Assembly (NCBI GenBank): GCA_902587295.1
Contig: CACIKS010000002.1
Coordinates: 34,134-98,133 of the forward strand
Reading direction: 5' to 3'
From: an uncultured Pelagibacteraceae bacterium
Lineage (GTDB): Bacteria; Pseudomonadota; Alphaproteobacteria; Pelagibacterales; Pelagibacteraceae
DNA: 64,000 nt
The notes beneath the pieces were generated by a model. It was not told the origin of the DNA. It was given only the letters and a program-made list of their open reading frames with translations, and made no database searches. Every line of letters starts with the position of its first letter. Position 1 is the first letter of the stretch. The position numbers and the translations under genes were made by a program. Of this stretch, positions 1-64,000 are shown piece after piece.

Positions 1-1278
1 ACTACTCAAACAATTAAAACTCAATCAAATCCCTTGCCATTTCAATTTCCTCCAGGCTCTCCTTTCGAGGATATGTTTAAAGAATTTCAAAGACCTACTG
101 AAAGAAAAGCCACTTCATTAGGTTCAGGATTTATAATTAAAAAGAATGGTACAGTAGTTACGAATAACCACGTTATCGAAAATGCTGATGACATTATTGT
201 GAGAGTAGATAATAAAGAATACGAAGCCGAAGTTGTAGGATCAGATCCATATGCAGATGTTGCGGTTTTAAAAATTCAATCTGATGAAGATTTTAAACCT
301 GTTCTATTTGGTAACTCAGACAAAGCCAGAATAGGAGACTGGGTAGTAGCGATTGGAAATCCTTTTGGGTTAGGTGGAACAGTAACATCAGGGATAATCT
401 CTGCAAGGAATCGAGACATAAATTTAACCAGGTACGATGATTTTATTCAGACCGATGCATCTATCAACCAAGGAAATTCTGGTGGGCCTTTATTTAATTT
501 AGAAGGTAAGGTAATTGGAATAAACACAGCAATCATTGCTCCTGGACAAGCTGGATCAATTGGAATTGGTTTTGCTATTCCTGCAAACGCTGCATCAAAT
601 ATTATTGATCAATTGATAAAATATGGAGAAACAAAAAGAGGTTGGTTAGGAGTTAGAATTCAACAAGTAACAAAAGAAATTGCTGAAGTTCAAAATTTAG
701 ATAAACCGAGGGGCGCTCTTATCGCAGGTGTATCCGAGGGAAGTCCTGCCGAAAAAGCTGGAATTAAACCAGGAGATATTATTTTAGAATTTGACGGACA
801 AAAAATACAAACTATGAGAAATCTTCCAAGAATAGTTGCAAACACCAAAGTGGGAAAAAATGTTGTTGTTAAAGTATGGAGAGAAAAGAAATCTTTTACA
901 AAAAGATTAACTCTCGGTAGATTAGAGTCTTCTAAAGAATTTATTCAGGAAAATAAGAAAAAAGAAAAAGTAAAAGAGACAGAAATTGAAAACTTAAAAA
1001 TTTCAGTTAGAGATTTAACCACAGAAGATACTGAGGCTAGAAAGTTAGATAAAAATTTAAGAGGAGTTGTGGTGACCGAAATTTTATCTAAAAGTCCACT
1101 TGCAGCACTACTAAGTTTAGGAGACATAATCGTTGAGGTTCAGAATAAAACAATACAAGACACTAAAAGTTTAGAAAAAGTTTCTCAAGAAATTTTTAAA
1201 AATGGTGACAAAACTTTATTAATAAGATTTATTAATAAACGAAATCAACCAAGTTATGGTACTGTTAAAATAAAATAA
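1..1278 (+). CDS. degP: DegP/HtrA-family periplasmic serine protease, 5' end cut by window
   Basis: This is an S1C protease and chaperone for periplasmic quality control. The reading frame is open back to base 1, so the TTG start of the ORF track at base 34 is only a window-edge artefact; the signal peptide and true start lie upstream. The trypsin fold shows the catalytic His in TNNHVIENAD, Asp in YADVAVLKI and Ser in GNSGGPL. Two PDZ domains follow, the first around GALIAGVSEGSPAEKAGIKPGD and a weaker one near the C terminus (LRGVVVTEILSKSPLAAL). miaA starts 2 bases after the stop. Only the N terminus is missing. Whether it is DegP or DegQ cannot be told from this fragment. Confidence 0.93.
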   Translation, partial: TTQTIKTQSNPLPFQFPPGSPFEDMFKEFQRPTERKATSLGSGFIIKKNGTVVTNNHVIENADDIIVRVDNKEYEAEVVGSDPYADVAVLKIQSDEDFKPVLFGNSDKARIGDWVVAIGNPFGLGGTVTSGIISARNRDINLTRYDDFIQTDASINQGNSGGPLFNLEGKVIGINTAIIAPGQAGSIGIGFAIPANAASNIIDQLIKYGETKRGWLGVRIQQVTKEIAEVQNLDKPRGALIAGVSEGSPAEKAGIKPGDIILEFDGQKIQTMRNLPRIVANTKVGKNVVVKVWREKKSFTKRLTLGRLESSKEFIQENKKKEKVKETEIENLKISVRDLTTEDTEARKLDKNLRGVVVTEILSKSPLAALLSLGDIIVEVQNKTIQDTKSLEKVSQEIFKNGDKTLLIRFINKRNQPSYGTVKIK

Positions 1279-1279
1279 C

Positions 1280-2203
1280 TTGTCTAACAAAATTAAAAAA
1301 AAAATAGTCCTTTTATTCGGACCTACAGCATCTGGTAAATCAAAACTTGCACTAGACATTGCCGAAAAGTTTGACGGTGAAATTATTAATGCCGACAGTA
1401 TGCAGGTTTATAAAGAAATTAAAATCCTTTCAGCTAGACCAGATAAAAGTAAAATAATGCATCATTTTTATGGATTTATATCAGCAAAAGAAAAATTTTC
1501 AGTAGGTAAATGGTATGAGTTAGTACAAAAAAAAATAAAACAAATTAAAAAAAGAAAAAAAGTCCCTGTAGTGGTTGGCGGTACCGGTCTTTACTTTAGA
1601 GCCTTAACCGATGGTTTAGTTAAAATACCTGAAGTAGAAAAAAAAGATTTTTCTTATTTAAATCCTATTGGAAGATGGATGATGGGAAATCATTATTATA
1701 AAAAAAACCCTACAATTTTTGAAGGTATTAACCGAAACGATATTCAACGAGTTTCCAGAGCTATTTCAGTTTATGAGGGAACAGGTTTAACCCTTAAAGA
1801 ATGGCAAACTAAAGAAAATAAAAAATATTTTAAATCCTCAGATTTTATTAAATTATGTCTTTTGCCACCAAAAAACGAATTAGAAAAAAAAATTAAAAAT
1901 AGATTTAATAAGATGTTAAAAAATGGTGCACTAAACGAGGTTCGTAATTACAAAAAAAAATTTTTGGAGCCAGCATCTAATATTTCTGCAAATTCAATTA
2001 TTGGAATCTATGAAATTGGTTTATATCAGCAAAAATCAATTAACATTAAAGAGGTAAAAGAGAGGGTTTTAATAAAAACTCGTCAATATGCAAAAAGGCA
2101 ATATACCTGGCAAAGAGGTCAGATGAAGGATTGGAAACAATTCAATGACACCAATTATCTTGATTTAAGAAAAAAAATTCTAAGTTATTTATCTAAAACT
2201 TGA
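1280..2203 (+). CDS. miaA: tRNA dimethylallyltransferase
   Basis: MiaA prenylates A37 of tRNAs that read codons starting with U, using dimethylallyl diphosphate. The N terminus has the P-loop GPTASGKS, followed by the family motifs NADSMQVYKE and VVGGTGLYFRAL. Toward the C terminus the R-Q-Y-A-K-R-Q-Y-TW segment is the tRNA-contacting region seen in MiaA. At 307 residues it has normal length. The start appears to be TTG, one base after the degP stop codon; no ATG lies close enough to include the P-loop. It is probably cotranscribed with degP upstream. Confidence 0.95.
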   Translation: MSNKIKKKIVLLFGPTASGKSKLALDIAEKFDGEIINADSMQVYKEIKILSARPDKSKIMHHFYGFISAKEKFSVGKWYELVQKKIKQIKKRKKVPVVVGGTGLYFRALTDGLVKIPEVEKKDFSYLNPIGRWMMGNHYYKKNPTIFEGINRNDIQRVSRAISVYEGTGLTLKEWQTKENKKYFKSSDFIKLCLLPPKNELEKKIKNRFNKMLKNGALNEVRNYKKKFLEPASNISANSIIGIYEIGLYQQKSINIKEVKERVLIKTRQYAKRQYTWQRGQMKDWKQFNDTNYLDLRKKILSYLSKT

Positions 2204-2233
2204 CCCAAAATTTTCCTAAGATAGATTATATTT

Positions 2234-4000
2234 ATGGGAAAATTAATATCAGGTGCAGAAATTGTTTTTAAAGTTTTAGAACATCATAATGTAAAGCATA
2301 TATTTGGTTATCCAGGTGGTGCAGTACTACCAATTTATGATGAATTAAAAAATCATAAAACTATTAAACATATTTTAGCTCGTCATGAACAAGGCGCAGG
2401 ACATGCCGCTGAAGGTTATGCTCGTTCTTCAGGAAAACCTGGAGTAATGTTAGTTACATCAGGACCAGGAGCAACAAATGCAGTGACAGCTTTAACCGAT
2501 GCTTATATGGACTCAGTTCCAATTGTTTGTATAAGCGGACAAGTTCCAACTCATTTAATCGGAACAGATGCATTTCAAGAATGTGACACAACAGGAATTA
2601 CTAGACCTTGTACCAAACATAATTGGTTAGTCAAAGATGTTAAAGATTTAGCAGATGTAATGGATCGTGCATTTGAAATTGCAATGACAGGAAGACCAGG
2701 TCCAGTTTTAGTTGATATACCAAAAGATATTCAATTTAAAAAAACTGAATTTATAATTAAAAATAAAAAAAATAAAAAATCTAATGGGAAATTAAATGGC
2801 AAAGCAAATAATGCAGAGGTTGATAAAGTTATAAATATGATGAAGAAATCTTCTAGACCAATTTTTTACACAGGAGGAGGAGTCATAAATTCTGGACCTG
2901 AGGCAAGCAAGTTGTTGAGAGAACTTGTTTCGATTACTGGATTTCCAATAACATCGACATTACAAGGACTAGGAGCTTACCCTGGAGACGATCCTTCTTT
3001 TCTTGGAATGTTAGGAATGCACGGAACATATGAGGCTAACAACGCAATGTACAACTGCGACCTTATGATTAATATTGGAGCTAGATTTGATGACAGGATA
3101 ACAGGAAAGGTTGATGAATTTTCGCCAAAGTCAAAAAAAATTCATATTGATATTGATCCTTCATCGATAGGAAAAAATATCAAAGTAGATCTAGCTGTAA
3201 TTAGTGATGTAGAAAGTTTTTTAAAAAGTTTAAATAAGAGATTTAAAGAAAAAAATAAAGATTTCTCAAACTCTAATAAGGCTAATATATCAAATTGGTG
3301 GAAAGATATTGACAAATGGAGACAAAAAAAATCTTTAAATTTTAAAAACAGTAAAGAGGTTATCAAACCTCAATATGCTGTTCAGAGACTTTATGAACTT
3401 TCTAAACAAAAAGATACTTATATCACAACAGAAGTAGGACAACACCAAATGTGGGCTGCTCAGCATTATAAATTTAATAAACCAAACAGATGGATGACAT
3501 CAGGGGGCCTTGGAACTATGGGCTACGGACTACCAGCAGCCGTAGGTGTTCAGGTAGCAAATCCAGGTAAATTAGTAATAGATATTGCTGGGGAAGCCTC
3601 TGTTTTGATGACGATGCAAGAAATGTCCACTGCAGTTCAGTACAATCTACCAATAAAAATATTCATTTTAAATAATCAATATATGGGAATGGTTAGACAA
3701 TGGCAGGAACTATTGCATGAAAAGAATTATTCAGAAAGTTATACCGCAGCATTACCAAATTTTGTAAAACTTGCAGAAGCTTATGGATGCGTTGGAATAC
3801 AAGCAAAAAAACCTGACGAATTAGATGATAAAATTAACGAAATGATAAATATTAACAAACCCGTAATTTTTGATTGTCTAGTAGACCCGATGGAAAATTG
3901 TTTTCCTATGATACCTTCTGGAAAACCTCACAATCAAATGTTATTAGGACCAGAGGATGAAAAAGAAGAAGTTTCAGACGAGGGAAAGACTTTAGTATAA
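2234..4000 (+). CDS. ilvB: Acetolactate synthase large (catalytic) subunit
   Basis: This enzyme condenses pyruvate with pyruvate or 2-oxobutyrate, the first common step of valine, leucine and isoleucine synthesis. The N-terminal TPP domain has the catalytic Glu in ARHEQGAGHAAEGYA, the middle domain follows, and the C-terminal TPP-binding motif reads GEASVLMTMQE...LNNQ. The usual G-D-G is G-E-A here; from memory this variant is common in alphaproteobacterial enzymes, so I do not read it as inactivation. A lysine- and asparagine-rich linker lies near residue 180. The stop overlaps the ilvH start (TAATG), which implies translational coupling to the regulatory subunit. Confidence 0.96.
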   Translation: MGKLISGAEIVFKVLEHHNVKHIFGYPGGAVLPIYDELKNHKTIKHILARHEQGAGHAAEGYARSSGKPGVMLVTSGPGATNAVTALTDAYMDSVPIVCISGQVPTHLIGTDAFQECDTTGITRPCTKHNWLVKDVKDLADVMDRAFEIAMTGRPGPVLVDIPKDIQFKKTEFIIKNKKNKKSNGKLNGKANNAEVDKVINMMKKSSRPIFYTGGGVINSGPEASKLLRELVSITGFPITSTLQGLGAYPGDDPSFLGMLGMHGTYEANNAMYNCDLMINIGARFDDRITGKVDEFSPKSKKIHIDIDPSSIGKNIKVDLAVISDVESFLKSLNKRFKEKNKDFSNSNKANISNWWKDIDKWRQKKSLNFKNSKEVIKPQYAVQRLYELSKQKDTYITTEVGQHQMWAAQHYKFNKPNRWMTSGGLGTMGYGLPAAVGVQVANPGKLVIDIAGEASVLMTMQEMSTAVQYNLPIKIFILNNQYMGMVRQWQELLHEKNYSESYTAALPNFVKLAEAYGCVGIQAKKPDELDDKINEMININKPVIFDCLVDPMENCFPMIPSGKPHNQMLLGPEDEKEEVSDEGKTLV

Positions 4001-4548
4001 TGGCTAAACCTAAATCAGCTTATAGTGAACCAGGTAAACTTGGAAAATCAGAGCATCACATTATTGTGGTTTGGGTTGATAATGAAGCCGGGGTGCTTGC
4101 AAGGGTAGCAGGTTTATTTTCTGGACGAGGTTATAACATTGAATCATTAGCTGTTGCTGAAGTCGATAAGAAAAAACATATTTCAAGAATAACCATAGTA
4201 ACTTCAGGGACGCCGCAAGTTATAGAACAGATTAAACTACAGTTGAGAAAGCTTATACCTGTTCATAAAGTTGCGGATTTTAAAAGAAACGACCCGAATA
4301 TATTGTTTAAAGAGTTAGCTTTATTTAAAGTTGTTTCTTCAAAGAAAAATAGAGAAAAAGCAAGAAAAGTTTGTAAAAAATATAACTCTCTTGTATTGGA
4401 CAAATCAAAAAACTCTTTCGTTATTCAGGTAACTGCATTAAGAAGAGAAATAGATAAACTTATTGACACATTAGGCCCACTTGGGTTGGTGAGCGCATCA
4501 AGAACAGGTGCAGTTGCTATGACTAGAGGTTCTGAAGTTTTTAAATAA
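4000..4548 (+). CDS. ilvH: Acetolactate synthase small (regulatory) subunit
   Basis: The regulatory partner of IlvB confers valine feedback inhibition and raises catalytic activity. An N-terminal ACT domain is visible (HIIVVWVDNEAGVLARVAGL, then RGYNIESLAV), followed by the C-terminal ALS_ss_C-type domain. At 182 residues it is slightly longer than the usual 160-170 because of an N-terminal extension of about 20 residues. It overlaps ilvB by one base and lies 16 bases upstream of ilvC in the same operon. Confidence 0.95.
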   Translation: MAKPKSAYSEPGKLGKSEHHIIVVWVDNEAGVLARVAGLFSGRGYNIESLAVAEVDKKKHISRITIVTSGTPQVIEQIKLQLRKLIPVHKVADFKRNDPNILFKELALFKVVSSKKNREKARKVCKKYNSLVLDKSKNSFVIQVTALRREIDKLIDTLGPLGLVSASRTGAVAMTRGSEVFK

Positions 4549-4561
4549 AAAAAGGAATTAA

Positions 4562-5584
<1,023 letters not shown>

Positions 5585-5680
5585 CCCAATCTGGTTTCAA
5601 ATTTAATATTTTTTTAATAAATATTTTGCAAATTAACGTAATAATTGTATTATAACCCTTACCTTAATTTTAAAAAGATA

Positions 5681-7246
5681 ATGGAAGATAAAAATAGAAT
5701 CATAATTTTTGACACGACTATGCGTGATGGAGAGCAATCTCCGGGCGCTTCAATGAGTCTTGAAGAAAAATTACAAATTTCTCGAGTATTTGACGAATTA
5801 GGAATTGACGTAATCGAAGCAGGTTTTCCAATTGCTTCGCCCGGTGATTTTGAAGCAGTATCTGCTATTAGCAAAATATTAAAAAAATCAGTTCCCGCAG
5901 GATTATCTAGACACACAAAAAAAGATATTGATGCTTGTTACGATGCTCTAAAATCTGCAAAAAGATTTAGAATTCATACATTTATATCTACAAGTTCATT
6001 ACATATGAAACACAAATTAAACAAAACTCCTGAGCAAGTAATTGAGTCAATTAAAGAGCACGTTACATATGCAAGAAAATTCACTGATGATGTCGAATGG
6101 TCTTGCGAAGATGGTACTAGAACTGATATGGATTTTATGTGCAAGACAGTTGAACTTGCAATTAAGTGCGGTGCTAAAACAATAAATATTCCAGATACAG
6201 TTGGTTATACAGTTCCATCAGAATTCAAAAAAATTATAGAGACTTTAAAAAATAAAGTTCCAAATATAGATAAAGCAGTACTGTCTGTTCATTGTCACAA
6301 CGATCTAGGTCTAGCAGTAGCAAATTCTTTAGCTGGAGTTTCTGCAGGTGCGAGACAAGTTGAGTGCACAATAAATGGGATCGGTGAAAGAGCAGGTAAT
6401 GCTGCTCTAGAAGAAATTGTTATGGCAATGAAAACAAGAGCTGATTTAATGCCATTTAAAACGGGCATAAATACTAAATTAATAAGCAAAGCATCCAAAA
6501 CTGTTTCAAATGCCACTGGTTTTCCAGTGCAATTTAATAAAGCAATTGTTGGAAAAAATGCTTTTGCACATGAATCAGGCATCCATCAGGATGGTATGTT
6601 AAAAAATAGAAATACTTATGAAATTATGACACCAGAGAGCGTTGGAGTAAAAAAAACTTCTTTAGTTATGGGTAAACACTCTGGAAGACATGCGTTTAAA
6701 GACAAACTATCAGACCTAGGTTATGCTGGTGTAACAGACGATGTAATCCAAACAGCCTTTGGAAAATTTAAGATTTTAGCAGATAAAAAGAAACATGTTT
6801 ATGATGAAGACATTATAGCTTTAGTAGATGATAGTTTAATTAAAGAAAGTAATGTAATAAATCTAAAATCTCTAAAAGTCTTTGCTGGAACAGGGGAGCC
6901 TCAAAAAGCTGAAATGACTCTAGAAGTTTACGGTGATTTAAAAAAAGCTAGTGAAATAGGAGATGGTCCAGTAGATGCAATATTTAAGTGTATTAAAAAA
7001 CTTTATCCTCATGAAGTTAAGCTGCAACTGTATCAAGTACATGCTGTAACAGAGGGAACCGATGCACAAGCAACAGTTAGTGTAAGAATTGAGGAAAAAG
7101 GTAAAACAACTGTTGGTCAAGCAGCAGACACAGATACCTTGGTAGCATCAGCAAATGCATATTTAAATGCTTTAAATAAAATGATTATTAAAAGAGAAAA
7201 AACTGCTCCGAAAGATTACGAGCAAGAAAGAATGAAAGGAATATAA
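5681..7246 (+). CDS. leuA: 2-isopropylmalate synthase
   Basis: LeuA condenses 2-oxoisovalerate with acetyl-CoA, committing carbon to leucine. The HMGL-like TIM barrel starts with DTTMRDGEQSPGASM and has the metal-binding HCHNDLGLA and the signature NGIGERAGNAALEE. A C-terminal LeuA dimer (allosteric) domain covers roughly the last 130 residues. The ORF track begins at TTG 5645, but ATG 5681 gives the family's normal N terminus (MEDKNRIIIFDTT) and 521 residues, so I chose it. mreB begins at the base after the leuA stop, an unusual junction between leucine synthesis and cell-shape genes. Confidence 0.96.
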   Translation: MEDKNRIIIFDTTMRDGEQSPGASMSLEEKLQISRVFDELGIDVIEAGFPIASPGDFEAVSAISKILKKSVPAGLSRHTKKDIDACYDALKSAKRFRIHTFISTSSLHMKHKLNKTPEQVIESIKEHVTYARKFTDDVEWSCEDGTRTDMDFMCKTVELAIKCGAKTINIPDTVGYTVPSEFKKIIETLKNKVPNIDKAVLSVHCHNDLGLAVANSLAGVSAGARQVECTINGIGERAGNAALEEIVMAMKTRADLMPFKTGINTKLISKASKTVSNATGFPVQFNKAIVGKNAFAHESGIHQDGMLKNRNTYEIMTPESVGVKKTSLVMGKHSGRHAFKDKLSDLGYAGVTDDVIQTAFGKFKILADKKKHVYDEDIIALVDDSLIKESNVINLKSLKVFAGTGEPQKAEMTLEVYGDLKKASEIGDGPVDAIFKCIKKLYPHEVKLQLYQVHAVTEGTDAQATVSVRIEEKGKTTVGQAADTDTLVASANAYLNALNKMIIKREKTAPKDYEQERMKGI

Positions 7247-8281
<1,035 letters not shown>

Positions 8282-8299
8282 TTTATTGTTATTTAAGCG

Positions 8300-9178
8300 A
8301 TGGCAACAAGCAGAGATGATTTTGGTATAGCTATTCGCTCTGCGTTATTGCAGAGAGGAGCAAGACAAAAATTTTCTCTTTTTGTATTAATTTTAATTTC
8401 AATTTTTATTTTTGCATTAGACAACACCAATTTAAAACCAGTTAAAGCTTTCAGAAGCTTGATTAACGATGGAATTTATCGTATTTCAGCAGTTTCTTCA
8501 TCTCCAATTAGGTTTTCATCAGCCACAAAGGATTTCTTTGTTAGACACGTATTTATTTACAAAGAAAATGAAAAACTAAAAGATGAGATTAGGCAACTAA
8601 AAGAACTCGAATTAAATACATCTTATTTAAGAACTGAAAATAAACAGCTTCAGGAAATAGTACAATTAGATAAAAAAACATCTTTTAGAACGGTAGGAGC
8701 AAAAATAATGTTGGATAAGAATAGTCCTTATCTTAACTCTGCAATAATTAATAAAGGAACAAACTCTGGAATTAAACTTGGTATGCCAGTTTTGAGCAAA
8801 GGACATTTAGTAGGAAAAATTGTCGAGGTAAACTATATCTCTTCGAGAATATTATTGTTAAACGATCTTAATAGTAAAATTCCTGTGGTATTATCACCAA
8901 CAGGTGATCAAGCAATTCTTTCAGGTATAGGTAAGTTAGATCCAAGTTTAGAATATTTACCCAAAGATTTTAAAATTAAAGAAAACAAAAAAACTGGTTT
9001 ACCTATTCAAAATGTAGTTTACACATCTGGTAAGGATGGGGTTTTGCTCTCTGGAATTTCTATCGGAGAAGCATTTGCAGAAGATGGACGTATAAAAGTA
9101 AAACTTTTTACTGATCCAAATCAAATTTTTTTAGTCAATGTAATATTAGACCAAGAAACTGATTTGGAGGCTATGTAA
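8300..9178 (+). CDS. mreC: Rod-shape-determining protein MreC
   Basis: A bitopic inner-membrane protein that links MreB to the periplasmic wall-synthesis enzymes. A single transmembrane helix lies around residues 25-42 (FSLFVLILISIFIFAL). A coiled coil follows (ENEKLKDEIRQLKELEL, then LRTENKQLQEIV), and the rest is the beta-barrel MreC core with GTNSGIKLGMPVL. It lies 18 bases after mreB and one base before mreD. Confidence 0.93.
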   Translation: MATSRDDFGIAIRSALLQRGARQKFSLFVLILISIFIFALDNTNLKPVKAFRSLINDGIYRISAVSSSPIRFSSATKDFFVRHVFIYKENEKLKDEIRQLKELELNTSYLRTENKQLQEIVQLDKKTSFRTVGAKIMLDKNSPYLNSAIINKGTNSGIKLGMPVLSKGHLVGKIVEVNYISSRILLLNDLNSKIPVVLSPTGDQAILSGIGKLDPSLEYLPKDFKIKENKKTGLPIQNVVYTSGKDGVLLSGISIGEAFAEDGRIKVKLFTDPNQIFLVNVILDQETDLEAM

Positions 9179-9179
9179 A

Positions 9180-9695
9180 ATGGCAATAAATGTTAAGACA
9201 TTCAAAAATAGCTTTTTACGAACTGCCCCATTAATTTTATTAATCTATATATGTATTTCAGAATTCCATACGCAATTTTATTATTGGAATATCTTTTCTT
9301 TCAACCTCCAATTTATAATAATTTATTATTGGATTTTGAGGGATCCTTCGATTCTAGGATATGGCTTTGTTTTTTTATCTGGAGTTATCAATGATGTGGT
9401 TTTGAGCATTCCTCTCGGGACTAGTTCTCTTTCTTTTTTGTTTGTTTCTCTGGTTGCAGCCTATGTAAGAAACGCTACAGTAAGAAGCTCTTTGTTTACA
9501 GACTGGTTTACTTTTATTGTTGCGATACTTGGCGGTAATCTACTCACATATTTTTTAATTAAAAATTTTAGCGAAATGAAAGTGGAATACATTTCAGTTT
9601 TTTACAACTCTATGTTTACATTTATACTTTATCCGGCTTTTTGGCTTATTTTTGAATTATATAAAAAAACTATATCTTTAAGGACTTATGATTAG
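9180..9695 (+). CDS. mreD: Rod-shape-determining protein MreD
   Basis: A small polytopic inner-membrane protein of the elongasome, with about five hydrophobic helices in 171 residues. The LSGVINDVVLSIPLGTSSLS segment fits the MreD family, in which a G-x-x-D-D/N-V pattern recurs. Its weak sequence conservation means the call rests partly on position between mreC and mrdA. Its 3' end overlaps the mrdA start by 8 bases. Confidence 0.88.
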   Translation: MAINVKTFKNSFLRTAPLILLIYICISEFHTQFYYWNIFSFNLQFIIIYYWILRDPSILGYGFVFLSGVINDVVLSIPLGTSSLSFLFVSLVAAYVRNATVRSSLFTDWFTFIVAILGGNLLTYFLIKNFSEMKVEYISVFYNSMFTFILYPAFWLIFELYKKTISLRTYD

Positions 9696-11622
9696 ATCAG
9701 GTGGGGAAAGTAAAATAAGATTAATAGGACGAAGAATGTTTATAATATCTGCAGCAAAAGCAGTTGTTGTTTTTGGCCTTGTTGGAAGATTAATTTCATT
9801 ACAAATTAATGAAAGTAAAAAATACAAAACATTATCTGATAAAAATAGATTTAGAGAATGGAAATTTGCTTCCCCCCGTGGACTTTTTAAAGATTACTAT
9901 GGTGTACAAATAGCCTCAAACAAACAAGTTTACCAGCTTCATATTGTACCAGAAAATTCGGAAAATTTAGAAGTTTTACTTTTTAGATTAAAGAATATTT
10001 TAAATTTATCTGAAAAAGAGATTTTTAAAATTAAAAAAAAGATAGGCTCCCAAAAACCGTGGGATCCAGTAATTATTTCAGATAATTTAACCTGGTCAGA
10101 GTTTTCAAGAATAAATTTATTCTTACACGAACTACAGGGAGCGGAACCAGTAGTATCCGTAGCCAGAATTTATGATGAACCTTCTTCTGTACATATAATT
10201 GGATATGTGTCTAAAGCCAGCAAAAGGGATTTGCAAAATAAAGAATATTTAAAAAATAGAATAGCTGCAGGTACTAGAGTGGGGAAAACTGGACTAGAAA
10301 ACAAGTTAGACTCCCAGGTAATTGGTGAAGTTGGATATAAAAGATATGAAGTAAATGCCTTTGGAAAAAGAATTAGAGAGGTTTCAATTGATCCTGGAAA
10401 ATCAGGAAAAAATTTTACTACTACCCTAGATTTAGAAGTTCAAAAACTTTCTTCTGAACTTCTCAAGGGAAAGTCAGGATCAGTATGTGTGATGGATATT
10501 TATAGGGGAGATATTATTTCTATGGTGTCATCTCCAGTTTTTGATCCAAATAAATTTGTACACGGCATTGATCAAAAAAGCTGGAACAATTTAATTAAGC
10601 ATAGAGACAAGCCATTAATAAATAAGTCGATAGCAGGTCTTTATCCACCCGGATCTACAATTAAAACTTTAGCTGCAATTAGCGCATTAGAAAATGATGT
10701 TTTTAACCATAAAACAGTAATTCGTTGTACAGGTTCAATTGAGCTGTACGGAGAAAAATTTCATTGTTGGAAGAAAAAAGGACACGGTTTTATGGATATG
10801 AGAGAAGGTATTAAGCAATCTTGTGATATTTATTTTTATGAAGTTGCAAGAAAATTAGGTATAGACAGATTATCAGAAACTGCTCAAAAATTTGGTTTAG
10901 GCAAAAGAGTTTTAAATGGACTGGTAGAAGAAAGAAGTGGAGTAGTTCCAAACACAAGCTGGAAGAAAAAAAATCTTGGTAAAAATTGGTATCTTGGAGA
11001 AACACTGCACGCAGGTATAGGTCAGGGATACTGGCAATCATCACCATTACAATTATGTTTGATGACGGCTCAAATTGCAAATGGTGGTTATAAAATTGAA
11101 CCAAGAATTGTTTTAGATGAAAATAATAATGATAAATTTAGTGATTTAAATCAATTCATTAAAGATAAAAAAACATTTTCGGACGATGTAGTTAGCCTTT
11201 ATAATTTTATTGCCAAGTTTAAATATAAAAGTCTATTCAGAAATCCAGAAAATATAAAATTTGTTCAAGACGCCCTTTTCGGAGCAACGAATGAACCAGG
11301 AGGTACATCCTATGGTTCTAGACTAACTAAAAAAAACTTTATATTTGCTGGTAAAACTGGAACATCGCAAGTAAAACGATTTACTGCAAGACAAAGAGAA
11401 CTAGAAGTAAAGAATGAAGATTTACCATACGAGGACAGAGACCACGCTTTATTTGTTGCCTTTGCTCCATACGAAGACCCGCGGTATGCTATAAGTGTAG
11501 TAATAGAACATGGTGGTTCAGGAAGTAAAGCTGCGGCACCAATAGCTAAAAAAGTCATCAAAAAAGTTTTAGATAGACATCCTTTAAGAGAAACCAAAAG
11601 AGAGAATGGAGAATTAGCATAA
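9688..11622 (+). CDS. mrdA: Penicillin-binding protein 2 (elongasome transpeptidase)
   Basis: A class B PBP that cross-links peptidoglycan during lateral growth. It has an N-terminal membrane anchor (residues about 15-35), a PBP dimerisation domain, and a transpeptidase domain with the active-site S-x-x-K in PPGSTIKTLA, S-x-N equivalent SCD in KQSCDIYFYE, and KTG in FAGKTGTSQV. The length of 644 is normal. It overlaps mreD by 8 bases and shares its stop A with the mrdB start. Confidence 0.96.
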   Translation: MIRSGGESKIRLIGRRMFIISAAKAVVVFGLVGRLISLQINESKKYKTLSDKNRFREWKFASPRGLFKDYYGVQIASNKQVYQLHIVPENSENLEVLLFRLKNILNLSEKEIFKIKKKIGSQKPWDPVIISDNLTWSEFSRINLFLHELQGAEPVVSVARIYDEPSSVHIIGYVSKASKRDLQNKEYLKNRIAAGTRVGKTGLENKLDSQVIGEVGYKRYEVNAFGKRIREVSIDPGKSGKNFTTTLDLEVQKLSSELLKGKSGSVCVMDIYRGDIISMVSSPVFDPNKFVHGIDQKSWNNLIKHRDKPLINKSIAGLYPPGSTIKTLAAISALENDVFNHKTVIRCTGSIELYGEKFHCWKKKGHGFMDMREGIKQSCDIYFYEVARKLGIDRLSETAQKFGLGKRVLNGLVEERSGVVPNTSWKKKNLGKNWYLGETLHAGIGQGYWQSSPLQLCLMTAQIANGGYKIEPRIVLDENNNDKFSDLNQFIKDKKTFSDDVVSLYNFIAKFKYKSLFRNPENIKFVQDALFGATNEPGGTSYGSRLTKKNFIFAGKTGTSQVKRFTARQRELEVKNEDLPYEDRDHALFVAFAPYEDPRYAISVVIEHGGSGSKAAAPIAKKVIKKVLDRHPLRETKRENGELA

Positions 11623-12746
11623 TGTTTAAGCAAGGATCAATCCATTCACACTTAAGTTTAAGAGATAAAATATTTTCGTTAGATCTAGTTTTAGTTTCTT
11701 GCATTTTAATACTTGGTATAATCAGTTTCTTTGCAATGTATTCTACAGACGGAGGTGAATTTGCTTATCACACCAAGAGTCATATCGTAAGATTTTTTGT
11801 ATTTTTCTTTTTATTTATTATAGTTTCTTTCTTTAAAGCAAATTTTTGGTATACATGGAGCACTGGAATTTACTTAGCTTTTCTTACTTTATTGGTGCTC
11901 GTCCAGTTGTTTGGTTTGACTGCCTCAGGGTCACAAAGATGGTTAAATCTTTATTTTCTAAATATTCAACCCTCAGAATTAATGAAGATAGGCTTAATTT
12001 TATTTTTGGCAAAATATTATCACCGGATCTCTTCTGGTGACGTAAATAGGTTTAAGTTTTTATTAAGCCCAATCATTGCATTGATGCTGCCAGTTTTTAT
12101 GGTTCTTACTCAACCTGATCTTGGAACAGCATTTTTAATTGGAGCTGGGGGAATAGTCGTAATTTGGCTTGCAGGAGTCCAAATGAAATATTTTGCTTAT
12201 CTTGGAGGAATTTTTTTAGCAATCACCCCTATTGCAATCTCTTTTTTAAAACCTTATCAGAAATCTAGAATTTTAACTTTCCTTGATCCAACTAGGGATC
12301 CTCTTGGGGCAGGGTATCAAATTACTCAATCCAAAATTGCTATTGGCTCTGGAGGATTATTTGGTAAAGGTTTTTTAAATGGATCACAAAGCTATCTAGA
12401 TTATTTACCTGAAAAACATACAGATTTTATATTTACATTATTTTCTGAAGAGTTTGGGTTTTTTGGCTCGTGTATAGTTTTATTACTTTATATTTTAATT
12501 ACTTGGAGAATAGTTTCTATCGGAAATATGCTTAGAGATACTTTTGGTAAGTTATTCTGTTACAGTTTTGCAACAGCTTTTTTTCTATATGTTGCTGTCA
12601 ATATGGGTATGGTTTTAGGTTTGATACCCATTGTGGGCGCCCCTTTACCCATACTGTCATATGGCGGCTCTTCAATGATGGCAATGATGTTCGGATTGGG
12701 TATTGTAATGAGTTGTCGGATACATAAAGACGAGCACATTGGTTAA
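11622..12746 (+). CDS. mrdB: SEDS-family peptidoglycan glycosyltransferase RodA
   Basis: RodA polymerises lipid II together with PBP2. It is a polytopic SEDS protein of 374 residues with about ten hydrophobic helices. Family motifs are visible: TQPDLGTAFL in the middle, FLDPTRDPLGAGYQ, and near the C terminus PEKHTDFIFTLFSEEFG and LPILSYGGSS. It overlaps mrdA by one base (TAATG), which keeps the transpeptidase and glycosyltransferase translationally coupled. Confidence 0.96.
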   Translation: MFKQGSIHSHLSLRDKIFSLDLVLVSCILILGIISFFAMYSTDGGEFAYHTKSHIVRFFVFFFLFIIVSFFKANFWYTWSTGIYLAFLTLLVLVQLFGLTASGSQRWLNLYFLNIQPSELMKIGLILFLAKYYHRISSGDVNRFKFLLSPIIALMLPVFMVLTQPDLGTAFLIGAGGIVVIWLAGVQMKYFAYLGGIFLAITPIAISFLKPYQKSRILTFLDPTRDPLGAGYQITQSKIAIGSGGLFGKGFLNGSQSYLDYLPEKHTDFIFTLFSEEFGFFGSCIVLLLYILITWRIVSIGNMLRDTFGKLFCYSFATAFFLYVAVNMGMVLGLIPIVGAPLPILSYGGSSMMAMMFGLGIVMSCRIHKDEHIG

Positions 12747-12828
12747 TACAACTTTTAGTATGCTTTTTTCATAAAAAAATATCAATTCAGAGGTTGCATT
12801 ATCGTTAATAATTTGCTTCAATTCAATT

Positions 12829-13302
12829 ATGTTTGGATCCAAAAAACAGACCGCACCAAGACCGCTAAATGATAGCGGAAGATCTTTGATTAGTGAAACT
12901 TTTTCACTTGAAGGAACATTAAGAACTTCTGGCGCGATAGACATTGCTGGATTAGTTAAAGGTGCAGTGTACACAAATGATTTAATCATAAAGGAGACTG
13001 GATCAGTAATTGGACCAGTAGAAACAGATAGAATTGAAATTTACGGACATCTAGAAGGAAAAGTTGTGGCGAAGACAATTGTAATTGGAAATACAGCAGT
13101 TGTTAAAGGGGATATTTTATTTAGCGAAACTCTAAAAACAGAAGAAGGCGCAGATATCGCTGGCTATTTGAAAAAGACAGAGAGTACGAGTCTTGAAGCA
13201 GCTCAAGATGAATTTAAATTAGATTCTATTGAGACAAAAGATAAAGACAAAGATAAAGATAAGGCTAAAAAAGGCAGACCAAAAATAGTTGCAAGCAACT
13301 AG
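12829..13302 (+). CDS. Bactofilin-family cytoskeletal protein
   Basis: A polymer-forming beta-helix protein (bactofilin, DUF583). The core, about residues 20-115, contains the typical SLISETFSLEGTLRTSGAIDIAGLVKG start and repeating V/I-x-G patterns (GHLEGKVVAKTIVIGN). The C terminus is a charged tail with a K-D repeat (KDKDKDKDKAKKG) encoded by an imperfect AAAGAY hexanucleotide repeat. The position after mrdB fits a role in cell shape. An 82-base gap separates it from mrdB, so it may have its own promoter. Confidence 0.9.
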   Translation: MFGSKKQTAPRPLNDSGRSLISETFSLEGTLRTSGAIDIAGLVKGAVYTNDLIIKETGSVIGPVETDRIEIYGHLEGKVVAKTIVIGNTAVVKGDILFSETLKTEEGADIAGYLKKTESTSLEAAQDEFKLDSIETKDKDKDKDKAKKGRPKIVASN

Positions 13303-13360
13303 TTCTAAGCAGTACAATCTAACACAGTTTAATCTAAAAAATTTTAAGTTAAAATGATTT

Positions 13361-14608
13361 ATGTCTTCGGATAAAGTTTCTTCTGTAGGGATAGTTGGGT
13401 GCGGTATTCAAGGAGTATGTATTGGTCTACAGCTATTAAAAAAAAATATTCCAACAACAATATTTGATCGAGAAGAACCCGGCTCAATGGCATCCTACGG
13501 TAATGCTGGACATTTTTCACCTTATGCAGTTCTACAATTAAATAGACCTGATATACTTTACGATGTTCCTAAAATGTTATTTAGTTCTAATGGACCTTTG
13601 GCCTTACGCTGGAACTATATTCCTAAGATGCTTCCCTGGATACTGGGATATTTAAAAAATTGTAATCAGAAATCAATGATGCATACAGCAAAAAATATGC
13701 ATCAAATTTTAAATCTTTCAATGGAAGCTTATGAGGAAATTTTCCAAGAGATTGATACAACAAATTTAGTCGATCAAAAAGGAATAATATACATTTGGAC
13801 AAATAAAAATATGAAAAGTAGAAATTTAGAAATTAAAGTAAGAGATGAATTAGGTGTAAAACAAAAAATACTTACAGTTAAAGAAATATTAGATTTAGAA
13901 CCAAATTTAAAACCAGTTTTTGATGGTGGCTGCTATTATGACTACGCTTATCATGCGAGAGATCCTCATAAAATATTAAAAAAGATATTTGATTTGTTTA
14001 TTAGTAAAGGAGGAAAGTTTATTAAAGAAGACGTAAATTCTATTAAACAACTTCAAGAAAACGAAACGCTTATTAAAACTGACACAAGAGAATATAAATT
14101 TGAAAAATCCGTTATTGCTTGTGGTGCTTACTCAAAAAAATTGACAGATCAACTTGGTGAAAATATACCGCTTGATACAGAGAGGGGATACCACGTTCAC
14201 TTCAAGGGTATGGAAAATTTAATTAAAAGACCTGTTATTTTTCTAGACCGAGGTTTTGGTATGACACCAATGAATCAAGGATTAAGAGCTGTCGGGACCG
14301 TTGAGCTTGGGGGTTTAAAAAATCCTTTATCCAAAAAAAGAATTAATTATGTCGTTAATTGTGCCAAAGAACTTTTACCACAATTAAATGATCATCAAGA
14401 TGAGTGGTTGGGTTTTAGGCCGACATTACCAGATTTTCTTCCAGTAATTGGACCATCAAAGAATAATAAAAATATTATCTATGCTTTTGGACATCAACAT
14501 TTGGGATGGACGTTGGGAGCAATAACTGGAAAAATAGTTTCTGGAATTCTTTCTAATGAAAAAACAAATTTAGATTTATCTGCCTATAGTTCGTCGAGGT
14601 TTAACTAA
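13361..14608 (+). CDS. D-amino-acid-dehydrogenase-like FAD oxidoreductase (DadA family)
   Basis: A DAO-superfamily flavoprotein. The N-terminal Rossmann motif GIVGCGIQGVCIGLQLL is followed by the DadA-like segment SMASYGNAGHFSP. C-terminal substrate-domain motifs are GFRPTLPDFLPVIGPS and FGHQHLGWTLG. The 415 residues match D-amino-acid dehydrogenases, which oxidise D-amino acids to 2-oxoacids and pass electrons to the membrane. The exact substrate cannot be read from the sequence; other secondary amines such as hydroxyproline are possible. It abuts the next gene without a gap. Confidence 0.85.
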   Translation: MSSDKVSSVGIVGCGIQGVCIGLQLLKKNIPTTIFDREEPGSMASYGNAGHFSPYAVLQLNRPDILYDVPKMLFSSNGPLALRWNYIPKMLPWILGYLKNCNQKSMMHTAKNMHQILNLSMEAYEEIFQEIDTTNLVDQKGIIYIWTNKNMKSRNLEIKVRDELGVKQKILTVKEILDLEPNLKPVFDGGCYYDYAYHARDPHKILKKIFDLFISKGGKFIKEDVNSIKQLQENETLIKTDTREYKFEKSVIACGAYSKKLTDQLGENIPLDTERGYHVHFKGMENLIKRPVIFLDRGFGMTPMNQGLRAVGTVELGGLKNPLSKKRINYVVNCAKELLPQLNDHQDEWLGFRPTLPDFLPVIGPSKNNKNIIYAFGHQHLGWTLGAITGKIVSGILSNEKTNLDLSAYSSSRFN

Positions 14609-15559
14609 ATGATCAAAGTCGCAGTGCTGGATGATTATCAAAATATTTTTAAAGAATTTATTGATATTAGTCAGCACAAAGAAAAGTTTGAATTCAAAAT
14701 CTTTACAAAACCTTTTGAAAATGAGGATGAAGCGATATTAGAGCTAGAGGGTTTTGAGGCTATTTTAGCAATGAGAGAAAGGACACAAATTTCTAAGAAA
14801 CTTATATCTGGTATGAGAAATCTTAAATTTATAATGACAAGCGGGATGAGAAATAAGGCAATAGATTTAGATGAAGCAAAGAAGAGAAAAATTATTGTTT
14901 GTGGAACTGAAATCAACTCTAATCCAACTGCTGAAATAACCTGGACCTTAATATTAGGACTTATGAGAAATGTCAGACAGGAGATAGATAATATGTTTCA
15001 AGGGTATTGGCAAAGTACAATCGGTTTGGAATTAAAAGGTAAAATATTAGGTATAATTGGTTTAGGAAAAATTGGATCCCAAGTAGCAAAAATTGGCCAA
15101 GCGTTTGGTATGCAAGTCGTAGCTTGGAGTGAAAATTTGGATTTAAATTTGTCAGAAAAAATGGGAGTTTTACCTATGACCAAAGATGAATTGTTAAAAC
15201 AATCCGATATTATTTCTTTGCACGTAGTATTTGGGGATAGATATAAAAACTTAATTAGTAAAAAAGAATTTGATATGATGAAAAAAACTTCCTTTTTGAT
15301 CAATACTTCTAGAGGGCCCATTGTAAACGAAAAAGATTTAGTCAAAGCGTTAGAGGACGATAATATTGCCGGAGCTGGTTTGGATGTTTATGACATTGAG
15401 CCGCTGGCACAGGATCATAAACTTAGATTTTTACCCAATGCTTTTTTATTGCCTCACTTGGGATATGTAACTGAGGAGAATTATTCTAAATTTTATAGTC
15501 AGATGATTGAAAACCTAGAGTCGTGTTTAGAAGGTAAACCAAAAAGAGTATTAAGTTAA
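14609..15559 (+). CDS. D-isomer-specific 2-hydroxyacid dehydrogenase
   Basis: An NAD(P)-dependent dehydrogenase of 316 residues. The cofactor fold starts at GIIGLGKIGSQVAKIG near residue 150. The catalytic Arg is in NTSRGPIV, the Glu in DVYDIEPL and the His in LPHLGYVT. It starts at the base after the stop of the DadA-like gene, so the two enzymes are coupled. A 2-oxoacid made by the first could be reduced by the second. The substrate is unknown. Confidence 0.88.
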   Translation: MIKVAVLDDYQNIFKEFIDISQHKEKFEFKIFTKPFENEDEAILELEGFEAILAMRERTQISKKLISGMRNLKFIMTSGMRNKAIDLDEAKKRKIIVCGTEINSNPTAEITWTLILGLMRNVRQEIDNMFQGYWQSTIGLELKGKILGIIGLGKIGSQVAKIGQAFGMQVVAWSENLDLNLSEKMGVLPMTKDELLKQSDIISLHVVFGDRYKNLISKKEFDMMKKTSFLINTSRGPIVNEKDLVKALEDDNIAGAGLDVYDIEPLAQDHKLRFLPNAFLLPHLGYVTEENYSKFYSQMIENLESCLEGKPKRVLS

Positions 15560-15645
15560 GAATTACTCATTTCGACCTCAAAGTTTCAGGTGTTTAATTT
15601 CAAAATAATAAGGAAAATCAATACTTTTTAAAGACATCAATTTCT

Positions 15646-15722
15646 AGTTGTATTAAACTGCATTATTTCTGTATATTTAGCAAAAAGTTTGTGATTGATT
15701 CGTTTAGGGGACGAGTTTTTTT
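15646..15722 (+). promoter_or_regulatory. Putative promoter and leader hairpin upstream of lipoprotein gene
   Basis: A sigma-70-like pair, TTGTAT and TATATT about 18 bases apart, precedes a leader of about 40 bases. The leader contains a small hairpin (ATTCGT / ACGAGT, loop TTAGGGG) followed directly by seven T residues and the ATG at 15723. It resembles an intrinsic terminator, and its loop carries the only Shine-Dalgarno-like sequence (AGGGGA), so it may be an attenuator. This is a visual fold, not computed. Confidence 0.4.
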
Positions 15723-16103
15723 ATGGGAAGTATGAGAGTATTATTATTAATAATTTTTGGAATGTTATTAACAGGCTGTTATACAAGCTCTTTAACAGTC
15801 GTTGGTCCAGCTACGGGTATAGCATCAGGTAAACTTACTGAAACTGCAGCATCACAATCAATTAATTATGTAGTTAAGAAACAAACTGGCAAAGCTCCTA
15901 TCGAATACATTTTAAGCAAAAATCAAATTGATAAAGTTGAGACTGCTAAAGACAAAGTAAATCCTTGTGCTAAAAATAAAGAGTTTTGCTCAATTGTAAA
16001 AAACAGAGTAAAAAAAGTACAAAAACAACTTATGGGTATAAATTTACAAGCAAGAATAGAAAAAACACATAAGCAAGTATTCTCCAAACCTACGAATAAT
16101 TAA
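15723..16103 (+). CDS. Small lipoprotein, paralogue of the next gene
   Basis: A predicted outer- or inner-membrane lipoprotein. The signal peptide ends in the lipobox LLTGC, about residue 19. The mature part has AGxxSGxLTE..SQSINYVVKKQTGKAPIEYI, which aligns with INxVVKEETGKFPYQHI in the next gene, so the two are tandem duplicates. The remainder is lysine-rich and likely helical, with one Cys pair in NPCAKNKEFC. An internal ATG at 15732 is an alternative start. I recognise no characterised family; its role is unknown. Confidence 0.75.
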   Translation: MGSMRVLLLIIFGMLLTGCYTSSLTVVGPATGIASGKLTETAASQSINYVVKKQTGKAPIEYILSKNQIDKVETAKDKVNPCAKNKEFCSIVKNRVKKVQKQLMGINLQARIEKTHKQVFSKPTNN

Positions 16104-16131
16104 TTAATAGTTAAACACAACTTTAAGTTTA

Positions 16132-16147
16132 TGTTTCACGTGAACCT
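16132..16147. promoter_or_regulatory. parS-like ParB-binding palindrome
   Basis: The sequence TGTTTCACGTGAACCT matches the widely conserved parS consensus TGTTTCACGTGAAACA at 14 of 16 positions, including the central TTTCACGTGAA. It lies in an intergenic gap between the two lipoprotein genes, where parS sites may sit. The two mismatches are on the right arm. No parA or parB is in this window, so function is inferred from the motif only. Confidence 0.5.
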
Positions 16148-16208
16148 TGTTCACTTTTGACAAACTAATCACTTTTAAAATCCTCAACTTATGCTATGTC
16201 AATTCAGT

Positions 16209-16619
16209 ATGAAAAAATTAATTGGACTTTTAACAATACTTTTTTTGTTGCCAGGATGTTATCAAACATCAATTTCACCAATGATGGTTGCTGGACCGAT
16301 AGCGGGTGCATCTCAAGGTAGATTGGTTTCCTCGGCATTATCTACAGGATTTAATTATGTGGTTAAAGAGGAAACTGGAAAATTTCCTTACCAGCACATA
16401 GTAAAAAGGGAGACAGAGAAAATTGTTAATAAAGTCGTTTCGGTTGAAAAGACAATTATTAAAGCCTCAAAAGATATCAAATCCAAATTAGATCAATCCC
16501 CTAAAGTAAAGAGTAAGGCAGTAAATCTATACAATTCAGTGACCAAAATTAAAAAAATAGCTAAAGAAACCTTCGTAGCTAATAAGCCTCGTTATTCTTA
16601 TTTGATAACAGAAAAATAG
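16209..16619 (+). CDS. Small lipoprotein, paralogue of the preceding gene
   Basis: A predicted lipoprotein of 136 residues with signal peptide MKKLIGLLTILFLLPGC and lipobox LLPGC. The ORF track starts 18 bases earlier at ATG 16191, but ATG 16209 gives a standard signal peptide. The conserved block GPIAGASQGRLVSSA followed by FNYVVKEETGKFPYQHIVK matches the gene at 15723. The C-terminal half is a lysine-rich, probably helical tail. The function is unknown; the duplication and the cell-envelope location are what the sequence shows. Confidence 0.75.
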   Translation: MKKLIGLLTILFLLPGCYQTSISPMMVAGPIAGASQGRLVSSALSTGFNYVVKEETGKFPYQHIVKRETEKIVNKVVSVEKTIIKASKDIKSKLDQSPKVKSKAVNLYNSVTKIKKIAKETFVANKPRYSYLITEK

Positions 16620-16668
16620 ACCTATTTTAATCATTTAAATCTTCCTTTAGTTATCATATTCTTTAAAT

Positions 16669-19101
16669 ATGAAATCAAAAGTTAAAGTAGTTGTAATCGG
16701 TGGAGGAGCTGTTGGTGTAAGCACACTTTATCATCTAGCCAAAAAAGGTTGGTCAGATGTCGTGTTAGTCGAAAGAAAAGAACTTACCTCTGGTTCAACT
16801 TGGCACGCCGCTGGTTTATTGCCACTTTTTAATATGAGCTATTCAGTTGGTCAGCTCCATAGGTATGCAGTTCAATTATATAAATCTTTGGAAAAAGAAA
16901 CTGGAAAGAAAGTAGGGTTCAGTGTTGTTTCAAATATCCGCTTAGCTCAAACCAAAGATCGAATGGATGAATATCACCAGTACGCAGGAGTAGCCAAAAC
17001 AATCGGAGTTAACGTAAAATTTTTAAAACCAGAAAATGTAAAAGAAATTTGGCCCCTTTGTAACATTGATGGATTGGTTGGAGCAATACAACATCCAGAA
17101 GATGGTTATATTCAACCAGCAGATCTTACCCAAGCATTAGCAACAGGAGCAAGAAATCTTGGAGCAGAAATTTATAGGAACACAACAGTTCTCGGAATTA
17201 AACAAACAAAAGATGGATGGACAGTAGAAACAGATAAGGGAGAAATTTTATGTGAACACGTTATTTCTTGCAGTGGAAACTTTGCGAGACAAACTGGACA
17301 TATGGTTGGAATAGAAATTCCAGCAATTCCAGTTGAACATCAATATATTGTAACAGAACCTCACCCAGAGCTTCAAAAAAGAAAAAAAGAAGGCAAACCA
17401 GAAATGGGAGTCTTAAGAGACAGCGATAATTCTTGGTATATGAGAGAAGAAGCCGGAGGATTTATTTTAGGACCATATGAAAAAGGTGCCCCATGTTGTT
17501 ATGTAAATGGCCCATCAAAAGATAGTGAATACGAATTATTTCAAGAAGATTTGGATCGATTAGCTCCCCATATTGAAGGAGCAATAAAAAGAGTTCCAGC
17601 TTTTGCAGAAGTTGGAGTTAAAAAAGTTTATAATGGTGCAATCTGTTATACCCCTGATGGAAATCCTATCGTAGGTCCGGCCCCGGGATTAAAAAATTTT
17701 TGGATTAATGACGGTCATAGCTTTGGAATAACAGCAGCAGGGGGCGCAGGTTGGCAATTGGCTGAATGGATCGTGGATGGAGAACCAACTATAGATATGC
17801 TTGGCGTAGATCCAAGAAGATACGGATCTTACGTAACTAAATCTTATTTAATGGAAAAAAATGAAGAAGCATACGCAAATGTATTTACAATTCATTATCC
17901 TGATGAGGAAAGAGAAGCAGGAAGACCGCTAAGACAGGCTCCATGCTATGATCGTTTAAAAAAATTAGGTGCTGTCTTTGGACAAAAATTTGGATGGGAA
18001 AGAGCTAATTTTTTTGCAACAGATGGTGACAAACAAGAAGACGATTGGTCTTTTAGAAGATCAAACTGGTTTAAGAGTGTAGAAAAAGAATGTAAAAACG
18101 TAAAAGAGAATGTTGGATTATTAGATATGACTGCATTTGGAAAATGCAGAATTAAAGGACCAGGAGCAGAAGAATTTTTAGACAAGCTTGTAGCAAATAA
18201 ATTACCAAAAAAAATTGGTCGGATAAATCTTTGTCACGCCCTTAATACAAAAGGTGGGGTACATTCAGAATTCACAATAATGAGAGAAGCCAAAGATAGT
18301 TTTTATTTAGTATCAGCTGGAGCTTTTCAATGTTTAGATCATGATTGGATACATAAATGGATGCCAAAAGATGGTTCAGTTCAGTATGAGAATTTAACCA
18401 ACAGTATGGGAGTGCTTGTTGTCTCTGGACCAAAAGCAAGAAAACTTATGCAAAAAGTTTCTAAAACAGATTTTTCAAATGAAAAATTTAAATGGTTGAG
18501 TGCACAAAATATTAATATTGGTTTAGCACCTTGTAACGCTATGAGGGTAAACTTTGTTGGTGAACTTGGTTGGGAATTACATCATCCAATCGAATATCAA
18601 AATCATATATTTGATAAACTTATGGATGCTGGAAAAGAATTTAATCTTAAACCATACGGTATTAGAGCAATGAATAGTTTAAGAGTCGAAAAATCTTATA
18701 AATTAGTGGGTACAGAACTTTCAATTGAATATGCACCTTACGAATCTGGATTGGATAGATTTATTCATCCAAACAAAGGCGATTTTATTGGACGTGCGGC
18801 ATTAGACAAATGGAGAGCAAAGGGCTTTTCAAATAAATTAGTAACTATGGAAATTCATGGTGTTTCAGATGCTGACGTTCTTGGAAATAATCCTATTTAT
18901 GAAAATGGTTCTGTAATTGGTAGAGCAACCGGGGGAGATTACGGATTTAGATTAAAAAAATCTATTGCTCTTGGAATGGTTAAACCAGAGTATGCAAAAG
19001 TTGGACAAAAACTTAAAATAGATATATTAGGTAAAATGCATGAAGTTTCTATTATTGAAGACTCTCCTTACGACTCTGAAAATAAATTACTTAGAGCTTG
19101 A
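16669..19101 (+). CDS. Dimethylglycine / sarcosine dehydrogenase (DAO-GcvT fusion)
   Basis: An 810-residue flavoprotein that demethylates N,N-dimethylglycine or sarcosine and passes C1 units to tetrahydrofolate. Domains in order: FAD-binding DAO (VVVIGGGAVGVSTLYHLA), the S-T-W-H-A-A-G motif whose His carries covalent FAD in this family, an FAO_M linker domain around residues 375-430, and C-terminal GcvT folate-binding domains (GKCRIKGPGAEEFLDKL, then GELGWELHHP). etfB starts at the base after its stop, as expected for an electron-donating dehydrogenase. Dimethylglycine versus sarcosine as main substrate cannot be decided here. Confidence 0.9.
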   Translation: MKSKVKVVVIGGGAVGVSTLYHLAKKGWSDVVLVERKELTSGSTWHAAGLLPLFNMSYSVGQLHRYAVQLYKSLEKETGKKVGFSVVSNIRLAQTKDRMDEYHQYAGVAKTIGVNVKFLKPENVKEIWPLCNIDGLVGAIQHPEDGYIQPADLTQALATGARNLGAEIYRNTTVLGIKQTKDGWTVETDKGEILCEHVISCSGNFARQTGHMVGIEIPAIPVEHQYIVTEPHPELQKRKKEGKPEMGVLRDSDNSWYMREEAGGFILGPYEKGAPCCYVNGPSKDSEYELFQEDLDRLAPHIEGAIKRVPAFAEVGVKKVYNGAICYTPDGNPIVGPAPGLKNFWINDGHSFGITAAGGAGWQLAEWIVDGEPTIDMLGVDPRRYGSYVTKSYLMEKNEEAYANVFTIHYPDEEREAGRPLRQAPCYDRLKKLGAVFGQKFGWERANFFATDGDKQEDDWSFRRSNWFKSVEKECKNVKENVGLLDMTAFGKCRIKGPGAEEFLDKLVANKLPKKIGRINLCHALNTKGGVHSEFTIMREAKDSFYLVSAGAFQCLDHDWIHKWMPKDGSVQYENLTNSMGVLVVSGPKARKLMQKVSKTDFSNEKFKWLSAQNINIGLAPCNAMRVNFVGELGWELHHPIEYQNHIFDKLMDAGKEFNLKPYGIRAMNSLRVEKSYKLVGTELSIEYAPYESGLDRFIHPNKGDFIGRAALDKWRAKGFSNKLVTMEIHGVSDADVLGNNPIYENGSVIGRATGGDYGFRLKKSIALGMVKPEYAKVGQKLKIDILGKMHEVSIIEDSPYDSENKLLRA

Positions 19102-19851
19102 ATGAAAATCTTAGTAGCTGTTAAAAGGGTAATTGATTACAACGTGCAAATTAGAGTTAAAGAAGATGGCTCTGGGGTTAATACTGATAATGTTAAAATG
19201 TCAACTAACCCACCAGATGATAATGCCGTTGAAGAGTCTGTAAAATTAAAAGAGTCGGGAAAAGTAAAAGAAGTTGTTGCAGTTACAATTGGAGAAGAAA
19301 AGGCACAAGAAACTGTTAGAAAAGCTTTAGCAGTTGGTGCTGACAGAGGAATTCATGTTAAAGCAGATACTTATATAGAGCCTTTGGGGATCGCCAAAAT
19401 TTTAAAAAAAGTTGTAGAAAAAGAAAAACCAGATATGGTTTTTTTAGGCAAACAAGCAATCGATGATGATTGTAACCAAACAGGCCAAATGTTAGCTGCG
19501 ATGTTAAATTGGCCTCAAGCAACTTTTTCTTCAAAAATAACTTTAAAAGATAAAAGTATGGAGATAGTAAGAGAAATTGACGAAGGTTTAGAAACAGTTG
19601 AGGTAAATCTACCAGCGGTAGTTACTTGCGATCTAAGACTTAATGAACCTCGATATGCCTCTTTACCAAATATTATGAAAGCTAAGAAAAAACCAATTGA
19701 TCAAATGGTTGCAAAAGATTTAGGCGTAGACATTGCAAATAGAGTTCAGCAATTGAAAGTAGTGGAGCCACCAAAAAGAAAAGCAGGAATTAAAGTTGCA
19801 AATGTAGCGGAACTAGTAAGCAAACTTAAAAATGAGGCAAAGGTAATTTAA
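19102..19851 (+). CDS. etfB: Electron transfer flavoprotein beta subunit
   Basis: EtfB with EtfA accepts electrons from flavin dehydrogenases and passes them to ETF:quinone oxidoreductase. The 249 residues include the N-terminal [14 protein letters not shown], the AMP-binding region [19 protein letters not shown], and the C-terminal recognition loop area [17 protein letters not shown]. It directly follows the dimethylglycine/sarcosine dehydrogenase gene and overlaps etfA by one base (TAATG). Confidence 0.97.
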
Positions 19852-20804
19852 TGTCAGTATTATTAATAGCAGAACACAATAATAAAAACCTTAAACCATT
19901 TACTTTAAATGCAATAACTGCAGCATCTAAAATTGATGCAGAAGTTCATGTTCTAGTAGCGGGCAGTGGATCAGAAAATGTGGCTAAAGAAGCTGCAGCA
20001 GTTCCTCTAGTTAAAAAAGTTTTACACTGCGATTCTCCTAATTATCAAAATTACTTGCCGGAAAACTTAGCCCCGCTTGTAACAAAACATTCTGAAAAAT
20101 ATGATCATATCGTTGCATCAGCAAATACATTTGGAAAAAACTTTATGCCAAGGGTTGCAGCTGCGTTAGATACTTCTCAAGTGAGTGATATTATTAAAGT
20201 AAACTCACCTGATACTTTTGTTAGACCAATTTATGCAGGAAATGCTTTTGCGACTGTAAAAAGTAACGATAAAAAAAGATGTGTAACAATTAGACCTACT
20301 TCATTTGAACCCGCAACGAAAACAGGAGGTTCAGCACAAATTGATAAAGTAGATGCAGCAGATGTTCCTAACTTTTCTAAATTTGTAAAAAGAGAAGAAA
20401 CAAAATCAGAAAGACCTGAACTTGGAACTGCAAGAATAGTAGTTTCTGGTGGAAGAGGATTAGAAAGTGGAGAAAATTTCAAACTCATAAATGATATCGC
20501 TGACAAGTTAAATGCTGCAGTTGGTGCATCACGAGCAGCTGTCGATGCAGGTTATATAAGTAACGATCATCAAGTGGGACAAACAGGAAAAGTAGTTGTC
20601 CCAGATTTATATATTGCAGTTGGAATTTCAGGGGCCATCCAGCATCTTGCAGGCATGAAAGAGAGTAAAATAATTGTTGCAATCAACAAAGATGGTGAAG
20701 CTCCAATATTCAGTATCGCTGATTATGGTTTAGAAGCAGACTTATTCAAAGCCCTTCCCGAGTTCCTTTCAGAGTTAAACAAACTCAACACTATCCAAAA
20801 ATAA
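19851..20804 (+). CDS. etfA: Electron transfer flavoprotein alpha subunit
   Basis: The FAD-carrying subunit of ETF, 317 residues. The FAD domain shows [11 protein letters not shown], then [25 protein letters not shown] and [12 protein letters not shown], all typical of EtfA. The last coding bases (ELNKLNTIQ-stop) recur about 6.3 kb downstream at 27086-27127, with a type I restriction system between the copies. This marks the 3' end of etfA as a probable insertion point. Confidence 0.97.
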
Positions 20805-20805
20805 A
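20772..20805. repeat. att-like direct repeat, copy A (3' end of etfA)
   Basis: Bases 20775-20805 match 27098-27128 at 29 of 31 positions, including TTAAACAAACTCAACACTAT. Copy A is the functional end of etfA. Weaker similarity continues about 30 bases beyond the stop (GTC..TTTGTAA..ATAAAA in both). Together the copies bound hsdR, hsdS, hsdM and two secreted paralogues. Confidence 0.75.
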
Positions 20806-20840
20806 TTTTTGTCTGGTTTTGTAATCCAATAAAACTTGAA

Positions 20841-23171
20841 TTAATAAAGATGTTTTTGAAAGTCGATAAACATATTTTTTATACCTTCTGGATTTCCTAA
20901 ATTTTTTTCTCCATCTAAGAGGGCTTTATATTTAAGTATTATTAAATCACTCAATCTATTAATATCTAATTCTTCAACACCGCCCTCAACATATTTGCTT
21001 AATACGAAATCTATAAATTCTTTTTGCTTATCATTTAGGCTTTGATAAATTTTATTCTCTGCTTTACTAACTCTTGTTGCTCTTGGAATAGGTTTCTTTT
21101 GATAAGCAATATATTCAAGCACATCAAATAAATCGCTATTTTCTGCTTCAATTAAAGTCTGAATTGATTTTAAATCTGGTTTAGCAAAACCATTATCCTC
21201 TAATTTTTTTAATAATGTATTTCTTGTAATAGGTGACGACCAAAGTTTTCTTAATTCCTCTTCACTTTTTAAGATACTTGGTAAAGTAATGGTATTAAAT
21301 AGTTTCTTTATAAACTCTTCTGCAGTAACAGGTTGTCCTTGAAAATAGAATAGGGAAGTAGACATCGATTTAATAGTTAACTCTTTTCCTTCAGCAAGCT
21401 TAATCACTATTTTTTCTCTTGGAGGTTTTGGTTCTGGCGGTTCTTCACCTCCACCTTCCTCACCAGGTTCAAAAGGTTTTTCTGGTTTTTCCTCAGGCGG
21501 TTCTTCAGGAATAGGTTCACCATCCCATTCAGGGTCTGAAAAGTTTGCAGAAGCTCCAACAAAATCAACTATCGTGAAATAAAACTTATCTTCAAATAAT
21601 CTTGTTCCTCTACCAATTATTTGTTTAAATTCAATCATGTTGTTTACCGGTCTCATTAAAACTATATTTCTTATATTTAGTGCATCAACACCAGTACTTA
21701 GTTTTTGACTAGTGGTTAAAATGGTTGGTAATGTTTTTTCATTATCTTGGAATTGTCTAAGATGAGTATCTCCTGTTTTGGTATCTTTAGCTGTTACTCT
21801 GACACAATAGTCTGCAGGTGGATTCACTGAAACTTGATTAATTAAATCTCTTACCATTCCAGCATGAGCAATACTTGCACAGAAAACTAAAGTTTTTTCT
21901 TTTGGATTAATACTATCAAGCATCAACTTAACTCTTTTTTTTTCTCTTTCTTCTATAACAATTCTTTTATTAAAATCTTTTTCTTCAAATACTTCACCCT
22001 CATTTATTTCTTCTTCACCAGATAGAACATCATCATCGCCTGTATAAACATATTCATCCATTGTTGTTTGAATTCTCTTAACTTTAAATGGTGTTAAGAA
22101 ACCATCTTTAATTCCATCTTTAAGAGAGTATGTGTAAACAGGTTCACCAAAGTAAGCATAAGTGTCTGCATTAAATTTTCTTTTAGGTGTTGCTGTTAAA
22201 CCAATTTGAACCGCTGATGAAAAATATTCCATTATTCCTCTCCATCTACTTTCATCTTTAGCTCCACCCCTATGACATTCATCAATAATTACTAAATCAA
22301 AAAAATCAGCAGGGTATTGACCAAAGTAAGGTTCTTTTTCTGGACCAGACATAAAGCTTTGAAATATTGTAAAGAAGATAGAACTATTTGTGGGAACAGA
22401 ACCTTTTTTTCTAACATCACTAGGCGTAATTCTAAGCAAAGCATTCTCTTCAAACGCTCCAAATGCATTAAAAGCTTGATTAGCTAATATATTTCTATCA
22501 GCCAAGAATAATATTCTTGGTAGTCTTTTACCATCTCTTTGCTTATTCCATCTTGCTTGGAATAATTTCCAAGCTATATGAAAGGCAATAACTGTTTTAC
22601 CAGTACCTGTTGCAAGAGTTAAAAGTATTCTTTGTTGATTGTCTGCTATAGCATCTAAAGCATTATTGATTGCTATTTCTTGGTAATACCGTGGTTCTCT
22701 AATGCCTTTAAAAGGCTCAAAATTTACAGAGTCAAACTTGCTAGACCATTCATTTTTTTCTTTAAAAGTTTTAATCCATAATTCATCAGGTGTTGGAAAT
22801 TTATCAACCTCACCTTCTGAGGTGATAAACATTTCACCTTTTTCATTTTTAGAATAATTAATTTCATAAATTTTATGACCATTTGAAGAATAGCTAGTTA
22901 ATAACTTTAATTTTTGTGCATAGTCTTTTGCTTGGCTAACACCATCACTTACATTAAATTCATCACTTTTAGCTTCAATAACTGCTAGTTTTCTATTCTT
23001 ATAAATAAGAACATAATCAGCTCTAATAATACCTGCTCTTATACCTCCTGGTTTTATTTCACCATTTGTTATTTTGAATTCTCTTCTAACGAAACTGCCC
23101 TTAACATCTCCCCAACCAGCTTCTTTTATCTTTGGGTCAATTAATTCTGCTCTTGTCTCTGCTTCGTTCAT
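20841..23171 (-). CDS. hsdR: Type I restriction enzyme R subunit
   Basis: The motor and nuclease subunit of a type I restriction system. The N-terminal HsdR_N-like nuclease domain has the PD-(D/E)xK element in KLAVIEAKSDEF. The helicase has Walker A TLATGTGKTVIAFH, the DEAH-type box VIIDECHRGG and motif VI IIGRGTRLF. A proline/glutamate-rich linker (EEPPEEKPEKP) separates it from an EcoEI-type C-terminal domain. The 776 residues fit the shorter EcoEI-like R subunits. It overlaps the hsdS stop by 4 bases and is convergent with etfA, 36 bases away. Confidence 0.94.
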   Translation of the reverse strand: MNEAETRAELIDPKIKEAGWGDVKGSFVRREFKITNGEIKPGGIRAGIIRADYVLIYKNRKLAVIEAKSDEFNVSDGVSQAKDYAQKLKLLTSYSSNGHKIYEINYSKNEKGEMFITSEGEVDKFPTPDELWIKTFKEKNEWSSKFDSVNFEPFKGIREPRYYQEIAINNALDAIADNQQRILLTLATGTGKTVIAFHIAWKLFQARWNKQRDGKRLPRILFLADRNILANQAFNAFGAFEENALLRITPSDVRKKGSVPTNSSIFFTIFQSFMSGPEKEPYFGQYPADFFDLVIIDECHRGGAKDESRWRGIMEYFSSAVQIGLTATPKRKFNADTYAYFGEPVYTYSLKDGIKDGFLTPFKVKRIQTTMDEYVYTGDDDVLSGEEEINEGEVFEEKDFNKRIVIEEREKKRVKLMLDSINPKEKTLVFCASIAHAGMVRDLINQVSVNPPADYCVRVTAKDTKTGDTHLRQFQDNEKTLPTILTTSQKLSTGVDALNIRNIVLMRPVNNMIEFKQIIGRGTRLFEDKFYFTIVDFVGASANFSDPEWDGEPIPEEPPEEKPEKPFEPGEEGGGEEPPEPKPPREKIVIKLAEGKELTIKSMSTSLFYFQGQPVTAEEFIKKLFNTITLPSILKSEEELRKLWSSPITRNTLLKKLEDNGFAKPDLKSIQTLIEAENSDLFDVLEYIAYQKKPIPRATRVSKAENKIYQSLNDKQKEFIDFVLSKYVEGGVEELDINRLSDLIILKYKALLDGEKNLGNPEGIKNMFIDFQKHLY

Positions 23172-24235
23172 GCTGCTTTATTTTGTATTTCTTGAGTAAG
23201 TATTGATGATTTTAGAGCTTCAAAACTTTGTTTTTGTTTTTTATAATTTATACGTAGCTTATGAAGATTATTTTCTATCTTTTCAAAGGCATTAACTATT
23301 TGGGACTGTTCGTCAACGGATTCTGGAAATCTAATCTTTAAATCTTTTATTGAAGAAAAAGAGATAACTGGCTGTGCAGCGTGACGTGCAAAACTCCGCA
23401 TATTTATAGAAGATAATATCAGAGAAAGGAATTTGAGATTAAAATCGTATTTGTAAGAGTGGGTATACATTGCATTATCTGTTAACCAAATTTTCTCATT
23501 AACATAATGGACATTACCGCAATAAGCTCCAACTCTTCCAATCAAAACATTTTTCCCATCTAAATTAAAATCATTATGGTTTCCAGCAATTCCATTTCCA
23601 CCATAAACTTTGATATTTCCTTCTGAATTCATTTTATTCTTTGGTAGAAATTTACCTGAACTAACTTTAAATAATGAGCCAAGTGGACTACTAATAAACT
23701 TACTATCATATCTATCAAGCAAATCTGGCAATATCTTTGATGTTACAGTTGTGGCTGCTTCTAATTTTTTATTATTTAACGAAATAGATTTATCAATCTC
23801 AGCAAATGCTGCCTCAAGTTTTGCCACTATTTGCTGTTGTTTTTCGACTGATGTTGGGTAAGTTATTTTTAATAATCTAAAATTTTTCATAGAAAGATTT
23901 CTTTGAGCCGTTCCTCTTCCAAGTTGGTAAATAGTGCTATTTAATGAAAGTATAGTTTTATCTAGAAAACCTTGTGATAAATCTTTTGTTTTAGGCGATA
24001 ATGTTAATCCGCTATCATTAAGAAAAAACTTATCTTTAACAAAGCGCGTACATTGTTCTGACATAGCGAAACGTGAAATAACAACTCTATCTTGTCGATT
24101 TGTTTTATCTATAAAAAATGTTTCACCTCCACCTCCATACACTGGATAAACTGTTCCACTATCTTTTCTCCTAACAACTCTTGTTCCATACTCTATGTTA
24201 CATATTTCATCTATAGTCGAAGTCTTCCACATCAT
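23168..24235 (-). CDS. hsdS: Type I restriction-modification specificity subunit
   Basis: HsdS sets the DNA target. It has two target-recognition domains of similar build: residues about 1-130 (VYPVYGGGGETFFIDK) and about 180-310 (NIKVYGGNGIAGNHND). Each is followed by a helical spacer (EKQQQIVAKLEAAFAEIDKS and DEQSQIVNAFEKIENN). Both halves are present, so a bipartite target is expected. The 355 residues are somewhat short but complete. It overlaps hsdM and hsdR by 4 bases each, giving the translationally coupled order hsdM-hsdS-hsdR. The target sequence cannot be deduced from this. Confidence 0.92.
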   Translation of the reverse strand: MMWKTSTIDEICNIEYGTRVVRRKDSGTVYPVYGGGGETFFIDKTNRQDRVVISRFAMSEQCTRFVKDKFFLNDSGLTLSPKTKDLSQGFLDKTILSLNSTIYQLGRGTAQRNLSMKNFRLLKITYPTSVEKQQQIVAKLEAAFAEIDKSISLNNKKLEAATTVTSKILPDLLDRYDSKFISSPLGSLFKVSSGKFLPKNKMNSEGNIKVYGGNGIAGNHNDFNLDGKNVLIGRVGAYCGNVHYVNEKIWLTDNAMYTHSYKYDFNLKFLSLILSSINMRSFARHAAQPVISFSSIKDLKIRFPESVDEQSQIVNAFEKIENNLHKLRINYKKQKQSFEALKSSILTQEIQNKAA

Positions 24236-25686
24236 AAAAATTCCTTAATTTTATTCAATGCTACAGAAGATTGTTTATCAAGTTCTTCTATCTCAGTCAG
24301 AATCTCTTTTGTTGTTCTGTTGTCTATTTCTTCAACCTTGTTAGGGTTTTGAACTCCTAAATCACACGTATCTTTGTTTATTTTTTCTATCTCCATAGTC
24401 CAACTATTGTCACTTAGCTTTTGTGTTTTGGCTAATTTAATAAAATCAGTTAAGTCATTATCATTTAACGAATTAGTTTTACCCATGCTCCTTCCCACAT
24501 TGAGTTGGTAGTACCAAAGTTTTTTTGTTGGTTTTCCTTTTTCAAAAAATAAAACTACTGTCTTAACCCCAGTTCCAAGGAAAGCTCCACTTGGTAAATC
24601 AAGTACTGCAAATAAATTACATTCTTCAAGCAGTTGTTTTCTAAGTGCTATGCTTGCGTTATCTGTATTACTTAAAAAAGTATTCTTAATAACAACACCG
24701 CATCTTCCTCCAGCTTTTAATTTTTTTATAAAGTGTTGAAGGAATAGATAGGCAGTTTCTCCAGTTTTAATCGGAAAATTTTCTTGGATTTGTTCTTTTT
24801 CTTTTCCGCCAAAGGGAGGGTTAGCAAGAATAACATCAACTCTATCTTTGTTTTGTATTTCTTGAATATTATCTTCTAAAGTATTTTTATGAATAATATT
24901 AGGACTTTCAATTCCATGAAGTATCATATTCATAATACCAATAATGTAAGCTAAAGTTTTTTTTTCAACTCCATAAAATGATTTTGATTGAAGTATTTTA
25001 AGCTCTGAAGTGGTCAGAGATTTTAATTTACTCATATGCTCAAATGCTTCAACTAAAAATCCAGCACTACCAACAGCTCCATCATAAATAGTTTCTCCAA
25101 CTTTGGGATTAATTACTTTAACAATGGATTTAATAAGTGGTCTTGGCGTGTAGTATTCGCCTCCATTACGACCAGCGTTACCCATGTTTTTAATTTTTTC
25201 TTCATATAATGCACTTAGTTCATGTTTTTGTTTATTGCTTCTAAACTGAAGATTATCAACTTCATCTATTACTCCTCTCAGAGTATAACCATCTTGAAGT
25301 TTATTCTTAAGTTCTGAAAATATTTCTCCTATTTTGTATTCAAGAGTATCAAAGCTTTCTGCTTTATTTCTAAATGAAGAGAGATAAGGAAATAGTTTAT
25401 CATCAACAAATTTCTTTAAATCAGGGCCAGTAAGAATTTTATTAAAATCTACTTTTCCACCTTTTGTTTTAATAATTGCCCAAGAAGACCATTGATACTC
25501 TTTATCTAATACAGGTTTAAATTTCTTATTTTCTAATGATGCTTTTGTTTCTTTCTCTTTTTCATAATCATCTAACCATTTAAGAAACAATATCCATGAA
25601 GATTGTTCTGCATAATCTAGCTCAGTGCTACAACCAGCATCCTTCCAAAGGATATCATCAATATTTTTAAAAGTTTGTTCAAACAT
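24232..25686 (-). CDS. hsdM: Type I restriction-modification DNA methyltransferase subunit
   Basis: An adenine-N6 methyltransferase. The N-terminal HsdM_N helical domain (DILWKDAGCSTELDYAEQ) precedes the catalytic domain with SAM motif I IYDGAVGSAGFLVEAF and the target-base motif IV NPPFGGKEKE. Motif I reads D-G-A-V-G-S-A-G-F rather than D-P-x-C-G-T-G-G-F; an intact NPPF and full length of 484 residues argue for function. It is the first gene of the hsdMSR set. The gene upstream in the same direction is one of the secreted paralogues, 62 bases away. Confidence 0.93.
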   Translation of the reverse strand: MFEQTFKNIDDILWKDAGCSTELDYAEQSSWILFLKWLDDYEKEKETKASLENKKFKPVLDKEYQWSSWAIIKTKGGKVDFNKILTGPDLKKFVDDKLFPYLSSFRNKAESFDTLEYKIGEIFSELKNKLQDGYTLRGVIDEVDNLQFRSNKQKHELSALYEEKIKNMGNAGRNGGEYYTPRPLIKSIVKVINPKVGETIYDGAVGSAGFLVEAFEHMSKLKSLTTSELKILQSKSFYGVEKKTLAYIIGIMNMILHGIESPNIIHKNTLEDNIQEIQNKDRVDVILANPPFGGKEKEQIQENFPIKTGETAYLFLQHFIKKLKAGGRCGVVIKNTFLSNTDNASIALRKQLLEECNLFAVLDLPSGAFLGTGVKTVVLFFEKGKPTKKLWYYQLNVGRSMGKTNSLNDNDLTDFIKLAKTQKLSDNSWTMEIEKINKDTCDLGVQNPNKVEEIDNRTTKEILTEIEELDKQSSVALNKIKEFL

Positions 25687-25748
25687 AGTTGCCCATAAGA
25701 AACGGTAAATAGATTTAATAACAAAGTATAAATAGATATGTAGTAAAT

Positions 25749-26342
25749 TTATTTATAATAGTTTTCTAAAAATTCTGAATATTTTGCTCCATAGAAAGTT
25801 ACTGTTAATTTATCTACATATTTAAATTCCTTACTGTTATCATAGCAGATAATTTCTATCTCAGCCCCACTGCTCGTTGGCTTTAAAAAAAACGAGACCT
25901 TTGAGAATTTACTTTTACCAGTTTTATCACCGGGATGGAGACCTTCAGATGTCCGTTTTTCATCAAAATTGAATGACTTGTCTAGATCAAAGGCAATTTC
26001 ACTCATTTTCTTTTTACATGCATTGAAGTTATCTGGGAAATTTATCATTCCATCAATACCAATAATAACAAATCTTGAATCATTTTTTTCAAAATGAATT
26101 TGTACACTGTCATAATTTTTAAAATAAGGTTTTTTGAAAAGCACAATATGATTAACTTCATTTTGATTTTTGTATAATTCTCTTTCAAAGTGATAATTGT
26201 TTTTAATCTCCTTTTTACTATAAAATTTCAACAAACTATCCCCGATGCTCATTCCTTCAATCTGAAAGTCTCTTATATCTTCTGCATTTGACGATGTTAC
26301 AAAACATAAGCTCAGAATGATGATGGCTAAAAGGTTTTTCAT
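25749..26342 (-). CDS. Small secreted protein, paralogue 1 of a six-gene family
   Basis: A predicted periplasmic or secreted protein of 197 residues with a signal peptide ending near SSNA. The mature N terminus has the family block EDIRDFQIEGMSIGDSLLKFY followed by K-K-E-I. Two cysteines are conserved in the family: one near residue 110 (NACKKK) and one near 165 (IICYDN), so a disulfide is likely. The segment between them contains DKTGKSKF, also shared. The end F-x-E-F-L-x-x-x-Y is typical. I do not recognise a characterised family. It lies inside the att-bounded island with hsdMSR. Confidence 0.75.
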   Translation of the reverse strand: MKNLLAIIILSLCFVTSSNAEDIRDFQIEGMSIGDSLLKFYSKKEIKNNYHFERELYKNQNEVNHIVLFKKPYFKNYDSVQIHFEKNDSRFVIIGIDGMINFPDNFNACKKKMSEIAFDLDKSFNFDEKRTSEGLHPGDKTGKSKFSKVSFFLKPTSSGAEIEIICYDNSKEFKYVDKLTVTFYGAKYSEFLENYYK

Positions 26343-26343
26343 A

Positions 26344-26943
26344 CTAATAAGCTTTGTTAGTCATCCATTTGTCAAACTCATTTGATACAATAGAAATTCT
26401 TAAATTATCCATGATATTATGTTTCTTTTTTGCAGTTTTTCCCCAAGTAACACACTGCAACCAAACCTGTCCATCATTCAAAATAAAATAAGTTTCATGT
26501 CTTATAGCTTCCGGATCATAGTCTTCTTGACCAACAATATCCCTACTATATTTTTTTGCGTTCTTAAATAATTTGTCAATTTCAATCTCAATAGAATTTT
26601 TTTTCTCTTTGCATAATTTTTCTGACTCAGGATAATATATAGATGATTTACCGAATATCAGTGCTCCACTAAAACCATGTATCTGATAATTGTTATCATT
26701 ATTTTTTAAATGGAACTGCATAACAGGATATTCTTTAAATTTTTCACTCCAAATATCTAAAGTATAAAATTCATTATCTTTATAAGTATATTTACGTGAA
26801 GAAAGAATAGTATTTTTATCAACAAATTTTAATAAACTATCCCCAACACTTATTCCTTCAATCTGAAAGTCTCGGATATCATTCGCCTGGGATGGGGTTA
26901 TTAAAAACAAACCCAGAACCAAGATGGCTAAAAGTTTTTTCAT
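26344..26943 (-). CDS. Small secreted protein, paralogue 2
   Basis: Same family: signal peptide MKKLLAILVLGLFLITPSQA, then NDIRDFQIEGISVGDSLLKFV. The two family cysteines appear in KLCKEK and LQCVTW. The ORF track starts 36 bases upstream at 26979, but that extension (MSPPLSPDKMSL) precedes a complete signal peptide and lies in a short direct-repeat tract, so I chose ATG 26943. One base separates its stop from the start of paralogue 1. Function unknown. Confidence 0.73.
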   Translation of the reverse strand: MKKLLAILVLGLFLITPSQANDIRDFQIEGISVGDSLLKFVDKNTILSSRKYTYKDNEFYTLDIWSEKFKEYPVMQFHLKNNDNNYQIHGFSGALIFGKSSIYYPESEKLCKEKKNSIEIEIDKLFKNAKKYSRDIVGQEDYDPEAIRHETYFILNDGQVWLQCVTWGKTAKKKHNIMDNLRISIVSNEFDKWMTNKAY

Positions 26944-26944
26944 G

Positions 26945-26989
26945 AGACTCATCTTATCCGGACTCAATGGCGGACTCAATAAGGACTCA
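26945..26989. repeat. Cluster of short GGACTCA direct repeats
   Basis: The heptamer GGACTCA occurs at 26960, 26972 and 26983, with a variant AGACTCA at 26945. Spacing is 11-15 bases. The cluster sits directly upstream of the minus-strand paralogue 2 start, where it could be an operator or a decayed tandem repeat. The heptamer is short, so this is a weak feature. Confidence 0.35.
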
Positions 26990-27085
26990 CCCAGTAAAGA
27001 AATAGCCGTTTTTTATGCTCTAGAATTGTTGTATATCGTTAGAAGGTTAAGGGTACCTGGCAACAGAACGCCCCTTACAACTTAA

Positions 27086-27128
27086 GAGTTTTCTGAATTA
27101 AACAAACTCAACACTATTCAAATATAAA
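27086..27128 (+). pseudogene. Displaced copy of the etfA 3' end (att-like repeat, copy B)
   Basis: In frame, this stretch encodes [13 protein letters not shown]-stop, against [14 protein letters not shown]-stop at the true end of etfA. The upstream frame is closed (ACT TAA GAG), so it is a fragment and not a gene. It lies between paralogues 2 and 3 and marks the far edge of the hsdMSR insertion. Confidence 0.75.
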
Positions 27129-27176
27129 AGTCATTGCACTTTGTAAATAAAATGGCTACTTTAAATAGGGGATATA

Positions 27177-27425
27177 ATGGAATTTATTGCGCTAATATTT
27201 TATGCTGCAGCAGTTATAGACTTTGTTACGTCTTGGTTAGGTTATAATTTGACTTACTTTTTAGGAGAAGCTTCTCGTTTTTCTCCAATTATTTTAGGTG
27301 GTATAGGTTTTGTTATTCAAAAATTAGGTGAGTCGGGTGGTGCAGGTTTAAGACAATCCGAGGAAGATAATTTGCCAGAACAGTATCGAACAAAATCAAG
27401 AAAAAAAACAAAGAAGAGTAAGTAA
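27177..27425 (+). CDS. Small membrane protein of unknown function
   Basis: An 82-residue protein whose first half is hydrophobic (FIALIFYAAAVIDFVTSWLG, then FSPIILGGIGFVIQKLG), giving two probable membrane helices. The charged tail ends in KSRKKTKKSKK-like lysines, probably cytoplasmic. It follows the etfA 3' copy on the same strand, 50 bases away, with GGGGAT as a plausible ribosome-binding site. It may have been the original gene after etfA before the insertion. No family recognised. Confidence 0.6.
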   Translation: MEFIALIFYAAAVIDFVTSWLGYNLTYFLGEASRFSPIILGGIGFVIQKLGESGGAGLRQSEEDNLPEQYRTKSRKKTKKSK

Positions 27426-27492
27426 AAATAAAAAAAAGAGAAGTCTAAATTTATCTCATAGCTGCCCATGAGAAAATGTTATTGCAATGGGT

Positions 27493-28077
27493 TTATTTGT
27501 AGTGTTCGTTTAACAGAAAGTCTGAAAATTCTTTGGTTAAGATCGCTATTGTTAAACTATTATTTTCCCAATTTTTTTGTTTTGAAAATTCTTCTGTCAT
27601 ATCATAGCAAGCAACTTCTGCGAAGCCACCGCTTTTTAACCAAAAATACACATTATGAATTTTACTTTTTCCTGTCGGATCTGCTGCATAAGATCGTTCT
27701 TTAGCATCTACTTTTTGGGAATTTATAAATATTTCTGATAATCCTTTAATTGCTTTTTCATATTCTATTTTACAATCTTTTATATTTTTAAAAATTTTTA
27801 ATCCTCTTATTCCATAAATTTTATATTTTTTGTCCTTTGGTTTGTAAATGAAATCCATTGTATCATAAGAATCGGAATTAACAGGTATTGTTATACTTAG
27901 AAATTTTTTATCTTTATAAAAATCTTTAACACCGTTATTTATTTCCTCCTTACTAAAATGATCCAGCGCACTATCCCCAACACTTATTCCTTCAATCTGA
28001 AAGTCTCTTATATCATCTGCCTTTGACGAAGTTATGAAGTATAAGCTCAGAATGATGATAACTAAAAGTTTTTTCAT
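27493..28077 (-). CDS. Small secreted protein, paralogue 3
   Basis: Signal peptide MKKLLVIIILSLYFITSSKA followed by DDIRDFQIEGISVGDSALDHF. Family cysteines are in KDCKIEY and VACYDM, with the DPTGKSKI segment between them. The ORF track start at 28122 adds 15 residues that run back into the upstream gene; ATG 28077, one base after that gene's stop, is the likely start. Its nearest relative in the array by eye is paralogue 1 (shared SSxA and ILSL in the signal peptide). Function unknown. Confidence 0.73.
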   Translation of the reverse strand: MKKLLVIIILSLYFITSSKADDIRDFQIEGISVGDSALDHFSKEEINNGVKDFYKDKKFLSITIPVNSDSYDTMDFIYKPKDKKYKIYGIRGLKIFKNIKDCKIEYEKAIKGLSEIFINSQKVDAKERSYAADPTGKSKIHNVYFWLKSGGFAEVACYDMTEEFSKQKNWENNSLTIAILTKEFSDFLLNEHYK

Positions 28078-28078
28078 T

Positions 28079-28651
28079 TTAATTGGCTGTTTGTAACCAT
28101 TCATCAAACTCTGGACTATCAATCGATACTAAAATGTATTTATCTTTTGAAAAATCATCGTTCCAGTCGTAGCATACTAAGTCAATTGTACCTGTTCTGA
28201 AATAATAGTTTACTTGTTTAACCCAACTTCTTTTAGTTTTATCAGCCTCGTGCAAACGTTTCTTGCCTTCACGTCTATTTGCATTTGTAAATATTTTTTT
28301 TAAATCTTTATCAATTTTCTTTTGTTTTGTGAGACATTGGGCCATATTATCAAAAAATAATCCTCCACTAATTGCATAAATCATGTATTTTTTATCATTT
28401 TTCATAAAGACAACTTGGACGTCTTTATAAGTTTCGAAAGAATTTAATACTAACTGCGCATCATAAAATTTTCCGTCTGAATTTGGATAACTATTTTTTC
28501 TAATACTTTTTTTTATTTTCTCTTCACTAAAATAGTTTAATGCACTTTCATAGAGGCTCATTCCTTCAATCTGAAAATCAGTGATATCATCCCCTTGTGA
28601 TGGCGTTATTAAGCATAAGCTTAAAACTATAATGGCTAAAAGTTTTTTCAT
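28079..28651 (-). CDS. Small secreted protein, paralogue 4
   Basis: A 190-residue family member with signal peptide MKKLLAIIVLSLCLITPSQG and the block DDITDFQIEGMSLYESALNYF. This is the most altered copy of the motif: G-D-S becomes Y-E-S. Cysteines are in AQCLTK and LVCYDW. It overlaps paralogue 5 by 4 bases (ATGA) and is followed by paralogue 3 after one base, so the array is one transcription unit. Function unknown. Confidence 0.72.
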   Translation of the reverse strand: MKKLLAIIVLSLCLITPSQGDDITDFQIEGMSLYESALNYFSEEKIKKSIRKNSYPNSDGKFYDAQLVLNSFETYKDVQVVFMKNDKKYMIYAISGGLFFDNMAQCLTKQKKIDKDLKKIFTNANRREGKKRLHEADKTKRSWVKQVNYYFRTGTIDLVCYDWNDDFSKDKYILVSIDSPEFDEWLQTAN

Positions 28652-29235
28652 TCAAAGGGTTTGCCAGTTAGAAACTTGGTAAACTTATCGGAGGTTAAAG
28701 CGATAGTTAGGTTATCACCCCACCCTTTGCTTTTAGTAATTTTGTCTGACCAATCAACACAATAAAGGTCAACAGATCCACGATCTAAAAAAAAAACATA
28801 TCCATAAGTAAAACTTTCACCAGATTTATCGGCACCGTGTGGAGCGTCATGCTTAGTATATTTAATGTTTATTATATTATCTTGCAAAGTATTTAAAATT
28901 TTTCTCATTTGTATTTTGCAATCCTCTGTGCTTCTTTTAGTAAAATTAATTTTTCCACTAACCCCATGAATTTCATATTTTTTGTCATTAGGCTTGAAGC
29001 TTACTTGCACACGGTCATATTCATTTGGAATAATTGGCAAAGTAATGCTCATAAACTTATTGTCTCTATATTTGTATGCAGTTTTTTTTTGTTTTTCAAT
29101 CTCACTTTCGCTTAGGTAATCTAATACACTTTGCCCAAGACTTACTCCTTCAATTTCAAAGTCTCTAATATCATCCGCCTTCAAGTGGTTTGTTAAAAGT
29201 AAACTAAAAAATAATATTGTTAAAAACTGTTTCAT
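28648..29235 (-). CDS. Small secreted protein, paralogue 5
   Basis: A 195-residue member with signal peptide MKQFLTILFFSLLLTNHLKA and family block DDIRDFEIEGVSLGQSVLDYL. Cysteines lie in EDCKIQM and LYCVDW, with GADKSGES between them. The DNA of its first codons is nearly identical to a truncated fragment at 34486-34515 next to the Sel1 gene. It overlaps paralogues 4 and 6 by 4 bases each. Function unknown. Confidence 0.72.
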   Translation of the reverse strand: MKQFLTILFFSLLLTNHLKADDIRDFEIEGVSLGQSVLDYLSESEIEKQKKTAYKYRDNKFMSITLPIIPNEYDRVQVSFKPNDKKYEIHGVSGKINFTKRSTEDCKIQMRKILNTLQDNIINIKYTKHDAPHGADKSGESFTYGYVFFLDRGSVDLYCVDWSDKITKSKGWGDNLTIALTSDKFTKFLTGKPFE

Positions 29236-29831
29236 CTCTGCATGAATTTTATATAATCTTCAGAGGCAATACTAACGGCACCTGTATCATTAAAGCCGGT
29301 TTTTTTATCATATTGTGTGCACCACACTCTTACCATGCCCTTTTGAGAAGGAAAAGCATACCTGCTTACATGAGCCTTAGAGTTTCCCATATCTTTGTCT
29401 TGGTAATCAGCAACATAATCAATAAAATTTGCACCATTTAGAATTGTAGATATCTCTTTTACTACCTCATCTTTAAATTTTATACATTCTTGAAATCTAT
29501 TTTCGAATTGTTTTACACCTTTAATAGAATGAATAATAAATTTTTTATCATCGACCTTTACATGAAATCCTAATTTTGAATATAATTCAGAATTTGTATT
29601 TGTGGCAAGAACATTAAAAACTCCTTTATCATAAGTAGTAATTGGAAAATTTGAAATTTCAGACTTTGTATAAAAATCTAATAAACTATCCCCAATACTT
29701 ATACCTTCAATCTCTAAGTTTTTGATATCATCAGATTTGGCCCAAGTTTGAAAGCTTAAGGTCAAAAGATGCAAAAATAAATATTTTATAATTATAAATT
29801 TTTTCACCTCAAAATAGTAAACAAATATCAA
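29232..29831 (-). CDS. Small secreted protein, paralogue 6 (first gene of the array)
   Basis: The most divergent member, with DDIKNLEIEGISIGDSLLDFY. Cysteines are in QECIKF and VWCTQY, and the segment DMGNSKAHVSRY replaces DKTGKS. The start is uncertain: ATG 29831 gives an unusual MIFVYYFEV prefix, while a GTG at 29807 would give VKKFIIIKYLF, a cleaner signal peptide. A plausible minus-strand promoter (TTGAAA, 17 bases, TAAATT) overlaps the ATG, which favours the later start. It diverges from the caspase-like gene. Confidence 0.68.
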   Translation of the reverse strand: MIFVYYFEVKKFIIIKYLFLHLLTLSFQTWAKSDDIKNLEIEGISIGDSLLDFYTKSEISNFPITTYDKGVFNVLATNTNSELYSKLGFHVKVDDKKFIIHSIKGVKQFENRFQECIKFKDEVVKEISTILNGANFIDYVADYQDKDMGNSKAHVSRYAFPSQKGMVRVWCTQYDKKTGFNDTGAVSIASEDYIKFMQR

Positions 29832-29888
29832 ATTTATTCAAATAATTATGGGGTTTCAAAAGAATGAATATATAATATAGTTTTATTT
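29832..29888. promoter_or_regulatory. Divergent intergenic region: secreted array versus caspase operon
   Basis: These 57 bases separate two divergent transcription units. A TATAAT box at 29871-29876 faces the caspase gene, with no good -35 element. On the minus strand TTGAAA (29854-29859) and TAAATT (29831-29836) are 17 bases apart. The close spacing suggests the two units share control. Confidence 0.4.
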
Positions 29889-31790
29889 ATGAAGAGATTC
29901 TTAGCAACCCTTTTGTTATTTGGAATATTGTTGAGCAATCAATATGCGTGGTCATCATGGATTACCAAAAAATCAGATACATCTGAAAAAGTGGAAAGCA
30001 TAGAAAAAGAATACGCAGATGGTTTTATATCTAAATCAGAATGTAATAAACAAAAATCAAAAGTTCTTAAATTAAAAAAAATATCAGAAACAATATGTGA
30101 CAACGTTAAAGTAAAAGTTGCACAATCATCATGGATAAAAAAAAAATCGAAAGAAGAAATTAAAAAAGAAAAATCAAATTACATACAAAAAAAAGAAAAA
30201 GAGACAAAAAAGGAATTTGTAAAAAAAAAAAAGAATTTATCAAAATCTATTAAAAAATGGATTTCCAAGAAAAAAACTAAAGATAAACGGCATTTTAATT
30301 CTGTAGCGCAACTACCTAAATCTGATTACTATTTTACTGCTGTTGACGGAAGTGGAAACACATTTATTGGTTATTTAAATGGGAATGAAAATGAAGACAG
30401 CATAAGTGTAAGCGGCCAAAGTATGCTCAAAATTTCAGATGGAAAAGCTTTTCAAAATAATAAAAAAACACAGTGTGATGTTCGATCAGAAATTTTAAAA
30501 GCGGATAAATTAATATTTAATGGTGTAGTAATTATAAAGTGTCCAACAAAAGAATTTATTGGTAGTTGGACCCAAACAGGTTCAGAAGGTTTTGGTATTG
30601 CTACCTCTGAGAAAACTAGACTTGAATTCAATTTTTCACAAAGTAAAAAAATAATAAATGCAAAACATACTGAAAATAAAACTAAGACAAAAATAGTTAA
30701 AAAAGACATTCAAAGTGAAAAAATCAAAGATAGTATTTGTCCAGAGATAAAATTAGTAGATAATAATCAGGTCTTTAATAGTTCAGATTGTAAGACTAAA
30801 GTTGCGAAAATTCAGGTAACAGATGGAAATTTTTCTTTGATTGGTTTTGCTACAGACAACGAAGAAGTCCAACGCTTTTCAGTTGATGGTAGACCAATTA
30901 AGCTTAAGTCTGATGGAAGTTTTAAATACAATGGAAAAACAAATTCATCGAAAGATGTTTATCTTGTTGCTACAGATAAATTTGGAAAAATAACTGAATT
31001 GAAAGTAATTATAGAAGTTTTATCACAAAAAGAAAAATTCATTAATAAACAAAAATATTACGCTTTATTAATTGGCAATAGCAAATATCAAAAATGGGAT
31101 AATTTAACGTCACCCGTTAATGACATTGATAAAATTGCAAACACACTAGAAAAAAAATATAAATTTCAAAAAGTGAAAATTTTAAAAGATGCATCTAAAG
31201 ATGAAATTATAAATGCATTTTATGACATGCAGGAAATTGTTGGCAAAGACGGCAATTTATTAATTTATTACTCTGGTCACGGTATGACTATAACAAGACA
31301 AGGAAAAGAAAAACATTTTTGGATACCCGTTGATGGCACCAAAGAGTACAAAGGAGGTGGTAGAAGTTGGTTATCCACGTCTTTTGTAAAGGACCAAGCA
31401 GACACACTATTAGCTTCGAAAGTTTTAATAATGGTTGATAGCTGTTTTTCTGGAACCTTTGTTTCAAAAGGTAGCCACAATTTAATTACTGAAGAGGAAA
31501 AAAGTATTAACAAACTGAATTTTTTAAAAATGAATGTTAATCGTATTGGACGAGAATATATTTCTTCAGGAGCAAATCAACAAGTTGAGGATACAAATGG
31601 AGGAAAATATTCTGCTTTTGCAAAAGTTTTCATTCAAAGTTTAGAAGATAATAATGGTCATTTATATTCTAAGATACTTCACGCAAAAATACATGAATAT
31701 TTAAATCCACTGACTGGCCAACAAGCGCAATATAGTTTTATTAAGAATGCAAACCATAGTAAAGGGGTTTTTGTTTTTTCAACAAGGTAG
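29889..31790 (+). CDS. Secreted caspase-like (peptidase C14) protein
   Basis: A 633-residue protein. A signal peptide (residues about 1-22) is followed by a lysine-rich region with SSWITKKS and SSWIKKKS, and a segment EKEYADGFISKSECNKQKSK that resembles a SHOCT-like short helix pair. A beta-rich region follows (about 135-260), then an Ig-like segment (about 295-375). The caspase domain starts near residue 390 (YYALLIGNSKY). The catalytic dyad is visible: His464 in YYSGHGM and Cys519 in MVDSCFSGTF. The protease would act in the periplasm or outside the cell. It is first in a three-gene unit with a trypsin-like protease 10 bases downstream. Target unknown. Confidence 0.85.
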   Translation: MKRFLATLLLFGILLSNQYAWSSWITKKSDTSEKVESIEKEYADGFISKSECNKQKSKVLKLKKISETICDNVKVKVAQSSWIKKKSKEEIKKEKSNYIQKKEKETKKEFVKKKKNLSKSIKKWISKKKTKDKRHFNSVAQLPKSDYYFTAVDGSGNTFIGYLNGNENEDSISVSGQSMLKISDGKAFQNNKKTQCDVRSEILKADKLIFNGVVIIKCPTKEFIGSWTQTGSEGFGIATSEKTRLEFNFSQSKKIINAKHTENKTKTKIVKKDIQSEKIKDSICPEIKLVDNNQVFNSSDCKTKVAKIQVTDGNFSLIGFATDNEEVQRFSVDGRPIKLKSDGSFKYNGKTNSSKDVYLVATDKFGKITELKVIIEVLSQKEKFINKQKYYALLIGNSKYQKWDNLTSPVNDIDKIANTLEKKYKFQKVKILKDASKDEIINAFYDMQEIVGKDGNLLIYYSGHGMTITRQGKEKHFWIPVDGTKEYKGGGRSWLSTSFVKDQADTLLASKVLIMVDSCFSGTFVSKGSHNLITEEEKSINKLNFLKMNVNRIGREYISSGANQQVEDTNGGKYSAFAKVFIQSLEDNNGHLYSKILHAKIHEYLNPLTGQQAQYSFIKNANHSKGVFVFSTR

Positions 31791-31800
31791 TTTTAGGATT

Positions 31801-33078
31801 ATGAAAGTTTTTATTTTATTTTTTACTATTGTTTTTTTTCTACAACATGTCCAAGCAGCAGATAATAAATTTAAAAGAATGGACAAAGCAAATAATATGA
31901 AAAAAGTAAACATTACTGTTGGTTTTACAAATATGATCAGTAATGAGAAAATTAAAACTCTTAATAATGAACTATCCGAGTACAAAAAAATTTCAAATCA
32001 TATTTCAGACAAAGAAAAACCAGCTACAAAGAGAAAAAAATATAAAGGCTTAAGTCAAAATATTTACAGAAATAATGCAGGCAGTGTGGTTTACATTGGC
32101 AACCCATCAGCAAAAGGAACGGGTTCTGGTTTTTTAATAAATAAAGAAGAGGGTTTGATTTTAACGAATTGGCATGTAATTGATGGAGCTAAAAAAGTAT
32201 ATGTCTGGTTCAAACCAGAAGATCCAAACAAAATGGACGAGGATTTATTAATCAATGAACCAAGAATAGATGGAACTGTAATTAAGAAAAATAAAAGCAA
32301 AGATCTAGGTTTAATTAAAGTTTTGCGTGTTCCTAAAAATGCTAAGGCTCTTGTAATAAACAAAAAAATATATGTCGATGTAGGATCAACGGCATATTCA
32401 ATTGGTCATCCGAGTGGTCTAACCTGGACTTTTAATTCTGGAATGGTGACTCAAGTCAGGAAAGGTTTTAAATGGAGATATAAAAACTCTAGACATTTAG
32501 CAAATGTAATTCAGCACGAAGTTCCCACAAACCCAGGTAATTCAGGTGGACCATTATTTAATGAAAGGGGACATGTAATTGGAGTTAATTCTTTTAAAGA
32601 TTCCAAAGGCGAGGTGATAAACTTTTCAGTATCAATAGATGAGGTTGATAAATTCTTAAAACAAAAAATAATTGAGAAAAAGAAAAGTAAATACATACAA
32701 AAAAAATCTAAGCAAACTTGGATACAAAAAAAATCAAAGAAAGAAAATAGTAAAACAGAACAAATAAAGAAAATATTTCCTAACGCAAAAATTCATGATG
32801 AGAATAAAAATGGAACAACTGACACATGGTTCGTAGATAAAAATAAAAATGGAAAAATAGATAGAGCATTCATTGATGATAACGAAGATGGAATTATAGA
32901 AGCGATATTAGTTGATAAAGATGAAAACGGAAAATGGGATTTTCTATTCGTTGATAAAGATCTTGATGGAAATCCAGATGAAGCATTTATTGATGAAGAC
33001 CAAGACGGTAATCCCGATGTAGTTGCATACGATTACAATCAAGATGGTGAATGGGATAAATTTGAAAATGTTGGTTAA
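31801..33078 (+). CDS. Secreted trypsin-like (S1C) protease with C-terminal calcium-type repeats
   Basis: ATG 31801 gives a signal peptide (MKVFILFFTIVFFLQHVQA); the track start at 31747 runs into the caspase gene. The triad is complete: His125 (NWHVIDGA), Asp168 (SKDLGLIKV) and Ser248 (NPGNSGGPL). No PDZ domain follows. Instead there is a linker with KYIQKKSKQTWIQKKSK, similar to the caspase-gene linker, and from about residue 333 seven tandem 13-residue units of the type D-x-N/D-x-D/N-G-x-x-D (DKNKNGKID, DKDLDGNPD, DYNQDGEWD). These look like thrombospondin-3/EF-hand-type calcium loops. 425 residues in all; substrate unknown. Confidence 0.87.
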   Translation: MKVFILFFTIVFFLQHVQAADNKFKRMDKANNMKKVNITVGFTNMISNEKIKTLNNELSEYKKISNHISDKEKPATKRKKYKGLSQNIYRNNAGSVVYIGNPSAKGTGSGFLINKEEGLILTNWHVIDGAKKVYVWFKPEDPNKMDEDLLINEPRIDGTVIKKNKSKDLGLIKVLRVPKNAKALVINKKIYVDVGSTAYSIGHPSGLTWTFNSGMVTQVRKGFKWRYKNSRHLANVIQHEVPTNPGNSGGPLFNERGHVIGVNSFKDSKGEVINFSVSIDEVDKFLKQKIIEKKKSKYIQKKSKQTWIQKKSKKENSKTEQIKKIFPNAKIHDENKNGTTDTWFVDKNKNGKIDRAFIDDNEDGIIEAILVDKDENGKWDFLFVDKDLDGNPDEAFIDEDQDGNPDVVAYDYNQDGEWDKFENVG

Positions 33079-33089
33079 TTTTTTTTTTT

Positions 33090-34487
33090 ATGCTTTTTAA
33101 ACGATCATTAATATATATAAAATTTTCTTTTATTATATTTTTTTTTTCAACTACATATCTTAATGCAGGAGTAGATAATTGTGATAGATTTGGTCAAGCT
33201 GTAGAGGATAAAAAAGATTTTAATTATCCAACAAAAACTATTAACGACCTTGGTATTTTCTTTCAAAAAAAATTTACTATTAACGGAGTAGAAAAAATTA
33301 TAAGAGATATAAATAATTATCCTATAATTTATTTTTCGTTATATGAAAAAGATAAACTAAAAAATGGTACTGTAATAAAATCAATTAATAAAAATAATTT
33401 ATCAAAAATTTCTGATGAAGAATTAATTCTTTTAATTAAAAAAATCAATTATGGCAGTATAGAATATTTTAAGACATCAAGTAATACCGACTTAGTTAAA
33501 ATTTATGGAAAAGATTACGGGGGTATTTTCTTTTTAGTCGATCAACTATTTATAAATACAATAGGGGAAGTTGATGCAAAAAAAGGTTTTTTCACAATGA
33601 ATTATGATTATAAGCTGATATATGATCGACCGGATTTAAAATCTGAGGGAGTTTTGTTAAAAAATGACGAATGTACAATTAATACAAAATCATATGAAAC
33701 AAAATTTAGCGATATTTACCGACCTGATAAAGAAATATTAATAAAACAATTTGATAGGGACCGGGATAAGATAGAAGAAACTTTTGGATTTTATAATGAG
33801 AACGGTAATACTTATTTATTTCAATCTATTAAAGGTACGTCGAAAATAAGAGCAAAATTTAATTTTTCAAAATTTCCATTTGATACTCAACCATTAAAAA
33901 TTCAAATTATTTCATCTTTAAAAATAAATGAAGGGAATGAGACAACACAGATTTTTCCAACATCATCATTATTTAAGAACATAAAAAATTTTAAAGAAAA
34001 CAATTTTCTTGAAGAATGGAAAGTAAAAGACTTTGAAATTTCAAATAATTTAATTAATTTAGATAATAATAAATATGACTCTTTAAAAATTTCAATAAAT
34101 GTAAAAAGGAATTCTAATTATTATATTTTTAAAATAATAATTCCTGTTTTGTTAATTTTAGCAGTTGCATGGAGCGTTTTATGGATTCCGCCTAAAGAAG
34201 AATGGGTCGAGTCAAGGTTAACAACGTCGATTGTAGCCCTGTTATCTTTGATAGCTTATAACTTTGTTTTTTTAGATGATATTCCAAAATTAGATATACT
34301 TACCAGTTTAGATTTATTTATACTCTTATCTTATTTATTCTGCGCAATACCGATTTTTACAACAATTTTTCTAAGTAGATTATTAGATAAAAGTCCGAAA
34401 AGAGCTTACACAAGAAATAAATCTATAAGAATTTATGGAGGAACAATTTATATTATTTTTAACGCCTTCATTTTTCTACCAATTTAA
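33090..34487 (+). CDS. Pentameric ligand-gated ion channel (Cys-loop receptor superfamily)
   Basis: A 465-residue subunit. A signal peptide ends near residue 26, an extra N-terminal domain spans about 27-145, and the ligand-binding beta-sandwich about 146-345. The superfamily's Pro-loop is clear as FPFDTQ at 262-267; the two flanking cysteines of animal receptors are absent, as in other bacterial channels. Four membrane helices follow: M1 347-367, M2 375-397 (ESRLTTSIVALL...AYNF, resembling ELIC's pore helix), M3 401-430, M4 447-465. A channel would sit in the inner membrane with its sensor in the periplasm. It starts 11 bases after the S1C protease stop. Ligand and ion selectivity are unknown. 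Confidence 0.87.
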   Translation: MLFKRSLIYIKFSFIIFFFSTTYLNAGVDNCDRFGQAVEDKKDFNYPTKTINDLGIFFQKKFTINGVEKIIRDINNYPIIYFSLYEKDKLKNGTVIKSINKNNLSKISDEELILLIKKINYGSIEYFKTSSNTDLVKIYGKDYGGIFFLVDQLFINTIGEVDAKKGFFTMNYDYKLIYDRPDLKSEGVLLKNDECTINTKSYETKFSDIYRPDKEILIKQFDRDRDKIEETFGFYNENGNTYLFQSIKGTSKIRAKFNFSKFPFDTQPLKIQIISSLKINEGNETTQIFPTSSLFKNIKNFKENNFLEEWKVKDFEISNNLINLDNNKYDSLKISINVKRNSNYYIFKIIIPVLLILAVAWSVLWIPPKEEWVESRLTTSIVALLSLIAYNFVFLDDIPKLDILTSLDLFILLSYLFCAIPIFTTIFLSRLLDKSPKRAYTRNKSIRIYGGTIYIIFNAFIFLPI

Positions 34488-34515
34488 AAAATAATATTGT
34501 TAATAATTTTTTCAT
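34486..34515 (-). pseudogene. Truncated signal-peptide fragment of a secreted paralogue
   Basis: On the minus strand ATG 34515 starts M-K-K-L-L-T-I-L-F-F, then runs into the 3' end of the channel gene and stops. The DNA shares TTAACAATATTATTTTTTA exactly with the start of paralogue 5 (28648-29235). It begins one base after the Sel1 stop. The simplest reading is that a family gene followed the Sel1 gene and was cut off by a rearrangement. Confidence 0.5.
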
Positions 34516-34516
34516 A

Positions 34517-35128
34517 TCAAGACTCAATTGAGTTTAAAATTCCAATATACCAATCTCTCAATTTTATCATTTCATTAGTGGGTTTTTTGTTATATTCGTT
34601 AATCTCATCTAATAATTCCTCAGGCATAGTGCTACCCCTGTTCGAGGACGTTATCCACTGCGATGTGCTTAATTCCCAATACTGTTTTGCTTTTACTAGG
34701 TCTCTTTTGACACCGCCTAATCCTGAATAATAGAAAAAACCAATATTATAACTTGCAATTGTAAATCCTAAATCCGAAGCTTTTTTATTCCAATCAAATG
34801 CCTCTTTATCATTCTTATTCATAATTTTTCCGGTAAAACTCTCCCAGCCTAAAGTTGTCATAGCGTTGACCTGATCTTGCCAAGCAGCCTTGTATAAATA
34901 ATCAATCCCTATACCTATATTTTTTTTATCTGGAAAAATACCGGCCCGTGGCATTCCATATAAAAAAATATGTCCTATATCATTTTGTGAAACCGCATCA
35001 CCCGAATCTGCTTTTTGTTTCATTTCAAGCAAGTATGCAGGTAAACTATCATCCGCTTTTATATTATTTGCAAAAATACTATTTAGACTTATTAAAGTGA
35101 CAAAAAGTACTATAAGTAACTTTTTCAT
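34517..35128 (-). CDS. Secreted Sel1-repeat protein
   Basis: A 203-residue protein with a signal peptide (MKKLLIVLFVTLISLNSIFA). Sel1-like (TPR-related) repeats fill the rest: GDAVSQNDIGHIFLYG, then YLYKAAWQDQVNAMTTLGW, and ASYNIGFFYYSGLGGVKRDLVKAKQYWELS. Such repeats bind other proteins, often in the periplasm. It is convergent with the channel gene, with which it leaves a 29-base gap, and divergent from the ETF-QO gene. Any partner is unknown; proximity to the protease operon is only suggestive. Confidence 0.82.
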   Translation of the reverse strand: MKKLLIVLFVTLISLNSIFANNIKADDSLPAYLLEMKQKADSGDAVSQNDIGHIFLYGMPRAGIFPDKKNIGIGIDYLYKAAWQDQVNAMTTLGWESFTGKIMNKNDKEAFDWNKKASDLGFTIASYNIGFFYYSGLGGVKRDLVKAKQYWELSTSQWITSSNRGSTMPEELLDEINEYNKKPTNEMIKLRDWYIGILNSIES

Positions 35129-35157
35129 AACTAAAATTTTATGTTATAGTTTTTTTA

Positions 35158-36765
35158 ATGTCTAGAGAGACAATGCAATACGATGTGGTTATAGTTGGTG
35201 CTGGTCCTGCAGGATTATCAACCGCAATAAGACTAAAACAGCTAAATCAAAAGTTGAATATTTGTATACTTGAAAAAGGATCTGAGGTAGGTGCGCATAT
35301 TTTAAGTGGAAATGTTTTAGAAACAAGAGCTCTTGATGAATTATTGCCGAAATGGAAAGAGCAGGGAGCCCCTATTAAAACAAAAGTTTCTAAAGAAAAG
35401 TTTTTATTTTTAGGAAAAAAATTGTCTCTAAGCTGGCCCACTTGGCTTTTACCTGCTGTTCAAAAAAATCATAATAATTATATAGTAAGTCTTGCTAATC
35501 TTTGTCGTTGGTTAGCAGAACAAGCCGAAAAATTGGGAGTTGAAATTTTCCCGGGATTTCCAGCAAGTGAAGTTCTATATAATGATGATGGATCCATCAA
35601 AGGAGTAGCAACTTTAGATATGGGCCTAGATAAAGATGGAAACAAAAAGGATGGTTATCAAGAAGGAATGGAATTGCATGCAAAGGTTACTATTTTCTCT
35701 GAGGGTTGCAGAGGGCATTTAGGAAAAGAATTAATAAAAAAATTTAATCTTGATGAAGGGAAAAACCCTCAACAATATGGAATAGGTTTAAAAGAAATTT
35801 GGGAAGTAAGTGACGAACAACACCAAGAAGGTTTAGTTATGCATACTGCCGGCTGGCCTTTAGATAGCAAAACATATGGTGGAAGCTTTATTTATCACGC
35901 AGAAAAAAAACAAATTTATATTGGTTATGTGATTGGTCTTGATTACCGAAACCCTCATCTTTCACCTTTTGATGAGTTTCAAAGATTCAAAACCCATAAG
36001 GCAATTAGAAAAATGCTAGAGGGTGGAAAAAGAATTTCATTTGGTGCGAGAGCTTTAATTGAAGGTGGACTTCAAAGTTTACCTAAAATGTATATGCCAG
36101 GCGCCTTATTAGTAGGTTGTGATGCTGGAACTTTAAATATGCCAAAGATAAAAGGAACACATACTGCAATGAAGAGCGGGATGATTGCAGCAGAAACTAT
36201 TATTGAGCATTTTAAAAACAAAAGAAAATTGTCTTACTATGAGGAGTTATTTAAAAAAAGTTGGGTGTATCAAGAGCTACATTCCGCAAGAAATGTAAAA
36301 CCAAGCTTTAGTTGGGGTTTGATTTTAGGAATTATTTTTACAGGTATCGACCAAATACTTTTTAGAGGTAAATTACCATTTACACTTAAACATAAATATG
36401 CTGACCACGAAGCATTAAAACCTTCAGCCCAAATGCCTAAAATAGAGTATCCAAAACCCGATGGTAAACTAACCTTTGACAAAACAAGCTCTGTTTATTT
36501 GACAGGTACTAACCACACAGATAATCAACCCGTACATCTAAAATTAAAAGATCCTAATTTGCCAGTAAGCTATACTTTAAGTAAATATGATGAACCTGCT
36601 CAACGATACTGTCCTGTTGGAGTTTATGAAATTCAACAAGAAAAATTTGTGATAAATTCTCAAAATTGTATTCACTGTAAAACTTGCGATATTAAAGAGC
36701 CCTCTCAGAATATTACTTGGGTTGCCCCGGAGGGTGGCGGTGGACCTAAGTATGGCAATATGTGA
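35158..36765 (+). CDS. Electron transfer flavoprotein:ubiquinone oxidoreductase
   Basis: Membrane-bound ETF-QO takes electrons from reduced ETF to quinone. The N-terminal FAD motif VVIVGAGPAGLSTAIRL is followed by the ETF-QO core (GAHILSGNVLETRALDEL, then GIGLKEIWEV). The C terminus has a 4Fe-4S cluster site, YCPVGVYE and CIHCKTCDIKEP. The 535 residues match the family. It lies 14 kb from etfBA, and the accessory region between them is where ETF genes might be expected to continue. The ATG of the DMT gene overlaps its stop (TGATG). Confidence 0.96.
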   Translation: MSRETMQYDVVIVGAGPAGLSTAIRLKQLNQKLNICILEKGSEVGAHILSGNVLETRALDELLPKWKEQGAPIKTKVSKEKFLFLGKKLSLSWPTWLLPAVQKNHNNYIVSLANLCRWLAEQAEKLGVEIFPGFPASEVLYNDDGSIKGVATLDMGLDKDGNKKDGYQEGMELHAKVTIFSEGCRGHLGKELIKKFNLDEGKNPQQYGIGLKEIWEVSDEQHQEGLVMHTAGWPLDSKTYGGSFIYHAEKKQIYIGYVIGLDYRNPHLSPFDEFQRFKTHKAIRKMLEGGKRISFGARALIEGGLQSLPKMYMPGALLVGCDAGTLNMPKIKGTHTAMKSGMIAAETIIEHFKNKRKLSYYEELFKKSWVYQELHSARNVKPSFSWGLILGIIFTGIDQILFRGKLPFTLKHKYADHEALKPSAQMPKIEYPKPDGKLTFDKTSSVYLTGTNHTDNQPVHLKLKDPNLPVSYTLSKYDEPAQRYCPVGVYEIQQEKFVINSQNCIHCKTCDIKEPSQNITWVAPEGGGGPKYGNM

Positions 36766-37658
36766 TGACAAAAAATAAAGTTAGTTCAGCTATGTTTTTT
36801 GTTTTATTAGCTGGGTTAATCTGGTCTTTCGGACCTTTGGTAGTAAGAAACATTGATAATGCTGAAATAATTCCTTGGCAGTACTCTTTAATAAGAGGCT
36901 TTGTGATTTTTTTAATTTTAAATGTCTATTTGTTTTTAAATGAAGGAGGTAAATTTACAGATAACTATAAAAGAATTGGTCTTTCAGGATTAATTGGTGG
37001 GATATGTCTTGGTATCGCTAATATAACCTTCGTATTTTCAATAACCACAACTACAGCCGCAGTTACTTTAATGATGTTAGGGGCGATGCCTTTTATTGCA
37101 GCTTTACTAGCATTTTTTTTTTTAAAAGAGACAATTTCAAAAAGTACTCTAATCGCTATGATAATAGCAGCAACAGGAATAATTTTAATTTCTTTTGACA
37201 GCAAAGAAACCGGAACATTATTTGGTTTAATCAACGGATTAATATCATCATCAGCTTTTGCAGGATTTACAGTTTCCCTTCGATGGAGGAAAAAAACTCC
37301 AAAACTTACAACGGTATCTTTAGGTGGAATTATTGCAGCGAGCATTTCAATTATTGTTTTATTTTTTTATGATAGCAATATTTTAATATCATTAAAAAAT
37401 ACTTCTTTATCGGCGTTACATGGATTTTTAGTTTGTTCTGCTCTTATTTTGTATTCTTCGAATGCAAAATATTTACCTGCAGCAGAACTTACACTTTTAT
37501 CTTTAACAGAGGTTTTAGGAGGAATTTTTTGGGTGTGGCTTCCATTGTTAGGAATTAATGAAATTCCAAGCACAAACACAATAATTGGTGGAATAATTAT
37601 AATTATTGCAATAATTTTTTATGGATATAAAGCCAGACGCTATAGGTTTAGATATTAA
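36765..37658 (+). CDS. DMT-superfamily (EamA) membrane transporter
   Basis: About ten hydrophobic helices in two EamA repeats. The first repeat has AGLIWSFGPLVVRNI and ends with FFFLKETISKSTLIAM; the second has INGLISSSAFAGFTVSLRW and ELTLLSLTEVLGGIFWVW. These proteins usually export or import small metabolites or amino acids. The track uses GTG 36762, but ATG 36765, overlapping the ETF-QO stop, is the better start. It converges with the next gene, with 4 bases of overlap at the ends. Substrate unknown. Confidence 0.88.
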   Translation: MTKNKVSSAMFFVLLAGLIWSFGPLVVRNIDNAEIIPWQYSLIRGFVIFLILNVYLFLNEGGKFTDNYKRIGLSGLIGGICLGIANITFVFSITTTTAAVTLMMLGAMPFIAALLAFFFLKETISKSTLIAMIIAATGIILISFDSKETGTLFGLINGLISSSAFAGFTVSLRWRKKTPKLTTVSLGGIIAASISIIVLFFYDSNILISLKNTSLSALHGFLVCSALILYSSNAKYLPAAELTLLSLTEVLGGIFWVWLPLLGINEIPSTNTIIGGIIIIIAIIFYGYKARRYRFRY

Positions 37659-38314
37659 TTAGACTTGGCAATTTTCTCAAGCTCATCAGACTCAAAGACT
37701 ATTTCATTTAAATCATTTTTAGAAATATAAGTTATTGCTTTTACAACATTTTCAATTTTTATAGGTTTGTATTTTTTTAAACTTCCAAAAGCTAAAAGAG
37801 TAAGAATGTTCATTATAGGTGTAAAAATTACTTCACCCAATCTAAATGATTTTCTATTCCCAACAAGTAGGGAAGGTCTAATAATAGCAAGTTTAGAAAA
37901 ATTTAAAGTTTTTAATTCTTCTTCAACTTGACCCTTATTTTTTAAGTAATTACTGGAGGCATTTGGATTGGCACCAATAGAGGAAACGTAAAAAAAAGAA
38001 TTTACAGAGTTTGCTTTTGTTATTTTTGCAACTTCTATTGGAATATCATATTCAACTCTTCTGTACTCATCTTTATCAGGTGTGTCTTTTTTTGTGGTGC
38101 CGATACAAAAATAACAATCGTCACCTATTATTTTATCTTTATGTTTTTCTAAATTAGTAAAGTCAGTTTTAATAATTTCTACCTTCGGATTATTGATTAC
38201 AGGCATAGATCGAACAAATACTTTAATTTTATCGTAAGAATTATTTAAAAGAATAGTTTTAAATAATTCATTCCCAATCAAACCTGATGAACCAAATATT
38301 ATTGCAGTTTTCAT
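37655..38314 (-). CDS. NAD(P)-binding atypical short-chain dehydrogenase (TIP30/HTATIP2-like)
   Basis: A 219-residue Rossmann-fold protein with the N-terminal nucleotide loop IIFGSSGLIGNELFKTIL and the middle FYVSSIGANPNASSNYLKNKGQVEEEL, which holds the Y/S-x-x-x-K type active site of atypical SDRs. RPSLLVGNRKSFRLGE is typical of the HTATIP2-like branch. It is the last gene on the minus strand after DUF2237 in the sarcosine oxidase cluster. Substrate unknown. Confidence 0.82.
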   Translation of the reverse strand: MKTAIIFGSSGLIGNELFKTILLNNSYDKIKVFVRSMPVINNPKVEIIKTDFTNLEKHKDKIIGDDCYFCIGTTKKDTPDKDEYRRVEYDIPIEVAKITKANSVNSFFYVSSIGANPNASSNYLKNKGQVEEELKTLNFSKLAIIRPSLLVGNRKSFRLGEVIFTPIMNILTLLAFGSLKKYKPIKIENVVKAITYISKNDLNEIVFESDELEKIAKSN

Positions 38315-38331
38315 AAATTTAATTTGTAGAT

Positions 38332-38703
38332 CTAAGAAAGATCTGCGGCAAATTCTTTTAATTTTTCAATTGGAACTAACTCTAAAGTTTTTTTATGTGT
38401 AGCTTTTAAATATATTGGGCACGCTTTTCCTGCTTCAAGAGCTTTTGCATACCAGCTAGCACACACGCACCATTTATCCCCATCTTTAAGTCCTGGAAAA
38501 CCAAATTCAGGGTGAGGTGTTATCAAATCATTCCCAGCCTCTTTGCACCACTGCAAGAATTTGTCATTAACTTTTACACAAACGGTATGCAAGCCAGTAT
38601 CTTCTTTATTAGTGTTGCAACAGCCATCTCTAAACCAACCCGTTATAGGATTAGTTGAACAACTTTCTAAATCTTCACCTAAAACGTTTTTTTGTTTTTT
38701 CAT
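38332..38703 (-). CDS. DUF2237 family protein
   Basis: A 123-residue cytoplasmic protein with the DUF2237 hallmarks NVLGEDLESCSTNPITGWFRDGCC, HTVCVKVNDKFL and CVCASWYAKALEAGKACPIYLKATH. Several conserved cysteines suggest a metal or redox role, but none is established as far as I know. Its start shares one base with the soxG stop, so it belongs to the soxBDAG transcription unit. Confidence 0.87.
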   Translation of the reverse strand: MKKQKNVLGEDLESCSTNPITGWFRDGCCNTNKEDTGLHTVCVKVNDKFLQWCKEAGNDLITPHPEFGFPGLKDGDKWCVCASWYAKALEAGKACPIYLKATHKKTLELVPIEKLKEFAADLS

Positions 38704-39221
38704 TATAAATCTATTGCATCTTGTAAACGATCCTTGAAGTAATCCTCAAAGGAACTATGACAAGATAAAAGATACCTATCTCCAAAGTTATACAAACAAC
38801 AATCAATTCTAGCTATTAGAGTTTGAGCCATAGTTGATACTGGAAATTTTTTTGATCGTAAATCAAAGTGAGTAAGTTTACTTAAGAAATGATTTTTATT
38901 TTCTCCAGAAATTTCAAAATAAGTTGTGTTGGAATAATTGGAGGCTAAAATTTCCTCATTAGAATTAAAAGCTGATAGCAACCTAAATATTTCCTTCTCT
39001 GGTTTTGGTTTTAAAAATATCAAGGCCCATTGATCAAAAGACTGTTTAGCAAAAAGAAATTCATCATTATTTATCATTCTAAGATTATCTGTAGGAGGCA
39101 AAAGAGACACTTCTTTATTAATTATGTCTGCAAAAATGCCATCGCCTTTTCCCCTTAATAAAATTTGTTGTTTATCTTGTTGAATAATCTCCATACCTTT
39201 TGCTAAAAATGTTCTAGTCAC
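38703..39221 (-). CDS. soxG: Sarcosine oxidase gamma subunit
   Basis: A 172-residue protein in the position of the gamma subunit of heterotetrameric sarcosine oxidase, with a folate-binding (GcvT-like) fold related to the second half of the alpha subunit. Motifs such as SLLPPTDNLRMINNDEFL and the C-terminal LLSCHSSFEDYFKDRLQ fit the SoxG family, which is poorly conserved. It overlaps soxA by 4 bases and DUF2237 by one. Position contributes much of the confidence. Confidence 0.85.
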   Translation of the reverse strand: MTRTFLAKGMEIIQQDKQQILLRGKGDGIFADIINKEVSLLPPTDNLRMINNDEFLFAKQSFDQWALIFLKPKPEKEIFRLLSAFNSNEEILASNYSNTTYFEISGENKNHFLSKLTHFDLRSKKFPVSTMAQTLIARIDCCLYNFGDRYLLSCHSSFEDYFKDRLQDAIDL

Positions 39222-42172
39222 GATACCAACCTTTCATTTTTAGGATCAATAAAATTAGGTTTAACTACTTCGACTGGGATTACATTTAGATCAGACGTAG
39301 ATACATATAATTGACTTCCAATTTTTCTATTTCCTCCTTTAATTAATGCCATTGCCACACAGTGATTGAGCGTTGGACTAAAATAACTTGAAGTAACGTG
39401 TCCAAGCATTTTTATTGGTTTCTTGATTGGGGTATCTAAATTTTTTTCTTCAATAATATGTTGTCCCTCCTCAATACCATAAGATTTATCTAGTGGGATC
39501 AAACCTACTAATTGTTTCCTCTCAGAACTAATTATATCACTTCTAATTAAAGATCTTTTACCAATGAAATCTTTTTTATTTTTTCCAATCATCCAATCAA
39601 GATTCAGATCTATAGGGGTTACTGTTCCGTCAGTTTCTTGACCAACGATGATATAGCCTTTTTCAGCCCTTAATAAATGCATCGTTTCAGTTCCGTAAGG
39701 AACAAGATTTATACCTCTACTATAATAAAAAATTCTTTCCCAAAGAGTTAAGGCATTTTTGGGCGAAATATAAATTTCGTAACCTTGTTCTCCCGTAAAG
39801 CTTGCTCGAAGTATTCTAACTTTTGAATTCAGGTAATCAAAATTATTAAAAGTCATAAAAGGAAATTTTTTATTATTAAAATCTATATTACTAAAAACTC
39901 TCTCCATTATAGTTTTAGCTTTTGGTCCACTGATATTAAATGTAGCAAACTGTTCTGTTATTGAATTCACATAAACATTCATATCTGGCCATTCGGTTTG
40001 AGCATATTCCTCCATATGCGCCAAAACATTAGCAGCTCCTCCGGTAGTGGTAGTCGTTATAAAGTGTTGGTCATTAATTTTACAAACGATACCATCGTCT
40101 TTAACCATACCATCCTCACCTAACATAAGAGCATACCTTGCTGTCATCGGCTTCATTTTTGTAAAACTATTTGTATAAATTAGATTTATAAACGCTAGAG
40201 CATCTTTGCCTTTAATTTCTATTTTTCCAAGAGTGCTACCATCTAGAATTCCTGCAGCCTCTCTTACTTGTTTAGACTCTCTTTGAACTGCTTCGTGCAT
40301 AGTTTCATTTGTATATTTTTTATAATACCAAGGCCTCTTCCACTGCCCAACATCTTCAAAAACAGCATTATGTTTTATATGCCAAGGATGGATGGGAGTT
40401 TTTCTAACGGGATCATAAAATTCATAGGTACTTCTCCCTGCGATTGCTGAAAAATTTAGTGGAGCATAAGGCGGTCTATATGTTGTTGTTCCAACGTCAG
40501 AAATATTTTTCTTTAGTATTTTGGATACAATTCCAAGAGCATTAATGCTACTAATTTTTCCCTGATCAGTTCCCATACTATTAGTTGTGAAACGTTTTAA
40601 GTGTTCGATACGATTAAAACCTTCGGTAACTGCTTGTTTAAGATCTTTTGTTGTTACATCGTTTTGAAGATCTATGAATGATTTAGACCACAAGGATTTT
40701 TTTGCATTTTTAGTTTCCCAAAGTTCTTTGATATGAAAATTTACTGGACCCTCAATATCCAATTTTATATCTAAGTCATTAATCCCCTCTAAAAAACTGA
40801 GTTTTTCATTAATTTCTTTCATAATATTTTGATAACTAAAATTTCCACTTACAGAGCCTAAAGTAATCGTATTTTGAAAAATTTTATCAGGTTTAAATGT
40901 AATAAGATTTTCATCCCATTTAAGAAGTCCTTTGGATTGTGTAAATAAGTGTATGTCTGGATTGAAACCACCTGAGACACAAAGCATAGACGTTTTTATT
41001 TTAGCAGTTTCATTTTTTTTAAATCGTATTGTTACACTCTTTATTTCATTTTTTCCATCACAACCCTCAATTTCAGATTTTGCATAAAAAGGAATATTAT
41101 TTTTTGCTAAAAGTTCTACAACTTCTTTCTCTATTTTTTTTGGGTCTCTAATATCGACATAAGCTTTTGGTTTATGTCCAAGATCGATAAGAGATTTTAT
41201 AAGACTAAATGTAGAGGAATTATTTGTAAAAATAACTGGACTCTCATCTGGAACAACTCCGTATCTATAAATATATTTTTCAAAAGATGCAGCCAACATT
41301 ACTCCAGGTAGATCATTGTTCCTAAAAGAAATAAATCTTTCAATATGTCCGTTAGCCAGAATGGTTTGTTTTGTTCTAATTTTATGCAAAACAAGCTCAG
41401 GCTTTTTATTATCCTGAGGTTTGCCAACTGATTTATCTTCAAGTGCGATTAGATGATCTTTGAAGTTATAAGTATTAACTAAAGTATTTCTTAAAACCTT
41501 TATATTGCTTGAATTATGGATCAGTCTTTCAGTTTTTTCTATCCAATCATTAGGATCTTGATCATTAATTAATTTTATTTTCTTTGAGCTTTTTAAAATT
41601 CCACCAAATGAATTTTCTCTTTCAATTAACAAAACATCATACTTAGTCCCAGCTAATTTTTTTGCTGCTAACAAACCAGTTAAACCGCCACCAACAATGA
41701 CAATATCTACATTATGTTGAAGATGTATGCTTTTAGATTTAAATTCTTTTGGAGGCTTTCCTAATCCAGCAGTTCTTCTTATTAAAGGCTCATAAACATT
41801 TTTCCAAAAACTTTTAGGTCCCATAAAAGTTTTGTAGTAGAAACCCGCTGAAAATATAGGTGATAAAAGATTATTTATAGATCCCAAATCTCTTTTTAGT
41901 GAAGGCCATCTATTTTGACTTTTAACAACCATCCCTTCATAAATTTTTTTCACAGTTGCTCTTACGTTAGGCTCGTTGTGTTCATTAATGATTTGAACAA
42001 GAGCATTTGGTTCTTCGATTCCACAAGTATAAATACCTCTAGGCCTATGATATTTAAAACTTCTGCCAACCAACTTCACGTTATTTCTTAGCAATGCTGC
42101 AGCTATAGTATCACCCTCGTTGCCTTCAAACGTTTTACCATCAAATTTAAAATAAATTTTATTCTCAATCAT
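39218..42172 (-). CDS. soxA: Sarcosine oxidase alpha subunit
   Basis: The largest subunit, 984 residues. The N-terminal ferredoxin-like segment (GDTIAAALLRNNVKLVGRSFKYHRPRG) precedes an NAD-binding domain (VDIVIVGGGLTGLLAAKKL), a second nucleotide region, and a C-terminal GcvT folate-binding domain (FINLIYTNSFTKMKPMTARYALM and SFTGEQGYEIYI). Together with SoxB it oxidises sarcosine to glycine and passes the methyl carbon to tetrahydrofolate. Overlaps of 4 bases with soxD and soxG show tight coupling. Confidence 0.95.
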   Translation of the reverse strand: MIENKIYFKFDGKTFEGNEGDTIAAALLRNNVKLVGRSFKYHRPRGIYTCGIEEPNALVQIINEHNEPNVRATVKKIYEGMVVKSQNRWPSLKRDLGSINNLLSPIFSAGFYYKTFMGPKSFWKNVYEPLIRRTAGLGKPPKEFKSKSIHLQHNVDIVIVGGGLTGLLAAKKLAGTKYDVLLIERENSFGGILKSSKKIKLINDQDPNDWIEKTERLIHNSSNIKVLRNTLVNTYNFKDHLIALEDKSVGKPQDNKKPELVLHKIRTKQTILANGHIERFISFRNNDLPGVMLAASFEKYIYRYGVVPDESPVIFTNNSSTFSLIKSLIDLGHKPKAYVDIRDPKKIEKEVVELLAKNNIPFYAKSEIEGCDGKNEIKSVTIRFKKNETAKIKTSMLCVSGGFNPDIHLFTQSKGLLKWDENLITFKPDKIFQNTITLGSVSGNFSYQNIMKEINEKLSFLEGINDLDIKLDIEGPVNFHIKELWETKNAKKSLWSKSFIDLQNDVTTKDLKQAVTEGFNRIEHLKRFTTNSMGTDQGKISSINALGIVSKILKKNISDVGTTTYRPPYAPLNFSAIAGRSTYEFYDPVRKTPIHPWHIKHNAVFEDVGQWKRPWYYKKYTNETMHEAVQRESKQVREAAGILDGSTLGKIEIKGKDALAFINLIYTNSFTKMKPMTARYALMLGEDGMVKDDGIVCKINDQHFITTTTTGGAANVLAHMEEYAQTEWPDMNVYVNSITEQFATFNISGPKAKTIMERVFSNIDFNNKKFPFMTFNNFDYLNSKVRILRASFTGEQGYEIYISPKNALTLWERIFYYSRGINLVPYGTETMHLLRAEKGYIIVGQETDGTVTPIDLNLDWMIGKNKKDFIGKRSLIRSDIISSERKQLVGLIPLDKSYGIEEGQHIIEEKNLDTPIKKPIKMLGHVTSSYFSPTLNHCVAMALIKGGNRKIGSQLYVSTSDLNVIPVEVVKPNFIDPKNERLVS

Positions 42173-42522
42173 ATTTTTTTCACCGTAAAATTTCCTGATC
42201 CAACATCGGGCTCTCCAGATGGGGATTTAAGGGTATTTTTAAATTCTTTTATTGGAGGAGGAGGGTCTCCGATTTTATAAACTTTTAATATTTCATCCGT
42301 AGAAGTATTTCTGACTGCATTGAACCATTTCCTACATCCGTGTGTATGCACCCAACGCTCATAATAAATTCCTTTAGGATTAGCTCTAATAAAAACGTAC
42401 TCTGACCATTCCCTGTCACTCACTTGGCTAGGATCTTTCGGCCTTGCCACATGAGCTTCTCCACCATTAGTAAATTCTGATTGATCTCTTTCACCACAGT
42501 AAGGACAATTTATTAAAAGCAT
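42169..42522 (-). CDS. soxD: Sarcosine oxidase delta subunit
   Basis: A 117-residue zinc-binding subunit. The N-terminal CPYCGERDQSEFTNGGEAHVARP holds the metal-binding CxxC and downstream His; a later HTHGCRKWFNAVRNT completes the family pattern. It starts one base after the soxB stop. The C-terminal 25 residues (SPSGEPDVGSGNFTVKK) look disordered and slightly extend the family's usual length of about 100. Confidence 0.94.
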   Translation of the reverse strand: MLLINCPYCGERDQSEFTNGGEAHVARPKDPSQVSDREWSEYVFIRANPKGIYYERWVHTHGCRKWFNAVRNTSTDEILKVYKIGDPPPPIKEFKNTLKSPSGEPDVGSGNFTVKKI

Positions 42523-42523
42523 T

Positions 42524-43774
42524 TTAATGAGCTACAGCTGCTGCCCCGTGTTCATCAACCAATCTTCCGCTGACAAAACGTTCCAAGCTAAACGGAGCAT
42601 TTATTGAGTGAGGATTATCTTTAGCCACAGTGTATGCAAACAAGTTTGCACTTCCTGGAGTAGCTTTAAATCCTCCTGTTCCCCATCCACAATTAAAATA
42701 TAATCCTTCTATTTCACATTTGCTTATTATGGGACTTGCATCGGGACAAATATCTACAATGCCGCCCCACTGACGAAGCATTTTCATTTTTCCAAATATT
42801 GGATAGAGTTCAATTATAGCTCTTAAAGTATCTTCGACAATATTATATCCTCCTCTTTGAGTAAAAGAATTATAACCATCTGTTCCAGCACCGATCACAA
42901 GTTCGCCTTTGTCAGATTGACTAACATAAGCATGAACGGCATTAGACATCACCACAGTATTGATAACAGGTTTAATTGGTTCGGACACTAAAGCTTGAAG
43001 AGGTTTGCTTTGTAAAGGAAGTTTTATACCTGCCGTCTCTGCTAAAACACTAGTGTGTCCTGAAGCAACAACACCAACTCTTTTAGCTCTTATTATTCCT
43101 TTAGTCGTTTCAATTCCGTAAACTTTTCCATTTTTAGTTCTAATTTTTTTAACTTCACAATTTTGAATGATATCAACCCCCAGTTCATCGGCTCTCATTG
43201 CATAACCCCAGGCCACAGCATCATGTCGAGCAGTACCAGCTCTTGGCTGATAGGATGCACCTAACACTGGATATCTACAGTTCTCAATATTCATAATTGG
43301 TACAAGTTTTTTTATTTGTTTTGGATCAGCCCAGTGAGAATCAATTCCATTAAGTTTATTTGCACTTACTCTCCTTTTTATCTCTTTTACATCATGCTCA
43401 TTGTGGGCAAGGTTTAAAACACCTCTTTGACTAAACATAACGTTATAATTTAATTCCGAAGATAAATTTTCCCAAAGCTTTAATGAATGATCATAAAGAT
43501 GAGCACTTTCATCCCAGAGATAATTTGACCTTATGATTGTAGTATTACGTCCCGTATTACCACCGCCTAACCATCCTTTTTCAATGACAGCAATATTTTT
43601 TAAACCGTGTTCTTTTGCAAGATAATAAGCAGTACCTAGACCATGACCTCCGCCACCAATAATTATAATATCGTAAAATTTTCTCGGTTCAGGATTACGC
43701 CACATCTTTTTCCAATTTTCATTGTTAGAAAAAGCATTTTTTATAATATTAAAAATGGAATATTTTTTTTTCAC
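42524..43774 (-). CDS. soxB: Sarcosine oxidase beta subunit
   Basis: The FAD/FMN-carrying catalytic subunit, 416 residues. The Rossmann motif [21 protein letters not shown] and the adjoining [20 protein letters not shown] are diagnostic for heterotetrameric sarcosine oxidase beta. The C terminus has [33 protein letters not shown]. It is the first sox gene, 41 bases downstream of the DUF4864-like gene, with which it may be cotranscribed. Confidence 0.95.
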
Positions 43775-43815
43775 TACTTAAAATTAACAAATAAATTTGA
43801 TTTCATCTACTAAAT

Positions 43816-44280
43816 TTAGGTTGAAGATCCTAATGGAATTGGTTGAGAAACAACGGTTGTAAGCCAACAATTTTTCAAAGGACCGCTTTTTAAAAATTTT
43901 TCTACCTGCCATCTAAATTTAAAAAATTGTTTGTTTGCATCTAAAACTATTACTTCATACAGAGCTGTATTTTCATTAGCATAAATCTTAGAAACTTCAT
44001 GACTTAAATGATTTAATAACATATCGTAAGATTCTCCCTTTATCATTTCCTTAAACCTTTCAATTGGTCCAGTAAATTTTTGATTATTTGGATGAGCAAA
44101 TTCCCAGGTTTGTTCGATCCCACTATCCTTGTATGGAATATCATTCTGCATTAAACCTTTAAGCTGAATTTTAATTACTTCATCAGGCTTAATTTTATTA
44201 TTAGGCTTGAGTATCTCATCTTTGGCATAACTAGAGCTAAATAAAAAAAATAGTAAAAATAACTTTAAAATTTTATCCAT
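43816..44280 (-). CDS. Secreted DUF4864-like protein
   Basis: A 154-residue protein with a signal peptide (FLLFFLFSSSYA). The mature region has DEVIKIQLKGLMQNDIPYKDSGIEQTWEFAHPNNQKFTGPIERFKEMI and ends in FKFRWQVEKFLKSGPLKNCWLTTVV, which matches the DUF4864 pattern as I remember it; the family assignment is therefore moderate. It sits between metY and soxB on the same strand. Function unknown. Confidence 0.7.
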   Translation of the reverse strand: MDKILKLFLLFFLFSSSYAKDEILKPNNKIKPDEVIKIQLKGLMQNDIPYKDSGIEQTWEFAHPNNQKFTGPIERFKEMIKGESYDMLLNHLSHEVSKIYANENTALYEVIVLDANKQFFKFRWQVEKFLKSGPLKNCWLTTVVSQPIPLGSST

Positions 44281-44302
44281 TTAAGATTTTTAAATGAAAG
44301 GT

Positions 44303-44335
44303 TTAATACGTCAAGTCGACTACTTGACGTATTAA
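44303..44335. repeat. 14-base perfect inverted repeat between metY and the DUF4864 gene
   Basis: TTAATACGTCAAGT (44303-44316) and its exact complement (44322-44335) flank the loop CGACT. No T-run follows on either strand in the right position, so it is not a standard intrinsic terminator. It could end metY transcripts, protect their 3' end, or be an operator for the DUF4864 gene, which begins 22 bases away. Confidence 0.7.
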
Positions 44336-44346
44336 CAAAAAATAAT

Positions 44347-45642
44347 TTATGCAGCTAAAGCTTGTTTAATATCTGAAATGATATCGTCTGGATGTTCGAT
44401 ACCAATTGAAAGCCTTACGTATCCCGGAGTTACTCCTGCTTCAGCTAATTGTTTTTCATTAAGCTGACTGTGGGTTGTAGAAGCAGGGTGTATAGCTAAA
44501 CTTCTTGCATCACCAATGTTTGCAACATGATAAAGAAGTTTTAGGTTATCGATAAATTTTGCACCAGCTTCTAAACTTCCAAGATCCATACCAACCAAGG
44601 ATCCATAACCACCTTTCATATATCTTTTAGCTCTATCTCTAATCTCACCTTGATGGTTTGTAGGATAGATTACGTTCCTAACTTTTTTTTGGGTCTCCAA
44701 AAACTTAACAACCTTTTCTGCATTCGCGCAATGCTGCTTCATTCTTAGGGCAACAGTTTCTAAACCTTGAATTATTTGAAAAGCGTTAAATGGAGACAGC
44801 GGAGCACCAAGATCTCTTAACAAAACAACTCTAGCTCTTACAGCAAAAGCAACATTTGCACCTGTCATCTTAGGGACATCTCTTCCCCAAATTGCACCGT
44901 TATAACTTGGATCAGGTGTATTGAACAATGGTTGTCTCTTAGGATCTCTTACCCAGTCAAAATTTCCACCATCAACTATTATTCCGCCGATAGAGGTACC
45001 GTGTCCTCCAATATATTTTGTTAATGAATGCATAACTATGGCGGCACCGTGTTCTAAAGGTCTGCAAATTACTGGTGCAGCAGTATTATCAATAATTAAT
45101 GGTATTCCATGTTTCTTTCCTATGTCAGCAACTTCTTTAATTGGAAAGACTCTAAGATAAGGGTTGGGACAAGACTCACCATAGTAAGCTCTTGTCTTTT
45201 CATCAGTTAACTTTTCGAAATTTTTAGGATCTTTTGGATCAGCAAATCTAACCTCGATTCCCTGCATACTTAAAGTATTTTTAAACAAATTTACTGTTCC
45301 ACCGTAAAGATCTGTAGATGAAACTATATTATCTCCAGCTTGACAAACGTTTTGCACACAAAACGCGGAAGCAGCTTGTCCCGATCCAACTGCAACTGCA
45401 GCCAATCCACCTTCTAAAGCAGCAACTCTTTTTTCAAGTATATCGCAAGTAGGATTATTAATTCTAGTATATATATTTCCAAATTCTTTAAGACCAAATA
45501 AATTTGCTGCTGTTTTCGCATCTTTAAATTGATATGAAGTAGTTTGGTAAATAGGAACTGCAACAGCAGTAGTTGCTGGATCACTTCTATATTCACCCCC
45601 GTGAAGACCTATAGTCTCTGGGTTTTTTATTTTATCGGCCAT
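44347..45642 (-). CDS. metY: O-acetylhomoserine sulfhydrylase (MetY)
   Basis: A PLP enzyme that makes homocysteine from O-acetylhomoserine and sulfide (or methanethiol for methionine). The 431 residues include the N-terminal [29 protein letters not shown], the PLP lysine in [16 protein letters not shown], and the C-terminal [23 protein letters not shown]. It sits behind a promoter, a SAM-II-like aptamer with terminator and a SAM-V-like aptamer (separate entries), so SAM should repress both transcription and translation. Confidence 0.96.
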
Positions 45643-45649
45643 TTTTTTT

Positions 45650-45706
45650 CTCCTTTTTTAGTACTTCGACAATTAGTCAGGCGTACAATACAGTTCAAAT
45701 GCCCGG
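45650..45706 (-). promoter_or_regulatory. SAM-V riboswitch aptamer in the metY leader
   Basis: On the minus strand the leader has GGGCATTTGAACTGTATTG followed by TACGCCTGACTAATTG and ends in a purine-rich AAAAAAGGAGAAAAAAA next to the metY ATG. This matches the SAM-V class described from marine bacteria, in which pseudoknot formation hides the ribosome-binding site when SAM is bound. The Shine-Dalgarno GGAG is part of the 3' element. Boundaries are approximate. Confidence 0.8.
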
Positions 45707-45726
45707 TTTTAATTTGAAACTATTCC

Positions 45727-45754
45727 AAAAAAAAACCACCGTCTAAAGCGGTGG
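45727..45754 (-). terminator. Intrinsic terminator between SAM-II and SAM-V
   Basis: Minus-strand CCACCG/CGGTGG stem with a short loop, followed by about nine U residues. The stretch CGCTTTAG within the hairpin is the exact complement of CTAAAGCG at the 3' edge of the SAM-II aptamer. This suggests an antiterminator that forms when SAM is absent and is blocked when SAM locks the pseudoknot. Confidence 0.85.
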
Positions 45755-45768
45755 TCTATTAAGATTTG

Positions 45769-45821
45769 ACGCTTTAGCAGGTTTTATAAAGCGCTCGCAA
45801 TTTGTTTTAAATCAGCGCTAA
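45769..45821 (-). promoter_or_regulatory. SAM-II riboswitch aptamer upstream of metY
   Basis: Minus-strand sequence GCGCTGATTT...AAATTGCGAGCGC...ATAAAA...GCTAAAGCG reproduces the SAM-II layout: P1 stem GCGCT/AGCGC, the conserved GAUUUAA loop, AUUGC before the 3' P1 strand, and a downstream GCUAAA strand for the pseudoknot. It starts within a few bases of the predicted transcription start, as is common for this class. Confidence 0.85.
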
Positions 45822-45828
45822 AGATAAA

Positions 45829-45858
45829 ATTATATTAGATTTACAGTCAAAAAGTCAA
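45829..45858 (-). promoter_or_regulatory. Predicted promoter of the metY leader
   Basis: On the minus strand TTGACT (45853-45858) and TATAAT (45829-45834) are 18 bases apart. Initiation about 7 bases on would start the RNA right at the SAM-II aptamer. The location between the divergent metY leader and msrB supports the call. Confidence 0.7.
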
Positions 45859-45909
45859 CAACAATTTGGTCCATTTTTAACTAGTAAAAAATGTTATAAA
45901 AGACAAATA

Positions 45910-46281
45910 ATGAATAGTAAATGGATCAATAAACTAACTCCGGAGCAAAGCCATATATTAAAAGAAGAGGGAACTGAGCCGCCGGGATCAAGTCCATTAA
46001 ATAATGAAAAGAGGGAAGGCGACTATCTATGCGCAGGTTGTGGAACTAAACTTTTTAGCTCCTCAATGAAGTACGAAAGTGGTTCTGGATGGCCTTCTTT
46101 TTTTTCATCTTTACCAGATGTTTTTGAGACAAAAATCGATACATTCATTGGTTACGAAAGAACAGAATATCATTGTAAAAAATGTGGCGGTCATCACGGA
46201 CATATATTTGAAGATGGACCAAAACCAACAGGAAAAAGGTTTTGTAATAACGGTCTATGTTTAGTATTTAAACCAAAATAA
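45910..46281 (+). CDS. msrB: Peptide-methionine (R)-S-oxide reductase
   Basis: Repairs methionine-R-sulfoxide in proteins. The 123 residues show both zinc CxxC pairs (CAGC and CKKC), the substrate region YESGSGWPSFF, HHGHIFEDGPKPTGKRFC with the catalytic Cys, and the tail NNGLCLVFKP. An extra Cys near the end (GLC) is noted; its role is unclear. The last base of its TAA is the first base of the ccdA ATG. Confidence 0.95.
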   Translation: MNSKWINKLTPEQSHILKEEGTEPPGSSPLNNEKREGDYLCAGCGTKLFSSSMKYESGSGWPSFFSSLPDVFETKIDTFIGYERTEYHCKKCGGHHGHIFEDGPKPTGKRFCNNGLCLVFKPK

Positions 46282-46994
46282 TGATTTTGAATTTAGCAAT
46301 TGCTTTTGGGGCTGGACTAATTAGTTTTTTATCACCCTGTGTTCTGCCATTAATACCTGGCTATATTTCATACATATCAGGAGAAAGTCTTGGTGATATT
46401 GTCGAGAAACAAAAAAAAATTATTTTGAAAACAATACTATTTACAGTTGGTTTTTCATTAGTTTTTATAGGTTTTGGTGCTACAGCATCGTTAATTGGAA
46501 ATTTATTATTAGAATATTCAAACGCACTGAGAATTTTTGCTGGAATTATTATAATTATTTTTTCTTTGCAATTAATTGGAATTTTAAATCTTAATTTTTT
46601 AAATAGAGAAAAAAGATTTCAAACCAAAAATTATTCTGACAATTTATTTTTCCCAATTGTTGTTGGTGCAGCTTTTGGCTTTGGTTGGACACCATGTATT
46701 GGACCAGTATTAGGCTCAATTTTAACTTTAGCAGCTGTTGAAAGTAGTATTGGTAAAGGAGTTTTATTATTGACTTTTTACTCATTAGGCTTGGCCATAC
46801 CCTTTGTTTTATCAGGTTACGGAATTTCAAAATTTTTAGAATTTTCTAAAAATTTTAAAAAAAATATTAGACTAGTTTCCATTATTGGTGGGATTATTTT
46901 GTTAATGACTGGAATTTTAATTTTAACAAATCAATTACAAACGCTTGGGTATTTTTTACTCGAGGCTTTTCCTTTTTTAGGAAACCTAGGCTAA
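46281..46994 (+). CDS. ccdA: CcdA-type thiol:disulfide transmembrane protein
   Basis: A 237-residue inner-membrane protein with six hydrophobic helices that moves reducing power from cytoplasmic thioredoxin to periplasmic thiol proteins, for cytochrome c maturation or other targets. The two redox cysteines are in SFLSPCVLPLIPGY (helix 1) and GFGWTPCIGPVLGS (helix 4). It is coupled to msrB, so repair of oxidised proteins is a plausible role. Its 3' end overlaps the convergent grxC by 9 bases. Confidence 0.93.
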   Translation: MILNLAIAFGAGLISFLSPCVLPLIPGYISYISGESLGDIVEKQKKIILKTILFTVGFSLVFIGFGATASLIGNLLLEYSNALRIFAGIIIIIFSLQLIGILNLNFLNREKRFQTKNYSDNLFFPIVVGAAFGFGWTPCIGPVLGSILTLAAVESSIGKGVLLLTFYSLGLAIPFVLSGYGISKFLEFSKNFKKNIRLVSIIGGIILLMTGILILTNQLQTLGYFLLEAFPFLGNLG

Positions 46995-47240
46995 TAATTT
47001 ATCTAACTCGCCACTTTTGTTAGCAGCTTGTAATTCGGCGTTACCACCAACGTGATGATCACCTATGAAAATTTGCGGTACAGAGGTTCTTCCTCCACTT
47101 TTTTTTAACATTTCTGCTCTTTTACTTTCATCTTCCCAAACATTTATTTCTTGATAAGGAATTTTTTTTGAATCAAGTAGTGCTCTTGCATAAACGCAAT
47201 AAGGACAAGGATTACCAGTATACATTACAACTTTTTTCAT
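46986..47240 (-). CDS. grxC: Glutaredoxin 3
   Basis: An 84-residue glutaredoxin with the active site CPYC (GNPCPYCVYARALL), the cis-Pro element TSVPQIFIG and the GG motif HVGGNAELQ. It reduces protein and glutathione disulfides. The gene is convergent with ccdA and overlaps it by 9 bases. The gene upstream in the same direction (TIGR03643-like) ends 2 bases before its start. Confidence 0.96.
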   Translation of the reverse strand: MKKVVMYTGNPCPYCVYARALLDSKKIPYQEINVWEDESKRAEMLKKSGGRTSVPQIFIGDHHVGGNAELQAANKSGELDKLLA

Positions 47241-47242
47241 AA

Positions 47243-47539
47243 TTAATATATATCACTTATTCTAATTTTTTCTCTCATTTTCTTTCTTTCAAGTTTAAAT
47301 TTTTTCCTGTGCTTAATACTTGTTTTGTGAACTCTTTTCCTCCACAACCTAAATGAACTAGGTTTCAGGTTTTTTCTCATAATTTTTATAACTTGAGATT
47401 CATTTTTTCCTGTTTTTTTTTCTATTTCTTCAAATGTAATACGGTCTGCCCAACCTGCCCAAATTATCCAATCTTCATTATATTTTTTTGGTTCTGGATT
47501 TTTAACTCTTGTTTCTGGAATAAGACTTCTTTTTTTCAT
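47243..47539 (-). CDS. TIGR03643/DUF2805 family protein
   Basis: A 98-residue basic protein with the family pattern WIIWAGWADRITFEEIEKKTGKNESQVIKIMRKNLKPSSFRLWRKRV. The C terminus is strongly lysine/arginine-rich, so binding to nucleic acid is plausible, but I know of no demonstrated function. The track starts at a TTG (47542); the next codon is ATG, which I use. It diverges from the LysE gene, with 21 bases between the starts. Confidence 0.85.
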   Translation of the reverse strand: MKKRSLIPETRVKNPEPKKYNEDWIIWAGWADRITFEEIEKKTGKNESQVIKIMRKNLKPSSFRLWRKRVHKTSIKHRKKFKLERKKMREKIRISDIY

Positions 47540-47560
47540 CAAAAAATATATAGTTTAAAA

Positions 47561-48169
47561 ATGTTTCCAGAAAATTACTTTATTTATGTTCAGTTGTTAC
47601 TGTTTCTTTTTATCACACCTGGCCCGCCTAGGGTCGTAATTGTAACAAATACTATTAATTATGGATTAAAAAAATCGATTTGGACTGCCTGCGGTGATGT
47701 TTCAGCAAATGCTGTCCAGGCAACTTTAGTTACATTTGTAATAGGTACTTTACTCATAGATAACCCAAGTATTTTCATTTATTTAAAATGGGCTGGAATC
47801 TCTTACATTATGTACTTAGCTTATGAAACTTTCACATTAAAAGTGAAAGGTCTTGGAAAAAAAAATAAAATTAAAAAAAGTAATTTTGCTATGTATAGAG
47901 ATGGGTTTTTAGTAGCAGGATTAAGTCCAAAGGCTTTAGTTACATTTGGTACAGTTTTCATACAGTTCATTAATTTTGAAAATAATATTATTTCACAATT
48001 TTTAATTTTAACATTTACTTGGATATTTTTAGATTTTTTAAGTCTCATGATGTACGGATTGGCTGCCAGAAAAGTTACAACATGGCTAAAAGGAAATCCG
48101 AGACTTTTAAATACAATTTCTGCGTGTGTCTTAATTATCATTGCTATAATTATTGGAATTAGAACTTAA
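47561..48169 (+). CDS. LysE/RhtB-family amino acid exporter
   Basis: An inner-membrane exporter of 202 residues with about six hydrophobic helices. The N-terminal FLFITPGPPRVVIVTNTINYG is the LysE/RhtB signature (TPGP). The ORF track begins 168 bases earlier, but that extension would be coded opposite the TIGR03643-like gene; ATG 47561 gives a normal LysE N terminus. Substrate likely an amino acid or derivative; identity unknown. Confidence 0.88.
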   Translation: MFPENYFIYVQLLLFLFITPGPPRVVIVTNTINYGLKKSIWTACGDVSANAVQATLVTFVIGTLLIDNPSIFIYLKWAGISYIMYLAYETFTLKVKGLGKKNKIKKSNFAMYRDGFLVAGLSPKALVTFGTVFIQFINFENNIISQFLILTFTWIFLDFLSLMMYGLAARKVTTWLKGNPRLLNTISACVLIIIAIIIGIRT

Positions 48170-48254
48170 TTTTTCCATTTTAACCTGTTGTCTAAAAAGT
48201 CAAAAGTTGCTTTAATAAAATCAAATTAATTAATTAATTTAAAGGGGGAAACAA

Positions 48255-49496
48255 ATGAATAAAATAGCAAAACTATTTATTACATTTATTTCAGCTATAA
48301 CTTTAACATTAGCAACTATTTCTTCTTCTTTTGCAAAAGTAGAAGATGGTATGATCGTGTTAGGTTCTGCGATATCTCTTACAGGAAAATATTCTTCTAA
48401 CGGAGTTCACACTCAAAACGGCTACAACTTGGCTGTTGATAGAATTAACAGCATGGGTGGCGTTAAAGTTGGAGGAAAAAGTTATAAATTTGAGATCATT
48501 TATTACGATGATGAATCAAATCCTAAAAGAGCTGCTCAGTTAGCTGAGAGACTAATTAAACAAGACGGCGTTCATTATATGCTTGGACCATACAGTTCAG
48601 GTTTAACGAAAGCCATTGCGCCAGTAACCGAGAAATATAAAATTCCTATGGTTGAAGCAAACGGTGCATCAAGATCTTTATTTACAAAAGGATACAAATA
48701 TTTGTTCGCGGTGTTATCACCAGCTAACCAATACCTTGAAGTAGCAATTGATCTTGCAGTCGAAAAAAATGGTGGTAAGCCAGTTAAAATTGCACAAGCA
48801 TTTGAACAAGATGCTTTCTCACAAGATGTGAGACTTGGAATCTTAGATGCTGCAAAAAGAACTGGATCTAAAATCATTATTGATGACAAATTACCAAAAG
48901 AGCTAAATGATATGGCTGCTACATTGGCAAAAGTAAAAGCTACTAAGCCAGATGTACTAGTAGTATCAGGGCACACAAAAGGTGCATTAACTGCAATCAG
49001 ACAAATATCTGAAATGAAAGTTGATGTTCCAATGTTAGCGATGACACACTGCGATGCTGCAAAACTTTCTAAACAACACGGAAAGAAATCAGAATACGCA
49101 TTGTGTGCTTCTCAATGGCATAAAAACTTAAGCTACAAAGATAAATTCTTTGGAAGTGGTAAGAAGTATGATAAAGACTTTAAAAAAGAATTTGGTTATG
49201 CTCCACCTTACCAATCAGCTGAGTCATCTGCCGCTTTACTAGTGTTTAAAGATGCGTTCGAAAGAGCAAATTCTTTTGACAGAGATAAAGTTAGAGATGC
49301 TCTTAAGGCTACAGAAATGCAAACTTTCTATGGAAACATTAAATTTGGTCCTGGCGGTCAAAACGTTGCTAAGCCAATGATCTTGTTCCAAGTAAGATGC
49401 AAAGGTGATACGTGTGAGAATAAAGTTGTTGCTCCAACAAAATGGGCTTCAGACAAATTCTTCCACCCGATACCACCGTGGTCTGAAAGAGGTTAA
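48255..49496 (+). CDS. Liv-type ABC transporter substrate-binding protein (system 1)
   Basis: A periplasmic Peripla_BP_6 protein, 413 residues, with a signal peptide (about 1-27, SSSFA). LGSAISLTGKYSSNGVHTQNGYNLAVD is the usual opening of branched-chain amino acid or amide binders; YYDDESNPKRAAQLAERLI and LGPYSSGLTKAIAPVTEKYKIPMVEANGA follow. A strong ribosome-binding site (AAAGGGGGAAA) precedes the ATG, and a terminator-like hairpin lies between it and livH, so the binder should be made in excess of the membrane parts. Ligand not determinable; azlCD and glaH nearby hint at an amino acid or a C5 acid. Confidence 0.92.
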   Translation: MNKIAKLFITFISAITLTLATISSSFAKVEDGMIVLGSAISLTGKYSSNGVHTQNGYNLAVDRINSMGGVKVGGKSYKFEIIYYDDESNPKRAAQLAERLIKQDGVHYMLGPYSSGLTKAIAPVTEKYKIPMVEANGASRSLFTKGYKYLFAVLSPANQYLEVAIDLAVEKNGGKPVKIAQAFEQDAFSQDVRLGILDAAKRTGSKIIIDDKLPKELNDMAATLAKVKATKPDVLVVSGHTKGALTAIRQISEMKVDVPMLAMTHCDAAKLSKQHGKKSEYALCASQWHKNLSYKDKFFGSGKKYDKDFKKEFGYAPPYQSAESSAALLVFKDAFERANSFDRDKVRDALKATEMQTFYGNIKFGPGGQNVAKPMILFQVRCKGDTCENKVVAPTKWASDKFFHPIPPWSERG

Positions 49497-49517
49497 TACT
49501 TTTTAAGTATATTATTA

Positions 49518-49548
49518 AATGCCCCCTAAAATTTAGGGGGCATTTTTT
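49518..49548 (+). terminator. Intrinsic terminator after the first livK-type gene
   Basis: Perfect stem AATGCCCCCTAAA / TTTAGGGGGCATT followed by a T-run. It lies between the binding-protein gene and livH, so it probably terminates most transcripts and lowers expression of the downstream membrane genes. Confidence 0.9.
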
Positions 49549-49559
49549 TTAAAGATTTT

Positions 49560-50453
49560 ATGGATTTTTTGATTTTTAAAGCTCCAATGTTAATGGTCCA
49601 AGCTTCATTGGATGGAATTCTATTGGGAATTTTATTTGCACTAATTGCTTATGGTATGGCCCTTCAGTGGGGCGTAATGAATATAATTAATATTGCTCAA
49701 GGCGATTTAGTAATACTAGGAGGTTATATTGCTTACACAATGTATCTCGCAGGAATTCATCCAGCTTGGGGAGTCATTGTTTCCCCGATCTTGATGTATT
49801 TTGTTGGTTGGGGACTTTATAAATTAGTAATAAATAAAGTTGTGGATCGAGACTTATTTATTTCAATTTTAGCAACTTTCGGTATCGCAATTGTATTTCA
49901 ACAGTTAATGAATTTTATTTTTGGAGCAGACGTAGTTGTTGCACAATCTGAATACGGAACAACAATGTTATTTGATAATTCGGTTACCCTACCAAATTCA
50001 AAAATATTCTCTGCCTTTGTAAGCCTAGCATACGCAGTAGCTTTGGTTATTTATATGAAAAAATCTAAACTTGGACGAGCCATAAGAGCAACAGCACAAA
50101 ACGCAAGAGCTGCAAAAATTCTTGGTGTAGATACTGAAAAAGTTTATGCTGCAACATTTGGCATCAACGCTGCGTTATGTGGGATTGCAGGTGCTTTAAT
50201 TTCAATCACTCTTACTCTTCATCCTTACGTAGGACTTCCTTACACAGTTAGATCTTTTATGATAGTAATTGTTGCAGGTCTTGGAAACTTACCGGCGGTA
50301 GCAATTTCAGGAATGGGATTAGGATTATTTGAAGAGTTTGCTGATTATATTTTAGGAACAGAATTTAGAATTGGTGCAGTATTTATGCTGCTAGTCTTTA
50401 TATTAGTTTACAGAAGATTTAAACTTTCAAAAAAAAGAGAATATTTAAAATAA
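49560..50453 (+). CDS. livH: Liv-type ABC transporter permease LivH (system 1)
   Basis: A 297-residue permease with about eight membrane helices. The LivH pattern IAYGMALQWGVMNIINIAQGDLVILGGY is present near the N terminus, and GRAIRATAQNARAAKILGV is the coupling loop that docks on the ATPases. Its start is 10 bases after the terminator; livM follows with no gap. It would form the channel with LivM. Confidence 0.94.
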   Translation: MDFLIFKAPMLMVQASLDGILLGILFALIAYGMALQWGVMNIINIAQGDLVILGGYIAYTMYLAGIHPAWGVIVSPILMYFVGWGLYKLVINKVVDRDLFISILATFGIAIVFQQLMNFIFGADVVVAQSEYGTTMLFDNSVTLPNSKIFSAFVSLAYAVALVIYMKKSKLGRAIRATAQNARAAKILGVDTEKVYAATFGINAALCGIAGALISITLTLHPYVGLPYTVRSFMIVIVAGLGNLPAVAISGMGLGLFEEFADYILGTEFRIGAVFMLLVFILVYRRFKLSKKREYLK

Positions 50454-51518
50454 ATGCAAAAAGTAAAACAAAAAGATTTAATATTATATTCTGGCCTGAT
50501 TATCTTAGGTTTAGCTGCACCTTATTTATTCTCTGCTTTTAAAGTTCAGCTTACATATCTTTGCGTCTTGATTGTACTGGCGATGACTTGGAATTTACAA
50601 GGTGGAGAAATGGGCTACAATAGTTTTGGAAATATCCTTTTCTACGGTCTTGGAATGTATCTAACCGCATCAGTTCAAGTGGGTATGTTTTTTCCATTAG
50701 CAGAATGGACAGAAAGTGGTGGAGAAAAAACATTCGTACATACAACAGCACAATATTTTCAAGGAATAGGTGTTGGTCTAATAGTTTCAGCTATCGTGCC
50801 TGCCTTAGTTGCAGGTGCTATAGGTTATGCTATTTTAGGTTTAAGAGGTCATTATTTTGCTATTTGTACTTTAGGTCTTGGTATTGCGGCAGGTGAAATC
50901 GCCGGAGGTATAGAAATTATTGGAGCAGGTCAAGGTTTCACTACACCACCTTTTCCAGCAGAAATAGTCGACGTTGAAGCCAGAGGGAAATTTTTCTACT
51001 TTTTAAGTTTTTTTGTATTAGTTCTAGCATTTGTTTTTGTTAAATATATTTACGGTTCTAGATTTAGATTAATTTTAAATGCGATAAGAGATAACGAAGA
51101 TAAAGCAGAAGCAATGGGTATTCAAACAATGAAATACAAAATTGTTGGTTGGATGGTATCTGCATTTTTCTGTGGTCTAGCCGGTGGAATTATGGGTGGA
51201 TTAATTGGATATATAGACTCAACGGATGTTGCATTTGATGGAAGAGAGATGGGAGTGTTTATGGTTTTAATGGCAATACTTGGCGGAAAAGGAACTTTGT
51301 GGGGACCAATTATTGGTGCAACTTTATTCCATTTCTTCAAAGAAGGTCTTTGGACTTTTATATTAGGCTGGCAATATGTTGCCTTGGGAGTTTTGATTGT
51401 TGTAATTGTAATTTATTTCCCAGAGGGATTAATGGGTTGGTTAAGAGAAAAATACCCTGAAAGATTTGGAGAAGTTATAGATGAAAAAGATCGTAAATCA
51501 CAGGTGGAATTAAAATGA
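50454..51518 (+). CDS. livM: Liv-type ABC transporter permease LivM (system 1)
   Basis: A 354-residue permease with about nine helices. Typical LivM segments are AMTWNLQGGEMGYNSFGNILFYGLGMY, ILGLRGHYFAICTLGLGIAAGEI and the coupling loop RFRLILNAIRDNEDKAEAMGI. It adjoins livH and overlaps livG by 4 bases (ATGA). The C-terminal tail (VIDEKDRKSQVELK) is hydrophilic and cytoplasmic. Confidence 0.94.
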   Translation: MQKVKQKDLILYSGLIILGLAAPYLFSAFKVQLTYLCVLIVLAMTWNLQGGEMGYNSFGNILFYGLGMYLTASVQVGMFFPLAEWTESGGEKTFVHTTAQYFQGIGVGLIVSAIVPALVAGAIGYAILGLRGHYFAICTLGLGIAAGEIAGGIEIIGAGQGFTTPPFPAEIVDVEARGKFFYFLSFFVLVLAFVFVKYIYGSRFRLILNAIRDNEDKAEAMGIQTMKYKIVGWMVSAFFCGLAGGIMGGLIGYIDSTDVAFDGREMGVFMVLMAILGGKGTLWGPIIGATLFHFFKEGLWTFILGWQYVALGVLIVVIVIYFPEGLMGWLREKYPERFGEVIDEKDRKSQVELK

Positions 51519-52249
51519 GTCTTTTAGAAGTAAAAAATGTAAGCAAATCTTTTGGAGGAGTGAAAGCCAATGTAGATATTTCTGTTTCTGTGGAGCAAGG
51601 ATCAATAGTTGGCTTAATCGGGCCAAACGGTTCTGGCAAAACAACATTATTTAATTCAATCGTTGGAACTCATCCAATTGATCAAGGGTCTATCGTTTTT
51701 AATAATACTGAGGTTTCAGAAATGCCTGTGCCTGCAGTAGCTAAACTGGGATTATTAAGAACATTTCAGCAAACAAGAATTTACTCTAAACTTAATTGCG
51801 TAGAAAATATGTTAATCAGTCATAAGGCTAGTGACTCAGGCTTTATATTTGCAAAAATTCCTAATGAGCTTACTGAAAAAGCAGAAAATCTTTTAAACTT
51901 TGTAGGACTCTATCAAAAAAGAAATTTAAGAGGAGGAGATTTATCATTTGGCCAGCAAAAACTTTTAGAATTAGCAATGGCATTAATGAATGAGCCTAAA
52001 ATGCTTTTATTAGATGAACCTACAGCAGGTATTAATCCAACCTTAATAAATGGAATTATAGATAGACTTATAAAGGTTAATAAGGATTATGGTATTACAC
52101 TTTTAGTAATAGAGCATAATATGAAAGTTATAATGAGTTTAGCTCAAAGTATTTTTTGTTTAGCTCATGGAAAACTTCTAGCGGAAGGCTCACCAGATCA
52201 AATTAAAAATGATAAGCGAGTTGTCGATGCTTATTTGGGAGCACAATAA
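51515..52249 (+). CDS. livG: Liv-type ABC transporter ATPase LivG (system 1)
   Basis: A 244-residue ATPase. Walker A is GPNGSGKTTL, the signature LSFGQQKLLELA, Walker B MLLLDEPTAG, and the H-loop VIEHNM. LLRTFQQTRIYSKLNCVENML fits the LivG branch. It overlaps livM by 4 bases and livF by one. Confidence 0.95.
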   Translation: MSLLEVKNVSKSFGGVKANVDISVSVEQGSIVGLIGPNGSGKTTLFNSIVGTHPIDQGSIVFNNTEVSEMPVPAVAKLGLLRTFQQTRIYSKLNCVENMLISHKASDSGFIFAKIPNELTEKAENLLNFVGLYQKRNLRGGDLSFGQQKLLELAMALMNEPKMLLLDEPTAGINPTLINGIIDRLIKVNKDYGITLLVIEHNMKVIMSLAQSIFCLAHGKLLAEGSPDQIKNDKRVVDAYLGAQ

Positions 52250-53034
52250 TGGCAAATCAATACGAAGTATTAGGGAAAGCACCAGATATTAAAGATCTAC
52301 AAAAACTTTCTGGATCCAACTTACATTTACAAATTAAAAACTTAAATGCTGGTTATGGTAAAATGGAAATACTTCATAACTTTGATTTATTAGTAGATAA
52401 AGCTCAATCATTATGTCTTATAGGGCCGAATGGTGCAGGAAAATCTACAATACTTCATTCTATTTATGGTTTTACAAATATATTTTCGGGAAAAATCGAA
52501 ATTGATGGAAATGAGATTACAAACCTCACACCAGCTCAAAAATTAAAGAGCTGTGGAATTGCTTATATTCTTCAAGATAATTCCGTATTTCCAGATATGA
52601 CAGTAGAAGAAAATTTATTAATGGGTGGCTACATTAAAGATAAAACCGAGGAATCTTACGCAGAAGCCCAAAAAGTTTTGGAAAAATATGAAAGATTAAA
52701 CAAAAGACGAAACCAACCTGCAAAAGTATTATCAGGTGGAGAAAGAAGACTTCTTGAAATTTCAAGAGCTTTAGTAATGCGTCCATCAATACTTTTAGTA
52801 GACGAACCATCTATAGGATTAGAACCAAGATATATTGAGATGGTTTTTGAAATTTTAGAAGATCTTCAAAAAAATGAAAAGAAAACTATCATCATGGTTG
52901 AGCAGAACGCAAAAAAAGGATTAGAATTTGCAGATATTGGTTACGTATTAGTTTCAGGACAAACAGCAATAGTTGGTAAAGGTAATGATTTGCTAAAAAA
53001 TCCCGACGTTGGAAGATTATTCCTTGGCGGTTAA
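52249..53034 (+). CDS. livF: Liv-type ABC transporter ATPase LivF (system 1)
   Basis: A 261-residue ATPase with Walker A GPNGAGKST, signature LSGGERRLLEISRAL, Walker B ILLVDEPSIGL and H-loop-like VEQNAK. The N terminus is about 25 residues longer than usual (ANQYEVLGKAPDIKDLQKLSGS), with no recognisable domain. Its stop overlaps the azlC ATG (TAATG), so the transporter and the AzlC gene are coupled. Confidence 0.94.
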   Translation: MANQYEVLGKAPDIKDLQKLSGSNLHLQIKNLNAGYGKMEILHNFDLLVDKAQSLCLIGPNGAGKSTILHSIYGFTNIFSGKIEIDGNEITNLTPAQKLKSCGIAYILQDNSVFPDMTVEENLLMGGYIKDKTEESYAEAQKVLEKYERLNKRRNQPAKVLSGGERRLLEISRALVMRPSILLVDEPSIGLEPRYIEMVFEILEDLQKNEKKTIIMVEQNAKKGLEFADIGYVLVSGQTAIVGKGNDLLKNPDVGRLFLGG

Positions 53035-53735
53035 TGATAAGATCTGGATTTTATTTAAAAGGCTTATTATCAGTTCGATCAGTTGATAGTCCCGCAATAG
53101 CTCTCGGTTGTAGTTTTTTAGCTATTGGTGCTTTATTAAAAAATATTGGTTTTAATTTTCAACAAAGCTTTTTCTCCACTTTTTTTACATATGCTTTACC
53201 TGGGCAATTAGTGATGGCTGAATCTTTTTTAGTTGGAGCATCATTAATAAACATTTTTATTGCAGTTTGGTTGGTAAATGCACGTCTATTTCCAATGGCA
53301 GTTTCTATGTTTCCATTATTAAAAAGTAAAAAACAACCCAAATGGAAATATTACATCTCGTGTCATTTTCTTGCAGTCTCTTCTTGGTTGATAATGAAAA
53401 AAGATTATAGAACTATTAACGAAGATTATAGAATAGATTTCTGGATGGGTATTGGAACTGCTACCTGGTCTATTGCTATTCTCTCAACAATTTTAGGTTA
53501 CCTGGTTTCCGATTATTTAAGTAAAGATATGATGATTGGTTTAGCAATTGTAAATCCTGTTTATTTTTTTTGTATGTTATTGGGATCCATGAAAAATATT
53601 GCAATTGGAACCTCTGTTATTTTAGGAACAATACTTGGGCCCGTTTTTTATTTAATCTCACCTGAATGGTGTATTTTATATGGTGGAGTTACTGCAGGTA
53701 TAATCGCATTTTTTGCTGGAGAAATTAATGACTGA
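53034..53735 (+). CDS. azlC: AzlC-type branched-chain amino acid exporter, large subunit
   Basis: A 233-residue inner-membrane protein with about six helices, matching AzlC: IALGCSFLAIGALLKNIGFNFQQSFFSTFFTYALPGQLVMAESFL, then NARLFPMAVSMFPLL. AzlC and AzlD together export branched-chain amino acids in Bacillus and relatives. Its end overlaps azlD by 8 bases. Lying downstream of an importer, it may balance pool size, or transport another compound. Confidence 0.9.
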   Translation: MIRSGFYLKGLLSVRSVDSPAIALGCSFLAIGALLKNIGFNFQQSFFSTFFTYALPGQLVMAESFLVGASLINIFIAVWLVNARLFPMAVSMFPLLKSKKQPKWKYYISCHFLAVSSWLIMKKDYRTINEDYRIDFWMGIGTATWSIAILSTILGYLVSDYLSKDMMIGLAIVNPVYFFCMLLGSMKNIAIGTSVILGTILGPVFYLISPEWCILYGGVTAGIIAFFAGEIND

Positions 53736-54060
53736 TTTATCTTCAAATATAATTTTAGTTATAGCGGTTACTTCTATAGCCACTTATTTATCTAGGTCGC
53801 TTGGAGTATTATTTTCGGAAAGGATTGATGAAAATTCTAAAATATTTAGAATGTTTGACTGTATAGCTTATTCAACTTTAGCAGCTTTAATTTCTAAAGT
53901 AGTAGTTTTTCCAGCAGGTGAATTAGGGGAAGCAAGCAATTTAATTAGATTAGTAGTAGTTTTTGTTTGTGTAGCTGTGTTTTTTATTGCAAAAAGAAAC
54001 CTTGTCTATCCAACAGTACTATCTGCTATACTTTTAACAACTTTAATTAAATTTGTATGA
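53728..54060 (+). CDS. azlD: AzlD-type exporter, small subunit
   Basis: A 110-residue membrane protein with about four helices and the AzlD pattern TSIATYLSRSLGVLFSERI followed by IAYSTLAALISKVVVFPAGE. The track starts at TTG 53713; ATG 53728, inside the 3' end of azlC, is the likely start. It overlaps the next gene by 4 bases (ATGA). Confidence 0.87.
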   Translation: MTDLSSNIILVIAVTSIATYLSRSLGVLFSERIDENSKIFRMFDCIAYSTLAALISKVVVFPAGELGEASNLIRLVVVFVCVAVFFIAKRNLVYPTVLSAILLTTLIKFV

Positions 54061-54989
54061 AAAAAATATTATTAATTATAATTTTTTCTATTTTGATCAC
54101 ACCTCTTTATGCAGGACCTAAAGACAAAGTAAGAGATGGTTTCATTTCAAAAAAGAACGTTCATCCTGTAAAAAATGATTTTAATATTAGCGATCCTAAA
54201 AACAAAATAATTTTGATTTATAATCACGGACAAAATGAAAATGATATGGCATTACAGTCATGTGCGTGGGTATCTATGCTAAGGAATCATGCTTCCCTTA
54301 TAGATCAAGAAGTTAATGGAAAAAAAATAATGGTTTACAATTTTTGTACCAATCACTTAGCTGGTGACATGTCACCAAAAAAAGATTGGTGGACCTTAAA
54401 AACTCCAGAAGTTTATAAAGGTAAACACAAACTAGATAAAAGGGTTGAAGCCAATCTTGATTTAATTAATAAATTTGTAAAAGCAGGTGTTCCAAGAAAA
54501 CAAATTTTTATTACAGGACATTCTTGTGGAGGCAAGACTACTTTGCTTTTTATGAGTAGATACCCCGACAAAGTAGGAGGAGGTATATCTTATATGCATG
54601 CTTGTTTTGGAAAGCTTTCACATAAATATAAAGTTAAAAAACTGGGTGTTGAAAAAGCAATGGAGAAATTTAGAAAAAAATGGAAAGGACCTCACGATTT
54701 AAGACAAAAAATGAACGATGAAATTAAAAATAATTTAAAAACTCCAGTTTTAGCTTTTACACATCCTAGAGATAAATATGAGGGTTTGCTTTCTGATTGG
54801 TTGGAGGAAATACCTGGAATGAAAAGAATAGTAATTTCAGAAAACTATAAAATTAATGGAAAAAAATGTATTCGAAAGGGACATGACTGGTCAGAACCTG
54901 TTAAAAAAGGTCATGATATGGATACAGGACTTTGTTTTCAATACTACAACCCTGTAATTTTAGATTATATAGCATCAAGAATAAAATGA
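54057..54989 (+). CDS. Secreted alpha/beta-hydrolase
   Basis: A 310-residue protein with a signal peptide (MKKILLIIIFSILITPLYA). The nucleophile elbow G-H-S-C-G-G (FITGHSCGGKTTLL) gives a predicted catalytic Ser, followed by a plausible acid in THPRDKYEG and a late His (KGHDMDTGL or RKGHDWSEP). An oxyanion-type HGQNEND lies near residue 60. It resembles dienelactone or feruloyl-esterase-like hydrolases only in fold; substrate unknown. It overlaps both azlD and glaH by 4 bases, so it belongs to the liv operon, and its periplasmic location suggests it frees the transported compound. Confidence 0.75.
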   Translation: MKKILLIIIFSILITPLYAGPKDKVRDGFISKKNVHPVKNDFNISDPKNKIILIYNHGQNENDMALQSCAWVSMLRNHASLIDQEVNGKKIMVYNFCTNHLAGDMSPKKDWWTLKTPEVYKGKHKLDKRVEANLDLINKFVKAGVPRKQIFITGHSCGGKTTLLFMSRYPDKVGGGISYMHACFGKLSHKYKVKKLGVEKAMEKFRKKWKGPHDLRQKMNDEIKNNLKTPVLAFTHPRDKYEGLLSDWLEEIPGMKRIVISENYKINGKKCIRKGHDWSEPVKKGHDMDTGLCFQYYNPVILDYIASRIK

Positions 54990-55882
54990 GTTTAGAGATC
55001 AAAGATCATTCAATATCTAAGAGAATTAAAGTAATCCAAATTCAAGAAACTGAATTAGATAAATTAATTTTCCCGTTTAATAAACATAGCATCCAGTCTT
55101 TAGAATACAAACCTTTCTCTAGATTTTCCTTAGCCAAAAGCGTTGACGATGTTTTTTCTGGAGAATTAAGTAAAGCTTTAATTAAGAATCTCAAAGACAG
55201 AGATACTGGCACTACAATTGTAGAACCTAATATTAAAAATTCCAAATTTGATAAAGACTTTCTTGTAAAATTTTCTACTGCATTAGCCTATTTAATTGGA
55301 TTACCAAACTTTGACTCTATGACAGGTAAGTACTATGCGCGTTTTCACGTAAAACATTCGGACTCTAGCGACTCTTACTTAAGAAAAGCCTATACAAATA
55401 TGGATCTTCATACAGATGGAACTTACGTAAAGGAAAAGACAGATTGGTTGTTAATGACAAAAATGGAAGAAATTAATGTTAAAGGAGGAGAAAGCGTACT
55501 ACTTCATTTAGATGACTGGGAACACTGTGATGAGCTTAGCTCAGATCCAATAGCAGAACAGAATTTTGTATGGGGTTCGCCGAAAAGTAAAAATGTAGAT
55601 TATAAAATAGAACACCCGGTATTTTCAAAAGATAAAGAAGGTAGGCCAATAATTTCTTATATAGATCAATTCCCTGAACCTAAAAATATGGAACAAGGCC
55701 TGTTTTTACAAAAACTCTCCGATGCTCTCGAAGAGAGTAAAAATAAGATTGCAATCCCCTTGGTTCCTGGATCAACAATTTTTTCAAATAATTATTTCTG
55801 GTTACACGGCAGAAAGCCTTTTAAAAAAGATGTAAATCTAAGCAGAGAATTGCTAAGAATCAGGGGGGTTTTTTTTAAGTAA
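54986..55882 (+). CDS. glaH: Glutarate 2-hydroxylase (GlaH/CsiD family)
   Basis: A non-haem Fe(II)/2-oxoglutarate dioxygenase that converts glutarate to L-2-hydroxyglutarate in lysine degradation. ATG 54986 gives 298 residues. Close similarity to E. coli CsiD is visible: LEYKPFSRF, NFDSMTGKYYARFHVK, SDSYLR, and the metal-binding H142-T-D144 in HTDGTYV. The family motif LLHLDDWEH and the distal WLHGRKPF follow. It is the last gene of the operon. The usual partner lhgO is not in this window. Confidence 0.9.
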   Translation: MSLEIKDHSISKRIKVIQIQETELDKLIFPFNKHSIQSLEYKPFSRFSLAKSVDDVFSGELSKALIKNLKDRDTGTTIVEPNIKNSKFDKDFLVKFSTALAYLIGLPNFDSMTGKYYARFHVKHSDSSDSYLRKAYTNMDLHTDGTYVKEKTDWLLMTKMEEINVKGGESVLLHLDDWEHCDELSSDPIAEQNFVWGSPKSKNVDYKIEHPVFSKDKEGRPIISYIDQFPEPKNMEQGLFLQKLSDALEESKNKIAIPLVPGSTIFSNNYFWLHGRKPFKKDVNLSRELLRIRGVFFK

Positions 55883-56074
55883 AAATAAAAATGTATCTGA
55901 ATATTTATTGAAACCGTAACATTTTTACAACACAAAAAGGCAGGATTTACTTGATTTTTGATCAACACAACAACCTGAAATTGACTGTTTTGGGCTAATC
56001 GTAATTTACATATGGACTTAAATCTTATAGGAATCTTGTCTTAAATAACGTTATAACGATAAAGGATTAATCTT
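55883..56074 (+). promoter_or_regulatory. 192-base gap with probable promoter for the outer membrane protein
   Basis: Candidate elements are a TTGACT at about 55981, a TTGAT/ATCAA inverted repeat near 55950, and a 10-base palindrome CGTTATAACG at about 56048-56057, 18 bases before the ATG. The palindrome could be an operator. No RNA gene was recognised. Confidence 0.4.
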
Positions 56075-56710
56075 ATGAAAAAGTATTTTTTAGGAATAGT
56101 TACATTCTTATCTATTACTTTACTTACATCTTCAGCATACTCAGGCGCAGGTATATCTGTGATCCTAGGGGAAGCTGACACAAGTGGTACTGAATCTGAG
56201 AAATCAGGTTCTGTAGGACCAGAGACTAATACTAAAACTATCAAAGAATCTTTTGTTGGTGGTTCACTCTTCATCGAAGGTGACGTAGGACCTTTTACAA
56301 TCGGTTTTGATTGGGTTCCATTAGATATCGACCTTGGTAGTGGTAAGAGAACAGATACAACATCTGACTCAAATGAAAGTACAGATGACTCTGGTACATA
56401 TAGCGCAAGTGCTGATATGGAAAATTTGTTAACATTATATGTTAACTATCCAATCGGACCTGGCTACGTACTTGCCGGCATACACCATGCAGATATTACT
56501 ACAACAGAAGCACTTCCAAATTCGACGTATCCAAACGATAGCGTATCTGGATACCAAATTGGATATGGAATTAAAGGAGATCGTTTCGCAGCAGAAGTTT
56601 TCTATTCTGACTTCGACGATGTATCTTTAACATCTACTTCTGGATCTAGTAAAATCACTGGTGACGCTGACGTATACGGTGTTAAGTTAAAAGCTAGCTT
56701 CGGCGGCTAA
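56075..56710 (+). CDS. Beta-barrel-like outer membrane protein
   Basis: A 211-residue protein with a clean signal peptide (MKKYFLGIVTFLSITLLTSSAYS). The mature part is rich in Gly, Ser, Thr and Asp, low in Lys, and has alternating hydrophobic strands (FVGGSLFIEGDVGPFTIGFDWV, LLTLYVNYPIG, DRFAAEVFYSDF), as in small outer membrane barrels. A Ser/Thr/Asp-rich loop lies around residues 88-115. It ends in LKASFGG, not the usual terminal aromatic residue. A strong terminator follows, suggesting a separate and well expressed gene. Exact role (porin, adhesin) unknown. Confidence 0.78.
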   Translation: MKKYFLGIVTFLSITLLTSSAYSGAGISVILGEADTSGTESEKSGSVGPETNTKTIKESFVGGSLFIEGDVGPFTIGFDWVPLDIDLGSGKRTDTTSDSNESTDDSGTYSASADMENLLTLYVNYPIGPGYVLAGIHHADITTTEALPNSTYPNDSVSGYQIGYGIKGDRFAAEVFYSDFDDVSLTSTSGSSKITGDADVYGVKLKASFGG

Positions 56711-56747
56711 AGTAAAAGATATTTATAAATTTTATAAATAAATTCAG

Positions 56748-56783
56748 AGACCCACTTAATTAATTTTAAGTGGGTCTTTTTTT
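56748..56783 (+). terminator. Intrinsic terminator after the outer membrane protein
   Basis: Stem AGACCCACTTAA / TTAAGTGGGTCT with a 6-base loop, followed by seven T residues. The last codons and the stop of the convergent AbrB-type gene (56766) lie inside this hairpin. Confidence 0.92.
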
Positions 56784-57848
56784 ATTCATTATTTTTAAAA
56801 TTATAGGCACAATAAATAAAATCATTAATAATCTGATTATATGGTGGAAGGATACGAACTCTGGATCTAAATCAAAAAAGATAGCAATAACTGCTACTTC
56901 ATAAATACCCCCGGGGCAATAGGATAACAACAAGGTAAAAAAATTTTTTTCAATTACAAGTCCTGCAATAAAAGCAGCTATAAGTCCGAGCAAAACCAAA
57001 AAGAAAGTAGCAACAAAACTATGAAGTGCATTTTTTGCAATTTCGTCGAAAGTTTTATCAGCAAATCTACAACCAACTGAAGAACCTAGTATTAATAAAC
57101 AAAAGTCAATTATGTTCGGAGGAAATCTATACGACGCTATCTCGGTTATTTGTAAAAAGCCACTTGCGATTAAAGTCCCTGCCAGTAGCGGAGCAGGTAT
57201 TTTAAATTTGTCAAAAATAATAATTAAAACTGTTGAAATTACTATAAGAATTAATAAATCATAAATATTTTGCTCTTTAATTATTTCATCAACTATCTGA
57301 ATGTTTTCTGTATCGTAGAAGCTATTTACAATAAATGGAAAAACCGTAATTATAATAATAAGTCTTATCAGATGAGAAGTGGCAACACGACTAAGATCAG
57401 ATTTTTCATCTTCAGCTAAAATTAAAAGTGGACCCAGAGCTCCTGGAGCCGCTGAAAATATAGATGTTTTTTTTCCATAACCTGAAAAATTTTGCAAATA
57501 TTTTGAAACCAGCAAAACACTAATTACAATGTAAAATAACATTATCAAAGAAGTCCAGGCCCAGTGATGTATTTGGGAAAATAAATTTTTATCAACATAA
57601 TTTCCAATATAAAGACCTAAGAAAATTAAGATTGTACTTAATACTAATCTTGGCATTTTAATTTTGATACCTAATAGAGATGCTAAAGATGTAACAAGCA
57701 TTGGACCCAAGAACCAAGCTAATGGAACATTAAAATAGTCAGCAATAAGTGCACCTGGAACAGATATTACTATCACTAACGCAAATTCTTTAGATAAAAT
57801 TTGCCTAAAATTTTCTTTATTAAATGGGATTGCTTGGTTATTCTGCAT
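56766..57848 (-). CDS. AbrB-family (ammonia monooxygenase-like) membrane transporter
   Basis: A 360-residue polytopic membrane protein with a duplicated AbrB module. The first copy has VPGALIADYFNVPLAWFLGPMLVTSL; the second has FKIPAPLLAGTLIASGFLQ and CPGGIYEVAVIAIFFDLDPEFVSFHH. Related proteins are annotated as putative ammonia monooxygenase or TIGR03082, but the biochemical function is not established. Its start codon lies 5 bases from the start of the divergent ProC-like gene. It ends in the terminator of the convergent outer membrane protein gene. Confidence 0.85.
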   Translation of the reverse strand: MQNNQAIPFNKENFRQILSKEFALVIVISVPGALIADYFNVPLAWFLGPMLVTSLASLLGIKIKMPRLVLSTILIFLGLYIGNYVDKNLFSQIHHWAWTSLIMLFYIVISVLLVSKYLQNFSGYGKKTSIFSAAPGALGPLLILAEDEKSDLSRVATSHLIRLIIIITVFPFIVNSFYDTENIQIVDEIIKEQNIYDLLILIVISTVLIIIFDKFKIPAPLLAGTLIASGFLQITEIASYRFPPNIIDFCLLILGSSVGCRFADKTFDEIAKNALHSFVATFFLVLLGLIAAFIAGLVIEKNFFTLLLSYCPGGIYEVAVIAIFFDLDPEFVSFHHIIRLLMILFIVPIILKIMNKKRPT

Positions 57849-57853
57849 AATTA

Positions 57854-58612
57854 ATGAAAATAGGTTTTCTGGGAACTGGACATATAACCTCCTCGGTAAT
57901 TGAGGGTATTTTTAAATCAAAATTAAAAATAAAAAAAATTTATATTTCCCCTCGCAATAGATTAATATCAAAAAAGTTAAGTAAAAAGTTTAAAAAAGTA
58001 GCTATTTCTAAGAACAATCAACAATTGTTAGATATGTCTGATTGGGTATTTTTAGCAGTTATTCCAAAAGTAGGGAATCGGATACTTAAGGATCTTAAAT
58101 TTAAGAAGAACCATAAAGTTATAAGCTTTATCTCAACAATAAACTTAAAAAATCTAAAAAAATATACAAAAGCAAAAAATATTTCTCGAGTAATTCCTCT
58201 TCCATTTATTGGAATAAAAAAAGGGCCAATAATTATTTGCCCAAGGGATGTGAGGGTTAGAAAATTTTTTGATAAACTAGGAAAAACTATAGAAATAAAT
58301 AACGAAAAAATATCAAAAAATTTTTGGACAACTTCATCATTTATGGCACCATTTTATAATTTAATGATGGTTACAAGTAATTGGCTTGTTCAAAAAGGAG
58401 TAAATAAAAAAGCTGCGGAGGATTATACCAAGGAACTTTTTATGGCTCTTTGCCAAGACTCGATATTTAAAAATAAATTGTCTTTAAAACAACTTGTAAG
58501 TGAATCTCAAACTCCTGGTGGTATTAATGCCCAAGCATTGAGAGAATTAAAAAAAAAGAAATTTTACAAAATCCAACAAAAAGTTTTAAATAGCATCTTT
58601 AAAAGATTTTAA
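57854..58612 (+). CDS. ProC-like NAD(P)-binding protein
   Basis: A 252-residue protein with the N-terminal Rossmann motif IGFLGTGHITSSVIEGI and the C-terminal helical region SESQTPGGINAQALREL, which matches the dimerisation domain of pyrroline-5-carboxylate reductases (consensus T-S-P-G-G-T-T). The middle is more divergent and lysine-rich, and the usual G-x-G-A-x-M start is G-T-G-H-I-T, so proline synthesis is possible but not certain. It is followed after 19 bases by the second liv operon. Confidence 0.78.
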   Translation: MKIGFLGTGHITSSVIEGIFKSKLKIKKIYISPRNRLISKKLSKKFKKVAISKNNQQLLDMSDWVFLAVIPKVGNRILKDLKFKKNHKVISFISTINLKNLKKYTKAKNISRVIPLPFIGIKKGPIIICPRDVRVRKFFDKLGKTIEINNEKISKNFWTTSSFMAPFYNLMMVTSNWLVQKGVNKKAAEDYTKELFMALCQDSIFKNKLSLKQLVSESQTPGGINAQALRELKKKKFYKIQQKVLNSIFKRF

Positions 58613-58620
58613 AACTTTTT

Positions 58621-58629
58621 GGGGGGGGG
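58621..58629 (+). repeat. G9 homopolymer at the livH2 ribosome-binding site
   Basis: Nine consecutive G residues end 2 bases before the GTG start of the second livH gene. In such AT-rich DNA this is exceptional. The tract serves as a Shine-Dalgarno and is prone to slippage, so its length could vary between cells, or be a sequencing error. Confidence 0.75.
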
Positions 58630-58631
58630 AT

Positions 58632-59543
58632 GTGGAATATTTTCTACAACAATTAATTAACGGCGTTACCCTAGGTTCTGTTTATGGCTTAATCGCTATT
58701 GGTTATACAATGGTTTACGGAATCATTGGTATGATAAATTTTGCTCACGGTGATATTTTTATGGTGGGCGCCTTTGTTGCTTTAATTTCATTTATTCTTT
58801 TTGCTCTAACAGGAATTTCATTACCAATCGTATTAATATTAGTTTTGTTAATTGCGATGGTTTTTACAGCTTGTTACGGTTGGACAGTTGAAAAATTAGC
58901 TTATAAACCTTTAAGAAAATCTTTTAGATTAGCTCCATTAATTTCTGCATTAGGAATGTCGATCGTTCTTCAAAACTATGTTCAAGCAGCGCAGGGAGCT
59001 AGAATTAAAACACTGCAACCAGTAATTCAAGGTGGTTTTAATTTTTTTAAGGAATCAGAATTTGTAGTAACTTTAAGTTACCTTCAAATCTTTATAGTTT
59101 TGGTAACTATAGTATTGATGGCTGTTTTTACTTTATTAATTACTCGAACAGCCTTGGGTCGAGCTCAACGTGCTTGTGAGCAAGATAGAACTATGACTGC
59201 ATTAATGGGAATAAATGTTGATAGAACAATTTCTACGACATTTATAATTGGTTCTTCATTAGCCTCAGTCGCAGGGGTAATGTTTGTTATGTATTACGGT
59301 GTTATTGATTTTTATATTGGTTTCTTAGCAGGCATCAAAGCGTTTACTGCCGCTGTATTAGGTGGAATAGGTTCTATTCCAGGAGCAATGCTTGGAGGGT
59401 TATTAATTGGTTTAATAGAAACTTTTTGGTCAGGTTATATTTCAATTGAATATAAAGATATTGCTGCGTTCACTACTTTAGTTGTTGTTCTTATATTTTT
59501 CCCAACAGGTTTTCTAGGTAAACCAGATATAGAAAAAGTATAA
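58632..59543 (+). CDS. livH: Liv-type ABC transporter permease LivH (system 2)
   Basis: A 303-residue permease. The start is GTG 58632: it gives the classic EYFLQQLINGVTLGSVYGLIAIGYTMVYGIIGMINFAHGD opening, whereas ATG 58630 is in another frame and stops after 8 codons. Coupling loop: GRAQRACEQDRTMTALMGINVDR. livM2 follows 2 bases after the stop. Confidence 0.95.
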   Translation: MEYFLQQLINGVTLGSVYGLIAIGYTMVYGIIGMINFAHGDIFMVGAFVALISFILFALTGISLPIVLILVLLIAMVFTACYGWTVEKLAYKPLRKSFRLAPLISALGMSIVLQNYVQAAQGARIKTLQPVIQGGFNFFKESEFVVTLSYLQIFIVLVTIVLMAVFTLLITRTALGRAQRACEQDRTMTALMGINVDRTISTTFIIGSSLASVAGVMFVMYYGVIDFYIGFLAGIKAFTAAVLGGIGSIPGAMLGGLLIGLIETFWSGYISIEYKDIAAFTTLVVVLIFFPTGFLGKPDIEKV

Positions 59544-59545
59544 AA

Positions 59546-60808
59546 ATGGGAAAAGATTTTATTCAAAAATCACTTAAAGATAGTTTGCTTACTGGAATTA
59601 TAGCGCTTGCTTTATTCGGACCTATTGTTGGACTGAGAACAGTTGCTAAAAACGAAGTATTAGTTGTTGAACCAAAATGGTTTATTGTTTTACTTATAGT
59701 TGCCTTATGTGCTGTAGGCAGATTTTTTATAAATATTTATTCATATAAAAAAGAGCAGAGAAGAGGAGAAGCATCTTCTCTTGGAAAAATAATTGCAAAT
59801 TTTTTAGATGAAAAAGGAGCTCAAATAGCTATCGCAGCAATCGCTTTTTCAATAATCTTTCCTTTTATGCCATTCGCAGATCGTTATTGGATGGATATAG
59901 CCATTATGATGCTGACTTACATTATGCTGGGTTGGGGGCTAAATATTGTTATTGGATTGGCTGGGCTTTTAGACTTAGGTTACGTGGCCTTTTATGCAGT
60001 AGGTGCTTATTCGTACGCTCTTTTTGCTATTCACTTTGGTTGGTCTTTCTGGGTCTGTCTTCCAATCGCTGGTCTTTTTGCGGGTATGTTTGGAATTTTA
60101 TTGGGTTTTCCTGTCTTAAGATTAAGAGGAGATTATCTTGCAATTGTTACGCTTGCTTTTGGAGAAATGATAAGAATCCTTTTGTTAAACTGGTACGAAT
60201 TAACAAAAGGGCCAGATGGTCTTACTGGAATTCCAAGACCTTCATTTTTTGGTTTACCATTTAAACGCTATCCAGATGAAGGAGTAGAAACCTTTCACAC
60301 TTTTTTTGGATTGGAATATGATCCAATGCAAAGAATTATTTTTCTTTATTACTTAATTCTTGTTTTGGCACTAATAACAAACGCTTTTACAATAAAGATA
60401 AGAAGGTTACCGGTTGGTAGAGCCTGGGAAGCTTTACGAGAAGATGAAATAGCCTGTAAGTCTTTAGGAGTTAATCCAAGGAATACAAAATTAACTGCTT
60501 TTGCTATTGGAGCAATGTTTGGTGGTTTTGCAGGATCATTTTTTGCAACTCGTCAGGCTTTTATAAGTCCTGAAAGTTTTACATTTATTGAGTCAGCAAT
60601 AATAGTTGCGATAGTTGTCTTAGGGGGAATGGGTTCACAAACAGGCGTTGTCTTATCTACAATTTTTTTAATAGGACTAATAGAAGTCTTTAGAGATTTT
60701 GAGTCCTATAGAATGGTTGCTTTTGGTGGTGCTATGGTTCTCATAATGATTTTTAGACCAAGGGGAATACTAGCAAAAAGAAAACCAACTATAACAATGG
60801 GAAAATAA
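59546..60808 (+). CDS. livM: Liv-type ABC transporter permease LivM (system 2)
   Basis: A 420-residue permease, longer than system 1 because of an N-terminal extension with extra hydrophobic segments, as in proteobacterial LivM of about 420 residues. Core motifs are MLGWGLNIVIGLAGLLDLGYVAFYAVGAY, LRLRGDYLAIVTLAFGEMIRI and the coupling loop GRAWEALREDEIACKSLGVN. It is followed by livG2 after 9 bases. Confidence 0.95.
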   Translation: MGKDFIQKSLKDSLLTGIIALALFGPIVGLRTVAKNEVLVVEPKWFIVLLIVALCAVGRFFINIYSYKKEQRRGEASSLGKIIANFLDEKGAQIAIAAIAFSIIFPFMPFADRYWMDIAIMMLTYIMLGWGLNIVIGLAGLLDLGYVAFYAVGAYSYALFAIHFGWSFWVCLPIAGLFAGMFGILLGFPVLRLRGDYLAIVTLAFGEMIRILLLNWYELTKGPDGLTGIPRPSFFGLPFKRYPDEGVETFHTFFGLEYDPMQRIIFLYYLILVLALITNAFTIKIRRLPVGRAWEALREDEIACKSLGVNPRNTKLTAFAIGAMFGGFAGSFFATRQAFISPESFTFIESAIIVAIVVLGGMGSQTGVVLSTIFLIGLIEVFRDFESYRMVAFGGAMVLIMIFRPRGILAKRKPTITMGK

Positions 60809-60817
60809 GGATAATTT

Positions 60818-61612
60818 ATGAATGAAAAACTACTTGATGTTCAAAATCTAACAATGAAATTTGGAGGTCTAATCGCAATTGATAATCTCACCTTTTCTGC
60901 AAAAAAAGATCATATAACTTCTATTATTGGACCAAATGGAGCTGGAAAAACTACAGTATTTAATTGTTTAACAGGATTTTATAAAGCAACAGCAGGATCA
61001 ATGTATTTAAATAAAGACAACAATAAAATGGATTTAAAAAAGTTTTCAGATTTTAAAGTTGCTCAAAAAGCAGGAGTAGCTAGAACTTTTCAAAATATCA
61101 GACTGTTTCCACAAATGTCAGTGTTGGAAAATATGATGGTAGCCCAACATAACAAACTTATGACGGCATCTGGTTTTAGTATTCTTGGCCTGATCAATTC
61201 AAAATCTTACTTGCAAAAAGAGAAAGAAGCGATGGAAATTTCAAAATATTGGTTAGATATTATTGGACTAACAAACAGAGCAGATGATAATGCTGGAGAT
61301 CTTCCTTATGGAGATCAAAGAAAATTAGAAATTGTAAGAGCAATGTGCATTGAACCTCATCTTTTATGTTTAGATGAACCTGCCGCAGGATTAAACGCAA
61401 AAGAGTCAGCTGAACTGAATAAATTGCTTAAATTTATAAAAAATGACAAAAAAACAGGAATCTTGTTAATTGAACACGATATGAGTGTTGTTATGGGAAT
61501 TTCAGATCACGTTGTTGTTTTAAATTATGGAAAAAAAATATTTGAAGGAACAGCAAGTGAAACAAAAAATAGCCCAGAGGTTATTGAAGCTTATTTAGGT
61601 ACCGAGGATTAA
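60818..61612 (+). CDS. livG: Liv-type ABC transporter ATPase LivG (system 2)
   Basis: A 264-residue ATPase with Walker A GPNGAGKTTVFN, LivG-type VARTFQNIRLFPQMSVLENMMVAQH, signature LPYGDQRKLEIVRAM, Walker B LLCLDEPAAGL and H-loop LIEHDMS. It is closer to E. coli LivG by eye than the system 1 protein. Two bases separate it from livF2. Confidence 0.96.
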   Translation: MNEKLLDVQNLTMKFGGLIAIDNLTFSAKKDHITSIIGPNGAGKTTVFNCLTGFYKATAGSMYLNKDNNKMDLKKFSDFKVAQKAGVARTFQNIRLFPQMSVLENMMVAQHNKLMTASGFSILGLINSKSYLQKEKEAMEISKYWLDIIGLTNRADDNAGDLPYGDQRKLEIVRAMCIEPHLLCLDEPAAGLNAKESAELNKLLKFIKNDKKTGILLIEHDMSVVMGISDHVVVLNYGKKIFEGTASETKNSPEVIEAYLGTED

Positions 61613-61614
61613 TA

Positions 61615-62328
61615 ATGTTAAATATTTCTAAAGTCGAGACATTTTATGGAAACATTCAAGCTCTGAGAGGAGTAGATGTTAAAGTAAATGAAGGAGAAAT
61701 TGTTGCTTTAATTGGTTCAAATGGAGCAGGAAAATCAACTTTATTAATGACTGTAAGCGGAGTAAATAAAGCTGCTAATGGTGAAATAATTTTTGATAGT
61801 AAAAATATATCAAATTTACCTGCTCATCATATTGTGAATCTTGGAATTTCTCAGGTTCCAGAGGGAAGAAGAATATTTGCAAGATTGACGGTCGAAGATA
61901 ATTTAAGGCTTGGAGCCTCAGTTAATGAGAAAGGAAAAAATTTTGAAAAAGATTCAAAAGAAGTTTACGATCTTTTTCCGGTTTTAAAAAACAGATTATC
62001 ACAAAGAGGGGGAACTTTATCAGGAGGAGAACAACAAATGTTAGCTATTGGAAGAGCTATGATGGCTAGACCACGAATGCTTTTATTGGACGAACCTTCA
62101 TTAGGTATAGCTCCTAAATTAGTAAATCAAATATTTGCTTCAATTAAAAACATCAATAAAGAAAAAAAAGTCACTGTTTTTTTAGTAGAACAGAATGCCA
62201 AAAAAGCCTTAGAGCTTGCAGATCGTGGTTATGTTTTAGTTAATGGAAAAATTTCTATCGAGGGAGCTGGTAAAGATCTACTTAACAACCCTGACGTGCA
62301 AGCAGCTTATCTTGAGGGTGGAAAATGA
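61615..62328 (+). CDS. livF: Liv-type ABC transporter ATPase LivF (system 2)
   Basis: A 237-residue ATPase with Walker A GSNGAGKSTLL, the LivF-type QVPEGRRIFARLTVEDNLRLGA, signature LSGGEQQMLAIGRAMM and Walker B MLLLDEPSLG. It is of normal length, unlike system 1 LivF with its N-terminal extension. The binding-protein gene follows after an 88-base leader. Confidence 0.96.
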   Translation: MLNISKVETFYGNIQALRGVDVKVNEGEIVALIGSNGAGKSTLLMTVSGVNKAANGEIIFDSKNISNLPAHHIVNLGISQVPEGRRIFARLTVEDNLRLGASVNEKGKNFEKDSKEVYDLFPVLKNRLSQRGGTLSGGEQQMLAIGRAMMARPRMLLLDEPSLGIAPKLVNQIFASIKNINKEKKVTVFLVEQNAKKALELADRGYVLVNGKISIEGAGKDLLNNPDVQAAYLEGGK

Positions 62329-62416
62329 TAATTTTTTGGACAGTTTAAGTATTGCCACAAACTTGCAGTTGTAGTTCAATAACTCAATTTAATTAATTAA
62401 TTAAGAGAGGAACACA

Positions 62417-63520
62417 ATGATTAGATCAATAAAATATCTAGTTTCTGTATTTGCTGCCTTGTTAATGTTTGGTTCGTTCTCAGCTAAAGCCGACATAGTA
62501 GTCGCTAGTGCTGGACCTATGAGCGGACAATACGCATCTTTCGGTGCTCAGCTTAAAGCTGGAGCTGAAATGTGGGTAAAAGACACTAATGCTGCAGGCG
62601 GTATAAACGGAGAAAAAGTTAAATTAGTAATCGGTGATGACGCTTGCGATCCAAAACAAGCTGTTGCAGTTGCTAATAAATTTGTATCACAGAAAGTTGC
62701 CTACGTTGCTGGCCACTTCTGCTCTGGATCTTCAATACCAGCTTCTAAAGTGTACACAGAAGAAGGTATTATTCAAGTTTCTCCAGCTTCAACAAATCCG
62801 GCTTTCACGGATGAAGGTGGACCAAACGTATTTAGAGTTTGCGGTAGAGATGACCAACAAGGTGAAGTTGCTGGTAATTTTTTAGCGAAAGAATACAAAG
62901 GAAAAAAAGTTGCAATTATTCATGACAAAACTGCTTATGGAAAAGGTTTGGCAGATGCTACTAAAATGAATATGAATAAAGCTGGCTTAAAAGAAACTAT
63001 GTACGAAGCTATTACAGCAGGTGAAAAAGATTACTCTGCTTTAGTTTCTAAACTTAAGTCAAAAGGTATTGAAGCAGTTTATCTTGGTGGTTACCACACA
63101 GAAGGTGGTTTGATCGTAAGACAAATGAGAGACCAAGGTATGAAAACTAAATTAATCAGCGGTGACGCATTAGTTACAGCTGAATACTGGCAAATTACTG
63201 GAGATGCTGGAGAAGGTACATTAATGACTTTCAGTCCAGATCCAAGAAATAATCCAGAGGCTGCTCCATTAGTTAAGAAGTTCAAAGCTGCAGGTATAGA
63301 ACCTGAAGGTTATGTACTTTATTCATACGCTGCACTAGAAGTTTTTGCTCAGGCTGCAAAAATGGCTGGTTCAACCGATAGCAATAAAGTTATGAAAGCT
63401 ATGAAAAAAGGAAAATTTAATACAGTACTTGGAACACTAAGCTTTGACAAAAAAGGCGATGTGAGCTTACCAGGTTATGTATGGTATGAGTGGAGCAAAG
63501 GAAATTACAAACAACTGTAA
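62417..63520 (+). CDS. livK: Liv-type ABC transporter substrate-binding protein (system 2)
   Basis: A 367-residue periplasmic binding protein with a signal peptide ending near FSAKA. Classical LivJ/LivK motifs are seen: VASAGPMSGQYASFGAQLKAGAEMWV, DDACDPKQAVAVANKFVSQKVAYVAGHFCSGSSIPAS and YVLYSYAALEVFAQAA. The cysteine pair (DDACDP and GHFCSG) matches the Leu/Ile/Val binders. It lies last in the operon and probably also has its own promoter in the 88-base leader. It ends in a strong terminator. Confidence 0.95.
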   Translation: MIRSIKYLVSVFAALLMFGSFSAKADIVVASAGPMSGQYASFGAQLKAGAEMWVKDTNAAGGINGEKVKLVIGDDACDPKQAVAVANKFVSQKVAYVAGHFCSGSSIPASKVYTEEGIIQVSPASTNPAFTDEGGPNVFRVCGRDDQQGEVAGNFLAKEYKGKKVAIIHDKTAYGKGLADATKMNMNKAGLKETMYEAITAGEKDYSALVSKLKSKGIEAVYLGGYHTEGGLIVRQMRDQGMKTKLISGDALVTAEYWQITGDAGEGTLMTFSPDPRNNPEAAPLVKKFKAAGIEPEGYVLYSYAALEVFAQAAKMAGSTDSNKVMKAMKKGKFNTVLGTLSFDKKGDVSLPGYVWYEWSKGNYKQL

Positions 63521-63541
63521 TTTTTTTTAATCTGTTTAATT

Positions 63542-63572
63542 AAAAAGGGGGCTTCATAGCCCCCTTTTTTTT
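63542..63572 (+). terminator. Intrinsic terminator after livK (system 2)
   Basis: Stem AAAAAGGGGGC / GCCCCCTTTTT with loop TTCATA and a T-run. The T-run is immediately followed by the csaA Shine-Dalgarno AGGAGG. Confidence 0.95.
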
Positions 63573-63582
63573 AGGAGGCGAA

Positions 63583-63918
63583 ATGGAAATAACGTACGAT
63601 GATTTTAAAAAGGTTAAAATTAAATTAGGGACAGTATTGTCTGTAGAAAAAAACGAAAAAGCTAGAAAGCCGTCTTTAGTCATTAAAGTTGATTTTGGAA
63701 AAGAAATAGGAATAAAACAATCTTCAGCACAAATTACGCATTATTATTCAAAAGAAAATTTAATTGGAAAACAAGTAATAGGTGTTTGCAATTTTCCAAC
63801 TAAGAATATCGCAGGAGTTGTTTCAGAAGTGTTAATATTAGGTGCGATAGAAAAAGATGGAAAGGTTGTACTTATCCACCCATCACAAAAAACTGAGAAT
63901 GGCTTGGACATTGCATAA
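63583..63918 (+). CDS. csaA: CsaA-type tRNA-binding-domain protein
   Basis: A 111-residue OB-fold protein of the CsaA family, related to the anticodon-binding tRNA_bind domain. Motifs: KKVKIKLGTVLSVEKNEKARKPSLVIKVDFG, SSAQITHYYSKENLIGKQVIGVCNFPTKNIAGVVSEVLILGA. CsaA has a chaperone-like effect in Bacillus; its cellular role in this clade is not known. It starts 10 bases after the terminator T-run, and the LysE gene follows with no gap. Confidence 0.92.
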   Translation: MEITYDDFKKVKIKLGTVLSVEKNEKARKPSLVIKVDFGKEIGIKQSSAQITHYYSKENLIGKQVIGVCNFPTKNIAGVVSEVLILGAIEKDGKVVLIHPSQKTENGLDIA

Positions 63919-64000
63919 ATGTATCCTGATTTATTAAGTCTTATTATATTTGGTTTTGTTACTGCAATGACACCTGGGCCGAATAATATTACATCTTCTT
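63919..64000 (+). CDS. LysE-family exporter, 3' end cut by window
   Basis: The open frame from ATG 63919 encodes YPDLLSLIIFGFVTAMTPGPNNITSS, with the TPGPNN signature of LysE/RhtB exporters. It begins at the base after the csaA stop. Only 27 codons are visible, and the ORF track omits it. Confidence 0.82.
   Translation, partial: MYPDLLSLIIFGFVTAMTPGPNNITSS

Follow-up and report, generated by a model that had tools for sequence, protein, structure and literature searches.

A putative pentameric ligand-gated channel subunit with a PDZ domain, encoded in an operon with two proteases in an uncultured Pelagibacteraceae bacterium

Bacterial pentameric ligand-gated channels (pLGICs) serve as standard models for nerve receptors, although their own physiological roles are largely unknown. 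What such a channel might respond to in a streamlined marine bacterium is the question raised by an open reading frame at 33090-34487 of the window, i.e., the whole stretch of 64,000 nucleotides from an uncultured Pelagibacteraceae bacterium that was analysed here. The first-pass annotation had read it as a pentameric ligand-gated channel in a streamlined marine genome, with about 120 residues placed in front of the canonical sensor domain. The genome is indeed small and AT-rich, with an assembly of 852 kb that is about 76% complete and has about 29-34% GC, and about 117 residues (27-143) were found to precede the first strand of the sensor domain. The identity of this additional segment and the genes that accompany the channel provide a possible answer.

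The channel and its added N-terminal domain

The gene and its predicted parts are located as follows:

33090..34487, + strand: predicted pentameric ligand-gated channel subunit with N-terminal PDZ domain (465 aa, ATG start)
33090..33167, + strand: residues 1-26, signal-peptide-like as judged by eye (the model has a hydrophobic helix at 2-20, and the end is AxA-like)
33168..33518, + strand: predicted PDZ domain, residues 27-143 (profile of homologues, Pfam in a homologue, Foldseek of a domain-only model)
33243..33260, + strand: putative GLGF-like carboxylate-binding loop, residues 52-57 (NDLGIF), assigned by analogy with PDZ families
33519..34112, + strand: canonical extracellular (periplasmic) beta-sandwich domain, residues 144-341 (model strands; Foldseek to GABA-A, DeCLIC and GLIC subunits)
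33873..33890, + strand: Pro-loop FPFDTQ, residues 262-267 (FPFD invariant in 67 homologues)
34113..34184, + strand: M1 helix, residues 342-365 (model)
34197..34271, + strand: M2 pore helix, residues 370-394 (model and column counts)
34305..34391, + strand: M3 helix, residues 406-434 (model)
34395..34475, + strand: M4 helix, residues 436-462 (model)

Sequence searches of the PDB matched the protein to sTeLIC (1.4e-14), DeCLIC (1.6e-14), ELIC (about 3e-13) and GLIC (about 1e-12), and Pfam Neur_chan_memb was detected at 4.7e-6 with 27.5 bits, slightly below its cut-off of 28.1. An AlphaFold2 model built on 67 homologous sequences (mean pLDDT 88.3, pTM 0.79) displays a beta-sandwich, the strands of which span residues 141-340, and four transmembrane helices. 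Foldseek placed this model next to DeCLIC, GABA-A and GLIC subunits in the PDB at 1e-18 to 1e-19. The M1-M3 stretch, searched alone, was matched best by ELIC in the PDB (1.3e-10), and the earlier remark that M2 resembles ELIC was therefore right. Residues 1-26 are the least conserved part of the channel, while the M1 proline Pro352 is invariant in the homologue alignment. M2 of the window channel carries Glu374 at position -2', followed by Thr at 2', Val at 6', Leu at 9', Ala at 13' and Phe at 16'; the 67 homologues have Glu or Asp at -2' in 66 cases, Leu at 9' in all 67 and Phe at 16' in 66.

Judged by these matches and by the predicted fold, the open reading frame encodes a genuine pentameric ligand-gated channel subunit, but its assembly into a pentamer and its opening by a ligand are only inferred. 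The Pro-loop singled out in the first-pass annotation is present as described, and neither of the two outcomes named there as refuting the identification was encountered: a fold lacking the beta-sandwich is not what the model predicts, and an M2 that does not line the pore is at odds with the conserved M2 pattern, as far as this can be judged from single-chain models without a pentamer. GLIC has an acidic -2' ring comparable to Glu374, and by this analogy the window channel would be selective for cations.

The first-pass annotation had also proposed to compare residues 27-145 with known domains, and it is this comparison that identified the added segment, with residues 27-143 predicted to form a PDZ domain. 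With a profile from 51 homologous N-terminal domains, the best 60 matches listed in the PDB were all PDZ domains, headed by the PDZ pair of an Aquifex site-2 protease (1.1e-9) and followed by HtrA/DegP, HTRA1, syntenin, harmonin and others. A Pfam scan of the whole window channel returned no PDZ match, and the domain cut out alone scored 14.6 bits against PF00595, below the cut-off of 23.2 bits; thus, the identity of this copy rests on its homologues and on the fold. Homologues do reach significance: one passes the same cut-off with 26.7 bits, and a Pfam PDZ match at 2.7e-7 was obtained in a homologue. A model of the isolated N-terminal domain (pLDDT 87.4) retrieved PDZ-containing proteins in 50 of the 50 Foldseek matches listed (best E 3.6e-3, probability 1.00), including CtpA, CtpB, HtrA, DegS and isolated PDZ domains. 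When the full-length channel profile was applied to unrelated genomes, it also caught ordinary periplasmic PDZ proteases (RseP-, DegP- and CTP-like), exclusively via its N-terminal columns. Gly55 of the GLGF-like loop is present in 50 of the 51 homologues, and in the AlphaFold2 model the loop is followed by strands and then by an alpha-B-like helix at residues 109-118. Binding of a protein C-terminus in the groove is only a guess. A jelly-roll domain as in DeCLIC was rejected on the basis of the uniform Foldseek result, and the added domain is not of the PBP or Cache type either.

The nearest relative with a channel gene is found on contig 7 of 'uncultured Pelagibacteraceae bacterium AG-414-B15', and the two channels are 77% identical. 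With dN 0.136 and dS 0.97 between them, the channel gene is under purifying selection, and the same applies to its PDZ part (dN 0.22, dS 0.72).

The protease operon and its recurrence

The most informative fact about this locus was absent from the first-pass annotation: the channel gene comes third in a compact same-strand operon, behind the genes of two proteases that are presumably exported.

29889..31790, + strand: caspase-like (Peptidase_C14) protease, 633 aa (Pfam PF00656, 3.7e-21 at residues 391-606; N-terminal signal-like sequence)
31801..33078, + strand: trypsin-like serine protease, 425 aa (Pfam Trypsin_2, 2e-26; signal-like N-terminus)
32797..33057, + strand: seven repeats of the DxNxDG type (calcium-binding-like), located towards the C-terminus within the last third of the trypsin, residues 333-419 (pattern D.[DN].[DN]G..[DE])

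Only 10 bp separate caspase and trypsin, and 11 bp trypsin and channel. The likely start of the trypsin is 31801 and not 31747, as relatives begin at the equivalent position. The catalytic His464 (SGHG) and Cys519 (DSCFSG) of the caspase-like protease are kept in 29/29 relatives aligned. In the trypsin, the catalytic residues are His125, Asp168 and Ser248; the His and Ser motifs are present in nearly all relatives that are complete there, while the pattern used for the Asp motif missed some. Its DxNxDG-type repeats recur with 4-7 copies in the other relatives, and a Pfam scan of the operon trypsin gave no PDZ match. Export of caspase, trypsin and channel is inferred from signal-like N-termini that were judged by eye. 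A second trypsin-type protease, HtrA-like and without the calcium-type repeats, is encoded at 1-1278 (+ strand) of the window.

Among 297 genomes of the family, a channel homologue of any type is found in 27, the window-type trypsin in 18 and the caspase in 15. The channel gene is thus accessory, and the earlier statement that it must pay for itself remains plausible, but it applies to a gene that most of these genomes lack. Fifteen of the 18 trypsin-bearing genomes also hold the channel, and the two genes are adjacent every time (Fisher 1.9e-15, 297 genomes). A genome-wide scan revealed 79 loci. In 76 of them the channel is of sufficient length to include the PDZ domain, and 73 of these 76 have a gene for a protease of the caspase, trypsin, CHAT or PrsW type within three ORFs. 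Comparing genes near the channel (within three genes) with those farther away (4-9 genes), the counts are 40 vs 0 for trypsin, 30 vs 1 for caspase and 38 vs 13 for PrsW. In contrast, a neighbouring family of secreted 195-aa proteins, which served as negative control, is not enriched near the channel (39 vs 71), and a special link between this family and the channel was rejected. As the loci are related rather than independent, and as the marker genes were picked from some of them, the p-values overstate the surprise.

The channel tree partly answers the problem of non-independence, because the trypsin pairing is seen in clade A and again on four distinct branches within clade B, i.e., on at least five branches. 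Clade A (40 rows, full support) comprises the caspase-trypsin type and four PrsW-linked members. The usual neighbour in clade B is PrsW, whose identity was confirmed by Pfam; on the branches L107, L121, L123 and L132, a trypsin gene is added, together with CHAT or close to it. At four clade B loci a CHAT gene accompanies the trypsin, and both of the CHAT proteins scanned (2/2) carry a PDZ domain themselves.

Full-length PDZ channels are also present in a second family of the same order, and outside the order they were detected in 2 genomes of one other alphaproteobacterial family (L144, L145) among 385 genomes of the class. The PDZ motif of these two was recognised by eye and was missed by the local profile of the N-terminal domain, so that very diverged cases could escape. 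Channels on one contig labelled SAR86 and on two SAG contigs labelled Alphaproteobacteria (L126, L133, L134) look PDZ-like by eye. The PDZ profile matched none of the other channels at phylum level, which appear by eye to be PBP-type or bare.

Several further observations were made around the channel loci. Exported-looking proteins of ~1430 aa, with an N-terminal PDZ domain, a TPR-like region and a C-terminal CHAT protease domain, are encoded near trypsin and PDZ channel at L045:2016-6299 and L047:7958-12250. At L051 (G169:C17), a caspase-trypsin pair is present without a channel gene, indicating that the protease pair can exist alone. Tandem secreted paralogues of ~195 aa ('ADDIRDFQIEGMSIGDSLLDYF...') occupy 25749-29831 (minus strand) of the window and many flanks (e.g., L041, L054, L072); they are abundant around channel loci, and those scanned had no significant Pfam match. 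A gene for 150-160 aa ('MAKIRKSASIESGL...') adjoins most PDZ channels (~55 loci, e.g., L044:8311-8766, L036:8501-8977), and one copy matches Phage_CP76, a CII-like regulator. It is located on the opposite strand in clade A, and the window lacks it between trypsin and channel. Finally, an FAD gene that resembles amine oxidases and has a twin-arginine-like N-terminus adjoins a short channel (~400 aa, no PDZ) at ten loci (L104:11362-12705, L108:11527-12852, L113:7137-8480, L114:7038-8366, L120, L128, L129, L135, L139, L140), and in 8 of the ten the run includes another channel gene. The amine-oxidase identity was checked by Pfam (PF01593) only in L043, which is the same locus as L104.

Possible modes of action

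The PDZ domain and the protease context suggest that the channel is controlled by protein tails or by protein cutting, and not by a small transmitter. As the best explanation, held with a confidence that stays just below an even balance, we propose a cation-selective inner-membrane channel that carries a periplasmic ring of five PDZ domains, forms one unit with the operon proteases and is gated by a protein C-terminus. The ring would sit on the periplasmic face of the channel, which would work together with the exported caspase-like and trypsin-like proteases. The PDZ groove may then bind a free C-terminus that is presented by the protease arm, and this end could belong to one of the partner proteases or could have been created by a cut. 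Such binding would shift the sensor domain and open or close the pore, and periplasmic proteolysis would be converted into a change of membrane potential or into cation entry.

The analysis establishes the ground for this proposal, namely the channel fold, the pore pattern, the PDZ identity, the operon, the recurrent protease linkage and the intact catalytic residues. Periplasmic location and export, the pentamer, cation selectivity and a linked function of channel and proteases are inferences. A C-terminal peptide as ligand and the direction of gating are guesses. The C-terminus of the trypsin was considered as PDZ ligand and is not diagnostic, with 19/40 sequences ending in [DE]-x-hydrophobic and 16/40 in Ser; similar tails are found on trypsins where the genome has no detected channel. 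The trypsin tail remains a lead. Two further observations count against the proposal: the usual partner in clade B is the intramembrane protease PrsW, so that no single partner is constant, and the genome of L051 has caspase and trypsin but no channel.

Similar parts could also be assembled differently. One alternative is a sensor of envelope stress comparable to DegS/RseP. Its PDZ ring would bind the exposed C-termini of misfolded periplasmic or outer-membrane proteins, the channel would signal this by depolarisation, and the neighbouring proteases would act in downstream quality control instead of making the ligand. The closest PDB profile matches listed, the Aquifex PDZ pair and the PDZ domains of DegP/HtrA, agree with this possibility, as do the Foldseek matches CtpA/CtpB, HtrA and DegS, which are all periplasmic sensors of protein ends, and the PrsW linkage in clade B would fit membrane stress proteolysis. 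Nevertheless, the neighbourhoods showed no connection with a regulator of the sigma-E type, and the patchy, accessory distribution (27/297 genomes) is unlike a core stress response. We consider this explanation unlikely. We would rank behind it, as improbable, a module for cell death or defence, in which activated caspase or CHAT together with trypsin cuts or releases the N-terminal domain and unlocks the channel, so that an uncontrolled flow of cations would bring the cell to a halt. Gasdermin systems work from inside the cytoplasm, whereas caspase, trypsin and channel all look exported here; moreover, neither a gasdermin nor a nucleotide-sensing partner is present, pLGICs are gated and not lytic pores, and no channel relatives were found in the viral contigs searched. 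The accessory distribution and the variable flanking genes of the channel loci would suit such a module, and the genes of bacterial gasdermins have neighbours of these protease types, C14, CHAT and trypsin (PMC9612521). PADLOC models of caspase and of RT-linked proteases also match the operon proteases, but these matches reflect shared protease domains only.

Still further down we place an ordinary chemoreceptor channel, in which amines, protons or calcium are bound at the canonical site and the role of the PDZ domain is limited to tethering or assembly; we regard this as quite improbable. ELIC is gated by amines, and the M1-M3 stretch is closest to ELIC. In clade B, the amine-oxidase family gene adjoins the short channel paralogue and in most cases is flanked by channel genes on both sides, which points to amines as the ligand for this short channel and to possible mixed pentamers. 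DeCLIC is inhibited by calcium (PMC9897478; PMC12664993). However, the repeated protease linkage would be left unexplained, and the genes identified next to the window copy include neither a transporter nor a solute-binding protein. A chance ORF, pseudogene or assembly artefact, in turn, is refuted and hardly conceivable, as the gene is intact in dozens of genomes, has a low dN/dS and lies in conserved synteny.

Returning to gating by protein tails, its widest formulation would be a protease-coupled channel system in which SAR11-group bacteria and a few others pair PDZ channels with caspase/CHAT, trypsin and PrsW, so that periplasmic proteolysis would either generate an electrical signal or cause cations to leak with lethal effect. 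In this full extent it is a possibility that we consider doubtful.

Relation to known systems and implications

ELIC, sTeLIC and GLIC share the sensor domain and the four-helix membrane domain with the window channel, which combines an ELIC-like M2 with a GLIC-like acidic -2' ring, but they lack an added N-terminal domain. DeCLIC from Desulfofustis, a top-ranked relative by fold and sequence, likewise couples a pLGIC core to a large added periplasmic domain, but there it consists of two calcium-binding jelly rolls (PMC12664993) instead of one PDZ domain. Sensors of the PBP-I or Cache/MCP-N type are also fused N-terminally to pLGIC cores and differ in the kind of domain (Tasneem et al. 2005, PMC549065); the same study describes PBP-II and Cache operon partners and mentions neither PDZ domains nor proteases. 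A pLGIC inventory names Pelagibacter but set terminal regions aside (PMC4795631). In general, added N-terminal domains are described as poorly understood, and that of DeCLIC as the only one partly characterised (PMC12664993). HtrA/DegS, RseP and CtpA operate with the same domain type in the same compartment, and the operon described here also includes a trypsin-like protease; however, in those proteins PDZ domain and protease share one chain, whereas here the PDZ domain belongs to the channel and the trypsin has none. Bacterial gasdermin loci resemble the operon in placing a membrane pore gene beside genes for caspase/CHAT and trypsin-like proteases (PMC9612521), but the pore gene of the window encodes an unrelated gated pLGIC, the components appear to be exported and a gasdermin is missing.

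Open-access literature on PDZ domains or PrsW with pLGICs and on SAR11 caspases yielded nothing relevant, which does not exclude a report elsewhere. Within this limit, the channel is a true member of the pLGIC family whose PDZ architecture and protease gene context were not found described. The SAR11 group ranks among the ocean's most abundant bacteria. For its channel, the PDZ domain and the protease context allow a concrete and testable guess at the natural stimulus, which would be protein ends and not transmitters. The operon would also be a second bacterial case, after the gasdermins, of a membrane channel that is genetically tied to caspase-family proteases.
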